This document shows positions 1 to 64,000 of a stretch of DNA of 64,000 nucleotides, piece after piece (the stretch's first letter is position 1; each line of letters starts with the position of its first letter). This DNA comes from Hirundichthys speculiger (lineage: Eukaryota; Chordata; Actinopteri; Beloniformes; Exocoetidae): the NCBI GenBank assembly GCA_018398805.1, contig JAGFBZ010000942.1:372001-436000 (forward strand). Direction: 5' to 3'. A program made the position numbers and the translations under genes. The notes beneath the pieces were generated by a model. It worked only from the letters and a program-made list of their open reading frames with translations. It was not told the origin of the DNA and did not search any database.

Positions 1-2035
1 AGCTTTTAGCTCTCAGAGCTGTTTCAGCAGCACCTGAGCATTAAAAAGTGGTGTAAAGTTGAAAACTGATCGGCCCCAACTGAGCCGACTGGTCTGAGCA
101 TCTGTTATTTTATTCTGAAGATTTTTAAATCAACTGTAAGCTTCACTTTTGTTCAGCCTGCAGGGAGGACAGGGGAGGAAAGAGTGTCGGGAAAATGACA
201 TGAAGCAAATGATCGGACCGGCTGGGAATCGATTCAGCACGTCGCCGCTCAAGGTTCACGTGAATGATTCCTGAATCAGCTTCCACAGTCTCTCTCCGAT
301 AATGGTTACGATATTGACTGGTGGGTTTGTTGCTGGTTATGAACAATCTCATGGCAAAGTTCAGCAAAAGGGGCACAAAAAAAAGAAAAAAAAAGGAAGA
401 TCTATCTGCTTCAGACACGATGCAGCCAATCAGAGCTGAAAGCTGCAACTAACCACTATATCAGAGAGACTTAATGGCACGAAGAAGATGGAAGGACGTA
501 GTGTGAGGCATGAAGAGCAGAACACATTACATTAAGTGTCGGGGAGGAGGAGGAGGAAAAATGGCGTGACACGGCGAGGAGAAAAAGAGAAAATGGTAAA
601 GACGGACAGGAAAAAAAATGGGAAGAGGAGGAGAGACGGAGATGTTCTGCCGTCTCAACCAAGAGATGCTGAGGAGTCCAACAACACACGAGGTCCAACA
701 ACACACGAGGCTAAACTCTCCTCGTCCACTGGCAGATAAATAGCTTTGTGTGTGCGCGCACGCACAAACGTGCGCACACACTTGAAACTAAATAAATAGC
801 TTTATACTCAGCAACAGCCAAAGTGGGTCAGACATCAAAGTAGCCACTCGGAAAGCTGCTGGAGATGTCCACGCGCACAAACACGCGCACATATTCGTTT
901 ACTCCAAATTGCTACTTGAACTGTCGACACACACACACCCGTGCACACAGAGACACACACACTTGTGCTTACTCTAAATTGCCACACTCTTCCTCCTCCG
1001 CTCTTTCCACTCGCTCTTCCTCAGCTCCTTCGTCTCTCCATGCACAACCTCTTGCGTCTTTAAAATTGCAGTGAGCGGGTGCCATGGCTGACCAAATAGC
1101 AGCAATCAGGAAGTCTGAGTGCTGAGGAACAAAGACAGCAGGCCACTCCAGGTGGCCGCGCACACGCCGTCACACCTCAGAACGCGTCCATTTACAGAGG
1201 AAATCCAAACCTGTAATAATGTTAAGCACGCGCCCCACTGAGGTTAAATCAAAAGAATAATGTATAGAAAAAGTTGATCTTGGTCTTTGCAGGGACTCTT
1301 AAGAACTTTCCTACTCTCTGAAGTCGCCATTTAAATCCTCAGGCACCTCAACTGTACACGGTTCGGCTTCAGTGCTCCCACAAACCTCGTTTTCCAGCAG
1401 GAACAGGCGGCTGCTTTCAGCAAATAAGCTCTGATAAAAAAAAATAGTGAACAACTACCTGGGCAGTGCCAAACAGCAAACAAACACAGCAGAGCAGCAT
1501 GGAGGAGCTTAAGAGACAGATATTTTCTGTGCTTTAGACTAAATGAGGACAGGGAATTTACATCATCTGAGAAGACAGAGCTGTGACTCTAATGGGGGGA
1601 TAATGTCACTCTGTTGGTTAACATGTCGGCAAAACTAATTTAAGAAGCCATGAAATAACTATGTGACGGTGTGTCACAGTTTTTTCTGCCCCCATTGAAC
1701 TAAAATAAAATCAGTTTTCGGAATTGAAAGAAAGTTTAATTTTCTGCCAGATATTTTTCACTACTGCTACCACTGTGGCTACTTTTAGGCGCATCTAATC
1801 TACGATTATTTGCTTACTTAACTTATTGTTGTTTTTTTTAAATGGCTGCTTGCTCTGTCTAACCAAAAATCTAAATCCACATTTTGTCATACAAGAGAAA
1901 AAGAAAAGCTGAAAGTCTCTCCAACCAAGAAAGCTTCAGCTTCAGAAGACGTTTAGCATTTCTGCTTGGAGCGTAACGTGAAAGTTTTCTGTTACGATCA
2001 GTTTTGTGTTATGAAAAAGGTGCAGAGCTTGACAA
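1..2035. other. Unassigned non-coding stretch with simple repeats
   Basis: I see no gene here. Open frames are short, low in complexity and lack family motifs. The stretch holds short CA-rich tracts (about 926-962) and an alternating purine-pyrimidine segment at 747-782. In that segment a GTGTGCGCGCACG-type arm is followed by its near complement, which could adopt Z-DNA or a hairpin. It reads as intronic or intergenic sequence. Confidence 0.6.
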
Positions 2036-2049
2036 TGCCCCCTAGTGGC
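2036..2049 (-). promoter_or_regulatory. CTCF-like motif, minus orientation
   Basis: The 14 bases TGCCCCCTAGTGGC match the reverse complement of the vertebrate CTCF core (CCAC-TAG-GGGGCA type). Such sites can act as insulators or loop anchors. A match this short arises by chance and also occurs inside fish repeats, so occupancy is only an inference. The flanks do not show a clear extended motif. Confidence 0.3.
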
Positions 2050-2786
2050 TTAAATTGCATATTACGGCCAACAGCCTCCCGGTGACGTCGCCCATGGATC
2101 CACTGAAGAGTCGGTTTGAAGCCTTTTCAGGACACGCTGCTGTGAAATGACTGCGCCAAGATTTGACTGTCCGTCGGGACCCTCAAGTAGCCAACGCCTG
2201 GCTCACCGACTGTGGTCTTGAGGTCCCCCGGGCTTCATCAGAGCTCGGCCCTGGCACAGGTCCAGGCAAACTTAGTCGTTCTGGGAGGGTACATAGCAGC
2301 TGGAGGAGCCAGCTGTTGGAGCAGCTGTCAGGGGAAAGCAGCGGTAAGCCCAGGTAGCAGCCTTCAGTCGTGGGTGAAGCTAAGTGCCGCCTGCTGCGGA
2401 CCAATCCAGGACAACTCAGAGCCGGTCGTGGCAGTCTACTAGTACAATTAACAGCACAACTAAACGCTTTGTCTTTAAAATAAGATGATGTGCTAAAATA
2501 AGGTCTTTATTCACACCTCAGAAGTCAAGACAGCAGGACAACAGTCAGTTTGCTGGAAATGTCTTCAAAAATGACTGATGCACAACATTTATCAGCTGCA
2601 GAAAAAAAGCTGCCCTGCCGTCTAGCGATTGTCGGTATAATTACAGAGCAACGTCCACGATGACGCACAAGTGCAAACGCCATGGATGGTGCAACCCAGA
2701 TATCAGAATTACAGACAGAATACGACTTGGATGCTTCTACTTTGAGGTTAATCTAAACAGTTGTGAGCACAACTGTAGGCTTAGTA
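2050..2786. other. Unassigned stretch
   Basis: No gene is recognised. The segment around 2066-2110 reads like a piece of an interspersed fish repeat but I cannot name the family. The remaining sequence shows no terminal repeats or coding signature. Confidence 0.5.
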
Positions 2787-2976
2787 AGCAATCCCAGTCC
2801 TGGAGGGCTGCTGTACTGCAGGTTTTAGATGTTTCCCTCCTTCTGCACACCCTGATACAAGTAACTGTGTCATTAACAGACATGACCTTGATGACGGCCA
2901 TTAATTAGGATCAGGTGTGTTGAAGCAGGGAAACACGCAGAAACTGCAGGACGCCGGCCCTCCAAGACATACCTTG
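2787..2976. mobile_element. Palindromic MITE-type repeat
   Basis: The left arm beginning CCCAGTCCTGGAGGGC and the right arm ending GGCCCTCCAAGAC are near reverse complements. Internal segments (TTTCCCTCCTTCTGCACACC versus GTGTGTTGAAGCAGGGAAAC) continue the inverted repeat, so almost all of the 190 bp can fold on itself. This is the architecture of a short non-autonomous DNA transposon, of a kind widespread in fish. No open frame is present. I could not define a clean target duplication, so the exact ends are approximate. Confidence 0.65.
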
Positions 2977-3081
2977 GAGACCTCTGGTTTACATGCTGAG
3001 GCATCACTAAAGTAAAACCTGTAACTTAATGTTAAAACCACTGTGGTATATTTCTTTAGTGGCGTCTTCAAAACATTGGCA

Positions 3082-4129
3082 CTTACGACTAGGGTTGGGA
3101 ATCTAGAACCGGTTCCTGTTGAGAACCGGTTCCGTGTGTTTCAATTCCATGGAATCGTTTGGCAGTTTATACAGCGATTCTCTTATCGATTCCAACCAGC
3201 ACGAATCTCACGTAATTTACGCAAGTTACGCACAGTCAATTCCAGAAAGCACTTACGTGATTAAGTTACGTCGGTTTAGCACGCGCATTGCAGTTGTAAA
3301 CAACAATGGCGCCCACCAGGTTCAAACGCTCCAAAGTTTGGCTTCACTTCACCAAAGAAAGATGGCAACAAGGCAACTAGCAGTCATTGTAAAGTGGAGA
3401 TAACAGCGTCGGGAGGGAACACGGCTAACATGCAGAAACATTTGAACACACAACATGAGATAACGAGTGTCGTGTTTTTGAAGCTTCGGACTGATGGATC
3501 TCAACCCAGCAGCAGTAGCCAAGCTAAGATCACCTCTGGTAACTCTGGTAAGTAGCTATCCCGCTGTCTATGTGCTTCTTTGTAAAACACGCTATAACAT
3601 TAACGCTATGCAATTAAACGAATGCCTTCTGCATTACATTTAGAAGATGACTGTGATGAGAGAGAGAGTCTGGCTGGTTCAGAGGCTGGCAGACTTATTT
3701 TTCTGCAAAAGAATTGTTAATTCTTCATAGTATTTGCAGATTTGTACTATGCACTGTTCGGTTGTATTTGATAGTATTTATCTTTCTTTATTATTATTTT
3801 TGAGTGCTTGATGAGCTCAAATATCCTTTCAAAAAGGATTTTTTTTTAAAAATTTCTATTAGGAAAAATCTGTTAAATGTTACACATTCTTGTGTATTTG
3901 CACAGTTGCATATCACAACAGTTAACACGTTATCCAGGCTTTGGGCCTCTTTTGACCTCGCTGTTGAGTTTGTAAGGTCGTGACTTCGAAGTAAAAAGAA
4001 AATGATGCTAATAAAACTGTTCTCCTTTTTGCCCAAATTAAAATCGATAAGAGAATCGAATCGTTAAACAGTATCGATAATGGAATCGGAATCGGAAAAA
4101 TCTTATCAATTTCCATCCGTACTTCCGAC
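3082..4129 (+). mobile_element. hAT element relic with BED-finger exon
   Basis: The element proper is 3090-4121 (1032 bp). The left end TAGGGTTGGGAATC and the right end (reverse complement TACGGATGGAAATTG) form an imperfect terminal inverted repeat. The flanks CTTACGAC (3082-3089) and CTTCCGAC (4122-4129) are an 8-bp target duplication with one mismatch, as expected for hAT. Subterminal runs of GAATCG/CGATTC motifs fill both ends. It keeps a BED zinc-finger exon but no catalytic domain, so it is a deleted, non-autonomous derivative. Confidence 0.85.
3306..3547 (+). pseudogene. BED zinc-finger exon remnant of hAT transposase
   Basis: Translation from the ATG at 3306 gives a start with the aromatic residues of a BED finger (SKVWLHFTK). 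The reading then shifts frame near 3357 and continues in another frame with a Cys-His region ending NMQKHLNTQH, the usual C-terminal half of the finger. A serine-rich linker follows and ends at a GGTAAGT splice donor near 3547. In intact hAT transposases this exon encodes the DNA-binding domain that recognises the element ends. Here it is frameshifted and the downstream catalytic exons are missing. Confidence 0.6.
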
Positions 4130-5964
4130 CCCCTGCGGCTGCTCCTCTGTTCCCTCAGTATGTGCTCGGAGACGTTTTCACTGTCGTCTAACTTTCCATC
4201 GACTCCCGGGTGCATCTGCGGTGTATTTCTGTACATGGCCCTCTCAAGAGCAGGCGTCCCGTAACACAAACTGGGGGTGATTTATTGCGGCGGACAGGCG
4301 GTGTTTTCATTGTCAGGAGGTTGGTAATGGGAGCCAAGTGAAGAATGAGAGAAACACCGTGTTGTTCTGAGTGGAGGAAGCTGAAGTGAGGAGCACCGCA
4401 GGGAATGTGCTGTTCTTTTCTGTCACCCTCCTCAAACCGCCGGGCTCCTGCTGCACAGCTCAGCACACCTCCACAGGATCTGGACTCGCCTGCACCTCCC
4501 ATTCAGCTGGCTGACAGCCTCCTTCCCGCCCTCTGAGGAGCCTCGTAGGATCAGGGAGATGGATTTTTGTCTGAGAAATAATAATGATGATAATTGTAAA
4601 TCCAGTGGGCTGTTGGATCGCATGGATGTATCCTATGCAGGCAAAGGAAGAAAAAAAATAAAAATGTTCTTTAAAAATACACACCTTTAAGAGTTGCTTG
4701 AACATCTTTTGTTTAACTGAAATCTTCAGGAGCCACACAGGTTTTTTATTCACCCACGAGACATTTTTTTGAGGATCGATTTGCATGAATTTCCTCCGTT
4801 TGGGGCTGCGTGGCCTCTTATCTTCACTTTCCCTCACCCCTTTCGTAAGACTTACTTCTCCCCATCGTCCACCGCCGCCCTTCTCACGCAGCCTGCAGGG
4901 CGCGCGAGTCGCAGTCAGGCGTGAAAACACTGTATGACAACTCAATGAATAAAATGGCTGCAGTAATGACTCAGGTGAGGTGGCCGCTTCACTCGAGTAG
5001 GTGTGGAGTTTTTACGACGAAGAAGATTTACGAAAAAAAAAAAAAAAATAAGGGCTGAAGCTGGAGGGCAGGAAAAGTTGAACTGCAGCAACTGTGAGAT
5101 GACTTGAGTAGTGGAGATGGACACACTTTTCAAGTCTATAAATCAGTATATAAATACAAATATTACCTTATTATTACTTTATTGAGTCCCGAAGGTAAAT
5201 TATATTGCTGTATATTTTTAGGCAGTCATTGCATGGCGTTATTATGAACTGGTAGGTTATTGCAGTGAGCAGGAATGACTTCCTGTATCGGTCCTTATTG
5301 CAAAACTTGTTGCAGAAGTTTTCAGTCACAGGGCTGAGGAAAACAACTCCAATTTCCTGTCTTGATTTTTTTTTTTCCTAAGGATGCAAGCAGGAGCCAT
5401 AATTTGACCAAAGTCAAATGCTGATGAAAGCACCTTTAATAGAATGACTCCTCCAAAACTGAAGAGATGCTTGGTGCAGGTGGATTTGTGCATCAGAACA
5501 CTATTAACCAGAGCATCGCCACAACGCTTCCCAAGGACACTGAGGACATTTGCAGAGAAAAAAATAAAGCAACTAAAAGCAGCAAATGTGATCATGTAAA
5601 TGCAAAAGTTTGACCCCTGATTTATGCAAAAATGCAGCCGTGACGCGTTCTGAGTCCTGCGTGGGCCCCTGAGCTGATTGTGGCTGTTGTGGAAAAAAAT
5701 AAGATGCGATCTTGATGAAAAAAAGTCTGAATTTATTAAAGAAAAGAAACAAAACTTAAGCAGCATAAGGAGAGCTGTCAGTCAGCATTACACAGAGTGC
5801 TAAATGAGGACTCTGCTTTACAAAGATGGGGGCTTCCTTTTTATACCAAGACAGAAGATGCTGATTGTTATACAGGTTTTGCATATAGAGTGGGTCACAG
5901 CAGGTGATGAGGACGGCAAGGGACATTTAGCCTTAGATGTGGGGTGTTAACTGAATGTAGGAAT
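4130..5964. other. Unassigned stretch
   Basis: No gene or complete repeat is recognised. The longest open frames (for example on the minus strand across 4460-4945 and 5326-5766) have no domain signature, biased composition and no convincing splice context. A poly-A run lies at about 5034-5048. Confidence 0.5.
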
Positions 5965-6714
5965 GTCTATACCAGTGGTTCCCAAACTTTTTGTGCCCAA
6001 GGCGCACCAAAGGACAAGTAAAAATCTCAAGGCACACCCAAATAGCCTTTATAACACGTGTTATCACTCATATCATGAAAAATATCTGTAAATGTGGATA
6101 ATTGTTTACTAATATAAAATTAAATATGACAAAGACAACTATATTGCTCATGAAATATTTATAAATGAAATATTTCAACAATTAATTTGAAACTTCATCA
6201 ATTTAGGCTTCATCAAAGCAGCAACACACCCATTTAAACCAGACATGTCACAAAATTGAATACTGGGGTTAGGGTTAGGTGATACTGTCTGTTGACAGTT
6301 TTTTTTCTCTTTTCTTTTGGTGGGTTGTCGGCAGCCTCTGCACTGGTGGTTGATGGTTTGCTCCGCACAAGAAAGCGCTCCATTTTCCCTCTCGTTATGT
6401 GTGTTTATGTTGGATGTCTTGATGTGTCACAGTCATATATTTCTCACCTGCGCAACTGCCTGATCAGCGAAATATGGAGTTCTCTTTGAGGGTTTTTTGT
6501 TTAAGAATTGTGAGCTTGCCTCCGTAATATTAAATGAGTTCATACAAAGTAGTGATAGGCCTATAGTAAATTAAAAAATAATTACTTTTCTGTAATTGTA
6601 TATTGCAATAATAATATACTGTATGGTTGTCCCAAAATCCCACGGCACACCCGCACTTGTCTCAAGGCACACTGGTGTGCCTCGGCACACCGTTTGGGAA
6701 CCACTGGTCTATAC
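5965..6714. mobile_element. Non-autonomous hAT element (MITE)
   Basis: The element proper is 5973-6706 (734 bp). It starts CAGTGGTTCCCAAAC and ends in its reverse complement GTTTGGGAACCACTG, a perfect 15-bp terminal inverted repeat. Both sides carry the identical 8-bp target duplication GTCTATAC (5965-5972 and 6707-6714), the hallmark of hAT insertion. Subterminal copies of GGCACAC/GGCACACC are frequent. There is no transposase frame, so movement would require an enzyme in trans. The perfect target duplication argues for a reasonably recent insertion. Confidence 0.93.
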
Positions 6715-7504
6715 AGTTCCTCGATCAAGGGATTACAGCTGACCTTTTGTTTGCCTTCGTCAGACATTTGGCCCCCAATCGTACACTTCAAATTGCGGGT
6801 TTAGGAACCTCCACTAACCGCTAATGCAATCTTCTGCTCGCTAGAGCCGCTACCCGTTATGCCGACTCCCTTACTCACATTGTAGGTGTGGCAATGGGCG
6901 TGTCTTTTGCCCTTCCCGTAAACTCTGTATCTTGCGATCGCAGGTTGCCCGCTACCCGTAACCCGCATGTTGGTGCAAACAAGAGCGCGTCTAAATGGCA
7001 TCAATGTGCGTCCACCTGGTCACATGTAGACGTGCACAAACGGCTCTACCTCTCAAATTAACTCTTGTATAAAAAGCATGATTTGGCCTCAGTTGAACCC
7101 CTGAGAAAATAGCAGAGATCATCTTCAACGGCTTGCTTGCCAGTTAAACCATAGACGACCAGAGCCGTGTTTACTGGGAGGACACCAACTATCTGGGACT
7201 TTCAGGTAGCTGATAGGAATTGTTTGTGTAAAAATATTTATATGTATATATCAGTGCAGAGGAGCAGGAAGGAAGGAAGAGGAGGAAGCTCTACAGCAGA
7301 GGCCCAGACGAGCTGCAGATGAGAGCTGCTCTGATCTGGATGAAAAGACGCTCCATAGCGGTTTTTGGGTAGCGCAACCTGCTCTTAAAGGCAATGGCTG
7401 CTGATGCACTGATTGGTTTAACAGGGGGAAAGCCCTAACCACTCCTATGGATAGTGTAGCAGGTAGCGCAGGTGGGATAGCGGGTTTAGCAAGGTGGAAG
7501 ACCT
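6715..7504. other. Unassigned stretch with GCTACC-rich patches
   Basis: No gene is recognised. Short motifs of the type GCTACCCG or GCGGGT recur in both orientations at 6790-6965 and again at 7450-7580. This suggests a degraded inverted-repeat element whose ends I cannot set. Confidence 0.4.
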
Positions 7505-7582
7505 CCTCCCGCTACCTCCTGCTACCGAGGAGGTAGCGGGAGGGGCCAGTTCTGCTACAGCTAGCGGCTTTAGCAGAACTGG
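7505..7582. repeat. Two adjacent perfect hairpins
   Basis: Arms 7505-7519 (CCTCCCGCTACCTCC) and 7529-7543 are exact reverse complements around a 9-base loop. Immediately after, arms 7546-7557 (CCAGTTCTGCTA) and 7571-7582 are exact reverse complements around a 13-base loop. Only two bases separate the two structures. The function is unknown. They could be the hairpin core of a mobile element or the remains of an inverted duplication. Confidence 0.8.
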
Positions 7583-7608
7583 CGGAAGATCGGAGTCTTG
7601 ATCTCTTT

Positions 7609-7938
7609 GATTAGAACAGTGGTTCTCAAACTTTTAATGCTGCGTACCACCTGAGAAACTGTTCAGTTCTCCGAGTACCACCATGATGACCAATTTTAAA
7701 ATATAACCATATATGCCTTCTCAATTAGCTTTAAATTCACAGGAGAGATGTTTATTCCTTATTCCAGTTATTTATTGTTACCTGAATTTTGTTTGAAACG
7801 TATTTATAATGCATTGTATGTTTCCGATTTAATTTAAAAAAAAGGGGAAAATGTGGACGTTCCCCCGCGTACCACCAGTGAGCGCTCCTGTACCTCCAGT
7901 GGTACGCGTACCACAGTTGGCGCACCACTGGATTATGA
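7609..7938. mobile_element. Non-autonomous hAT element (MITE)
   Basis: The element proper is 7617-7930 (314 bp). It begins CAGTGGTTCTCAAAC and ends GGCGCACCACTG. GTACCAC or GGTACGCG motifs repeat just inside both ends. The flanks GATTAGAA and GATTATGA are a partly decayed 8-bp target duplication (6 of 8). No coding capacity is present. The CAGTGGTTC start resembles the element at 5973, but the subterminal motif differs, so the two are different families. Confidence 0.8.
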
Positions 7939-8814
7939 CACGTGTATCTGCCTTGTTTAAGAAAGACAAGTTACTTTTAACTTGTTTTCTTGGACAAACA
8001 CATTACTAGATTAATAAAACAAATAAAAACAAAAAATGGATAAAATAAATAAAAATGTCCTCCACAGTGGCCACTCCAGTTAAAGGCAAGTCAGACGACG
8101 GAACAATAAATAGCCCGTCAACACCTGGTACCGAGTCTCAACTGTGTCTCACATGGGAAGATTTTAGAGGAGCCCAGCTGTTGGGAAACACTGTAGTTTT
8201 GACACTGCAAAAAAAAAAAAGAAGAAGCAAGCACGGTTCTGTAGAGCAGGTCCCCCAATCTGAGTGTTCTGCAGTTCGATTTCCAGCCATGTGGCTGGCA
8301 TGATGAGTTGAACCGCCGCCGGAGGGTTCAATTCTGAAGTGAAGCGGAGGATTAAACCTTCCAGCTGGAGGACGAGCGACTCTCCAAAACCCCCCGCGGC
8401 TGTATCGACATGTTTAAATGTAATATGGCTTTATCAGATCAGACCTGGGCAACACGAAGTGACGTTGTCAGTAACTAACAACATACTTCCCACTCACTGC
8501 ACAGAGGCCGTGAGAAGAACTGATTTTTTTTTTTTTAATTTATTATTTCATGTCTGACCCATAATGCCTTAATGCTTAACAAAAAGATAGTGCACTTTGT
8601 CTTTCAAATGACTTCATAAAGTTTCTAAAGCGGCGCAGCTTAACGGCAGCACCATCAATCTGTCAGTAAAAGTCAATTTGAGCCATCCTCACCTCTGTAA
8701 CCCGCTCTCATCCAGGCCTCCATATTACGGGCTTGCGGCATTATAATTTGCTTCACAGCTGTTGTATTGTTGTATTATACATTAGAGCCAACGCTGTTTG
8801 TGTTATTGTGTCCA
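7939..8814. other. Unassigned stretch
   Basis: No gene is recognised. A short piece at 8240-8285 contains GCAGTTCGATTTCC, which looks like the B-box of a tRNA-derived SINE. There is no recognisable A-box or tail, so I do not call a SINE. Confidence 0.4.
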
Positions 8815-8832
8815 CCCCCCCCCCCCCCCCCC

Positions 8833-8886
<54 letters not shown>

Positions 8887-8898
8887 ACCCCCCCCCCC
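8815..8898. repeat. Poly-C tract (84 bp)
   Basis: The 84 bases are all C except A at 8833 and 8887, leaving 53 uninterrupted C at 8834-8886. It creates proline-only open frames on the + strand that are not genes. Such tracts can form i-motif or G-quadruplex structures and are prone to length error in sequencing. Confidence 0.97.
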
Positions 8899-10415
8899 GC
8901 ACCATCGCTCTCCTGCTGTTCCCTGCTATTGAGGCAGACTCACTTAGCTTTACACTGTGTGCACAACCTTATATTACCCTGACGTTTGCTCGCCGTGGCA
9001 TTTCACAGCCTCAGGAATTATGCATAATGCCGCGCAACTCCTATAACTTACTTGAGAACTTTTTTTGGGGACTTTATGCTTTCGTCAGCGAGATTCAGCA
9101 CCGGCCAGGCCCTCGCTCGCACTTCTCCATATTACGCTGAACTCCCCGAGCACTGGTCACTGGCATGGAGACGTTTTAGTATTCTGCACGCTCTGCCTGA
9201 ATAGCGTGGGTGGATATACAGAATCATTTCTCTTATTTACTATCAACCTTCTGTTATTCACTGTTGTTTTAACTTTTAAAACGTCTGCAGCTCCTGCAGT
9301 TTTATAGTGTTTTCAGAATCCAGACAATAAATCCCGTCAGAGCTCGACTCCTTTTCCTCGGCTCCATCTGTCCGCCTCCGGCCCTCTCCCGGTCTATTTT
9401 TCTCCGTCATCGCCTTCTGTTGTCTTGTAGCTGCTTGAACCCTGACTGACATTGTCACAGTGTTGTCATGGCGACAATGCAGAGCGGTTTAAGCGTCGCT
9501 AATTGTTGCACGGTTGCAAAAGCCCCTCTGCTGGCTCTGCCGCGGCAGCGGCGGCGCGTCCACGTCTTTAGCCCAGATTACTTTGTTCGTAGCCGTGTTC
9601 TCACCCTCGCGCTGCATTTCAGAGACGAGGTGCAAGCCGGGGCTAAGCCAGCAAACACAAATAACTAATGAGCCATGAAATTCTCTTTTTTTCCCTTCTC
9701 TGGCATGTCATTTTCTTTTTTGTTTTTTTTTCCTTCCCCCATTAATGGGTTTTTGTGTGTTTTTTTTTTCATAAAAAGCTATTCAGTAATCAGTGCAGTT
9801 AAAAGGAATACGGTGTAATCTCGGTGTTGCTTAGAACGTAACCTTTTGAGTAAAATGCCATCTCTTTTCAGTTCAAGCAAAAATATAATTCATTAGGATT
9901 GGGGGTAATTATGTAAATTCAAGTCAAAACACATAATGCTCAGTGATTTATCTTTATTTAGGCTGTGTAGAGAAATGACGAAGGCTGAGAATACAAACTA
10001 AATGTGCTGTTAAAAAAAAACAAATTAATTTATCTATAGTTTAGAAAAATTATAGATGAATTTTAGATGTTACAAAGAAGCCACTATTTTCCTTCAAAAA
10101 AAAAAAAACTGCACATCATCAGCAGTATCTCAAATTGAGGTCATCAATCAGTTTTCCTAAAAGGATGAGCCTTGTCTAAAGTTATTTTAATAAGGCCATG
10201 GCTGCGCTGTGGGACTGAAAACACACATCCATCTGATGAACAAACCCCAGTCTGGGAAAGCTGGAAAGATGTGGAAAATGCCAAACCTCAGTGGCTCCAG
10301 CCGTCACTTTGACTTTTATTTCTTTTGCATACAGCATGAATCTAAGTAATTTATATTTATGGTTGTCATTCATTAAAACACAGTTGCAGGTTTGCATTGC
10401 AGCGCTGCAGCTGTA
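8899..10415. other. Unassigned stretch
   Basis: No gene is recognised. A 12-bp perfect palindrome ATTATGCATAAT lies at 9017-9028 and contains overlapping POU/octamer-like half sites. The segment 9340-9650 is relatively rich in GC and CpG, with a GCGGCAGCGGCGGCG run near 9541-9556, but it shows no exon signature. Poly-T runs occur at about 9730-9770. Confidence 0.45.
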
Positions 10416-10615
10416 GAAGATAATGCTGCACACACACACACACAGGACGTCACCACACAAGCACAAGGTCAGGGCTTCATGTTCTGCGACGACAAGTGAA
10501 GATAAATTTCCAAATGCGCATCAGTGAAGAAAGCCGACTATGCAAAGAACAAAATAACATAACAGGTTGGGACTCCCAGGATCCTCTTGAGCACAGCTGG
10601 AACGGCCTGAAACAC
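10416..10615 (+). repeat. Copy 1 of a non-coding element also found near 52.8 kb
   Basis: This segment aligns by eye with 52770-52960 in the same orientation. Shared blocks include GAAGATAATGCTGCACAC and GTGAAGATAAA-TTCCAAAT, followed by matching CATCA, GACAAA or GAACAAA and AGGTTGGGA or AGGCTGGGA stretches in the same order. There is no open frame, poly-A tail or tRNA-like head. It could be a duplicated conserved non-coding element or two copies of an unnamed repeat. A short CA microsatellite (10428-10443) is embedded in this copy. Confidence 0.65.
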
Positions 10616-12544
10616 AAGAAATGGATGATTAGCAGCAAATAAGTCTAAATAATCTGGAAGAAGTTTGTATCAATTTAGTGTTACTATTGAAGGAAAATTT
10701 AGAAAAGAATAATGTGATTTCAAACAGTCATTAGTGGGTGATGGAATGTCATGTCAGCCGACATGAAATGACTGCCATGGTTAGCATGGCTAAGCTAAGC
10801 TCTGTCCTCCGTACTCAGATTCTTTCAGACCAACCACATTCAGTCATGGCAGTCTGTTACAAACGAAAGAAAACCTAGTCTCTTTAAAAGATGACCAGGA
10901 TCTGTTAAAGTCAATGGGGATTTGCTCTGTTTTGCAGCCAGCACCTAGTGGCCAGTAGAGGAACTACTTTAAAAAAAAAAAATTAAATAAAAAAGCATGA
11001 ATGCTAACTTGTACATGCACGTTGTTTTTGACACCTGTCTTACTCCAAGTCTTTACTTAATATTGCTGAAACAACCTACAGGAGCCACCACAGGACCAAC
11101 CTGCACCAAAGGTAGTTTTAACTTCGTTCTCAACTGTGGGCTCATGTCCAGCCGCTGAGAACAGCTACGTGATACGCATGTTCAGTGGTGTAATATGGAC
11201 GGAGATCTTTTCAGATCTTAGGGATCTTGTGAATGTGGGAATCACAATGTGCGAATGTGTGTGAATCAGCTGCATTTTAAAATGAGCATGAACTACCGCA
11301 AATGTGCACCGACTTCCTACTTAAGACTTTTCAGTCAAAACTGTTAAATACTCCTCTAAGCTGGTTTAGTGCACGTGCTGTTCTGTTGATTGTGCATTTT
11401 ATCCAGAGTTTTGTTTCCCTTTTCTATAGACTCTACTGGTCTACTGGTCTCTACTTTGGTGTGTTTAAATCTGGGTGATGATGCCACAACAAGGAGACAA
11501 GAACAGAGTCTTGTTCAAAGCCTTGTCTGGTCCCTGGGACTCTCCAGCTTCTTCAACTTTGAGTCGGTGTCTGAAAATACTGTTGGAGGGGAAACGAGTG
11601 ACATGCAGCGTTGTCTTTTGTGCCAAACGTACCTATTGGAATTACGGCCAAGACGTTCAAGGTCACTTGAACGACAGAAAAAGCTCTGAAATGAATTATC
11701 TTGGTCTCATTTTGTCAAAATCACAAAAAACTGGCATTATTAAAATGCTTCATTTTGGTTATTGTCTTTTTAAGACACTTCTCCTAAAAGCACGGGCTGC
11801 TCTGATTGGTCAGCTGAGGGTCAGATGTTCCAGTTACTTTGGTGTGGACTTTGTAACTATAAATAACTTTAACATGCACAAAAGAGCTCTCATAATGAAG
11901 AATATATTCCTTTTGATTATTTTTTTAAGCTCAACACTCTCTCACTATAAAAGGTCAGACTGTTACTGATATATATAAATATATATATATATACACAGAG
12001 ACATTTTTCACTCTGTAGTCACAGCCGACTAACTGCAATCTGTTCATATCATTAACATTAAGCGCAAACTTGTAAGCACAGCTTAAATCTAATGTCATTT
12101 TGATGAGTGTCTTTTTTCATCCACATTGAATAAGTACAAGTTGCCATTCTGAATGTAAAGTACTCATGAAGTTTTTATTTCAAACAAATTCATTCGGGGT
12201 GACAGGTACAACCAACAGGCGGTGGTGTAAACGCTGTCAGTGACAGTTGCTCCTGCAGACTACAGAGAGCATCGCTGCCACATGACAAATTCTGCTTTAG
12301 GTGCAGCGCACAGGCAGTCACAGTCGCGATCTGGCTTTTCTTGACAAAAATCTGCGAGACTGAAAGTCAAAGCAACAAGTTCTCTGGAAGTTTGTCGAAG
12401 TGTCGAAGCTCTGGCAAAGAGGCAAACAAAAAAGAAGAAGTAGACGACGCAGGGAGATCATTCATTCCAGTCCGGCTTATCGAGCTGCATCGGTGTGCAC
12501 TGACAAGAAAGGACATGTGTTAATTGGAGCTAACTAGTTTTCTG
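10616..12544. other. Unassigned stretch
   Basis: No gene is recognised. The open frame across 11475-11969 (+) has no domain signature. An AT-dinucleotide run sits at about 11970-11995, and a poly-A run at 10971-10982. A CACCTAGTGGCCA motif at about 10944-10956 resembles a CTCF core but probably belongs to a repeat fragment. Confidence 0.45.
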
Positions 12545-14040
12545 CATTAATTTGCCATGAAATGTTATCTGATCTTCATGCATGTCTCAGTAACAGACAA
12601 ACACAATGTGCTCAAACTGACAATGCACAGTTATAATGCATAGTTATAATTTACCGTGTCTATAGCACAGCCATTAAACATCTACAGTGCTGGTGGGAAA
12701 GTAAATGAAGGTACCTGGAGTTGGCGCTTCGCACACCTGGAGTCCAGTTGGCTTGACCGGAGCCATCTTGGATAAAAATATACAAACCTCATGCATCTGC
12801 CGCTCATGAGGAGCATCTGCCGGTGAGAATCATTCCTAACGAAGATCAGATCTCTGAGGATACACGACTGTGGGAAGGTAATCTGTAGAAACCTGTGAAA
12901 GGGTAAAGAAGTCAAAGGGCCTCATTCACTTGTCAGCGCTGCCTCCTCAGCTGGATTTGTAAGATCACAGGTTTACCTGGAGTTGTTAGAGATCCCGTGG
13001 ATCACGGGTGGTCTGCACCTTTACAACTCCTGATACGGCGGTCCCTGCGTGGTGGTCCCACAGTCACACAACAGACGGATGGACGGATATGCAATGACCC
13101 GTCCTATCAGAGCTATGAGCGGTCCAACCTGAGTGAAAATGTCTACGCTACGATCAGTACACCTGTCTGTGGGAAAGTAATGATTCTGTCCTCATCCCAG
13201 CTTTCTCTCACTAAAGCTACTTCAGGTGGACGTGAAGCTCTACTCACAACTCTTCTCACACCGTGGATCTGTTTTCTGCAGAGTCTTTACCGACAGGTGG
13301 ACGCCACATCCTTGTCTTCAAACGCAGCACTCATGCAACTTGTTTTATACACCGAACAAAAGCTTGAAATAGAATTTCTAGGACAAAACTGTCAAGTAGA
13401 ATCTCTATTACAGAGCTGTGGCTACTTTTTCCAGATGTGTGCGCCCAGCCAAGATGAGTCCAAAGGCACAATGTAGAACCCTCAGTGACATCAGGAAAAA
13501 CCTGGAAGTAACAGCTGAAAGGCTTGACGATGGTTAATTAGGGAGGGTTCAAACACCTAGGAGGATGATGTAGACCGACAATGCCTCTGAGCATCAAAGT
13601 AAATCCACCACAGAGCGGCTTCAGAAAAAGAAACAAGTCCTTTTCGGAGTGAGTCTGTGCCCAGAGAACTCCACAGAGAAGCTGTGCGATGACCCAGAGA
13701 GCCGTTCACGTCGGAGATGTTTCGAATACATTTGAGCTGAAGCAGGTTTCTGAAGAGGAGTGGTCTAGAATCCCTCCTGAATGCTGCGCAGGTCTGATTC
13801 AGAGGTACCAGGACGTTCGACCAGCTCTGAACTCCGAGGGTTCACTTCCTTCTTCCTCCATCACTGTGGATGTTTAACGGCTGTGTTCAGCAAAGACAGA
13901 AGAAATCATGATTATGAGTAATCAGCTTCAGCGTTTGTCAATTATTGTGACTTTCATGAACATCATATCCTATTTTATAGCAAATTAATGCAGAAAGCCA
14001 TTTAATTACAAGGGGTTCATGTACTTTTTCCTGCCACTGC
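12545..14040 (+). mobile_element. Decayed Tc1/mariner-type element
   Basis: The right end (reverse complement GCAGTGGCAGGAAAAAGTAC) and a start-like segment at 12687 (CAGTGCTGGTGGGAAAGTAA) resemble the terminal repeat of a fish Tc1-type family. Family-typical subterminal sequence lies both at 12545-12625 (ATCTGATCTTCATGCATG) and before the right end. It therefore looks rearranged or composite. A C-terminal transposase relic is at 13689-13877. No TA target site could be fixed. Confidence 0.6.
13689..13877 (+). pseudogene. Tc1-type transposase C-terminal relic
   Basis: The 62-residue open stretch contains EEEWSRIPPECCAGLI. This matches the conserved end of Tc1-type transposases, where W.KIP...C..LI follows the catalytic DDE domain. 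It lies inside the decayed element, near its right end, in the orientation expected. Everything upstream is too degraded to join, so no functional enzyme is made. I identify it by motif only. Confidence 0.55.
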
Positions 14041-15625
14041 AATAAATAAACATTTGACAACGTTTAGAGACAGCAGCTCATATTTTATTCTCTCCTCCTC
14101 TCAACTGCGCTGCAAAGAAGAAAGCCATGGAGTGTGGCATAAAGCTGACTGATAGCCAGTTATCCGTTCTTTGCATGTGCTTCAATTTACAGAGTGAATA
14201 TCTGACAATAAGGGAAAAAAAAAAAGGAACCAGTGCTGGAGTGGCAGCACATCAGATTTCTGCCTCTCGCGTACCAAACCAGTGCTCTTTCCATGGCAAC
14301 CATATCAGTAGCAGTTTGGCAGCCGCCTGCTGTGCACCAACCAAATGACAAATCAACAATGTTCATTTCATCAGACCTCAACTGAAGCGCTTTTCATTCC
14401 TGTCTTTGCATGTGTGTGTGTGTGTGTTTCTGTACGTCTGCCTACAAAGATATGACTACAGCAGATCAAGATAGGGGCCGTGCCGCTGAAACGAAAAATG
14501 CTCGCTGGGTCTACGGGATGAAAAGAAAGTGGAGGTTTTATTTCTGCAGCACATGAACAATGCGTTCTGTCTAAATTCTAAATCTTCCCTCTGTCTGGTG
14601 TGACGGAGGAAAAATATGCATTAACGACTGCAGCAGTGGGGGGAAACGAAGACGCCTGTCTTGGCTTCCCCGTGTCCTTCTCTTTATAACCTGTTTTCTG
14701 TGTATTGTTGTTTTACTGATGTGGTTCAGGGGTTATGTTTCATTCTTGTTTCTGTAATGAGTTTTTGTTGTCTTTTATTTTGTTCAGTGTTTTTCTGGCC
14801 TTTTGTGGGGATATATTGTCGTCCTTTCTTCCTGTTTTTTTTTAGTTTCCTTGTCATGCTTTCGTCGTTCTTCTCTGTTGTGCTTCCCTGACCTGCTCAT
14901 CCCATCGCTTTATTTACTTTTTTTTCAGTTCGCTGAACGTCCTCCTGTGACGGCGCCTTCGGTTGAATTAAAGGACCTGGTTTTCCAGTCCTCCCCGCTC
15001 TCCTGCCACAGAATATATTTGATCTGTTCTCACAGGAACACTTCTCCGTTTGCCCGCCATGTGAACAGTCACACCATCAAGCTTGGGAGCCTTGTTTTTA
15101 GACTGTTTAGACAGAAATCTACAGTTTTACTCCTGGAGTCAGCCGGATCCACTCCACCAGTTTGAGATAGAGTTCTTCCAGCTGCCACTGGCACCACTGG
15201 ACCTTCACTTTCCTCATCTTGTCCACTCCTATCTATTTCAATCTTAGTATTTACCCATTGAGATCAAAGATCTGAAAGTAATTCTCTGTGTTCTTTTATC
15301 TGGTGCCATTGACAAGACTAGAAAAAAGACCAATTAAAGAGTTTAATATACAATGATGAATACAAAGATTCAATATCGGCCGATGGTACACTTGTCCACA
15401 ACACCACCGAGATGCTGCCATGGACAAATGCACCCAGAATAGTAAAGTCTGTCCGTTTTTAAAGCTCCAAAGGCGAGTTCTCCCATTCTTCTGAGTTTTA
15501 TTGCTTTGTCTCAAAAATCCAGATGGCCAACAGCTCTTCAGTCTTACAATCCAGGATAAACAACTGTGTTTATCTGTGCAAGTCACAAACTTTTGAGGGT
15601 CGAGAAGCCAAGATGTTCCAGTCGT
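14041..15625. other. Unassigned stretch with T-rich segment
   Basis: No gene is recognised. A GT microsatellite lies at 14409-14428. The segment 14690-14940 is T-rich, with repeated TTTTCTGT or TTGTTG motifs, and its open frames are compositional. It could be the U3/R part of an old LTR, but I see no paired LTR or target duplication. Confidence 0.4.
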
Positions 15626-15670
15626 TTAACCTTTGTGTCATGTTCGTTTCTCCCCCCTTACTTTAGGGCT

Positions 15671-15862
15671 TGAACGTGAATGTTCAGCACTGGACAGCTC
15701 CCACCACTACTTCATGCTTTGGGAGCTGTCTGGTGCTGAACATTCACTTTCAGCACTGAACAGCTCACACAACCCGGAGAAGTGGTGGGAGCTGTTCAGT
15801 GCTGAACATTCACGTTCACCACCGGACAGCTCCCACAGCCCGGTGTAGCGGTGGGAGCTGTC
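15671..15862. repeat. 38-bp inverted repeat cluster inside piggyBac element
   Basis: Arms 15671-15708 and 15781-15818 are reverse complements at 37 of 38 positions. Between and after them are further partial copies of the same unit (CAGCTCCCACC and GGTGGGAGCTG types at about 15728, 15827 and 15848). The whole 190 bp is a multi-armed foldback. Confidence 0.85.
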
Positions 15863-15874
15863 TCATGATATTCT

Positions 15875-16078
15875 AGTCCAAGGATGGCAATTTGCTCTGG
15901 TATTCATCCACCCAGGAGCCTATCATTTGTATGTGTGTGTGTGTGTGTGGGTGGGGGGTGGGGGTGGGGGCATGTGTCTTCACACACAGGAGCGACATCC
16001 TAACAATATTTTCTATTCCTGCTCTGCCTCCTCTTTCCTGGATGGATGAATACCAGAGCAAATTGCCATCCTTGGACT
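15875..16078. repeat. 35-bp perfect inverted repeat around a GT microsatellite
   Basis: Arm 15875-15909 is the exact reverse complement of 16044-16078. The right arm is part of the transposase relic, so the left arm is an inverted duplicate of coding sequence. The spacer carries a (GT)n / GGGTGGGG tract at about 15930-15970. Confidence 0.9.
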
Positions 16079-16330
16079 GGAATATCACAGGTGCCTCTTC
16101 CTCAGGTGTGTCTTCCTCTGGAGCCTCTTCCTCGCCATCTGTTGACTTTTTCGGTCTGACAATGGTCTGGATCAAAATCAGGATCAATGTTGTCTTCTAT
16201 TTCTGAGACATCCTCCTCTGTTTCTGGTTGAACTTCAATCCCCTGTTCATCAGGTTGAAATAAAAGGTCCAGAGCTTCTCTGACAAGAAATCATCTGATC
16301 GGGTGCCTAGTCGATGTGTTCATAGTAAAA
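15990..16330 (-). pseudogene. piggyBac-type transposase N-terminal relic
   Basis: Reading on the minus strand from about 16330 gives an acidic N-terminus (VSEIEDNIDPDFDPD), then SKDGNLLWYSS, then GRAGIENIVRM. This order of an acidic head, a W-containing core and a 'GR.A.NIV' block is the start of piggyBac-type transposases. The reading changes frame between the acidic head and the core, and in-frame stops are present. The catalytic aspartates are absent because the body of the gene is deleted. A non-functional remnant in a non-autonomous element is the best reading. Confidence 0.6.
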
Positions 16331-16932
16331 TGAGGGTAATGCACACAAAAAACTATATATAAGGGGTCTCTGAGAAGATATGATACATTTTGTGTCAGAA
16401 AGTGCGGTTCACGTGGGGGGATGGGCACATAAGCCTTGGAAAGAGACGGTTATAATAAACACCTAATTGTTTACTTTGAAATGTGGAACAAGTGTTAGCG
16501 TTATATATTTAGTTTTGAAAGTGTGGTTCATGTGGGGGGATGGGCACATAAGCACAGGGATGAGGTGGGAAGAGGAGACACCTATTTGTTCAGTCTGAAA
16601 GGGGTTCACGTGGGGTGGGGTGGTGTGTATGTGTGTGTGTGTGTATGGTAGTGTATTTGTGGTTGTGTACAATCTGATGGATGAACACAATCTAGGGTCA
16701 CATATTAATTTCCTATGGTGGTCATTTTTGACCGGGAACACCACAGGTGTTACAAAGTTGAATAAACTACTAAAAATTCAGAGAAAATGGTGATCAGCAA
16801 TTATATATGTTCAAATGGCTAGTGTGGAGGATATCATAAGGCCCTGAGACAATCAAATGTAAAACACAATATTTATGATTGATGGAAGTAGGAAATCAGT
16901 CAGATTTGACCCGAACACAACAGAAAGGTTAA

Positions 16933-17584
16933 GTCATAAAACCTAAAACAGCCACTGAGGAACTCACTGTCATAAAAGAAGACTGCATTCCTACATGTAA
17001 TAAAGTTTAGTTTTGACAGTTAAACAGTCATCAGGTAATTTTAATCCTAACAGATCTCTTTGACAGTGGAGACCTGAGCCACAGACACACTCAAAATCAT
17101 TCCTGTGGGTAATTTTAGAGTTACCCTGACAAACTTGTTTTTGGACTGCGGGAGGAAGCCTGAGTACCTGGAGGAGACCCACGCAGGGACGGGAAGAACA
17201 TGCAAACTCCACACAGAAAGGCCCCTGCTGGAATTTGCATCTCTCATCTTGAATTTGGCACTTTGAACCCGTACTCTGCACAGATGTTGTTGTGCACCGG
17301 TGCAGCTTTTTGGTCAATGGTCTTCCATGTGTGCACCGTGTTGCCATGTGCTGGATGATCTGGGCAGACCCGGGGTCTTGGTCAAGGTGTGGCCGTGGGA
17401 CCCCGGTCTGTGTTGCTCTTCTGCTTTATGACTGCAGTCTGTGCATGAACAGATCTTCCTCTCTCTCCTTTTCCTCATGTACTTTTCTGCAAGCAGTTTA
17501 TTTCTCAGCGCCACCTTCCAGGGGTATTTATGGATCATAGATGGTGGTTTTGACGATCACTCCTTTTCTCTGCTTCGTTTATAG
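16933..17584. repeat. Unassigned stretch containing an interspersed fish repeat fragment
   Basis: The segment 17100-17270 carries the phrase order GGACTGCGGGAGGAAGCC, GAGACCCACGCAGG, GAACATGCAAACTCCAC. This is a very common interspersed repeat signature in teleost and other vertebrate genomes, though I do not assign a class. The rest shows no gene. The bases just before 17585 form the pyrimidine-rich acceptor of the candidate exon that follows. Confidence 0.5.
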
Positions 17585-17746
17585 TATGAGGGTGCTGGTC
17601 TTGGGAGACATTTCGAGGAGCTCTCACCAGTGGCTTCCATCTCCTCCTGTGATCATGACATCATATCAGCAGGAAATCTCATTACTGGCATGGTTGATGT
17701 AACCCGAGCATTGATGGCTCTTCAGGATCTGCCTCAGTATTTGCAG
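17585..17746 (+). CDS. Candidate host exon, product unknown
   Basis: The 162 bases are open for exactly 54 codons in one frame, while the other two frames contain stops. A pyrimidine-rich tract (CTCCTTTTCTCTGCTTC) and TTTATAG precede it, and TTGCAG followed by GTAATT ends it, so both splice sites are canonical and the exon is phase 0 at both ends. The peptide begins YEGAGLGRHFEELSPVA and ends GMVDVTRALMALQDLPQYLQ. It has two cysteine-aspartate-type polar stretches and a probable amphipathic helix at its C-terminal half. I recognise no family. No second exon of the same gene was found in the window, so this could also be a chance open stretch. Confidence 0.4.
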
Positions 17747-19999
17747 GTAATTATGGCTGACATCCTTGCAGCCATTTGTTTTGGGATCCAATCTTATTTG
17801 TAACTGTTCTGAACATCTGCTGCGTTGCCCTCTGGCACATCAGCCCACTTCAGTTGCAGTAATATTGCCTCTCTCTGATACCATATGAGCACCTTTACCT
17901 CGTCTGAATGACATTCCTATAGCACCGCTACATATTCTGGCGAGGTGGCTCAGTGAGCCAACATGTCAGCGGTCGATATAGCGGTCAATATAGAGGAGGC
18001 AGCCTCTGAGATATACACGTTTATCTTATTATTAGACAGATGTTAACAGCAGGGCAAACTGTCAATAGTGACACGAAGATACTGGAATTTTACATCTATT
18101 TAGTCATCTATTTACTTCACTTTTACAACCGTTTTCCCCTGTTTTCTGCAATGCTTTGGGGTTTGGACTGTTGTTGAAAAAAAAAAACTTGCAGGCCACC
18201 AGATACCTCTGATATGTAACTCAGACAGTTTTATTGTATTTGAGCTGTGGAAGTTTTTGGTGAACAATTTTTACTATTAAAAGAAAAAATGCTTACCAGT
18301 CACTGAACGTGGCCATTATTTGCAGCCATAATCCCATAAAGTTGCAATCCTGCTATTTTTGTTGTTGCAAACATTTACTAAAAAAGCTGATTCTTCACAT
18401 TTTCATAGCATCCAGAGTCTCCACCATTAAAAGACCAAAAAAAAAAAAAAAAAAAAAAAAAACACGCACACAGACAAAAAACACAGCACTTGTCCAAACA
18501 TTTCAGAGTTTGTTGACGCGTCAGTGTCGGCCTGCCTGAAATCGACCACTCAGCTCTAAGTTACAGCGAATGGCTCCGGCTGACAATCACAGCAGCAGCT
18601 CATTAAGGGAGAAGCTGCTGATGTGAAACGACAGCCAGACCAGCCTGTTGACTGTTTGCCGGGGAAAAGCACTGAGAGGAGAATCGTTAAACTGCAGCTG
18701 ATGGACTTGAGGCTGAGGATAAAACAAACTCTGCAGGTGCCTTTCACTCTCTGCTCACAGACTTAATATGACAAAGATGCGGGAGGAGGACATACTATAT
18801 CTGTACATTATAAATATGCAATGCACGTGCTCCGCGTCGCTCAACGGAGTTACATCTGTGGCTTCAGTGGTTTTAAAAGCTTTAGATGGTCTAGTAAAAG
18901 CCAAGTAAGACATACGTTTTCCTGATTTAATGCTTATCCTGAAGCAGCCCACATTCTTACATGAAACAGACATAAAATCCAGATTAGTGACTCCAAAACC
19001 CATCTAGAATATAATGAACTGCTCGTCCCCCAAGGGATCGATGACAGACTGGTCTAAACATCAATGTCACATGTGTTCAGCGGAATCAATGATCGTCTCC
19101 ACGCCCCGTAATCACACGGCAGTTAACCGTTTTAAACCACCAATGACTCGTAACATCACCTTAAAGGATCTTTACACACATCAGGTCAGATTTTCAGGGT
19201 ATATTGTTTAATTAATACTTTTTTTCCCCATGTTAAAGCTTTAATCATCTTTAATGTTCAAATGGTGAAGATTACAGTTACCTGACGGTGCCACTCACGG
19301 GGTTATGGGTACCTTTTAGCCTCAACAACTGTCTGCATATACATTATTGGTTACTGTAATAATTTAGCAAAACCTTTTAAAAGTCAGATTTATATGCATT
19401 TTTCTTGCAGCACTTCTCTTGTGCATGTGTGTGTAGATGTGTTGGGGCTACTGACCGGCATGCTAACAGGTGATCTAGTCCTCTAACCATCTCACCTCAG
19501 TGCTGCTACCTGAATCTGTTTATGTAGTCATTATATTCAACGATGGTGAAAAACACAAAAAGGGCAGGACGAGCGAAGAGACAAGACGGAGGTGGCGAGG
19601 TGTGCGCAGTCTGGTGACTCCTGCAGTGTTTGTGTGTTGCAGTGCATGTGAATGAATGTGTGGTGGACTGTGATGCCGTGAACGGACAGACATGTGAGAC
19701 AAACTGGTGAAATACAAATAAAATACATAGACGGCACAGAAAACTGGACAACAGAAAAGGAGAGGAGTCATGCTTAGTTATACCATTAGGACGTGTGCGC
19801 GCGCGTGCGTGTGTGCGTGCATAATAAATGTGTGTAAGCCCGCGGGCCATTGCCCCCACAAGGCCGCACTCCCACCAACATGATGAACACTACTGTTATA
19901 ATACTGTTAAATGAATACTAAACGTGCAAATTGTGGAAAAAGGTCCATAACCTTATAGCACACTGGCACCAGTTTGGTTTTGTATTAAAGATTCAGAAC
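17747..19999. other. Unassigned stretch, probably intronic
   Basis: No gene is recognised. It contains a poly-A tract at about 18437-18462 and an alternating GTGCGCGCGCGTGCGTGTG segment at about 19794-19820 that could form Z-DNA. If the exon at 17585-17746 is real, this is its downstream intron. Confidence 0.45.
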
Positions 20000-20335
20000 A
20001 CAGGGCTGTAAAAAAAAAGTTTCCCCCCTCACAGTTTTTTTCTGTTATTGTCGTACCATCAATCACGGCTCGTCGCCGAAGTCCTGAAGCAGCACAGTGG
20101 CCCCCAGACCATCATACTACCACCACCATGTTTGACTGGACAAAAATCCTCCACGGCCATGTCAAAGACTCATTTCTGGGTGTCGCAAATCCTTGATTGC
20201 CGTTACTTTTTCACCCAGGGTTGGTTTGGCCTTTGATGATCTGAAACGTACAAGTGGGACAAAAATGGCAAAACCAGAAGAAACCTGTAAGTCAGCAAAT
20301 ACTTTTTCACTGCACGGTACGGTCCACATCTCGAA
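20000..20335 (-). mobile_element. Short Tc1/mariner-type element fragment
   Basis: The left end (AGGGCTGTAAAAAAAAAGTT) and the right end (reverse complement GCAGTGAAAAAGTATTTGC) form an imperfect terminal repeat of a type typical for fish Tc1-like elements. In between, the minus strand retains a piece corresponding to the GGGS-M-VWGC region of the transposase around 20095-20135 (CCACCACCATGTTTGACTG on the + strand). Most of the gene is deleted. Confidence 0.6.
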
Positions 20336-21227
20336 TTATAACGCTAAATGTAAAGCAGGTATTATTTGTGGAATTTATTACCGAGGTTTGTAAAGGAGTT
20401 CATAATTTGCCAACTTGTCATCTCATAATTTAAACTGTGCCACGCAGCTGAGGTCTCTAACATGCCTCCTCGTTTAACAACTAGAGTGAATTGAAGCATT
20501 ACTGCAGACGACGTTCACGGCTCATAATGAGTGAGAGCGCTGAATGTTTCAGCCCACTGTTTGCCAAGTTAGTATTATTATTATTATTATTATTATAATC
20601 TTTCTACTTGGATTCCCAAATTTAAATTCTCTTCACACACATATATTGAATAAATGACCAGGGAATCACAAGTATTTCTGGTGCTTCATAGCCAAAGAGC
20701 CTGTGTTTGACTCAGTTCTGAACTTGGATGTACGAGTCTACAACTCATCGGTCAAGTGAAATACAGCTCCAGTGAATCTACGATGTCATGTCATCAAAGC
20801 CCTCACTCCTAACCACACTATAAGATAATCCTGTAATTACCTTCGATCTCACTAAGTTGTGGCTCAGTTGTGGTTCATAGAGGTCTTCCATAGCCTTGTC
20901 TTGATCTATAGCCTCGTCTCTAGTTTCTGTCATCCTTGGTTGTTCTAGCCTCATTAGCATCCAGACACACTGTGGCATCGCACCCGCTGAATTTTAAGAT
21001 CTATCCTGCTTCTTCTGTAATTAATCTGCAAAACTCTGCTCTGCAGATCTTGCAAATTTTTTAAAAATTTTCATTCCTTCTCACCAAATAAATCCAAATG
21101 ATTCCCAGACTTTAGATGCTACGGTGCACTGTGAGGGGTGACAGCATTTGTCGCTGGAAATGTAGTGATGATGTCACGATGACTGTGAACCAGGAGACTT
21201 TCAAAAAGCCTCCAGCATCTTCGAAGT
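20336..21227. other. Unassigned stretch
   Basis: No gene is recognised. A TTA trinucleotide repeat lies at about 20574-20596. Confidence 0.45.
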
Positions 21228-21721
21228 TAGTGGTCCCCAACCCTCGGTCCCCGGCACGGTGCCGGTCTGTGGGCCATTTGTTACCGGGCCGCAGAGAAAA
21301 AAACAAACTTCCATTATTACCGTCTGATTTATTATCCAAGTCTAAATGATGTTTTATTTTGAAAAATGACCAGACTTCCTGTTGACGCCTGACAAGACTT
21401 CCAGACCTGTGTCTGGGTCACATGATACATTTAAACCCCCCCAAGCTGGTAAAATGAGTAAAAAACAAACGCCTTCAGAAAGTGTCTTAGTGCGAAGAGG
21501 ATGTTACCGATGTTCTGTTGTTACGAGGACGCTTCTAATAAAGCTGCACATGAATGCACAGCAGATTTACGTTGATTATATAGAAAATACCTCAGATTTT
21601 ATGCCGGTCATATCATTTTATTTTGTTGTATTTATCTGCGGCAGATTTTACAGACCGGTCCGTGAAAATAATACCTGACATTAAACTGGTCCGTGGTGCA
21701 GAAGAGGTTGGAGACCAACTA
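21228..21721. mobile_element. hAT-type MITE, aged
   Basis: The left end TAGTGGTCCCCAACCC and the right end (reverse complement TTAGTTGGTCTCCAACC) are imperfect inverted repeats. GGTCCCCGGCACGG/GGTCCGTG-type motifs lie inside both ends (CCGGTCCGTG near 21655, GGTCCGTGGTGC near 21688). This layout is typical of a widespread vertebrate hAT family. I could not find an 8-bp target duplication. The 98-residue open frame within it has no domain. Confidence 0.6.
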
Positions 21722-21859
21722 AGTCACTAGTATGGCAGCAAAAGTATGGTAGTATGGTAACAAAACAAACCAGTTAAGTGTTATTCTACTGTCATTTTGA
21801 CTTAATATGACAAGTGTCACCTTATTTGTTGACCCCTTACATTAATATCAGAACATTGC

Positions 21860-21975
21860 TTCTAGTCCTGGATGTTGTGATCACAGTTGTGATTAAAGGT
21901 TTCGGTGGGCCGCGGAGATTTTTCACATTTCAAATTGGGCCTTGGTATTCTGAAGTTTGGGAATGGCTGCTTCAG
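21860..21975. mobile_element. hAT-like end fragment
   Basis: GGTGGGCCGCGGAG, TTGGGCCTTGG and GAAGTTTGGGAATGGCTG, in that order, look like the terminal part of a hAT-type MITE. The matching opposite end is not present, so only a fragment remains. Confidence 0.4.
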
Positions 21976-23654
21976 ACTTTACAATTAAAACCATTATAGC
22001 TCTTCAAGTGATTTCATACAGTCTGTCATGCACAAAAGCCCTCCTCTATAGCTGTCTGACCTAAGAGTGAAAAAGAAGCAGTAATAAGCAGGCAGCCTGC
22101 AGTTGAAGTTTTTTTTTCTTTTCAAAGGTTTTTCAAAATCATAAATAAACACAAACTGATAACTAGCAGTTGTGATATTCCGTGACACCCGTATACTGCT
22201 GTTAGGAAAATGAATGGCTGTGTGCCAGACAAACAGCTTTTTACCGTCATCTGAAATCATGTTAGAAATTTCCAAAAATAATTTTGCGACATGAGACCTG
22301 GAGAGTGACATTAACAAAATGATCAGTTTGGGGATTTTGTACCCAACGATTCACCCTTTTTTTTCTTTCAAATCAAGAAAACAGATTAAATGAATTGATT
22401 TCATGGTGCATTGATGCCATTGATCCAATGTGTTAAAACACGTGGACGGCTCCCACTTCTACTTTGCGCTCTGGTCCCTTTTTGTTTGTTTCCTCTCTGA
22501 TGAAACTCTGCCGCGGAGCTGAAGGTCGTAATTTTCTGCTTTTTTTTTTTCATCTGCCGGGAACATTAAATTCTCCTTTTCAAAAGAGAACCATGGACAC
22601 AACTGAACAGAAAATGCCCTGAAGTCCTGCTGGAGCACCTCTCTCTGCCGTGGGCTGGTTAAGGAGGCTAATTTGAAATTAAGAAAAGTTAATTATTTTT
22701 TTTTCCCCTGCAAAGGCTGTGCCTTCCATGAAATTTGCCTTTTGTTGCAGTAAAAGCCGACGGCAGTAAGACGCACCCCTGCGCTGTGTGCTCTGTGCAT
22801 ATTCTCTGCAGCCACCTACATCTGCCTCTTATTACAACCAAATGCTGCTATGGCAACAGCGAGGGTGCAAATCCCTCCTTCTCTCCTCCCCCTCTGCCTC
22901 CAGTCCCCACCCCTCTTCTACCTCAAACCTTCTCTCCCAGTGAAACCATTAAATTATCAATCCATAACCCCCTCAGGGTTCATATCTGCTCCTCTCCTCT
23001 CTCTCCTTCTCTCTGTCAATATTTACAGAGCTTCTCATGGACTCTCTCAGGTAATAGTGTCTTATTCCCAAAGCGCTGATCGGTGAAAACATTAGAGCGC
23101 ACACACACATAGACACGCACGTGCACACACACACACACAGACAGGAGCAGGTATGAAGTGGAAAGGCCTTTCCATCTAAATGAGCGCCGTTCACCTAAAC
23201 ACCCCGGATGACTGCAGCCTCTGCCGAGTATGCGGGCGCTTGTGTGTCCTGGATTTCCATCTTCATCCATGTACACGTGTTCATTCAAGTGAGTGGACGC
23301 CTGATCTCCCCTCCGCGTGTGTGCGCTCCGTTATGTTTGCGTGTCACACTGATAGCTCGCACCTCTCAGGTAATCTCATGGTTGAAAAGAGAGCGATCGA
23401 AAAAGGGCAAAGAGAAACACTCAGGGAAACTGAGACGACAGAGGCGGAGACGCTCGCCTGCAGGAAGTGAAAAGACCAGAAAAAAACATCACAAAGACGT
23501 GCACATGGCGGTAGGTGTTTGTGCGGGTGGCAGACTGAAACAACGGCACGCAAGAGTTTGGGCACCCCTGGTGACAGTTTCTGTTCAGTGTGGACAAACT
23601 GCACGACTGAAATATACTGGTTTTAAAACTAATATTGTAATTTGTTCTATTTTC
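21976..23654. other. Unassigned stretch with CT- and CA-rich segments
   Basis: No gene is recognised. Pyrimidine-rich sequence occurs at 22870-23010 and CA repeats at about 23100-23140. A piece at 23550-23580 (AGAGTTTGGGCACCCCTGG) resembles the end of a fish DNA transposon but has no partner. Confidence 0.4.
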
Positions 23655-24010
23655 ACTATATTGCCAAAAATATTTTCTCACCCATCCAGATTATCACAAT
23701 CAGGTGTTCCAGTCACTTCCATGGCCACAGTTGGATAAAATGAATCACCTAGACATGCAGACTGTTTCTAGAAACATCTGTGAAAGAATGGGTTTCTCTC
23801 AGGAGCTTAGTGAATTCCAGCGTGGAACTGTGATAGGATGACACCTGAGAAACAAATCCAGTCGTGAAATTTCCTCACTCCTAAATGAAGAAGAGGTCGC
23901 CAACTTTCTGCAGTCGATCACTACAGACCTCCAAACTTCATGTGTCCTTCAGATCAGCTCAACAACAGTGCAGAGAGCTTCATGGATGAGTTTCCATGCC
24001 ATACATTACC
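23655..24010 (+). mobile_element. Truncated Tc1-type element, plus orientation
   Basis: It begins with CACTATATTGCCAAAAATAT at 23656, the same terminal repeat as the element at 24339-25397. It then runs through the N-terminal transposase region (peptide pieces SREISSLLN and ELSEFQRGTVIG) and stops abruptly at about 24010. In-frame stops are present. It is a 5'-end fragment of the same family as the next element, in the opposite orientation. Confidence 0.7.
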
Positions 24011-24336
24011 AAGTGCAATGCAAAGCCTTACAAAGTGAAAATATGTTGCATTATATTGCAAAAATATCATGCAATATATTTGGTAATATATTGTAATATA
24101 TTTGGTAATATATTTTCTCATATATGAGATTTAATATTTATATTCTCCAATATATTGCTATATTTGCATTGACCATATATGTGGATATATTGATACATAT
24201 GAAAAATGATATTGCAGGCAAGACCAAAAAGGTCACTATGTTTTTCCATGTATAGTTTGTCTTTATATGCTCCAATATACTGCAATATATGTTTGTGTCA
24301 TATATTAATATATATTGTACCATATATTGATACACT

Positions 24337-25399
24337 ATAATACCAAAAGTATTCTCTCACCTGCCTTGACTCACATATGAGCTTTAGCTCCTCCCATTCC
24401 TAATCAATATGACGTGGAACACCTTCAACTCTTCTGGGAAGGCTGTCTACAAGGTTAAGGAGTGTGTTTATGGGGATTTTTGACCATTCTTCCAGAAGAA
24501 CATTTGTGAGGTCAAACACTGATGTTGGATCCAGAAGGTCTGGTTCTCAGTCTCTGCTCTAATTCATCCTAAAGGTCTTCTATCAGGTTGAGGTCAGGAC
24601 TCTGTGCAGGCCAGTCAAGTTCATCACACCAGACTCTTCCATCCATGTCTTTATGGACCTTGCTTTGTGCACTGGTGCACAGTCATGTTGGAAGAGGAAG
24701 GGACCAGCTCCAAACTGGTCCCACAAAGTTGGGATCATGGAATTGTCCAAAATGTCTTGGTCTGCTGAAGCATTCAGAGTTCCTTTCACTGGAACTAAGT
24801 AGCCAAGCCCAGCTCCTGAAAAACACCCCACACCATAATCCCCCCTCCACCAAACTTTACACTTGGATCAATGCAGTCAGACCAGTACCGTTCTCCTGGA
24901 AACCACCAAACCCAGACTCTTCCATCAGATTACCAGATGGAGAAGTGTGATTCTTCCCTCCAGAGAACGTTCCTCCACTGCTCTAGAGTCCAGTGGTGGC
25001 TGCTTTACTCCACTGCATCTGATGCTTTCCATTGTTCTTGGTGATGTCTGGCTTGGATGCAGCTGCTCCTCCATGGAAACCCATTCATGAAGCTCTCTGC
25101 ACTTGTTGTTGATCTTACAAGCTTTCCTTATAATCCAGCTGACAGTTGACTGTGGAATATTTAGGAGGAGGAAACTTTCATGACTGGATTTGTTTCTCAG
25201 GTGTCATCCTATCACAGTTCCACGCTGGAATTCACTGAGCTGCTGAGAGAAACCCATTCTTTCACAAATGTTTCTAGAAACAGTCTGCATGTCTAGGTGC
25301 TTAATCTTATACACCTGTGGAGATGGAAGTGATAGAAACACCTCATTCTGATAATCTGGATCGGTGAGCAAAAAACCTTTGGCAATATAGTGTATGTAT
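24337..25399 (-). mobile_element. Tc1-type transposon, minus orientation
   Basis: It starts CACTATAATACCAAAAGT and ends with the reverse complement of CACTATATTGCCAAAGG, flanked on both sides by the TA target dinucleotide. About 1.06 kb is consistent with a near-full-length Tc1-like element. The minus strand carries a decayed transposase. It has inserted into the AT-rich repeat block. Confidence 0.85.
24583..25260 (-). pseudogene. Tc1-type transposase, decayed
   Basis: On the minus strand the N-terminal part is seen near 25200-25240 (ELSEFQRGTVIG-type, helix-turn-helix region). The catalytic part lies at 24583-24831, with GAGPFLFQHDCAPVHKARSI, where the aspartate in QHDCAP is the second catalytic residue of the DDE domain. 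The downstream '[10 protein letters not shown]' block is disrupted, and frame changes and stops lie between the pieces. An intact enzyme of this family has roughly 340 residues. This copy cannot encode one. Confidence 0.65.
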
Positions 25400-25567
25400 T
25401 GTACTATATACAGATGTATATGGTATACTATATGGATATCTATAAAGTGCCTTTTATGGATAAATATGTAGCATATATACATGCATATATATTGTACCAT
25501 ATACAGATATATATATGGTACAATATATGAATATCAACATAGTGTTATATATGCATACACACACACC

Positions 25568-25670
<103 letters not shown>

Positions 25671-25717
25671 CTCCCATATATGCATATATAGATATTCATA
25701 TATAATACCATATATAA

Positions 25718-26123
25718 TGGTCTGGGTCAGCCATCGCAGGCATTCTTGGTTTTTCAGCTTTGTGTTCTTTTGTGTTGAGTCGGCGTCGCTCTCCCTATCT
25801 TTAGTGTAACCTGTTTCCTGTTACGTTGAAGGTCTGTCTTGTTTCGTTGTATTCTGGTTTTTACCTCCCCTTTGTCATCCTGATTGTTTGCACCTGCCTC
25901 TTGTTTGTCCCTCTGAGTATATAAGTCCTGTCACTTCCATTCTGTTTGCTGGTCCATCTACTCGTCTTCCTGAGTGTTTCTCCATCTGGATCCCTGCTCG
26001 TCTACTGGTTTCCTTTCATGTTCCTGCCTTGTCGTCCTCGATTAAGTTAAATTTGGATTTTGTTGTTTGTTTTTTTAACTCCTGCGTTTGGATCCTCCAT
26101 TCATCAAACTCAGAGCTCTGACA
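25718..26123 (+). mobile_element. LTR-like segment (possible solo LTR)
   Basis: The segment starts TGGTCTGGG and ends CTCTGACA. It contains a TATATAAG box at 25918-25925 followed by a CT/GT-rich region, an ATTAAG polyadenylation-like signal near 26041, and a short tail before the CA end. This matches the U3-R-U5 order of fish LTRs. No 4-6 bp target duplication is visible, and no internal retrotransposon genes adjoin it. A solo LTR with decayed flanks is the most likely reading. Confidence 0.45.
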
Positions 26124-26249
26124 CCATTTATGTCTGTACCTGGTAAGATATATGAATATCTACATAGTGCCATATATTGATACATATATATTCCCATATA
26201 TACAAATATATTCTGGTATATATGCATATATATTTGCACATATATTTCA

Positions 26250-26560
26250 TATACTTGTTTCCATCCATTTAAAGACCCATTTGGGTCCAAGCATTAACTT
26301 CCTGGCTGATGTCTTGACGCGTGGCTTCAATATTTCCACATAATGTTCTTTCCTCATGATGCCATCTGTTGGTGACATGCACCAGCCCCTCCTGCAGCAA
26401 AACACCTTCACATCATGATGCTCCCACCCCCGTAATTCACAATTTTGGATGCTGTTTTCCACACTTGCAAGCTTCCCTCTTTTTTCTCCAAATGTGACGA
26501 TGGTCATTATGTTCAAATGGTTCAATTTCAGTTTTATCAGACCACAAAAAAGCCACTTTT
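26250..26560 (-). pseudogene. Tc1-type transposase fragment
   Basis: The minus strand from 26525 to 26247 reads an open frame ending GIMRKEHYVEILKPRVKTSA, then KWVF. That is the stretch of Tc1-like transposases just before the second catalytic aspartate. Upstream on the minus strand, motifs for the GGGS-M-WGC region are present in another frame. The fragment ends abruptly at the AT-rich repeat, so the catalytic core is missing. Confidence 0.65.
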
Positions 26561-28315
26561 CCTTCCTCTTCTCTTATATTTCTTGTGTTTTGTCAGAGAT
26601 GCAGACAAAAGCACAGAGTTAATAGATTTCTCAAAAACAGGCGACAGACATTTGGGAATGGCTCAGCAACCAACTGTTCTCAAGGACATCCGTATTTGCG
26701 TTGAGCTTTTCATTGCTTTTTTATTTTGTTTTATTTTATTTCCAAGAAGATTTAACCTGAGGGTTGAGTCGTACATTGGAAAGTTAATTCTGAATACAAG
26801 GCCTGCTACAGTGAAGGACTTGATTAATCAGCTTACAATAGTGGTACTTTATTACCAAGTTTTGCTTTAATGTGAAGATCCAGTGCTGTTGCATCAGATG
26901 GGATATACTGGTAAATTTAAAACTGCTCTTGGCTTTCGGCAACTTAACAATTGTGTACTTTGAGTCATCTTACTCCCCCAAAGAGCTGACTGATATCCAG
27001 ACACCGGTGCTGGGTGACGAGCCAGCAGACCTCTACAGATCAACCTCTGGAAGTCACTCATATGGTATCTGCAGGGACCGCGGTGATATCATCTTGAATC
27101 TCAACATTGCTCTGTTGTTACCGACTGTGATGAACCAGCACAGTACTGCTCGCACAAAGACATAAGAAAATGAGCCTGACAGATTATAATACGCTTCCAG
27201 CACATCGCTGTATGATGATTAGCTGTTTGGGGCCTGTGGCAAAAGTCTGCTCAGGACTTAATGATTTTTTTTTTTTTTTACTTTGTTGCATTTTATGTAA
27301 TTTGTGAGGTGTTAATGACACATTCATAAAGCGATGCACTTCCTTTTATCAGTCAGCGCTGTTGGCAACACCTCTTTCCGGTTTAGGTGATCCATTTGTC
27401 TAATCCCCTCTAGCAGTGACTGTCCCATCATTAGGCAACACTTATCGATGCTTGTTTAATGAGAAGTTAACGATTGTGGTCACATGTTGATCCTGTTTAT
27501 TAAGGACTCTGATGAAGATGCTTCCCTTCACCACATTGACTCTGGGATCCTCCCGGTTGAAGGGCCCGATGCCGCCGCGGCCCTCCTCTCCTTCCCTGCA
27601 CTTCAGTCCAGCCTCTTTGAAGATTGTTGCAGATCTCTGAATTGTGACTGACAGCCATACAATTTCACCTGTGTCTCTCAAATATGCAACTGTTTGCATG
27701 CTCCAGTATGTATGTCAGTATTTAATGTGAAGGTCTTAACCAAGAGAAGTCAGCACACCGAGTAGTGCACATTAAAACACAAATGCGCATGCATTAACCT
27801 GCCACGGCTCTGAAGCTGCAGCTCTGTTTGTCTCAATAGGTTTGGGGTTAGATAAAGGAGACTATGCTCAGCACTCAATGATATTCTTTAAATCTAAATT
27901 TGCAGATCACGTTGCCTCCATTAAAGTTTGAGAGGTTGTGTTTTCATGCCCGACTGTGTCCAGTTTTCTGGATACAGCAGGTATCTGGTAAATGCTGTGT
28001 TCATTTCCTGCAGCTGAATAGAAAAAGAGCTGAAATTGTTGCCACGCAATTAGAGGGAACGATTTCACTTGTCTTTTGATTGACAGGCTTTATACAGTAC
28101 ATAAAAGAGTGCAGAATCTTGGACTGTTTAATTTCTTCTCTTCAATACAAGTATGTTTAAAGTATTTGTTTCAAATGTAAAATGGTGTGATTGCATTTGA
28201 AGAAACGTAATAATTTTCATCAACAATTTAATTTAGGTGGTGATTCGTATAATGTTTATGTATGTTAAGCTTAAGATGGTTTTTTGAAACAACTCGGGGG
28301 TGCAAAGAAGATTAC
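26561..28315. other. Unassigned stretch
   Basis: No gene is confidently recognised. The plus-strand open frame at 26872-27165 and the minus-strand frame at 27442-27699 have mixed amino-acid composition but no motif I know. The latter is discussed as a weak coding candidate. A poly-T run lies at 27266-27280. Confidence 0.4.
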
Positions 28316-28392
28316 TAGATATCATTAGTAGATGAGCTAAAGACTAATGATCACCTATGATCATTAGTCTTTAGCTCAAATACTAATGATCA
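28316..28392. repeat. Long palindrome with perfect 20-bp arms
   Basis: Arms 28334-28353 (GAGCTAAAGACTAATGATCA) and 28358-28377 are exact reverse complements around a 4-base spacer CCTA. The similarity continues outward, imperfectly, with CATTAGTA or TACTAATG on the two sides. This would form a stable cruciform or RNA hairpin. Confidence 0.92.
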
Positions 28393-28766
28393 ACTCAACC
28401 TGTTTAATTTACACACATGCAAAAACTAAAAAGGTTTAAGGCATTGAGTTTTCATGCAAATTTCTAGTAAACTCGGTTTAACAGTGTACCAGGCTGCAAA
28501 TATGTTTACTTCCGCTGCAAAGTTGTCCATTTTAACGTTGGAGTCAGCATGCAAGAAGGCAGAAGGCAGAAGAACGACAACTTCATTCCAGCATCTTAAA
28601 CGAGTCAGTCAAGGTGAGCTGCGCAAGACCAGCAGGACCTGTAAAAGACCCAGGCGGCGCCGCAGCTCCCCGATGACAGAAGATCTGATGGAAAGATGCA
28701 GTCTGGGTGGTGTTTTACAGCGTTCACTTACAGTCAAAGAGCCTAATAAGCTGAGGTTACTCTTTA
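28393..28766. other. Unassigned stretch
   Basis: No gene is recognised. The 124-residue open frame across 28454-28828 has a basic middle part (TCKRPRRRRSS) but no domain, and it runs into the transposon that follows. Confidence 0.4.
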
Positions 28767-29956
28767 TACACTCACTGGCCTCTTTATCAGGTCCACCTGT
28801 CCAGCTGCTCGTTAACACAGATTTCTAATCAGCCAATCACATGGCAGCAACTCACTGCATTTATTCATGTAGACGTGGTCAAGATGATCTGCTGCAGTTC
28901 AAACCAGCATCAGACTGGAGAAGAAAGGTGATTTAAGAGACTTTGAACGTGTCCTGGTTGTTGGTCTGAGTGTTTCAGAAACTGCTGATCTACTGGGATT
29001 TTCACCACAACCATCTCTAGGGTTTACAAAGAATGGTCCAGAAAGAGAAAATATCCAGTGAGCAGCAGTTCTGTGGGAACAAATGTCCTGTTGATGCCAG
29101 AGGTCAGAGGAGAATGGTCAGACTGGTTGGAGCTGATAGAAAGACAACTGGAACTCAAATAACCAGTCGTTACAACTGAGGTCTGCAGAAGAGCATCTCT
29201 GAACGGAACAACACGTCCAACCTTGAGGTGGATGGACTACAGCAGCAGAAGACCACAGCAGGTGTCACTGCTGTCAGCTAAGAACAGGAAACTGAGGCTA
29301 CAATTCACACAGACTCACCAGAACTGGACCAGAGAAGACTGGAAAAACGTTGTCTGGTCTGATGAGTCTGGATTTCTGCTGCAACATTCAGATGGTCAGA
29401 ATCTGGTGTCATCATCATGAAAGCATGGATCCATCCTGCCTGGTATCAACGGTTCAGGCTGCTGCTGGTGGTGTGATGGTGTGGAGGATATTTTCCTGAC
29501 ACACTTTGCGGTCCATCAGTACCAACTGAGCATCGTGTCAACACCACAGCCTACCTGAGTATTGATGATGACCATCTCCATCCCTTTATGACCACAGTGG
29601 ACCATCTTCTGATGGATACTTCCAGCAGGATAATGATCCATGTCATAAAGCCTGAATCATCTCAGACTGGTTTCTTGAACAATGAGTTCACTGGACTCAA
29701 ATGTCCTCCACAGTCTCCAGATCTCAGTCCAGTAGAGCAGCTGGTCTGTGGTTTAACAGGAGATTCTCATCATTGATGAGCAGCCGACTAATCTGCAGCA
29801 ACTGGTGATGCTGTCATGAAAATATGGACCAAACTCTCTGAGGAATATTTCCAGAACCTTGATAAATCTATGACACCAAGGATTAAGGCAGTCCCCCAAA
29901 AGGGGGTCCAACCCGGTACTAGCAAGGTGGACCTGATAAAGTGACCGGTTAATGTA
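28767..29956 (+). mobile_element. Tc1-type transposon, nearly full length, decayed
   Basis: The left end CACTCACTGGCCTCTTTATC and the right end (reverse complement CATTAACCGGTCACTTTATC) are terminal inverted repeats followed by a shared AGGTCCACCTG block. TA dinucleotides flank both ends (28767-28768 and 29955-29956). The 1.19-kb body carries the whole transposase region on the plus strand, with many in-frame stops and frame changes. The family is very common in fish. Confidence 0.88.
28900..29870 (+). pseudogene. Tc1-type transposase, multiple breaks
   Basis: Successive fragments in different frames follow the transposase order: a helix-turn-helix segment near 28930-29030, a mid-domain with NWTREDWKNVVWSDESGFLL (29310-29380, first catalytic aspartate in WSDES), a GGVMVW-type stretch near 29470, and a C-terminal segment near 29690-29740 reading KCPPQSPDLSPVEQL, where the final glutamate is the third catalytic residue. 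The second aspartate region (Q-DN near 29630) is damaged. In-frame stops at several points prevent translation. The host context does not suggest exaptation. Confidence 0.7.
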
Positions 29957-31287
29957 TTTGCAGTTTTCAGTTGATAATTTTCTTATTGAATAAAATTGTT
30001 TATATGTAGCAGCTCGACGATGCTTCAATATCACTAAAACTAGCATTTAAACTTTAAACTATTGTTTTATCCTTTAAGCAAGACCCTTCATATTTACCAT
30101 GAATGCAAAAGTAGACACAACAGCAAACACACAAACACACACACAAAATCAAAGACGGATCGTATGCAGAGGAGCTTGTGAAAATGATATCGTGATATTT
30201 GAAATATTTAGATTGTCAATAGTTTCACAGCTGGTGCCAGCAGATAGCAAATCAAGCATGCATATGCTGTTCTCGCTCACACATGCGCAGAAATATTAGA
30301 CGCATTCATATCCACATATGCTTTCTCAATAAGAGGAAATCATTGAATGTTTGCATAAGCAGATGCAAATGAATATGTATGACTGCTGGAAAGACAGTCG
30401 CTTATAGAGATCTCGACACGCCGCTAACCAAGCAGCTGTTGGAAACTTGCCCTTTACAAACAATTTGAGCAAAAAGTTTATTTAGCAGATCTATGAGAAC
30501 CGAACAGCATATACCCAAACAGACATCTGCATCTCTGTTCACTCATTATCTCCTTTTCAGTTTTCCCAATTACATTTTCTATCAGGCTGCACTGTGTTGC
30601 AAAGGGAAAAAAAAAAAAGAAGAAAAAACATAAATCACTGGTGCCTGAGCAAATGATTATATGGGCCAGCAGCAAATGAGAGCAGACAGTCTGACACTCA
30701 ACAAGTCAACCACACTGAACATCAGCTTGTCAGTGTCTATATTAAAACACGGCACACGACAATTATTGTTTGACTGTCTAAGACTGAGGCAGCTGTCAGA
30801 AGTGACAGAACAAAGGGTATTTTTAAGACCACGGGGAACATGACAGCGCTCTCCTGCCAGCCGATGATGAGCCATGGCGTGACCTCACCGGGAGAGGTCC
30901 CGGATAACTACGTAAGGAACCGTACGTCTCTTTGATGTGATGTTGTGACACAGATGAAGGTTTCTCGCGGCCGCCGGGTGCAGCAGGTAGCTGCGAGGCT
31001 GCAGCAGCACAGCAGCAGCAGCGTGACCAGTCAAATCTGCATTCATTAAACGGGCTGCTGCTCTGCTGCCGCCTGGCCCTGCCAGCAACAAAACAGCTGA
31101 TGAGCAGAACCTGATCACAGATCAATGCCCGGGCCTCTCTGTAGTGAGGCAGGAACCGAGACTCTGGTCGAAGCTGTGACTGACTTAATTCCAGTTACAC
31201 GACTGATCAGTTTGACGGCGCCGCAATGACAAAGAGATTCAAGGACAAAACAGAATACGTTCACTGCTCCCTCAGACGGAAGAGCAG

Positions 31288-31290
<3 letters not shown>
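29957..31290. other. Unassigned stretch
   Basis: No gene is recognised. The segment 30820-31130 is GC-rich with CAG runs (31000-31025), but it has no splice-flanked open frame I can support. A poly-A run lies at 30608-30621. Confidence 0.4.
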
Positions 31291-31354
<64 letters not shown>

Positions 31355-31357
31355 TGT

Positions 31358-31388
<31 letters not shown>

Positions 31389-31397
31389 GGGGTGGGG
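31291..31397. repeat. (GT)n microsatellite followed by a 21-base G run
   Basis: GT repeats span 31291-31371 with one GG break near 31347. The run 31372-31392 is 21 consecutive G, followed by TGGGG. The frames through it are cysteine-valine repeats and are not genes. A G-quadruplex is possible at the G run. Confidence 0.96.
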
Positions 31398-32203
31398 TGC
31401 TGTACTGACCTCTGTAGCCTGAAGATCAAATCCACAGGAACCCTCCCCAGAGAACAGAAACCCTTTGAGGGATTCAGCTCTCTCCCCTAAATTCCAACTA
31501 AAGAAACAAGGATCAAAAATAAGGGGAGGTTTCAAACCTGAGCAAAGCTCCTGGTCATACTTTACCGAGCGCTTCGTGAAGATGCCTCATGACGTTTTCG
31601 GGGGGGTGGGCTTGCAGCACATGCGAAACAGAGCTGAAGAATAAACCCTCAGAGATCGACCGGCACTGATGAAAATATGCAAAGGCAGCGAGAGCATTAA
31701 TCCCATCGAGGAGGTCCTTCATCGACAGTTTTGTGGTCAGCATGTTTTGACGCGTCAGCTGTCTTGATTTGTTCAATCTTTAAAGCACTTTAGACAGCAG
31801 TGGGACTGCTGCTAAAAAGCACTGGAGGAACACTTTCAGTCCCTGAGAGTCCCTTTGACATTCGGCTCAGACTAGTCTTGTACAAAATACCAGAACTAGA
31901 AAGGTCCTGGAACGACTTACAATTAAAAACACCCTTCAGGTGTTCAGACAGCCTCTTCATCAGACCGGCAGCATGTATGAGACGTTTCTGTTAATATTTG
32001 GTTTTCACTTGACATGGTAATGTGGGATGTAGCCAGTCATGCCCACTTTGGTGTCATCTGTCCAGAAGTCTCATCCACTGTTGTCAACTATCATTTTCAG
32101 GGACGTTGCTGCAGGAGGGACCATTCGTTGCTAAATGACCATGTGATGCCATTGCGTGATGACATCATTGGTGACCGGTCATCTCTGTTAAAAACAAGAC
32201 GAT
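31398..32203. other. Unassigned stretch
   Basis: No gene is recognised on either strand. The short open frames have no motifs. Confidence 0.45.
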
Positions 32204-32208
32204 GCCTC

Positions 32209-32702
32209 TGTAACACCGGTTACTTTGATCTGACCAACCAGCATTAATGTGGACAAAATGCAAAGAGTCAAGTTACCAAAAGTTACAATTTATTATGAAC
32301 TAATTTAAAAAGACATTTAAAATACAGGTGTGCTAATTGCCAAGCGGGGAGAGCTCACTGGAGGAGATAGGGTCTGTATAAAAAGTCTTATGCAGTCTGT
32401 GGGTCAAGTCCTCAAGCAGGCCAGCAATGCTTGAGCTTGTACTGATTCGGATCAGTTCTGCTGTGGCTCACAGTTCAGACCATATTCCTCTTGGGGCAAA
32501 GCCTGGAGGTCTTTCTCCCTGCACACCTGGACACAGAGTTCACCAACCACAGAGAGACAGAGCATGGTGTGTCTGCTGCTTAAATAGAGCAGTGCTCCCA
32601 TGAGCTGATTGAAAGCACCTGGACACCACACCCACACACACACACACACACAGCAAACTACACAAATAAATCAGGTGCTTGACACAGCTATACCAGGTTA
32701 CA
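32209..32702 (-). repeat. 3' LTR of the Gypsy element (494 bp)
   Basis: This is the downstream LTR. The polypurine tract directly precedes it on the minus strand. It matches the other LTR except for two substitutions (near 32216 and 32509), the missing 131-bp insert, and a CA repeat ten bases longer. The TATA-like box is near 32579-32590, and a minus-strand AATAAA lies near 32288-32293. Confidence 0.94.
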
Positions 32703-32714
32703 TCCCTCCCTGTT
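32703..32714 (-). other. Polypurine tract of the Gypsy element
   Basis: On the minus strand, ACAGGGAGGGA ends directly at the TG start of the 3' LTR. This is the expected position and composition of the plus-strand primer for reverse transcription. Confidence 0.8.
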
Positions 32715-32753
32715 TGAACAGTCGTCGTCCCAACGACCACTCCGCATGCAGCA

Positions 32754-35700
32754 CTAGACATCTCTGTAACGTTGAGGTGGTGCTCCTCTAGTCGCCCTGG
32801 TGGATCGCCTTGGATCTGCTGCCTCTGGATAGGTTCTCGTGTTGTTTGTGGCCCGCCAGCTCCCTCTAGTGTCCGAACCTGTAGGGACCCAAAACCCAGC
32901 CCATGGGGGGCCTGTGTGGGAGTGGGGGCCTCCCTGCTGAAGCTTGGGCACAGGGTCACTATTCCCTTGCTGGCTTGGCACGACACTCTGTTCTGGTACC
33001 GGAATTAACTGGTTTGCGTGCACCACTTTCTCATGGTTTCCTCCATCATGTCTAATCACATAGACAGGCAAGTTAGGGTCAGGCTGTTTTACTACTAGAT
33101 AAGGTTTTTCTTCCCACTTATTAGAGAGTTTTCCACGTCCTTTTGCCCTCATATCCTGCAAAAGTACCTTTTGGCCAGGTTGTAATGAAGGTGGGGCAGA
33201 CCTCCGGTCAAAGTAGACCTTCTGTCGAGCCATTTCGGAGTCCTTGAATTGGTTTGCTTTTTCCATTGCAAACTGGAGACGCTTTTGATGACAGGTAACC
33301 CAGTTCTCTACAGATGTGCAGCCACCACTTTCGGAGAGGCCCAAGAGACGATCCTGGGGGAGAGATCCATGTCTCCCAAACATCAAATAATGTGGAGTAT
33401 ATCCTGTTGTGCTGTGAATGGAGTTATTGTACACTTGCATCATTTCAGGTAGATGGTCGTGCCAGTTTCTCCTCTCGTCACCCAGGGTGCCCAGCAAGCC
33501 AAGGAGCGTCCGATTAAGTCTCTCACAGGCACCATTCCCTGCAGGATGATAAGGTGTTGTATGGCTCTTTGACATGCCATACAGATTACACAGTTCTCTC
33601 ATCAGGTTAGACTCAAAATTGGGCCCCTGGTCCGACAACAACCGTTTAGGCACTCCAAACTGTTGAATAACCTTATACGATAGTACCTTAGCTGTAGTGG
33701 TAGCCGTTTGATCTTTCGTAGGGGCGGCCCAGGCAAACTTTGTAAAGTGGTCCACCATCACGAGCACGTTATGATAGGCATCCTCAGCATGTCCTATAGA
33801 CAGAAAATCCAAAGAAAGCAATTCCATAGGAACATTTGACTGTATTGGGATTAGGGGTGCTCTGGTTTGATTAGGTGCTTTGCGCAGGACATGGTTGACA
33901 TTCAGCACACCAGTTAGTGACATCTTTAAGCATATTTGGCCAGAAGAATCTATGCCGCAGTAATGCTTGCGTTTTCTCAGGGCCCCAATGGCCTGCTTGT
34001 GTATGGTACATTTGCCAAACATTATAACGCTCACCCTCTGGAAGACAGATTTGGAAAATTGGGTCCAATACTTTTGGGTCGTGCAGTCTTCGGTGTAATA
34101 CACCATTGATCAAGGTAAGGCGATCCCAATGACTTAGGACCTGCAACGTCATTTTACTTTCATTTTGCCTCTCCGATCCATTTGGACGGTAGCCCCTTTG
34201 CACATACATTGCTACTCGTGCCAAAATGGGATCATTATTTTGAAGATTTTGCCATTGTACCCGAGTCCGTTCTGGTAGTACAGGGATGCCAACCGGGTCG
34301 GGTTCAGTTGAATTCAGTCCACCAACACCAATACACATTGCTCTGGCCACCGCTACTCCAGTGGGGGTAAATGAAGGGATCTCCAGCCCCTCTGTCACCT
34401 CTTCTGAGTCCAGTGTAGGTATTTCTGGGGGAAAACGAGACAAAGCATCTGCACTTTGGTTAGTGCGCCCTGGTTTATACTTTATCTCAAACTGACCAAA
34501 CGTGCTGCCCATCTTTGCTCCAAGCTACCAAGTTTTGCAGAATTCAAGTGTACTAGGGGATTGTTATCCGTGTACACAAGAAAAGGGGCACAATGTAGAT
34601 ATTCAGCAAACTTCTTTGTCACAGCCCAAGTTAGGGCTAAAAATTCCAGCTTGAAAGAGCTGTAATTTTTATCATTTCTCTCTGAGGGGCTAAGTGTTCG
34701 GCTTGCAAATGCAATCACCCTCTCCTTTCCATCCTGTATCTGACACAGGACTGCACCCAAGCCCCGGCTACTGGCATCTGTGTAAAGGACAAAAGGCAAG
34801 GTATAGTCAGCATAGCCTAAAATCGGTGCAGACGTGAGGGCATTTTTCAAGCTCTGAAAAGCCTCTACACACGTTTCATCCCAGTTTGAAAGAAGTCGCT
34901 TTCCAGAACCATTTGAATTTTTTGGGCTTATTCCAGTTAATAAGCGATTAAGTGGACTGGCAATCTTAGCAAAGTCTTTGACAAAACAGCGATAATAACC
35001 AGCTAGACCCAGGAATGACTGAAGTTGTTTGACTGTTGTCGGGACAGGCCACTGTTTAACACACTTCACTTTTTCAGGGTCGGGAGAAATTCCTGCTGCA
35101 GACACTCGGTGCCCCAGGTATTGTACCTCTTTTTTTAGAAAATGACATTTATCTGGTTTCAGTTTTAAGCCATGTTTCCCCAGCTTTTCCAACACAGAGT
35201 CTAAATGGGCCAGATGAGAGTCAAAATCTGGTGAATATATATTATCACATCATCCAAATAGATTAATACAGACTGTAGATTTTGGTCTCCAAGACATGTG
35301 TGCATTAATCTTTGGAAAGTAGCTGGTGCATTGGACAATCCAAAAGGCATTCTTGTAAATTCATACAGCCCCATTGGTGTAATAAAAGCAGTCTTTTCTC
35401 TATCGTTTGGAGCAACCTGTACTTGCCAGTACCCGCTGGCTAAGTCCAATGTGGTGAAAAACTTTGCTTTGCCCAAACTAGCTAGTGACTCTTCTATCCG
35501 AGGGAGCGGGTAAGCGTCCTTATGAGTCACTGCATTCAATCTGCGGTAATCCACACAGAATCTCAGGGTCCCCATCTCTTTTACGCACCAACACTATGGG
35601 AGCTGCCCATGGACTGGTGCTGCTGGGTACAACAATCTCAGAATCCAACATACCTTGGATCAATGCCTTCACCTCTTGGTACATTTGCGGTGGTATTTGA

Positions 35701-36773
35701 CGATAGCGTTCTCTGACAGGTGGTGCGTCTACCGTTGGAATCACATGTTGCACTGTTGTTGTACGTCCGTAGTCTTCATCATGTGTTGCAAAGACAGCTC
35801 TGTGTTTATGGAGGAGAGCTTGAAATCGCTGTTTGTTTTCTGCACACAAGTCGGAATCATTGAAGTTAGGCAAGGCATCATGCTCAACACACACTTTGTT
35901 TTCATCTGTACTCACTCTTATTGTCATTGCACTGACCCGGGTCAAGGTCACATTATTCTCAGGAATTACATCGGCAAGATTAACTTCACAAGTTTTAGCC
36001 AACACCTGATGTCTGTACAGATACATTGGCAAGTTATTTGGGTTTCTGACTTTTATCAACACTCGTCCACATTGAACGGTTGATAAGGAACGAGCAATTA
36101 AAAGTCCACCCACCTCAAGTGGTTCCACCAAGCACTGATAGTCTTTTCCATCAATTCCTCCTTTGGTCCGGCCCCACAGCAGAACTTCACTTTGGGCTGG
36201 AATTTGGACAGGATGACGGTTGATTGTCCTCACATATCCAATTGTACCCTCAGAATCTGCAAACTGAGCCTGTCTGGAGCAGATTTTAAACGCCATGGTC
36301 CATGCTTGTTGTTGAGAAGGGTCACTGGTCATTGAGGAAATAGGGTGATTATCCATTTCTTGCCAGAGGCGAGAAATTATGTTCATCCCCACTACACCAT
36401 TAGTGTCAGAAAGGCAATGATCTTCCACAATCAGGAAGCCGCAGTCTGTCAACTCAGCTTCACCTACTTTAATAGGGAGGATCACATAACCCAAGTAGGG
36501 GATGTTAAGTCCATTAGCGGCTTCTAGTGTAAGCCAGTGTCCTGCATCCTCCAACCGATTACCCTCTTTGGCAAAATGACTCAGAAAATAACTGTTTTTC
36601 ATCAGTGAAACATTAGACCCCGTGTCTAAGATGCAGCAAACTGGAACATTTTCAATCATCAAGTCAACATTTGGTACTTGTCCAATCAGTTTGTTTGCAA
36701 CTCCCGCCTTAGGCCCTTTAAGTTCTGGGTATCCCACTGTATGGGCCGCTACAGTGGTGTCAACTAGTTTAAA
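32754..36773 (-). pseudogene. pol: Gypsy Pol: protease, RT, RNase H, integrase; four frame breaks
   Basis: Pol is entered in the -1 frame at the end of gag. In order on the minus strand are: aspartic protease (CILDTGSNVSLM, near 36610-36640); reverse transcriptase (MPFGLSNAPATFQ and the YLDDV active-site box near 35245-35265); RNase H (LYTDASSRGLGAVLCQ near 34780 and VYTDNNPL near 34570); integrase with its HHCC finger (34020-33890), then catalytic D in LSLDF, D in LLSDQGPNFES and E in ACERLNRTL; and a C-terminal chromodomain-like or basic region to 32754. The reading changes frame near 35570 (a four-C run), 35234-35243 (an AT run), 34490 and 33888. It therefore cannot be translated as one polyprotein, although every domain is present and well conserved. 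Confidence 0.9.
36712..36773 (-). promoter_or_regulatory. Gag-Pol -1 ribosomal frameshift signal
   Basis: On the minus strand the heptamer T-TTA-AAC (36767-36773) is in the gag frame and is followed at once by the gag stop. Slipping back one base enters a frame that is open into protease. Nine bases downstream is a perfect 8-bp stem (CCACTGTA/TACAGTGG, 36734-36757). Its loop contains GGCCC, complementary to GGGCC at 36712-36716, which would make an H-type pseudoknot. Sequence, spacing and frame all fit the classical -1 signal. Its efficiency is untested. Confidence 0.75.
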
Positions 36774-37750
36774 GAGGCTGATCTTTGTCTAGCATTACAA
36801 AAGCGAGCAATGTGGCCTGACTGGTTACAATTATTACAAAGGGGATTACCCCGATCATCGTACCGGTTGGTAAAATTCATTCGAGAGCGGCCCCTCCCCA
36901 CAGGTCTGGTCTGAGAGAATAAAGGATTCCAGCCTGAAGAGTGGGCTGGCTCAGGTGGAGCCCTCTGCAGCTCAGACCTAATGTCACTGATGATGGTTTT
37001 GGAAAGTTCTGTAAATTTAGTCATCATTTGAGTATTCATTTCTTCTCTTAGCTGTGATTTGAAATGTTCAAAATCATTAGCGGACGCAGTTTTGCTGTCG
37101 TGCCCCTTCAACATGAGACATTGAGCCTGTTCAAATACCTCACCATAGGCCTGTTCTCTCAAACATAGTTCATCTTTAATAGTTTCAAATGCGAGCGAAT
37201 CATTCAGCAAAACTTTGGTTCGAAATTCACCCCTGGTTGCTGGATCTCTAAGGCCTTCAATCAAGTGGTCTCGAAGTAGAACATCCTCATCCTTAATTCC
37301 TCTTGAGTCTTTGTTTTTAAGCCTGTTAAAGTCCTCTTGCAATCGGAGAGCAAAAGTACTAATGTCCTCATGTGGCTGTTGTTTAGCATTGAAAAATTGT
37401 GAACGCAAAACTGAGGCAGTGACTTTGTCCCCATACAGCTTGTTAAGTTCTGTAAAAATCTTTGCCGTTGTGTCCCGTCTGTTTTGTGGCAAAATTAAAA
37501 TCTCTCTTTTGGCCTTGCCCTCTAAGCAGCAAAGTGTAAGTTCCACCCTGAAGTCCACTGGTACTCCTCGCAATGCAAAGGTGGTTTCTAAACTACTTTT
37601 CCACTCTGCGAGACTGATCTCGGAGTCTTTGCCTTTAAACTTTGAGGTCACCATGTTAAACATAGGGCTCATGCCAAGTGGTCTAATTGCTGGAACTTGA
37701 TCAGGGTCACGTCTACTGGCACCGGGTTGAGTTTGACTCTGGTCTGTCAT
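36764..37750 (-). CDS. gag: Gypsy Gag polyprotein
   Basis: The intact frame encodes 328 residues from the ATG at 37750; a longer GTG-led reading adds only four residues. Gag forms the particle that packages the element RNA. Residues 305-318 are a CCHC zinc knuckle (CNNCNQSGHIARFC), which binds RNA. The middle region with EDFNRLKNKD and ALRLQEDF-type helices fits the retrotransposon capsid domain. The stop codon TAG at 36764-36766 follows directly on a T-TTA-AAC slippery heptamer, so pol is probably made by -1 frameshifting as a Gag-Pol fusion. No breaks are seen, in contrast to pol. Confidence 0.88.
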   Translation of the reverse strand: MTDQSQTQPGASRRDPDQVPAIRPLGMSPMFNMVTSKFKGKDSEISLAEWKSSLETTFALRGVPVDFRVELTLCCLEGKAKREILILPQNRRDTTAKIFTELNKLYGDKVTASVLRSQFFNAKQQPHEDISTFALRLQEDFNRLKNKDSRGIKDEDVLLRDHLIEGLRDPATRGEFRTKVLLNDSLAFETIKDELCLREQAYGEVFEQAQCLMLKGHDSKTASANDFEHFKSQLREEMNTQMMTKFTELSKTIISDIRSELQRAPPEPAHSSGWNPLFSQTRPVGRGRSRMNFTNRYDDRGNPLCNNCNQSGHIARFCNARQRSASLN

Positions 37751-37774
37751 TTTGCCCACCACTGGTTTTTATTT

Positions 37775-37789
37775 GGTCAGATCCTGCCA
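37775..37789 (-). other. Possible primer-binding site
   Basis: On the minus strand TGGCAGGATCTGACC begins with TGG, as a tRNA primer site would. It starts 12 bases beyond the LTR end, farther than usual for this class, and I cannot name the tRNA. The assignment is tentative. Confidence 0.3.
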
Positions 37790-37801
37790 ACAACGCTAAG
37801 A

Positions 37802-38416
37802 TGTAACAACGGTTACTTTGATCTGACCAACCAGCATTAATGTGGACAAAATGCAAAGAGTCAAGTTACCAAAAGTTACAATTTATTATGAACTAATTTA
37901 AAAAGACATTTAAAATACAGGTGTGCTAATTGCCAAGCGGGGAGAGCTCACTGGAGGAGATAGGGTCTGTATAAAAAGTCTTATGCAGTCTGTGGGTCAA
38001 GTCCTCAAGCAGGCCAGCAATGCTTGAGCTTGTACTGATTCGGATCAGTTCTGCTGTGGCTCACAGTTCAGACCATATTCCTCTTGGGGCAAAGCCTGCA
38101 GGTCTTTCTCCCTGCACACCTGGACACAGAGTTCACCAACCACAGAGAGCGTTAACATTTTGTTCTTTCAAAATATAAAATTAAACATGCAAAAGATATA
38201 AATTTAAACATGCAAAAGGTAAAATTACAGTCCACCAAGTGTGCAGTTACCTGGACACAGAGTTCACCAACCACAGAGAGACAGAGCATGGTGTGTCTGC
38301 TGCTTAAATAGAGCAGTGCTCCCATGAGCTGATTGAAAGCACCTGGACACCACACACACACACACAGCAAACTACACAAATAAATCAGGTGCTTGACACA
38401 GCTATACCAGGTTACA
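37802..38416 (-). repeat. 5' LTR of the Gypsy element (615 bp, with insert)
   Basis: This is the upstream LTR relative to gag-pol. It contains a TATTTAAG-type box (plus-strand CTTAAATAGAGC near 38304-38315) and AATAAA-type signals. It is longer than its partner because of a 131-bp insert at 38150-38280. The last 32 bases of the insert repeat the 32 bases just before it. This LTR also has a shorter CA repeat. Confidence 0.93.
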
Positions 38417-38420
38417 CCTC

Positions 38421-38515
38421 TTCCACTCCTTTCTGTACTTCTGGCTGTACAGTTTTGATTGACACATGTTGGTTGATGTAAGTTCTGCTGAAGATCAAAC
38501 AGTCGTGACATACCA
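38421..38515. other. Short flank between Gypsy element and pogo-like element
   Basis: Non-repetitive sequence without features. The pre-insertion site of the Gypsy element is reconstructed by joining the left flank at 32204 to this segment. Confidence 0.5.
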
Positions 38516-39119
38516 CAGTGATACCTCGCCAATTTGCACTTAAAGTTCCGCGGTTTTAGTTATTCACGGATTTTTCAGAAATATATAACAAAAAACAAAA
38601 AAAATTGCGGAAACATCACAGGATGTTGTGCGCGTTCTCTCACAGTGAAGAAATGTTGTGAACCACCCTGGCCCCTTTTAAGAAGGTGGCCTTATGGGTA
38701 ATGGAGTGGCCTTATGGGTAATGATGTGTGTGTCGTGTGTCTCTTAGCTGAAAAATACAACCTGTGTGATGTTACAAGTTCCTGCATTACCAGAATAAAG
38801 TTCCCGTTTCATGCAGAGAAAACCGGACTTTTTGTTTTGTTGTTGTTAGCGTGTTAGCAGCTAATTACGAGCCAAAAATAGCACAATACCAGCAGTTTCT
38901 TTACTACAGTTCAGAGATCCAGAGGCTGTGAAGGTAACTGAAAGACCACAGTTGAGCCTTTGTCTTGTTTCACTGCAGTGCCTCGTTACTTTTTTGCGGT
39001 TTTTAAGCATATTTTAAACAAACTATTAAGGTTCGGGGAGGCTCCGGCTCCAGTTCGCGGATTTTGATTTTTGCGGGGGGCACCGGTCCCCATCAACTGC
39101 GAAAAATAAGGGATCACTG
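38516..39119. mobile_element. pogo/Tigger-like non-autonomous element
   Basis: The ends CAGTGATACCTCG and (reverse complement) CAGTGATCCCTTATTTTTCG are terminal inverted repeats of the pogo-like mariner type. GCGGTTTT and TTCGCGGATTTT motifs lie inside each end. A TA follows the right end (39120-39121); the left TA is displaced by two bases. There is no transposase frame. Length is about 0.6 kb. Confidence 0.72.
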
Positions 39120-40440
39120 TAGGGATCATTTGGTTTTAGCTGCAGTTGTTGAACTATTTAAACAAGTCAAGCAGATTTAGAAAAAGTGAGAGCGTGTAAG
39201 TGAGAGCACAAGCGTGACGTCACTGAAGTCTTCGCCCGTTTCAGATCACTAATGCTGCCGCGTCCCAACTTTGTGACTTCCTAACCAAACAGTTGTACTC
39301 CGACCTAAATGTTTTTGAATAATCTGACTGAAAAAAAAACAAAAAAAAACAAAAAAAACAAAATCCCATCGTTTGTCTCCTCCAGCGCCTGCAACACTGC
39401 TGCAGTCGGCCATCACGACTGCTGACATAACTCACAGTTACTCACAAGGCAGAGAAAATCATTTAAATGAAAAACGTGCATTTTAGTATCTGAGTCACTT
39501 CCAACAAATTATAAAAAGTAGCTGAATTTGTTGCTAGGTGCTCTTTGAAAAAAAAAAAAAAGAGTTACTGGGGGAGTCTGAGGTTTTTGAAAACCCATGC
39601 AGTGAGAAGTCCTCACACATTTATGCAGCCTTTTCCTGATTGTACGGTCAGAAACTTTAACAAAAAGCAAAACAGGACGGATTCCATTTTGTTTGGAAAT
39701 GACCTCGTCAAGGTTTGAGTCAGAAAGGGAATCTTAATGAAACACTACTACATTTAATATCTTTAAAACTTAAAAGCTACTTCAACCTAACTCAGGAAAT
39801 AAACAAAGAAAAAAAAGTTACAATCAGTGAACAAAAGGTAAATATCAAAAGATAATGTTGACGAAAGCCATTGAACCCAAACTACAAACCAAACGGTCTG
39901 AAATAAGCTCCACAACTTAAATGATGGGAAATGTAATGATTACATCACAATAATCACACTGATACTGATCAGTGCTGGTTGGAGAAACCTCTGGCCTCAT
40001 GACTCCTCCCACACTGATGGACAGCAACAACTGCATCTCTATGATCACTGCTGACGTCTTTCCTCCTCGGCGTTGTGTTAACATACACTTGAACACTCCA
40101 GGCTGTCAAACTGAGAGGCGCTTACACTTGCTGATCATTAGTCAATCAGGTGCCTCTGGTTAGTTGCACCTGCCTGCAGGTTCCCTCCTGATTTCTCTGG
40201 AAGAGGCAGCGTTGAGTTCAGTTTATTCGAAACTGCTTCTGCGTTTTGGCCGTAAATAATAAGTAACCAGTGACACAGCCTAGTAATGTCATGTGGTTCC
40301 GTTCATCTGAGATTGTATATAATTTTAAGATATCTTGATTTGCAAAACCTGAAGCATAAAATAGTTGGTGATATCTACGTACTGAGCACCGAGAGCACTG
40401 GGTTTGAACCTCAACATGGTTAATCTCTTATATAAAGGAT
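39120..40440. other. Unassigned stretch
   Basis: No gene is recognised. AAAC-type A-rich simple sequence lies at 39331-39362 and a poly-A run at 39549-39562. Confidence 0.45.
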
Positions 40441-41205
40441 AAATGTTTCTCCACAGGGGTCTGTACTCGGTCCTGTACTTTTCTCTCTGATCAAGCTCCC
40501 ACTGACTGAGATTATTTGCATGACATGTCATTTCACTGCTTTGCGGACAATCTGCAAATAAACTTACTCAGTGATTGTATCAAAAGCTGGATGGCTCACA
40601 GTTTTCTGCTGTTAAATAATAACAAAACACAGATCTTCCTGTTCGGTCTTCAGAAGCAAACTCGGCTGAAACAAACGCTTGAATCCGCCGACCCCCAGTA
40701 TGTGACCTGTGAGCTGTTTGACTCACAGTTAAAGTTTGATAAACACATTAATTCAGTTGTAAAAGGCAGTTTCTTTTCCTGTTAAAAATACTTAAAAACT
40801 AAAATTCAACGCCTTCTGGACTCGACCATTGTGATGCCATTGGTAGTGGAGTCAGTGAATCTTCTCTTGCTCGTTTCCTGCGGCTCTGAAGTTCTGCAGC
40901 CAGACAGTTAATGGGTCTAATCCATCATGGACCCAACGATGAGCGACACACACACACACCTGGACATCCACGTTCAACACTCAGACAGGGAGCACATTCG
41001 GGACATGATCACACAGGAAAAACAAAAGAAACACATATAAAAAGGAACTTTGGATTTCATTTACTAAGTCGAACCGTGCTGGGTTTATCTGTTGCATCTT
41101 TTCTTTCTTTTATCAGGATTTGTCTTTTAAACTTTTTTTTTCTTGCTTCTTCACTGTAAAGAACTTTGGTTTTGTACGTGCTACACAAATAAAAATGACT
41201 TACTC
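40441..41205 (+). pseudogene. L2-type LINE, 3' end fragment
   Basis: The plus strand retains part of the reverse transcriptase. The open frame at 40516-40785 includes HCFADNLQ, where the active-site box is altered from its usual YADD, and then IKSWMAHSFLLLNNNKTQIF, a hallmark of L2/CR1-type elements. The region after 40785 continues in other frames with stops. The tail, with GTAAAGAACTTTGG and a CTACACAAATAAA end at about 41150-41200, is the usual L2 3' end. The element is 5'-truncated, as is normal for LINEs. Confidence 0.75.
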
Positions 41206-41454
41206 ACCTGCGTTATTGAGAAAGTGCTCAGCGAAGCAGATTTTCACCAAGAGGTCTGTTGTTTCTGTTTAATAAGGAGCTGAGTCATTTCACAGATAAG
41301 GAAAACTAGAAAAATCCACATAAACTGGACATCAAATTGCTTCCACACCATACAGAAGCTTAAATTACGCTTGGAGCTCTTTCTGCAATAGATGCACTAA
41401 ATCACTGTCAAGAATATGCTGCTTGTCTGAAAAAAAAAAGGATTGTAAGTATGT
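41206..41454. other. Short unassigned stretch
   Basis: No gene or repeat recognised. Confidence 0.4.
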
Positions 41455-42289
41455 ATAAAAACTAGGGCTGTCAGTCAATTAAATTTTTAAATCGTGATTA
41501 ATCAAAAGATTTCCATAGTTAACTCACGATTAATCGCGATTAATCGCACAAATAATTTTTTTAATGTTCTGTTTATCCATCCATCCATCCATCATCTATA
41601 CTCATTTTGACCAATACAGGGTCATGGTGATCTGCTTTTTTCTTTTTTTTTAAGCCTTTAGTTTGAAAACCAGAAGAACACCAATGCTGCCGTACTTTTT
41701 GGGGGTTTAATTCATCAGGTTCTTAGTGTATTTTGTCAGGCTGCTGCTTGACTGCAGTAATTTGCTTGACGGTCCCTAAACTCCACGGCAGCAGCGAGGT
41801 ACTCAGAAGGACATTCAGCGCTGTTCCTTAGAGTTTTTAGCCACACGCACTGAGCTTGGAGGGTTGATGACACTTGTGAAATGTCTGGCATACTTATATC
41901 TACAAAATGATACCAACCTGGATGAAATCGGTGCCGTTTTCATGACGCTATTAAAGTTTAAAGAGAAAAAAAACAAGCAAATGTCTGATGTGAAACTAAC
42001 TTTACCATCCTGTGGTGGTAACTCAGTTCACAGCGATAAGTAAACACAAATAACCTTTTTCTGGTCAACAGACCCATCTGGCAGCACCTTAAAGCTAAAC
42101 TTACCGTTCATAAGACCCTTTTCTGTCGCCATGTCTGTCCCACACGTTGACTGTAAATACACTTATTGGCCGAGGGTCAAATTTACAGAAACGTGTGCAT
42201 TAATGTCGCATTAAAAAAAATAGTGGCGTTAAACAGAATTTGCATTAACGAGTAATTAACACTTTAACTTTGACAGTCCTAATAAAATC
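41455..42289. mobile_element. Non-autonomous hAT element
   Basis: The element proper is 41463-42281 (819 bp). The ends TAGGGCTGTCAGTCAATTAA and (reverse complement) TAGGACTGTCAAAGTTAAAG are imperfect terminal inverted repeats. TAATCGCGATTAATCG-type motifs follow in the left end, and ATTAACGAGTAATTAAC in the right. The flanks ATAAAAAC and ATAAAATC form an 8-bp target duplication with one mismatch. The TCCATCCATCC repeat near 41575 is internal. There is no transposase frame. Confidence 0.86.
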
Positions 42290-44356
42290 TAATTCTACAG
42301 AAGAGCAAACTAACACAAATAACTCCACAAAACTGCAGCCTGACTGCATTTGCTACCTTTCTGTTTAAATGTACTTAACAAATGACAATTATAAAAGAGT
42401 TCCTCAACTGAACCATAACCTCTTAATTCAGTTTGACAGCCTATTTTTTTTTTTTTTTTAAGTCCTGCTCCTCTTTTCCAGATGTTCTTGAGAGTATTGC
42501 TGACATATTTATCCAGATAGACTTCTAGACGGGCGTCATGGAAGTGGTAATTAACGATGGCGCTGGCAGACAGGCGGCTCAGAGTGTGATGAACCTCTAA
42601 TCACGAATCAGCACGGTGCGAACCGTGACTGGAACAGTGACTGGAACAGTGACTGGAACAGTGACTGGAACAGAGTGGATGGTGGTGAGAGGACGGTCAT
42701 CTACCTGTGATCCTTGATCATCTGATCATCAGAACAGACACAAACAACAGCACTGCTGTGTGATTTGTTTTCTGACAGTGACTCTGTCACAGAATCAGCT
42801 TTTACACTGTCTAACTAAACTTTTAAAGTTTAGCGGGCGACTTCTCATCTGGAAGTACTCCTCCAAAATAATTTCTCCGAACTGGAGATGCTCTGTTTAA
42901 GTTTCTAAAAATACTGTTGTCTTAATTATTAGTTACTTAGAAACGGTCGTATATTTTGATCACTTCAGTCTTCTATCGCGAGAAACGACGACACTGAGTT
43001 TTATCAGTCGGTGAATCTGCAAAAAAAAAGGTGATACTGCAGATTTATATTTTCTTACTCAGCTGGCGTTAAGATGAAAGACTTTTGAATTTGGTTAAGT
43101 GAAAATGTTTTTTACCGAAAAGCTCTTTGCCTTTAGTCACTTGTATTAAAAAAAAAAAAATAGCCGTCTTTTCCAGCATTAAAAATCCATCCCTTCTGTT
43201 ATTCCTGCTTCGTTTCTGCCCGTTGACTGAATAATGAAAGACAAGCAGGTTTAAGATTCCTCAGACTTGTGTTGCGAGTTCAGAAGTGACCTTTTCCGTT
43301 GGCTGGCGTGTGATCCGGGGGAAAACGTAATTAAACTGGGCCTCTCGTTGCTGAAAAAATAACCCGCTTAGACAAATCATATCCAGCAAATGTTTGTTAA
43401 TACGTAACGTGGATGAGTTTGAGTCAACTGCATCAGCGCGGGTGTCTGTCCTGTAATCTCCAGTAAATTAGCCCAGCCCTCATCCACTATCGCCACCCTA
43501 ATGGAAAACCATTACAAACCACCACAAAAGGCTACCGGGGAAACACTTGGCCCAGGAAACCGGCGATAAAACATTATGTAATAGAGCTAATGGCTGCATG
43601 GAGGTTTTTAATGTTTCTATAACCATATATACGTACAGTAAAGATTTACCTCATGATTCCTCGTGTTTTCCTTTTCAGGGCAATGACTATTAAAAGTTAA
43701 TTACAGCTCTGCGAAGTAACAACTGTAGATTAACATTTAACAGTCAAACAGACGCGGAGGTTGACTTTTTCATTTAATTTGCTCGCAAGGTGCTGCCGGA
43801 AACAGGTCGACTGTACCCTCACCCCCTCACCCCCCCACCCCCTCACCCACACGAGAGTGAGATAAAGCTTTTATTAGCCTCATCAAGCGTGGTTGGGTTT
43901 ATTAACATTTTCAAGGTTTTTCGAGATCCTGAAGTACTTCAGATTTTTTATTTCTACAGTGGAAGTGAGAGTCTTTTATCTTGTATTAATATTAAATGAA
44001 CATCATAATGTAAAGGAAATGTCAGGAGTGCTGCATGATTCGTGTTTGTTGAGGAGGAAAGCCTTTCAGATTTTACCCACATATCTGTTATTTCCAGTAT
44101 CAAGTATTTGTTTCAAACCAATTGAGCCATTCTTTGTTCATTAAAATGTCGAAACATGGTCGAAGATGTTGTTACAAAGAATGAAGCAAAATTAATTTAC
44201 TGTCAAATAGATTAAAAGGATGAAAAACATCAAATACTCCTGAATGTTGTTGCTTTTCTTCCCCTTGGAAAATTAAAAAAAACAAAAAAAACAACTACTA
44301 ATAAATTGTCTGAGTCAAACTTGTTTTTTCAACCCCAGCCCTAAACAATAGTTTGA
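42290..44356. other. Unassigned stretch
   Basis: No gene is recognised. A 12-bp unit GTGACTGGAACA is repeated four times at about 42627-42674. C-rich sequence with CACCCC repeats lies at 43818-43850. Poly-A runs are at 43021-43029 and 43148-43160. Confidence 0.5.
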
Positions 44357-44829
44357 TTCATTAGTAGGGATGTAACGATTTACTCAACTCACGATTCAGT
44401 ACGATTCACGATTTTTCACTCACGGTACGATTCACTCACCGTTGAAAAATGAGCTGCAGACAAATTATGACCAAATAAAATGGTCTTTTCTTCATAGAAA
44501 TTAGTGCAATTGAGATGATCATCTTAAATATATTCTATTTTCTTTAAAGACATACAGCACATCATCATTTATCTCCTTTTATTACAAGAAAATTATTTAA
44601 CTGATATCCTTCAACGTCTGAAATAACAAAAACCCAAAAAAGCTCATTTTCTTCAAAAACTCATTTTCCACAACTGAAAAGGGCCTCAAATCTTTTGCAA
44701 TAAAATAACCCATAACCCTGGTAATTTCTTGTGCCCTTGTGTTGTTGAGGGAGAGAGGAGCCTCTTTGGCAGTTTTCGCTGGGCGAAGTCTGCTCTTTGT
44801 GGTGCCAGGTGACGCGCTGCAACATGTTG

Positions 44830-45188
44830 CTTGTGTTTAGGGGTGAGTATTGGCAAGGACCTCGCAATACGATATGTATCATGATACTTTGTCACGATAC
44901 AATATTATTACAATATTACGATATATTGTGATATTCTACCCAGTTAATATCAAAATTAAAAGAAGAGATGAAAAATCAAGTTGCTGTATATGTTCATCAG
45001 AGAATATTGATCATTCAGAGGACAAATTGAGTCAAAACTATTTGCTTCTAAACAACCTATTTATTGTTTATTATTAGTGTTTTTGAAAAAAATTGATATT
45101 AGGAGCTAAAAAGTCAATATTATATTGGGCGGCCGAAAATCATAATATATTGCCAAATTGATTTTTTTTTCACACCCCGACTTGTGTT
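44830..45188. mobile_element. hAT element E, nested in D
   Basis: The element proper is 44838-45180 (343 bp). The left end TAGGGGTGAGTATTGGCAA and the right end (reverse complement TCGGGGTGTGAAAAAAAATC, then TTTGGCAATAT) are imperfect inverted repeats. The target duplication CTTGTGTT is perfect (44830-44837 and 45181-45188). The body is rich in CGATA/ATATTG motifs. It has no coding capacity. Confidence 0.88.
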
Positions 45189-45268
45189 ACCTGTATATGT
45201 TAGCAGTTTCTTACAATATTTGCATGCTGTTCTGGTCTTGTATGTCTCTTTCTCACCGTTCTTTTTTT

Positions 45269-45299
<31 letters not shown>

Positions 45300-45870
45300 G
45301 TACATCGGGAATCCAAAATGCCGCCATATCGTTGACTTGAAACTACTCGGATCATCCTTTATCTCTATGTCACTGCTCACCGTCATCGCTCTGTACCTGA
45401 ATGCCAGTAGGCTACGTAGTGACGTGAGTTCTAACGCTGAAATTGAATCAACTGACAACATATCCTAAAATGAATTAATAAATAGACAAGAAGATACATA
45501 CTTATGACACATTCGCGATTCATTTTTCATGCCAACCGATCATGGGCGTAGTTTACGGTATGGACGGTAGGGACATGTCCCCACCACTTTCGAGATGAGC
45601 TTAAATTGTCCCCACCACTTTTTTTTACAAATCGCGCTAGACACAGTGCTTTAAGTGGGCCGGTACGCACCGGTACGGAGTACCCGCACTTCTCAATATT
45701 AGCCTCTGGCGTACCGGGACATTTTATGGCGTACCGGGACTTCTCATGAGCTCATAGTACTCTGTTTCTCTCCTTGCGATTTGGCAGTGGTGTCGCCATG
45801 ACAACGCCACTGCCCCTCACGAGACGTTCACTCGTAAGGAGGTCTCGCGAGTCGAGTGTGCCAGAAAGCA

Positions 45871-48800
45871 ATTAAAAGTAGTGTTGCACCGATACCATTT
45901 TTTGACCCCGATCCGATACCGATACCTGGCTGTGCAGTGTCGGCCGATACCGATATCATACCGATACCGATATTTTTATATGAAGAGCTGCATACTATTT
46001 GGATGCAAGTCATTGCCATCATGGATTTGTAAGGCTGATGCTTACCTTTGTGAAACAGGAAAAAGACTAAAACAAAGTGAATCCAGTAGAACTTTTTATT
46101 GCCTACCTGGTATGGGCTCTTTAAGGCCAAAATATTGCAACATCCGTGAAATTATACCACGTGTAATACCAGTGCAACAGTAAGAAAGTAAAATTACATT
46201 CATAATAAAATGAACTCTTTTAAACCCAGAGTTTTGGCTATCAAAGGCCAAAATAGTGCACCTTCATGAAATGAAAATGTTTAATAGTGCAACACTAAGA
46301 AAGTAAAATTTAATTAAAATCAGACATACGTACACAGTATGAGGTATATTTGAGAGTCTGCAGCAGTAAGGAGTAGAATTGACATAAGAACTTATTTTTT
46401 CCTGTAAACTAGGTCTAGACTGATGTACAGTACTCTTAAGTGCAGCCACAATTTTGTAAAATAAATAAGACCATTTCAAATGTTAGTATCCTCACACTGC
46501 TCCACACTGAGCAAACTAAAACAAGCAATGGGAAAAAATAAAGTTCACATTAGTGATATGTGATCTGTCACATAACACTTTGTAGTGTTTACTCAGTCCT
46601 TAGTATTCAAGTCTTTGGGGTTTAAGTTCAGGAACATTGGCAGATTTTTCTTGAGGAAGATTAGTGTTTCTACATTATCTCCAGACAGCCTATTCCTCTT
46701 CTCATCAAGTATGTTAGAAGCAGTGCTGAAGAGCCTCTCACTATCTACGCTGGTGGAGGGAGCGGAGAGAAACTTTAAAGCTGTAGTAGCCAGGGAGGGG
46801 AGCCGGTCTTTATTCTTTCCCCAGTACTCGAATGGGCTCTCTGTGCGCTGGATTGTTTTCTCAGCCAGATATGTCTCTATCTGTATGTGTTTAGCTGTGC
46901 TGCTGGCCCCACCTTGTTCAGCATCATGCTCTAGCAGGAATTCTTCATACAGCCCCTTAAAGCAGCTACTTGTGTTGGGCTCTGCTGACATCCGTGGGGT
47001 CTTCCTTGCTGGGTCTGTTGCTTCACTGGTGGTTGTCTGCAGTGATGACTCCTCCTTCGCCTCTTGGGTCAATGCACTTCTTGCAAGCTTGCTGCTCTCT
47101 GCACTTGAGAAGTATCTGCAATAACATAGTAAACAGAAAAGCATAATATAGCTGTTAGCTCATATGCTGTTGTTTAGCACTGCATTTAATTACACACTAA
47201 CACAAGTTGTTTAAACTTTACACTATAAAGCACACAATTAAACACACCTGTCCTTGTAACGTGGGTCTAACATGGTTGCAACAGAGTACAAGGGGTCCTC
47301 CTCAATGGTCTGGAATCTTTTGTCCATAGCAGCTAAAAGTGTTGACTTCATTGTTTTTATTCCGCTGTCCTCTGTAGTCTGTTTGGCCAAGAGACGCTTC
47401 AGGACAACGACTGAGGGGATTACCTCTGAGACGGTGGAGGTGGCGAAGCTGATCTGTTTTGTGATCTCTTCAAATGGAGCCAGAAGAGTGTTAATTTTCT
47501 CCAGCAAGGTCCAGTCACTTGCTGTCAGTGTTGCTGGGAGCTGGTGGTCAGCAGCATAGAGAGAGAGGGCACTCTTTTGTTCCAGCAGGCTCGCAGTCAT
47601 ATAAAAGGTGCTGTTCCAGCGGGTGGGAACATCTTGGATTAGACGTTTGGCTGGCATTCCCAGTCCCGTCTGGACAGCTTCAAGTCTTGATGTGGCCAAT
47701 GGGGAATGTTTAAAGTGCCCAATTATTTTTCTCCCACTGGCTAGCACATCACACACACTTCGCTGGGACAGCAGTCCATCATTCACCACAAGTTGAATCG
47801 AGTGTGAGAAACATCCCAGGCTGGAGACTCCCAGGTCCCTCATTGCCTTCTTCATATTACTGGCATTGTCCCGAAGAATGGTATGGACCTTCAATAACAA
47901 TGACAATAATAAAAAGAATAAGGATAATATTATTAATAATAATAATTTAACTATAATAATATAATTGACCACACAGCATCCTCCTGCCTCTGTATCAGTC
48001 TCCCTCTCTCACCAGCAGCAACATTACTCAACTCACAGCAAGGCACAAATGCAAGCAGCACATCTCTCTCTCTCTCTCTCACATACACACACACACAACT
48101 TTAACTACGGCATTTCTTAAAAGAAAGTGAAAATCAAGAGAAGATAGCAAGATCTAGACAAGTAAACTTACCTTTGACTTCGGGATGCTCCAGTTGAGCA
48201 GCATGCTCTCTATTGCTCCTGCAATAGCTTCGCCGGTGTGTGATCCCTTGAATTCATTCGCATGGAGTACTACGCTTTCTTGAATGAATGTATCCATGTC
48301 CACCCAGTGGGCCGTCAAGCTCAGCAGGGACAGTGGGGAGACTTGGCTGGTCCAGATGTCAGTTGAAAAGCTTACGGCCCCTGCCTTCTCCAGTTTTCGT
48401 GCAACAAGCTCAGTTACTTTCTTTTTGAGTGCAGGGATAGTCGTCTCCGTGATGTATTTGCGACTTGGAACCATGTACATAGGTACTGCGTGAGCCATAA
48501 AAAAACGGAATCCCACGCTTTCAACGAAGGAAAGGGGCAGGTTACAGAGAACAGTCATTTCGGTGATTTTTTCGGACATCTGTCTTGCTGCATCACTCTT
48601 CTCGCTCCACTGCTCCTTGCGACGAAGTGAACTTACCAGAGTTTGTTGCTGCGGTAACGTTCCATCTCGCTCTCGCTTGCTAGCAGTTGCTGCAGCCTCG
48701 AACTCTTTGTGTTCGTTCACATGTTTCGTCTTCAAATGTTTTATCAGGTTTGATGTATTGAAACTTGTCTGTTTAACTCCACCTCTCGATACTTTCACGC

Positions 48801-49181
48801 CGCAAGTCTTGCATGTAGCCATTGTACTGGCCGGTGTATCTACACTGAAATATTTCCACACCGCTGACATGTTCTTTTCCTGGTTTGTTTTGTCCTCCGC
48901 ATGAAAAAGGTGCCACGGGATTGGTTAGAGTGGCTCTTGGCCCGCTCTCATTGGTCTGTGGCAGGCGTGCACAGTGAGCACATGTGATCACACAACACAG
49001 AGCCCGTTCTACGAGCATAGCCGTGTTGGGACAGAGAAGGCTGCGTTTTGACATACTAGTATCGGTTAATGGTATCGGCTCCCTATTTTTTGGTACTCGC
49101 CGATACAGATACCACCATTTTAGTGCCGATACGGGCCCTGTCCGATACCGGTATCGGTATCGGTGCAACGCTAATTAAAAG
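45871..49181 (-). mobile_element. hAT element C, innermost and apparently intact
   Basis: The element proper is 45879-49173 (3295 bp). The ends TAGTGTTGCACCGATACC and (reverse complement) TAGCGTTGCACCGATACC match at 17 of 18 positions. The target duplication ATTAAAAG is perfect (45871-45878 and 49174-49181). Subterminal GATACCGATA motifs are dense at both ends and are probably transposase binding sites. It carries a three-exon transposase gene with no visible breaks, so it is the best candidate for an active autonomous transposon here. Confidence 0.94.
46593..48870 (-). CDS. hAT transposase (BED-finger type), three exons
   Basis: Exons 48870-48172, 47888-47248 and 47115-46593 join in frame to 620 residues. 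Donors (AAAG-GTAAGT and GACAG-GTGTGT) and acceptors (TTGAAG and ATTGCAG) are canonical. Residues 1-60 form a BED zinc finger with C20, C23, H45 and H50. The expected catalytic residues are D161 (FSTDIWTS), D240 (LRDNASNM) and E573 (SVDSERLFSTAS). The C-terminal 80 residues are the hAT dimerisation region (RNRLSGDNVETLIFL). The family cuts and pastes elements bearing its own terminal repeats. The start ATG has A at -3. Intron 1 holds a TC/CA repeat. A domesticated host gene is unlikely because intact element ends and target duplications flank it. Confidence 0.88.
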
Positions 49182-49532
49182 AACGCGAAAAAGAAGAGAT
49201 CTTGCGTTTGTTGATTGTAAACAGAGTTGGCAGTTTGATTTACCAGTTGGTTTGTTTGGATGGTTATGTGAACGTGAACCTACCTACTGTATTTACAAAT
49301 GTTGGCGTGGCTCCAAAAGGGCCAAAAGAGACCCTGGACCGATGACACACCCGGTGAAGATGATGACACAGGAGGACAAACAGACATTGATTTTGAAAGT
49401 GGAGAGCAGCAGTCAGCCAAAGGGATATCCCCTTGGCCAAGTAGCCAGGACACGTGATCAATCGGAGGTATATAGTGACAGGACCCCTCCATACTGTCAC
49501 ATCTCTCCCCCTCTTTCCCCAAGCACGTCCTC

Positions 49533-50173
49533 GTGCTCCACGCAGGGTGCCACAATGATTTCGAATCCATGGACAGTCACATGGATCCTGCCAACACTAA
49601 CACAGAAGTGGCTTCTGATTCACCTGTTGCCTGCGATATCAACAATAACTTCACAGGAGAAGAATGGCCAGACTGCTGGTCAAATGACCAAATAAGGTAC
49701 TTTTGCTCACAGAATGACTGGCTTATAAGTAAGGACAAAAGGCTTGGGTGTAAGGTATGCAGTAAAGTTAACTCCCTTGCTACCCAAACACATCAGGGAC
49801 TGAGGTTGTCACATGAGTGGGGTAGATGTTTAATCTCTGCATTTGGAGCAGACAAGGTAACACAAATGTTGTCTTTGCGAAAGAAGATCAGCTAAAAGCT
49901 GTCCATACCATTGCTGTGTCTACCAGTGAATGTGAGCGTGCCTTCAGTTGTATGAACAACATTCTTACAGACAGAAGGGACTCCCTTGCTGTTACCAGAC
50001 TTTCAGACCTGATCTTTCTGAAATGTAAAGGGCCACCATTAGAACAGTTCAGTCCACAAAGCTATGTGATGTCATGGCTGGCGAAGGGGAGACGAAGCGC
50101 AGAAGACAGGGAATGTGAAGCTCCAAGCCGTTCGAGCAAAGATGACCCCAAGACCTGCTGGAGCCTTTTCTAA
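49533..50173 (+). pseudogene. hAT transposase remnant of element B
   Basis: The first part (to about 49885) carries an acidic N-terminus, then WSNDQIRYFCSQNDWLI and GCKVCSKV, a Cys-rich segment found near the start of some hAT-derived proteins (KIAA1586-like, from memory of the motif). A frame change near 49885 leads into VSTSECERAFSCMNNIL and RLSDLIFLKCKGPP, the C-terminal dimerisation region. The catalytic aspartates between these parts are absent, so an internal deletion has fused head to tail. Frames upstream of 49533 continue with stops. An alternative reading is a deleted host-derived copy, but the element ends around it make a transposon origin clear. Confidence 0.65.
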
Positions 50174-51178
50174 GTAGGTTGAAATATAATCACAATTGTC
50201 TTATACATTCACAGTCCACTTCTTTTGACACATTTGTACAATATAATGCAAACCAGAACAGCAACACTGCTATGAATTCTACTTAAAAGAGCTTAATAGT
50301 TTTTAACATTTGTTGTCTGAAAAATTATGATTCTTCTTTAAGTTTATTATGGGTCTGTGTGTTATTTTCTCCATGCCTTGTCTCCATATTTTATCTATGT
50401 ATGTCTCTCATGTTTCTGTCCACAGGGAACTCTAGGTGCCAGTTAGTCCGGTTGTGCATCAGCCTCTATGCTACCTGAGGGCCACCCCCCTGAAGACCTC
50501 CCTTGTGTACACAGAATTTGTTTGGAAAATTCAATAAAACATTTTTCTTTTTAAAAATCAGTATAATGTCCTACTATTTAAATATATCACTTAATCATCT
50601 GCTGTTACACTGCCTAATTTAGCTGACATCAGTTGAATAAGGGGAATACTGGCACTTATTTTTTTCCACTTAAAGCACTGGCTAGACATAAGCATTTTCC
50701 ATAGGGTATTACTATTTTCCCAGTATTTTGCCCACCTGAAAAAGCTATTCTGATGATGATTGGCGCTTTAAAGCTTTGGCTTCGCCTCTATCTAGTCTTG
50801 GGATGTTTGCCAAAGTAGAGCATTTTGAAAGTCAATGAGATGGAAAGAAATGCCAAAGATTCTCCAATAAATACATGTTAACGTTAGCTGCTTTCAGTGA
50901 GTCCGTTCAACTTCTGTCTTCGAGGTAACGTTAGCCTTGCTTGCCAACTAGCCAGTTTGTTAGATTTTACTGGATAAAACTATGGCCCCGTTGCAACTTG
51001 TTGCATTGGCTTCTGTTTTCTGAAAGAACGTCAACAAGTTGCTGGTTTTTATTTTGCAGTTCATCTTGTGGTGAATTTTAGGTGTGAACAAATCGTTATT
51101 CTTGTATCCTATGCGTTGGTGTTGTCATGCTGTTCACATGCGCTATACGTTATTTCAGCAGGCAGATGGAATAGCATC

Positions 51179-51450
51179 ATGGACGCAGGGAGGAAAAAAG
51201 GAGATATAAGGTCGTATTTCTTGAATGTAAGTAGGCAAGTAGTTGTAGGCAAAAACTCAACCTCAGTAACGAGAAAATGCTTGAATTAATGTTTTTGCTT
51301 ATTAGCAAGGTATCTTACATTTTTGAAATTTTCATAGCCTTGTTGAATTATAATATGGTAATTTCAGTTTGTATTACTGTACAGACACCAGGCAAGAAAA
51401 GAAAGAGGGAAAGTACAGATCAAACAGGGAGAGAGCAAAGTAGTAATCAG
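51179..51450 (+). pseudogene. Two 5' exons of the element A gene
   Basis: Exon 51179-51226 encodes 16 residues from an ATG (MDAGRKKGDIRSYFLN) and ends at a GTAAGT donor. Exon 51385-51450 encodes 22 in-frame residues, including a nuclear-localisation-like KKRKRE run, between a TACAG acceptor and a GTAAGG donor. A short head with an 'IRSYF/IRSFF' phrase, followed by a basic exon, is typical of hAT/ZMYM-type transposase genes. No further exon is found before the element ends at 51904, so only the N-terminal stub survives. Confidence 0.5.
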
Positions 51451-51981
51451 GTAAGGTAGCCTACACAGTAATGTAATTTGTCTTATCCAGGCCTTCTGCT
51501 TTAGAACAGTCAGTCACATGAGTGAGTTGGTAAGAATATTGGTATACTGCCAAGTTTGAGATATTGACAAAGAAATCAGTACATGTGAGTTCTATGTGTT
51601 GATTCATTCAGCAGTCTGACACAAATGATTTTTGTGTATTTTTTCTCAATTCCTTCTTGTACTACAAATCATTACTTAAATGACTTAAAACAAAAAAACT
51701 TAATGACTTAAAACAAAATATTATAACCATATGATGTACACCTTCCTCTATTGGGAGTCATTTGGAGAGGTATGTAAATATAGTTTCATATGGTGCAAAT
51801 TTTCTAGCGTTGTATCTGACTTTCGTTAAAAAAAAAAAAAAGGACCCCTGACAATATGGCAAATTTATGTCCCCACCACTTTCCAAACCAAACCTACACC
51901 CTTGCAACCGATGCAAATTCTTATACATTTGTATCGGTTTTTATTCAACTAACGATGCATCGTTACACCCCTATTCATTAG

Positions 51982-52744
51982 ATTGTTAAAGTCTAGGATC
52001 CTTGAGGTCTCCAGTCTCATCGCTGTGCAGCTGAGAACTGAAGAAGAACCTTGGTCAGGATGAGAAACAGACGCCTCTGAGGAGACGCGCATCTTTACTG
52101 CACAGTGAAGTAAAGGCGAACGCTGGAACATTAGCCTGACACTTCGAGCTTTCTGGTGTTTCTGGACTCATTTAAGGAAGCAGCTTTCCTTTAGTAAATT
52201 TCCTTTATCATTCCAAAGTAGTTACAGATTTTCTGGAGGTGTGATGACTGCAAACCTACAGCAGAAGCGTCGCAGATGAGACAGAATTGTCTGGAAACGA
52301 GCATCTTTCAGATGGATGCAGATGGGGCCCCTTCCCAGAATATTATACATACTATTTACTTTAAGCATAAAGGGCAGGAGAGTATTAAAGGCTGCTTTAG
52401 GATTCTGCAATTTCTATAAGGTGTGCTTTTCTACGGCCAAGTGTCCTCAGTAGAATCATCTTCGTCAAAATGCAGTAAGTTGAACAGTTCATAATAATGT
52501 AATTTTAATGAGCTCTATGACTGTGCTATAACTGCGCATAATTTGGCTGACTTGAGCAGAAGCTCTGCTGATCATTAGCACAACTGAGACAGATTTATTA
52601 GTTTAATATGAAACACTCTTCATTAGTATATTAGTCTCACTTTAAACTATGTGGTGCACCTGAATGAATGTTTTTTTTTTTTTTGCTCTCTGCAGCCTGT
52701 GACGTTCGCTCCACGGCTCACAGAGATGATTCATGTTGTCTGCA
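51982..52744. other. Unassigned stretch
   Basis: No gene is recognised. A poly-T run lies at about 52671-52684. Confidence 0.45.
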
Positions 52745-52965
52745 TGTTGCATTCCTGGCCAGCACACGAGAAGATAATGCTGCACACGCGCGCAGACCAT
52801 CGGAAAGATGCACGTCGCCCCGCGAGCAAAAGGCCAGGACTTGATATTCAGTGACAAGAAGTGAAGATAAACTTCCAAATACACATCACTGGAGAAACCT
52901 CGCTATGAAATGGACAAAATAATAGGCTGGGATTTCAGAGATTCTCTGGAGTACGGCTGTATGGG
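52745..52965 (+). repeat. Copy 2 of the non-coding element also found near 10.4 kb
   Basis: The core 52770-52960 aligns with 10416-10615 in the same orientation. Matching blocks are collinear, with small insertions and the CA repeat of copy 1 replaced by CACGCGCGC. The upstream 25 bases (GCATGTTGCATT versus GCAGGTTTGCATT) also match weakly. There are no transposon ends. A duplicated regulatory element or an unnamed repeat are both possible. Confidence 0.65.
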
Positions 52966-54042
52966 TTTGAACTGTCTGAATAAATTGCATTTTTGAGCTG
53001 CAGACACCATCCAACATTCTCTCCACAACACCAGATGTCCTGAAAAAAAAAAAAATTAACACTGAGCAGTATCATGTAGCTTACAGTTTGGTATAATTAA
53101 TGCACTCAAAATCCTGTACTGTTCTGTTAATGAGTCTTTGGTGACTTGAGTGCATTAAAATGCTCATCTCAGCTGTAGCCACACTGAAGTACAGCCAGAG
53201 TGAGAAATATAAGTAACATGGAGAATCTCCAGCATGACAGCGGACATAAGACCAACAAAGCATCGGTATAATCCACAACACAGCGGGCTTTTTAGATTCA
53301 GCACTTTGCAACTATGTGGCTAAATGAAGAATATTCAGTTCTCATTTTACCGTTAGATTTCACATCTGTCGGACTCCACCTGGACTGGATTTGTTTTGCC
53401 AGAGGAATGTGAACATTTGAACATGCCAGTGCTCGTCGCTGGCTTCAGGGCTACGTTTATGTAGCGTCAATTTAACACCTTAAAAAGAGCAGAAATTATT
53501 TAGGGGGGATAAACAATTTTTAAAAAGAAAAAAAATTAAAGAGAAGAGTATTTTAATTAACTGCCCAGAATGACTAAATAAAATATAGGGTAGACAGTTT
53601 ACTACTGATTGTAGAAAATGAAAAAAATAAAAAAATAAAATCTGGACTCTGGAGTAGAAAGCATAAAGAGAATAGATATTATGTGAACTTTGCAAAGAAT
53701 CGTAATCCATATTGAATCCTGGTACATGTCGTACTCAAGAATCCTGATAGTGATGATAGCACTGAGTCGAAGTATATTTATTCATCTCTAATAACCACAC
53801 AAGAAAAACGCCTCCTGACTCTGTAGATTCCTCTGTGCACAATCTTACTGCTGATTTAAAAAGGATTTTTTAAAAAAAAAATCCAAAATGGCCTTGAGGT
53901 TCTGAAAGAATCAAGCAGCGGTTCTGGACTGAAGCTGAATTATATTCATATGCTGTATTTTCTGGACTACAAGTCGTATCGCTCAATAAGAACAGGTGAT
54001 AATAGCACCTTTGATGAGCCCCTTCCAGCAGCAGCTGGTCAA
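52966..54042. other. Unassigned stretch
   Basis: No gene is recognised. A-rich runs lie at 53043-53055, 53522-53534 and 53871-53882. Confidence 0.45.
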
Positions 54043-56178
54043 GGACTCATCTGTGGACTCGTTCCTCCATCTGTGGACTCGTTCCTCCATCTGTGGACTC
54101 GTTCCTCCATCTGTGGACTCGTTCCTCCATCTGTGGACTCGTTCCTCCATCTGTGGACTCGTTCCTTTATCTGTGGACTCGTTCCTCCATCTGTGGACTC
54201 GTTCCTCCATCTGTGGACTCATTCCTCTATCTGTGGACTCGTTCCTCCATCTGTGGACTCGTTCCTCCATCTGTGGACTCGTTCCTCCATCTGTGGACTC
54301 GTTCCTCTATCTGTGGACTCGTTCCTCCATCTGTGGACTCGTTCTCCTCCATCTGTGGACTCGTTCCTCCTCCATCTGTGGACTCGTTCCTCATATCGTT
54401 GGACTCGTTCCTCCATCCGTGGACTCGTTCCTCCTCTGTGGACTCGTTCCTCCATCTGTGGACTCGTTCCTTTATCTGTGGACTCGTTCCTCCATCTGTG
54501 GACTCGTCTCCTCCATCTGTGGACTCGTTCCTTTATCTGTGGACTCGTTCCTCCATCTGTGGACTCGTTCCTCCATCTGTGGACTCGTTCCTCCATCTGT
54601 GGACTCGTTCCTCCATCTGTGGACTCGTTCCTCCATCTGTGGACTCGTTCCTCCATCTGTGGACTCGCTCCTCCATCTGTGGACTCGCTCCTCCATCTGT
54701 GGACTCGTTCCTCTATCTGTGGACTCGTTCCTCCATCTGTGGACTCGTTCCTCCATCTGTGGACTCGTTCCTTTATCTGTGGACTCGTTCCTCCATCTGT
54801 GGACTCGTTCCTCCATCTGTGGACTCGTTCCTCCATCTGAGGACTTGCTCCTCCGTCTGTGGACTCGTTCCTCCGTCTGAGGACTCGTTCCTCCGTCTGT
54901 GGACTCGCTCCTCCATCTGTGGACTCGTTCCTCCATCTGTGGACTCGTTCCTTTATCTGTGGACTCGTTCCTCCATCTGTGGACTCGTTCCTTTATCTGT
55001 GGACTCGTTCCTCCATCTGTGGACTCGCTCCTCCATCTGTGGACTCGCTCCTCCATCTGTGGACTCGTTCCTCTATCTGTGGACTCGTTCCTCATCTGTG
55101 GACTCTCTTTCCTCCATCTGTGGACTCGTTCCTCTGTGGACTCGTTCCTCCATCTGTGGACTCGTTCCTCCATCTGTGGACTCGTTCCTCCATCTGAGGA
55201 CTCGTTCCTCCGTCTGTGGACTCATTCCTCCGTCTGTGGACTCGCTCATCCGTCTGTGGACTCTTTCCTCCGTCTGTGGACTCGCTCCTCCGTCTGTGGA
55301 CTCGTTCCTCCATCTGTGGACTCGTTCCTACATCTGTGGACTCGTTCCTCCGTCTGAGGACTCGTTCCTCCCTCTGTGGACTCGCTCCTCATCTGTGGAC
55401 TCGTTCCTCCGTTGGACTCTCCTCTGTTCCTCTCTGTGGACTCGTTCTCCATCTGTGGACTCGTTCCTTTATCTGTGGACTCGTTCCTCCATCTGTGGAC
55501 TCGTCCTCCATCTGTGGACTCTGTGGACTCGTTCCTCCATGTGGACTCTTCCTCCATCTGTGGTCTCCATCTGTGGACTCGTTCCTCCATCTGTGGACTC
55601 GTTCCTTTATCTGTGGACTCGTTCCTCCATCTGTGGACTCGCTCCTCCATCTGTGGACTCGTTCCTCTATCTGTGGACTCGTTCCTTTATCTGTGGACTC
55701 GTTCGTTCCTCCATCTGTGGACTCGTTCCTTATCTGTGGACTCGTTCCTCCATCTGTGGACTCGCTCCTCCATCTGTGGACTCTCTGTGGACTCGTTCCT
55801 TTATCTGTGGACTCGTTCCTTTATCTGTGACTCGTTCCTCCATCTGTGGACTCGTTCCTCCATCTGTGGACTCGTTCCTCATCTGTGGACTCTTCCCTCC
55901 ATCTGTGGACTCGTTCCTCCATCTGTGGACTCGTTCCCCATCTGTGGACTCGTTCCTCCATCTGTGGACTCGTTCTCCTCTCTGTGGACTCGTTCCATCT
56001 GTGGACTCGTTCCTCCATCTGTGGACTCGTTCCTTTATCTGTGGACTCGTTCCTTTATCTGTGGACTCGTTCCTCCATCTGTGGACTCGTTCCTCCATCT
56101 GTGGACTCGTTCCTCCATCTGTGGACTCGTTCCTCCATCTGTGGACTCGTTCCTTCACCTGTGGACTCGTTCCTCCAG
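54043..56178. repeat. 2.1-kb minisatellite, 20-bp unit
   Basis: The unit CTGTGGACTCGTTCCTCCAT is repeated about 105 times. Variants carry TTTATC, CTCTATC or CCGTC in place of CCATC, GCTC in place of GTTC, and CTGAGGA in place of CTGTGGA. Variants are clustered (for example CCGTC units at 54850-54900 and 55200-55370). Indels are sparse before 54340 and frequent after 55090. Because 20 is not a multiple of 3, all frames cycle through the same 20-residue repeat, which yields long ORFs (up to 707 residues +, 233 residues -) that are not genes. Confidence 0.97.
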
Positions 56179-56327
56179 CTCTGTCCATCTTTCAGCCCGT
56201 GGTTAGCCTTCTTTAAAATTTTTCCGAGGCTGTTTCCTCCAGTCTCTGACAAGTTTTGGACTCACTCCAAGTGCTGTTGTGAGTGTAGACAATGTCCTGT
56301 TGTTGTCCTGTTGACATGGAGGATATA
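56179..56327. other. Short unassigned flank of the minisatellite
   Basis: No feature recognised. Confidence 0.4.
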
Positions 56328-56640
56328 CAGTGGTACTTCTACTTACGAATGTCTCTACATAGCCAATTTTCAGGTTACGAAACCCCTCAACGGGAAAATA
56401 TTGCCTCTTGTTACGAAAGAAATGTCAGGATACGAAAGGCAAAAATCCAGTAGCGCTGCTACTCGCAGCTCTCAGAGTTTACCGAACGTAAACATAGCTG
56501 TCGGCTCTGTATCTCGGTTTGAAAGCGGTGCGTCCAAGCTGCTCTGCCGTTGGCTATCACTTAGCATCTTCCTGGCATCCCATTGGCTAGGAGGACCCCT
56601 TGTCTGTATGAGCGTAACCCAGCAACCAGGTAAACAAACA
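56328..56640. mobile_element. pogo/mariner-like element fragment
   Basis: After TA, the sequence CAGTGGTACTTCTACTTACG and repeated GTTACGAAA or ATACGAAAG motifs resemble the left end of a pogo-like fish element. The right end is missing. The fragment is cut off where the next repeat starts. Confidence 0.5.
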
Positions 56641-56645
56641 ATTTT

Positions 56646-56888
56646 TACCTCCGCCAAGGAGGTTATGTTTTTGCCAGAGTTTATCTGTCTGTCTGTGTTC
56701 AAGATAAATCAAAAAGTTATGGATGGATTTTGATGAAATTTTCAGGATTTGTCAGAAACGTGAAAAGGAAGAACTTATTTCATTTTGGGTGTGATCCGGA
56801 AGAAATCCTGGATTCTGGATCACTTTCAAATTTTTGATAATTGTTGCGCTCGGTGGAGGTCTGCGCCCTCTGAGTGCTTTTCTAGTTC
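56646..56888. repeat. Interspersed teleost repeat, full-length-looking
   Basis: It starts ACCTCCGCCAAGGAGGTTAT (itself a small palindrome) and ends GGAGGTCTGCGCCCTCTGAG, then TGCTTTTCTAGTT. The AAAAAGTTATGGATGGATTT and GGTGTGATCCGGA segments are typical of a very common fish repeat. I do not assign it to a class. No protein is encoded. Confidence 0.6.
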
Positions 56889-59205
56889 TAACATGAATTT
56901 CTTAGAGGTTTTTATGTCATTTCATGTATTCTCAGCGCTGAATAGGAAGTATTTTCTTTTTCACACTGACTGTAGCTGGCTGTTACTTGTGTTTAAAACG
57001 TTTTTCTGATCGTTATTGCAACACGTTATATTTCAGCCCTGCCTCATAATCAACTCACTGTTTAGTGAGTCCTTGTTTACTAGTGGCCATGGTCTTAACC
57101 ACAAAAAAGGATCTGACATTTGAATGTCGAGATGGAAATATAATGTCACTTAAGTGAAAGTAGGAGTTCAGTTAATGAAATAAGCAGAAAGAAAATCAAT
57201 GTTTTCAACGACTTTACAATTAGAAAGTAAGGTCACAGTCATGCTTTTAACTAAAGTTTGTATCAGAAACATTTGTGTCATCAGTAAATTACCCACAACG
57301 GATTATAAATATAATTTGTTTGTATATTAGCACAATGTTAAATCACCCAAAGATAAGACCAATTCATTTAACACAAATTTGCTTGTATTAATAAATTTGG
57401 CTCTCAAGTGTTTTTTTTTTTTTTTTTTTTTAATTCCCAAAGAATAAATAGTCTTGCCAAACACTCATCTAGGGGCAATATACACACAAAAAGCCACTGT
57501 GAGTCACTGAAACAGAAACAGAAACCAGATCACCTTTATTCAGATGTGTTTTAGTTGAACTTTAAACACTATGGTTTCCAAATATGAAAGACAGATCATT
57601 TTAAGGTTTCACAAACAAGTTACAGTGACTGAGGGATCAGTGAGATTCAATCAGCGTTCATGACGAGTTGTGTGTCTACAGCATGAAGTTAGTATCTGTA
57701 TAAACTTAACCAACAACAAGCATGCTTTACATATTTAAAGAGCAGCTTGACAGTTTCCCTTACGAACTGCCACTTTCCTTTTCCTTCCATTAACTCATGT
57801 TTTGAGGGTGATTAGACCCAACGTGGGTGGAAAATACCATTTGGTTTTGGCCTTCTTTTAAATCCAAGCAGCACCTTTAAACTCTGAAAGCTATTAAACT
57901 GTATTAAATGTATCAAGACGAGGGGACGAGAGCACTTGCAGAGAAGAGTTGTTGAGCGAATGACTATGTCCTTCTGCCTACACAAAGATGTCAGTCACGT
58001 AGGCAGCCCTTCAACGTGGCTCGAGTGTTTACACCTCTAAAGGAAAGACGCCATGAGTGTGGTTTGACTGATCGGATCTCGGTGCATCTTCAAACTCCAC
58101 CTGAGTCCGTTCGCACCTGCACTTGTCGAACGCATGGGCTCGAATCATTCAGGACCGATACTGTTACTGTTCTCCAAGTCCAAACAGGGTAGTAGTTATG
58201 TCCATGTGCAGTAGGCCTCCTAAGAGAGCTTTATGGCCATAAAGAAATAAAGTCTGTATTGGAGACAGTCAAAGGAAGAATAGGGACTGAACAGTGATAT
58301 ATTTTCACTGGACAAAATGACTGCCCCTTTACCTTTTCACTTGTTACATATGGACTGACGGTTCTGATGTCTTGTCACTAACATAATGCAAAACCACAAG
58401 GACAAGCCTGTTCATCTCATTAGCCCATCTGCCCACGCTAGCACAGGATAGATTGTATCCACTCTGTACTTAAACACAGAATTGACAAAACGTACATTTA
58501 GTGGAATGATCACGAAGGGCTTGGTCTAAAACCAAGTCGCTTTCCATTGACCCCCATGTTGAAAATGTCCAAGAGTAGAAATGCACAAATTTACAGCCTG
58601 TTACAAAATCCTGACAGCCACGCTTGGTTAATTCTCATGTCGCTACCACATTGCATAAAATGATGTCCATAAAATTATGGGGGTAAAGCTTAGCTAGAGC
58701 CAAAGGCTACCAGCCAGGGCTAACTGGGGGATGGCCAGCTGGACGACCTCTGGCAGCTGGAGCAGCTGGGTCTTCCGGTCGGCCCACATTGACCCCCAGA
58801 CCATTTCACGGCCCTTCCAAGTTGACTAACTGGACTGCTAACCAATGATGAGCAAACCACTTTCTGCCGGTACCCATTCCCTGCTACAACCTGTGCTAGT
58901 CAACTGGCCACAGGCCAGGCAGGTCCTGGCCATGTGTTCTGGCAGTGTTTCAGTTGGGACATCTGAGAAGATGATAGATGAACGAATTCAATCAGAATGA
59001 ATGAAAGGTCACATCAGTTAGCATCAAAGGTTAGCATGTGCTAAGATAAGCTAAAATTGCTAGATTTTGGCAACTGAACTAAAGTGGTCCTGTTCCAATT
59101 AGCTGCAGTTTGCCCATTTTTGGATTAACTAGGGTTTTGCAGAGTCACCACCTGCCAATATGGCATCATGAAGAGCCCTGAAAATTGGGGAACTCATCAG
59201 AAAAC
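56889..59205. other. Unassigned stretch
   Basis: No gene is recognised. A poly-T run lies at 57411-57431. The region 57530-59000 lacks long open frames and transposon ends. It could be non-coding transcribed sequence, but nothing proves it. Confidence 0.45.
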
Positions 59206-59385
59206 CTATGGGTTGGGCCTCCCGGTGGTGCAATGGTTATGCAGGCAGCCCATATACAGGCTACAGTCCTCAACGCAGCAGTTGCAGGTTCAACTCCCAG
59301 CCTGTGCAACCCTTTGCTGCATGTTCTCTCTCTTTGCCCCCTCAATAAAGACCACTAGTGCCAAAAAATTGAAAAAAAAAAAAGT
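59206..59385 (+). mobile_element. tRNA-derived SINE
   Basis: The head carries an A-box-like TGGTGCAATGG (59225-59235) and a B-box GGTTCAACTCCC (59287-59298), spaced as in a Pol III promoter. A short body and an AATAAAG...A-rich tail end at about 59381. The start phrase GGGCCTCCCGGTGGTGCA is typical of a fish SINE family of the kind common in percomorphs. The family name is not assigned. Confidence 0.7.
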
Positions 59386-61379
59386 AAACATCTGGGTGAT
59401 GTCACAAAAGGTTTGTCCATTTCTTTCTATACAATATATGGCTGGATCAAACCCATTGTATACATCAGTTAGCTGGTAGTTTTATTTTTAGTTTAAAAAA
59501 AATGAAAGATAATTTTCAAGGAATAATAAATGACATAACTTACAAAAATTAATTTACTTTCAATACTACTGATGAAGTCCTCCAGTATGTCAGAACCTGA
59601 CTTATTCTTATTACTTGCAAACCTACAGTCTTAACAGGAAGTGTCGGAACACATTTTTACTACACCCTCAGATGCAATATTAGGGTAAAAACTGCTCTGG
59701 AAGGCATATTATTGGATGTGAACGGTAAGAAAAGTCCACATATCAATTGAAGACAGGCTGGCTGGACAGGGGGTAATCTTACCGTGAGATAATGAACCAA
59801 AATAATCAATGTGGATAGAACATCCCAAACAAATCATTTTTTTTCTGCATTTAATTTCTAAATGCGCAGGTTTGAGATGATGATGCCACCTCCAAGTGTT
59901 CAGCCATGAGTTACGCTTCCAAGATATGCATTTTGACGTCCACACCTCCCCCTTCTTTGCGTCCGCATCTCCCTGGGGAGACTTTCTCCTTTGATTTTTG
60001 TCCTGCCGAGTGTCTCCATCTATTACAGACCACGTCCTGTAATTCCCAGATGGTTAAAATGCCATCCGGAACGATGAGTTAAATTACTGAGGAGCACAGT
60101 GAATATTTCACTCCTCACCTCCCCCCCTCCTGTAATGTTAATCCTGCTCGAATGGGGCTTAAGAGATAGTTCCAGTTCAATCTTCCCAACAGACGCCGAA
60201 CAAGGTGACTAACAGCCCAAACTCAAGTTGGCGTAGTCGCTTACATCACCTAGTTTGAGGGCGCTGGAGGTGGTACCATGAGTCATTAATCTATTGCAGC
60301 AATATCCAAACTACTGTGGAGAAATGCAACGGCATAATTCACATGTAGCGTGAACACACATGAACGTACGCGCAGCCAAAGGCCCACCTCACACGCACAC
60401 GCGCTTATGCACACACTGCTCATTCTCTATTCCAGTAGCTTGCTGTCCAGAACTTATCGATGGCCAGTCAATACTTTCTGATCGATTGACCCTATCTCCA
60501 TAGCAACCACCATTTAGCCTACTATCTTGGGCCATTCATTATAGAAGCCATTAAGCCCCGTGTGTGTATGTGTGTGAGTTATTGCCACCATTAGAAGAGA
60601 AAGAGGCTCCCGCTGTCTGTAAGCTATGCTTGCAGAGCCGGAGCACTGAATTCAGAGGCAGCCGGTCAACACACATGGCTTTATTGTCCCCATGTAGAGC
60701 TACACGGATGTGTTTTACCAGTCAGACTGCTGTGATCGAAGTGGTAACATGCATGGATTTCACAGGGGATTTCACATCATCAAGCAGAAGTAACAGCAAA
60801 GGCGAAAAACTGGACGCTATAACTTTGTTGTTCTGAGACGGAGTCTAGTTTTAAAATGTTTTCATCAGAATGTAGTTCTTCTACCTTCAAATTTGTGCTT
60901 AACTGGTCAAGATAGAGCTGATTTGAATATTTCCTCTGGCGTCTTCGGGGGTTCTGTTTACCTCCACTGAACTTTATCGAAAACACGGCTGAAATACAAA
61001 AAGCATAAAACCCATTAAAGAACACATCATATAAAGTAATGGTTGTACCTACCTTTGCCAGAGGTGTCCGTGGTTCTTTCTGGGTTGTATCTTTCTGGGT
61101 TCAAAGTGTTTATTTCATGCCCAATCAAATCATTGATGTTTTTGAATGCATGTTAGCGTGCTAACTGAGCTGCGACACTGTCACGTACATGCTGTACATC
61201 GCACCTGTCCTCCCGTCCTCTCAAGCACGTTCTCTGGAGTCGTACTTGACGAGTATGAACTTCCAAGTTCGTCAAGTCCAGGCCCGGCACCCTTGGAGCT
61301 GAGACACAGCTTGAGCTTGTTTGTGTGTTTAGCTCTGTTTGACTTCTCTTGGTCCCATCGCTCCTGACTGTTCACACCT
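59386..61379. other. Unassigned stretch
   Basis: No gene is recognised. CA-rich sequence with CACGCGC steps lies at about 60385-60415. The open frames at 60564-60836 (+) and 60780-61025 (-) have no motif or splice support. Confidence 0.45.
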
Positions 61380-61690
61380 GCGCCTCGACAGCCCCGGTGA
61401 GAAGATGGTGGCTGCTTCTCAGTTCCAAGTACACCAAGTTCAGATGCATCCTCCATAAAACTGGTGGCACAAGAACAAACCCGGGGATTTCAACCGTGCT
61501 TGTCCAGCTATAGACTTTGACTTGTGGTTAAACACTTTTATTTCTCCTTTTCTGGTTTTTCTGCCCGTGCCGTGCCTTTTGTTTGATATTAAAGGACTTT
61601 TGTTTAAATGCTCCTGCTGCCATCGTCTCCACCATTTGGGTCCTCATGACTTTCAGCATAACACCTCCCAGCTAATTGGTTCCACAAATC
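61380..61690 (+). mobile_element. Possible old LTR end
   Basis: A CCTTTTGTTTGATATTAAAGG signal followed by TTTGTTTAAATGCTCC and CATTTGGGTCCTCAT has the R-U5 flavour of fish LTRs. No paired LTR, TG...CA ends or internal genes are seen, so this is only a suggestion. Confidence 0.25.
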
Positions 61691-61959
61691 CTCTTCAAAT
61701 TAGTTGTACTGCTACACCCTGCAATAACTCACTGGTTTGGTTTGTCCAATATTTTACAGCGATATGACTTTCCCTTTCACAGATATTGTCTATTATTTCA
61801 TCAAGTAGTCCATCGCAGATACCTCGGAGCTCAGACATTGATGCCACCTTCAGCCAAGGTTTAAATTTGTCGTATATTGTTTTCTATTAACATGTGATGA
61901 CAGTTACAGAAGTTACAGTTACAGAGACACTACTTTTTATTGATATATACACACACACA

Positions 61960-63170
61960 CACTGCCCGGCCAAAAAAAAGTCACCATCTGGATTTAACTG
62001 AGCAAATAGGTCCGAGGCTTCTATTGGATAATTACTGCATGGGCAATTATCTTTCAGCTGGAAACAACTTATTTAACCCCAACTGGTGCAATGAGTTGCT
62101 TCTCATTTCCTAAACAACCATGTCAAAGACACATCCCGTGGTCGTGGAAAAGATGTTAATCTGTTTGAGAAGGGTCAAATCATTGGCATGTATCAAGCAG
62201 AGAAAACATCTAAGGAGACTGCAAAAAGTATCAAAATTGAATTCAGAACTGTCCAACGCATTATTAAAAACTGGAAGTGTAGTGGGGACCCATCGTCTTC
62301 AAGGAGGAAATGTGGCCGGAAAAAAAAAATCTTCAATGATTGTAAAGGGTGATCACTTAAACGTTTGGTGAGATCAAATCAAAGAAAAACAACAGTACAA
62401 TTCAGGGCTGTTTAATAGTGAAAGTAAGACCATTTCCACACCCACAATGCAAAGGGAACTCAAGTGATTGGGACTGAACAGCTGTGTAGCCTTAAGAAAA
62501 CCACTAATCAGTGAGGCTAACTGGAAAAAAAAAGGCTTCAGTTTGCTAGGGAGCATAAAGATTGAACTCTGGATCAATGGAAGAAGGTCATGTGGTCTGA
62601 TGAGTCCAGATTGACCCTGTTCCAGAGTGATGGGAGCATCAGGGTAAGAAGAGAGGCAGATGAAGTGATGCTCCCATCATGCCTAGCGCCTACTGTACCA
62701 GCCTGTTGGGGCAGTGTTCTGATCTGGGGTTGCTGCAGTTGGTCAGGTCCAGGTTCAGCAACAGTCTGAGCTCAAAGAATGAGGTCAGCTGACTACCTGA
62801 ATATACTGAATGACCAGGTTATTACATCAATGGATTTGTTCTTCCCTGATGGCACGACCATATTCCAAGATGACAATGCCAGGATTCATCGGGCTCAATT
62901 TGTGAAAGACTGGTTCAGGGAGCATGAGAAATCATTTTCACACAAGGATTGGCCACCACAGAGTCCAGACCTGAACCCCATTGAGAATCTTGTGCTGGAG
63001 AAGGATTTGAGCAGCGGTCAGACTCTACCATCATCAATGAAGATCTTGGTGTAAATTAATGCAACACAGCAGCAGAAGCTTTTCCAAACAATGCCACAGC
63101 GAATGTGTGTCGTAATCAAAGCTAAAGGTGGTCCAATGAAATATTAGAGTGTATGACCTTTTATTGGGTA
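61960..63170 (+). mobile_element. Tc1-type transposon, decayed
   Basis: The left end CACTGCCCGGCCAAAAAAAA follows a CA repeat. The right end at about 63165 (ATGACCTTTTATTGGGTACC) has lost part of the matching inverted repeat. The plus strand in between carries a full-length but frame-broken transposase region. The subterminal phrase GTCACCATCTGGATTTAACT is typical of a fish Tc1-like family. Confidence 0.75.
62120..63054 (+). pseudogene. Tc1-type transposase, frame-broken
   Basis: The start is at about 62120 (MSKTHPVVVEKML), but reading shifts soon after. A catalytic-domain segment is at 62779-63054, with [20 protein letters not shown], where the second aspartate of the DDE triad lies in the QDDN motif. 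It continues with [14 protein letters not shown], where the glutamate is the third catalytic residue. The first-aspartate region is seen in another frame near 62580-62620 (WSDESRL). An 11-A run at 62319-62330 is one likely break. Intact family members have about 340 residues, and this copy is inactive. Confidence 0.75.
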
Positions 63171-63823
63171 CCTTATGAACAGTGAGGGAGAAATAATGTG
63201 TTGTGACCGTCTTCGAGACATACATGTAATCTGTGGCCTTTTCACAGATAATGAACTCCTTGCAGCTATACAAAAACACAGATCTGGAGAAAAAAACAAA
63301 CACATAACGTGCCAGAGAAATATTATAATGCTGTATTAGAGATACAACATGGATGATGAAAAATCTAAGTGATAAAATATATCAGTTATATTTTCATGTT
63401 AATGAAAAATCTGCTGCACCATTGACTGCTCATTCAAAGTGGGTGGATTTGCTGTAAAAATGTGTCCCACAAGAGAGGTTTTTCATGCATTTATGCAACT
63501 CCGTTGAATGTCTCTCGTAGGGCTTGACAACTTAAATTACAACATAAAAAATGAGCCCTTCAGAAGAATAGTTTATGCAGATTTTATTACGGGGGGAAGA
63601 AGAGTCAGACTGTTATTTTATTTTAGTATTTTACTGCTATGTTAAAGGAGTTGTAAAGTGCATCTGTATTTACAAATCAAAATTTTAAGGCTGCCTTCTA
63701 ACCATCATGGTATGTACTTTCATTGATTTTGTAAAAATATAATCAGTAAAGTCTAGGGAAATGTGTGTATTTACAACTGCAAAGACAACAATGGTGGCGA
63801 CCCGAGTACCGTGAAAACCGTTT
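63171..63823. other. Unassigned stretch
   Basis: No gene is recognised. Confidence 0.45.
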
Positions 63824-63837
63824 CCACTAGGTGGCAG
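63824..63837 (+). promoter_or_regulatory. CTCF-like motif, plus orientation
   Basis: CCACTAGGTGGCAG matches the vertebrate CTCF core on the plus strand and is followed by CAGCAG. It points away from the CTCF-like motif at 2036 (divergent pair). Binding is an inference. Confidence 0.4.
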
Positions 63838-64000
63838 CAGCAGTCGAAACCAGTCGTTGCAGCTGCATTTGGAAGATATGAAAAGTGTTTGTTTTTTTTG
63901 TAAAACAATACAGAACTCCCAGTGATTTGAAGGGCACTGATTTAGTGCCAGGGTGAGGACAGGGTTGAGGAAGAATTAACTTAACAGGAAAATCCAGGCT

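Follow-up and report, generated by a model that had tools for sequence, protein, structure and literature searches.

Five hAT-like transposons nested within 7.6 kb of Hirundichthys speculiger DNA, with a predicted complete transposase in the innermost element

The window analysed here is a stretch of 64,000 nucleotides from Hirundichthys speculiger (assembly GCA_018398805.1, contig JAGFBZ010000942.1, positions 372,001 to 436,000 of the forward strand), and all positions below are those of the window. Between 44357 and 51981, within 7.6 kb, it holds five nested hAT-like elements, here called D, E, A, B and C, whose ends and duplications can be located to the exact base (Table 1). An earlier note on this DNA had described five hAT transposons, each with an exact 8-bp target duplication (TSD), and we found each of the five elements, with both copies of its TSD, where it had placed them. 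The nesting it described was likewise confirmed: D holds E and A, A holds B, and B holds C. Borders, duplications and nesting are read directly from the letters, and the TSD is exact in all five elements. Identity between the two inverted ends (TIR) is 14/15 for D, 8/10 for E, 11/14 for A, 15/15 for B and 17/18 for C. The lengths of the host elements D, A and B in the table were obtained by in-silico excision of their inserts, leaving a single TSD copy behind at each site. With the TSD copy excluded, B lies 95 bp from the left end of A and C lies 227 bp from the left end of B; the offsets of 103 and 235 bp given earlier agree with these values once one TSD copy is counted in. The five elements had also been assigned to different families, and a cross-element comparison bore this out, its best match being no better than E 0.038.

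Table 1. Elements, target duplications and coding features of the nest
Feature	Position	Strand	Length and remarks
Element D, outermost, hAT-like	44365-51973		886 bp without inserts; TIR TAGGGATGTAACGAT / TAGGGGTGTAACGAT
TSD of D, TTCATTAG	left 44357-44364, right 51974-51981		exact
Degraded BED-finger-like frame of D, first part	45181-45333	-	continues left of E, below 44837; sub-threshold
Element E, hAT-like MITE inside D	44838-45180		343 bp
TSD of E, CTTGTGTT	44830-44837 and 45181-45188		exact
Element A, inside D	45541-51904		1319 bp without B
TSD of A, CAACCGAT	45533-45540 and 51905-51912		exact
Possible first coding exon remnant of A	51179-51226	+	16 codons, then GT donor by eye
Element B, inside A	45644-50680		1734 bp without C; perfect 15-bp TIR CAGTGCTTTAAGTGG
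TSD of B, GCTAGACA	45636-45643 and 50681-50688		exact
Broken transposase coding of B	49299-50173	+	N-terminal part from ATG at 49299; hAT dimerisation part in 49826-50173; middle missing
Element C, innermost, inside B	45879-49173		3295 bp; TIR TAGTGTTGCACCGATACC, 1 mismatch in 18
TSD of C, ATTAAAAG	45871-45878 and 49174-49181		exact
C transposase exon 1 (predicted)	48172-48870	-	ATG at 48870, donor GT at 48171; BED zinc finger, first presumed catalytic D
C transposase exon 2 (predicted)	47248-47888	-	second presumed catalytic D
C transposase exon 3 (predicted, with stop)	46593-47115	-	presumed catalytic E; hAT dimerisation domain (PF05699, E 6.8e-19)

The ends of hAT elements are short inverted repeats whose second base is A and whose fifth base is G. 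In the nest, G5 is present at 10/10 ends and A2 at 9/10 (the right end of E has C), although this is not an independent test of the signature because our blind scan itself accepted only pairs with G5 in both ends and A2 in one of them. That scan searched the 64 kb for 8-bp direct repeats 150-12,000 bp apart with at least 9/12 inverted end positions and the hAT-like signature. It returned six pairs, namely the five nest elements and one solitary element (5973-6706). Forty dinucleotide shuffles gave 19 pairs in total, a mean of 0.475, with none in 24/40, any in 16/40 and a maximum of 3. The terminal match was 12/12 for B, 11/12 for C and D and 9/12 for E and A, while the best in any shuffle was 10/12. 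B, C and D thus exceed the shuffles individually, whereas E and A alone would not stand out; these two rest on more than the scan, since A has a longer inverted repeat and E sits inside the BED-like frame of D.

A relaxed scan, which accepted a TSD of at least 7/8 and 8/10 inverted bases with the first five identical, found 69 pairs in the window, compared with 26-42 in each of 12 Markov resamples. Simple repeats account for part of the excess, and by inspection many of the pairs are AT-rich or of simple-repeat type. Among the 69 pairs in the 64-kb window we recognised no other hAT-like pair that was convincing as an additional layer. The relaxed scan misses E, A and C because of its demand for five identical bases.

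The solitary sixth hAT-like element is 734 bp long, with a perfect 15-bp TIR (CAGTGGTTCCCAAAC) and an exact TSD (GTCTATAC); with the TSD included it spans 5965-6714. Its ends look like the Charlie/Buster type. Elsewhere in the window, minus-strand frames at 32757-37768 show similarity to integrase and reverse transcriptase/RNase H, together with aspartyl protease and gag-like (PNMA) similarity below cut-off, and this region is likely the body of a Ty3/gypsy-like retrotransposon. A 20-bp minisatellite of about 107 copies (54048-56177) leaves an uninterrupted frame of 732 aa between 54018 and 56213, which is likely a trap for false gene prediction. An 84-bp run at 8815-8898 consists nearly entirely of C nucleotides.

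For element C, alone among the five, a complete transposase is predicted. Its exons were picked by eye among open frames that are directly visible, and the junctions between them carry the GT and AG of splice donors and acceptors. The resulting three-exon model runs on the minus strand from 48870 to 46593 and gives 620 aa with no internal stop. The whole protein carries a single BED finger (E 1.8e-11) and a hAT dimerisation domain (E 3.9e-18). Against the Pfam RNase-H-fold model it scored 19.2 bits, below the cut-off of 27 bits, and it matched Hermes transposase structures at E 6.7e-22. Residues D171 and D240 align under Hermes aspartates, and E573, in the SER motif, likewise aligns with an acidic residue of Hermes. 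All three are invariant in 15/15 aligned sequences, that is, C and 14 relatives hand-picked among the best 120 of 523 matches. We take D171, D240 and E573 to be the catalytic triad of hAT transposases. With both its frame and its ends intact, C is a candidate active vertebrate transposon.

Among the matches listed, the nearest relatives of C are 'ZBED4-like' proteins, mostly from fishes with some from frogs; together with the overall character of the sequence, they point to a teleost host. The top one is a 'ZBED4-like' protein of Carassius gibelio, with 58% identity over 97% of C, and a partial relative, P0027, reaches 61% over 72%. The 14 aligned 'ZBED4-like' relatives are 600 to 651 aa long and have the same BED and dimerisation domains as C. 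The domesticated host gene ZBED4 has four BED domains (PMC3606216). Because C has one BED finger instead of four, and is bounded by inverted ends and a TSD, we regard it as a transposon, and the possibility that it is the domesticated ZBED4 host gene was ruled out. Downstream of the transposase gene, C also contains an internal direct repeat (46115-46195 / 46236-46310) of about 80 bp, 78% identical.

Element B is, as judged from its coding remains, an internal deletion derivative with broken hAT coding. The broken frames are directly visible. The C-terminal dimerisation part matches PF05699 at E 6.7e-05 (23.0 bits, cut-off 21.4), and the catalytic middle is missing. The N-terminal part matches a relative, P0122, at 94% with 47% of the query covered. 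When the protein is read from 49299, its stops fall in a stretch that is absent from P0122, and the dimerisation part resumes in another frame. About 164 bp of the B coding region, within 49410-49579, are absent from both P0121 and P0122 and have CAGTCA borders at 49410 and 49574, a 6-bp repeat that could be chance. P0121 reads as a different internal deletion of B's family, to judge by its alignment. Over 66 aa of their dimerisation parts, B and C share 35% identity. A literature search on a link between B and KIAA1586 gave no paper, and no such link is proposed here.

Element D probably retains a degraded BED-like frame. The piece to the right of E scored 12.5 bits against zf-BED (E 0.15; cut-off 20.6), and the frame read across E's empty site scored 17.9 bits (E 0.0032), still under the cut-off; its best structure match was ZBED1 at E 0.014. 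The rise from 12.5 to 17.9 bits when the flanks are joined supports both the borders of E and the hAT nature of D, and E likely landed inside this degraded frame. On the minus strand of 44830-45333, the BED-like frame of D contains a CA repeat. No recognised coding was found in the 343 bp of E, where the parts inside the D/E frames were searched. A retains at most a short N-terminal frame, and its longest frame gave no Pfam domain and no homologue in profile and homologue searches. Non-autonomous hAT members usually lack a transposase. Since its absence is usual in such members, both E and A were filed as hAT-like by their ends and TSD length only. Next to the right end of D there is an imperfect inverted repeat of 76% identity (D 819-852, in the window 51905-51945 with 45533-45540), and one of its arms contains the target of A (CAACCGAT).

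Repeats near the ends were compared with 300 Markov resamples of each element, and the number of resamples reaching the top motif count was 0 for C, 1 for B, 7 for D, 53 for A and 85 for E. Subterminal repeats are therefore clear for C and B, likely for D, and not apparent for A and E. In C the motif is CCGATAC, with 12 copies in the terminal 2 x 150 bp and 0 in the intervening 2995 bp. Searches for copies outside the window covered viral contigs and plasmids. The single viral-contig match to the end of C resembled none of the five elements at E 1e-3, and 44 viral-contig stretches matching the 15-base end of B were taken for chance. For the protein family of C, the viral contigs gave 83 pattern matches, 0 of them confirmed; an 18-base motif of A had 0 matches in viral contigs, and nothing matched the DNA of A among plasmids (near mode).

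Reading along the plus strand, the broken frames of B are followed by the short frame of A, and the C gene lies on the minus strand to the left of the B coding. It is plausible that a simple left-to-right annotation would fuse the genes of the nest wrongly.

Based on these results, we conclude that the nest was very probably built by successive, ordinary cut-and-paste insertions of five hAT-like transposons of different families, of which only the innermost, C, has a complete predicted transposase. Each insertion would have been made by a transposase of the element's own family across an 8-bp stagger, as in the cut-and-paste insertion of Hermes (PMC10368747). D, E, A and B may have relied on a transposase acting in trans, or may have moved before they lost part of their length. 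C would be the youngest element or nearly so, given its intact frame. Assuming neutral drift since landing, the open frame of C allows at most 4.4% substitutions per site (95%) when nonsense changes only are counted, and 1.2 to 1.6% when indels are included at assumed ratios of 0.15 and 0.1; these figures are limits, not ages. The same applies to the 0 mismatches in 40 TSD positions, which as a limit put the mean pairwise divergence at no more than about 7%.

When the window's six elements were inserted uniformly in 400,000 trials, a depth of at least 4 arose in 1.5e-4, five of the six in one stack in 7.3e-5, and both jointly in 1.75e-5. By these frequencies undirected insertion makes such a nest rare per window; since the window was chosen for its nest, they are not p-values for a preference. 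A 1-Gb genome comprises 15,625 windows, and if all had the 13% hAT content of this one, 2.3 would reach depth 4 and 0.27 would show the whole pattern. A mean-field estimate was made with hAT contents borrowed from the species of PMC4746887, where zebrafish has 11.73%. It gave about 54 elements expected at depth 4 per genome for zebrafish-like content, 0.24 for medaka-like, 0.017 for stickleback-like and 0.0002 for tetraodon-like content. If selection spared insertions mainly where constraint on the DNA is weak, the expected numbers would be higher without any targeting; none of the figures given here tests a preference.

From hits close to the left end of each host, the earlier note had suggested a preference for the subterminal regions of hAT elements or relaxed selection on such sites. 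A preference for left subterminal regions was not supported: E lies at 53% of the length of D and A at 93%, placing E mid-D and A near the right end of D, while B lies at 7.5% of the length of A and C at 13.3% of that of B. Fisher tests against uniform insertion gave p = 0.24 when proximity to either end was scored and p = 0.22 when only the left end was, with little power at n = 4. It is quite unlikely that the nest was targeted, either because hAT transposases prefer hAT subterminal regions or because palindromes or chromatin make the spot a hot spot. Three of the four insertions do fall in the outer 15% of the host as it now stands, the uniform window model seldom reaches depth 4, and the target of A overlaps the imperfect inverted repeat near D's right end; but neither Fisher test favours a preference, E is central, and the positions at the time of insertion are uncertain, since B has been shortened by its internal deletion and A probably too. 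The Hermes target pattern is nTnnnnAn (PMC10368747), and by eye only the TSDs of D and C, 2/5, fit it, which also speaks against targeting. A general preference of hAT elements for other hATs, or for their chromatin, would produce nests that stack themselves, a sediment-like record of family invasions with a still-competent C on top, and we consider such a process improbable. The places where the elements landed fit undirected insertion into DNA that is rich in transposons and under weak constraint.

Two further explanations concern the nest itself and its order in time. Transposon-rich DNA is prone to mis-joins, and repeat copies wrongly joined during assembly might imitate a nest; a mis-join is not expected to yield correctly paired inverted ends that are flanked, five times over, by an exact 8-bp duplication, and we hold such an artefact to be extremely improbable. 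The order D, A, B, C had been described as fixed by the nesting. As an order of inclusion this stands, but nesting is no proof of the order in time, since A may have moved loaded with B and C. In that case A would already have carried B, perhaps with C, on entering D, and the ends of A would enclose B and C as cargo, which is compatible with the nesting; inserts of 5 to 6.4 kb do not exceed the sizes known for hAT elements. Such a composite arrival is unlikely, since the ends of A would have to be mobilised with a 5-kb insert although A has no recognised transposase, and it is not the simplest history. Successive insertion in the order D, A, B, C is the simplest history, if not the sole one.

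With its exact borders, this four-deep, five-element nest gives the landing relations of five hAT-like families at a single locus without a consensus library. It provides a good test case for repeat annotators and leads to a predicted intact hAT transposase gene, that of C. By itself the nest shows no new mechanism. As repeated insertions of the ordinary kind probably account for the nest, it is likely to be an unusually clean case of a structure already known in kind, and not a new sort of structure.

In maize and rice, nested MITEs were reportedly described by Jiang and Wessler in 2001. In medaka, Rex1 lies inside the DNA transposon Izanagi in the dmrt1bY promoter (PMC5789577). These cases likewise have one transposon inserted in another; in the present nest all layers are hAT-like, and the chain is four deep with a fifth element beside it. 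Among the matches listed in the literature searched (titles and abstract openings), no description of such a hAT stack was found. Relative to the hAT superfamily (Hermes, Ac, Tol2), all five elements have the 8-bp TSD and short inverted ends, C and B have subterminal repeats, and C has the BED finger, DDE positions and dimerisation domain known from the anatomy of Hermes (PMC10368747). Unlike the superfamily type, B is internally deleted, D appears to keep a degraded BED-like frame, and E and A are without recognised coding; unlike Hermes, three of the five TSDs here depart from nTnnnnAn.
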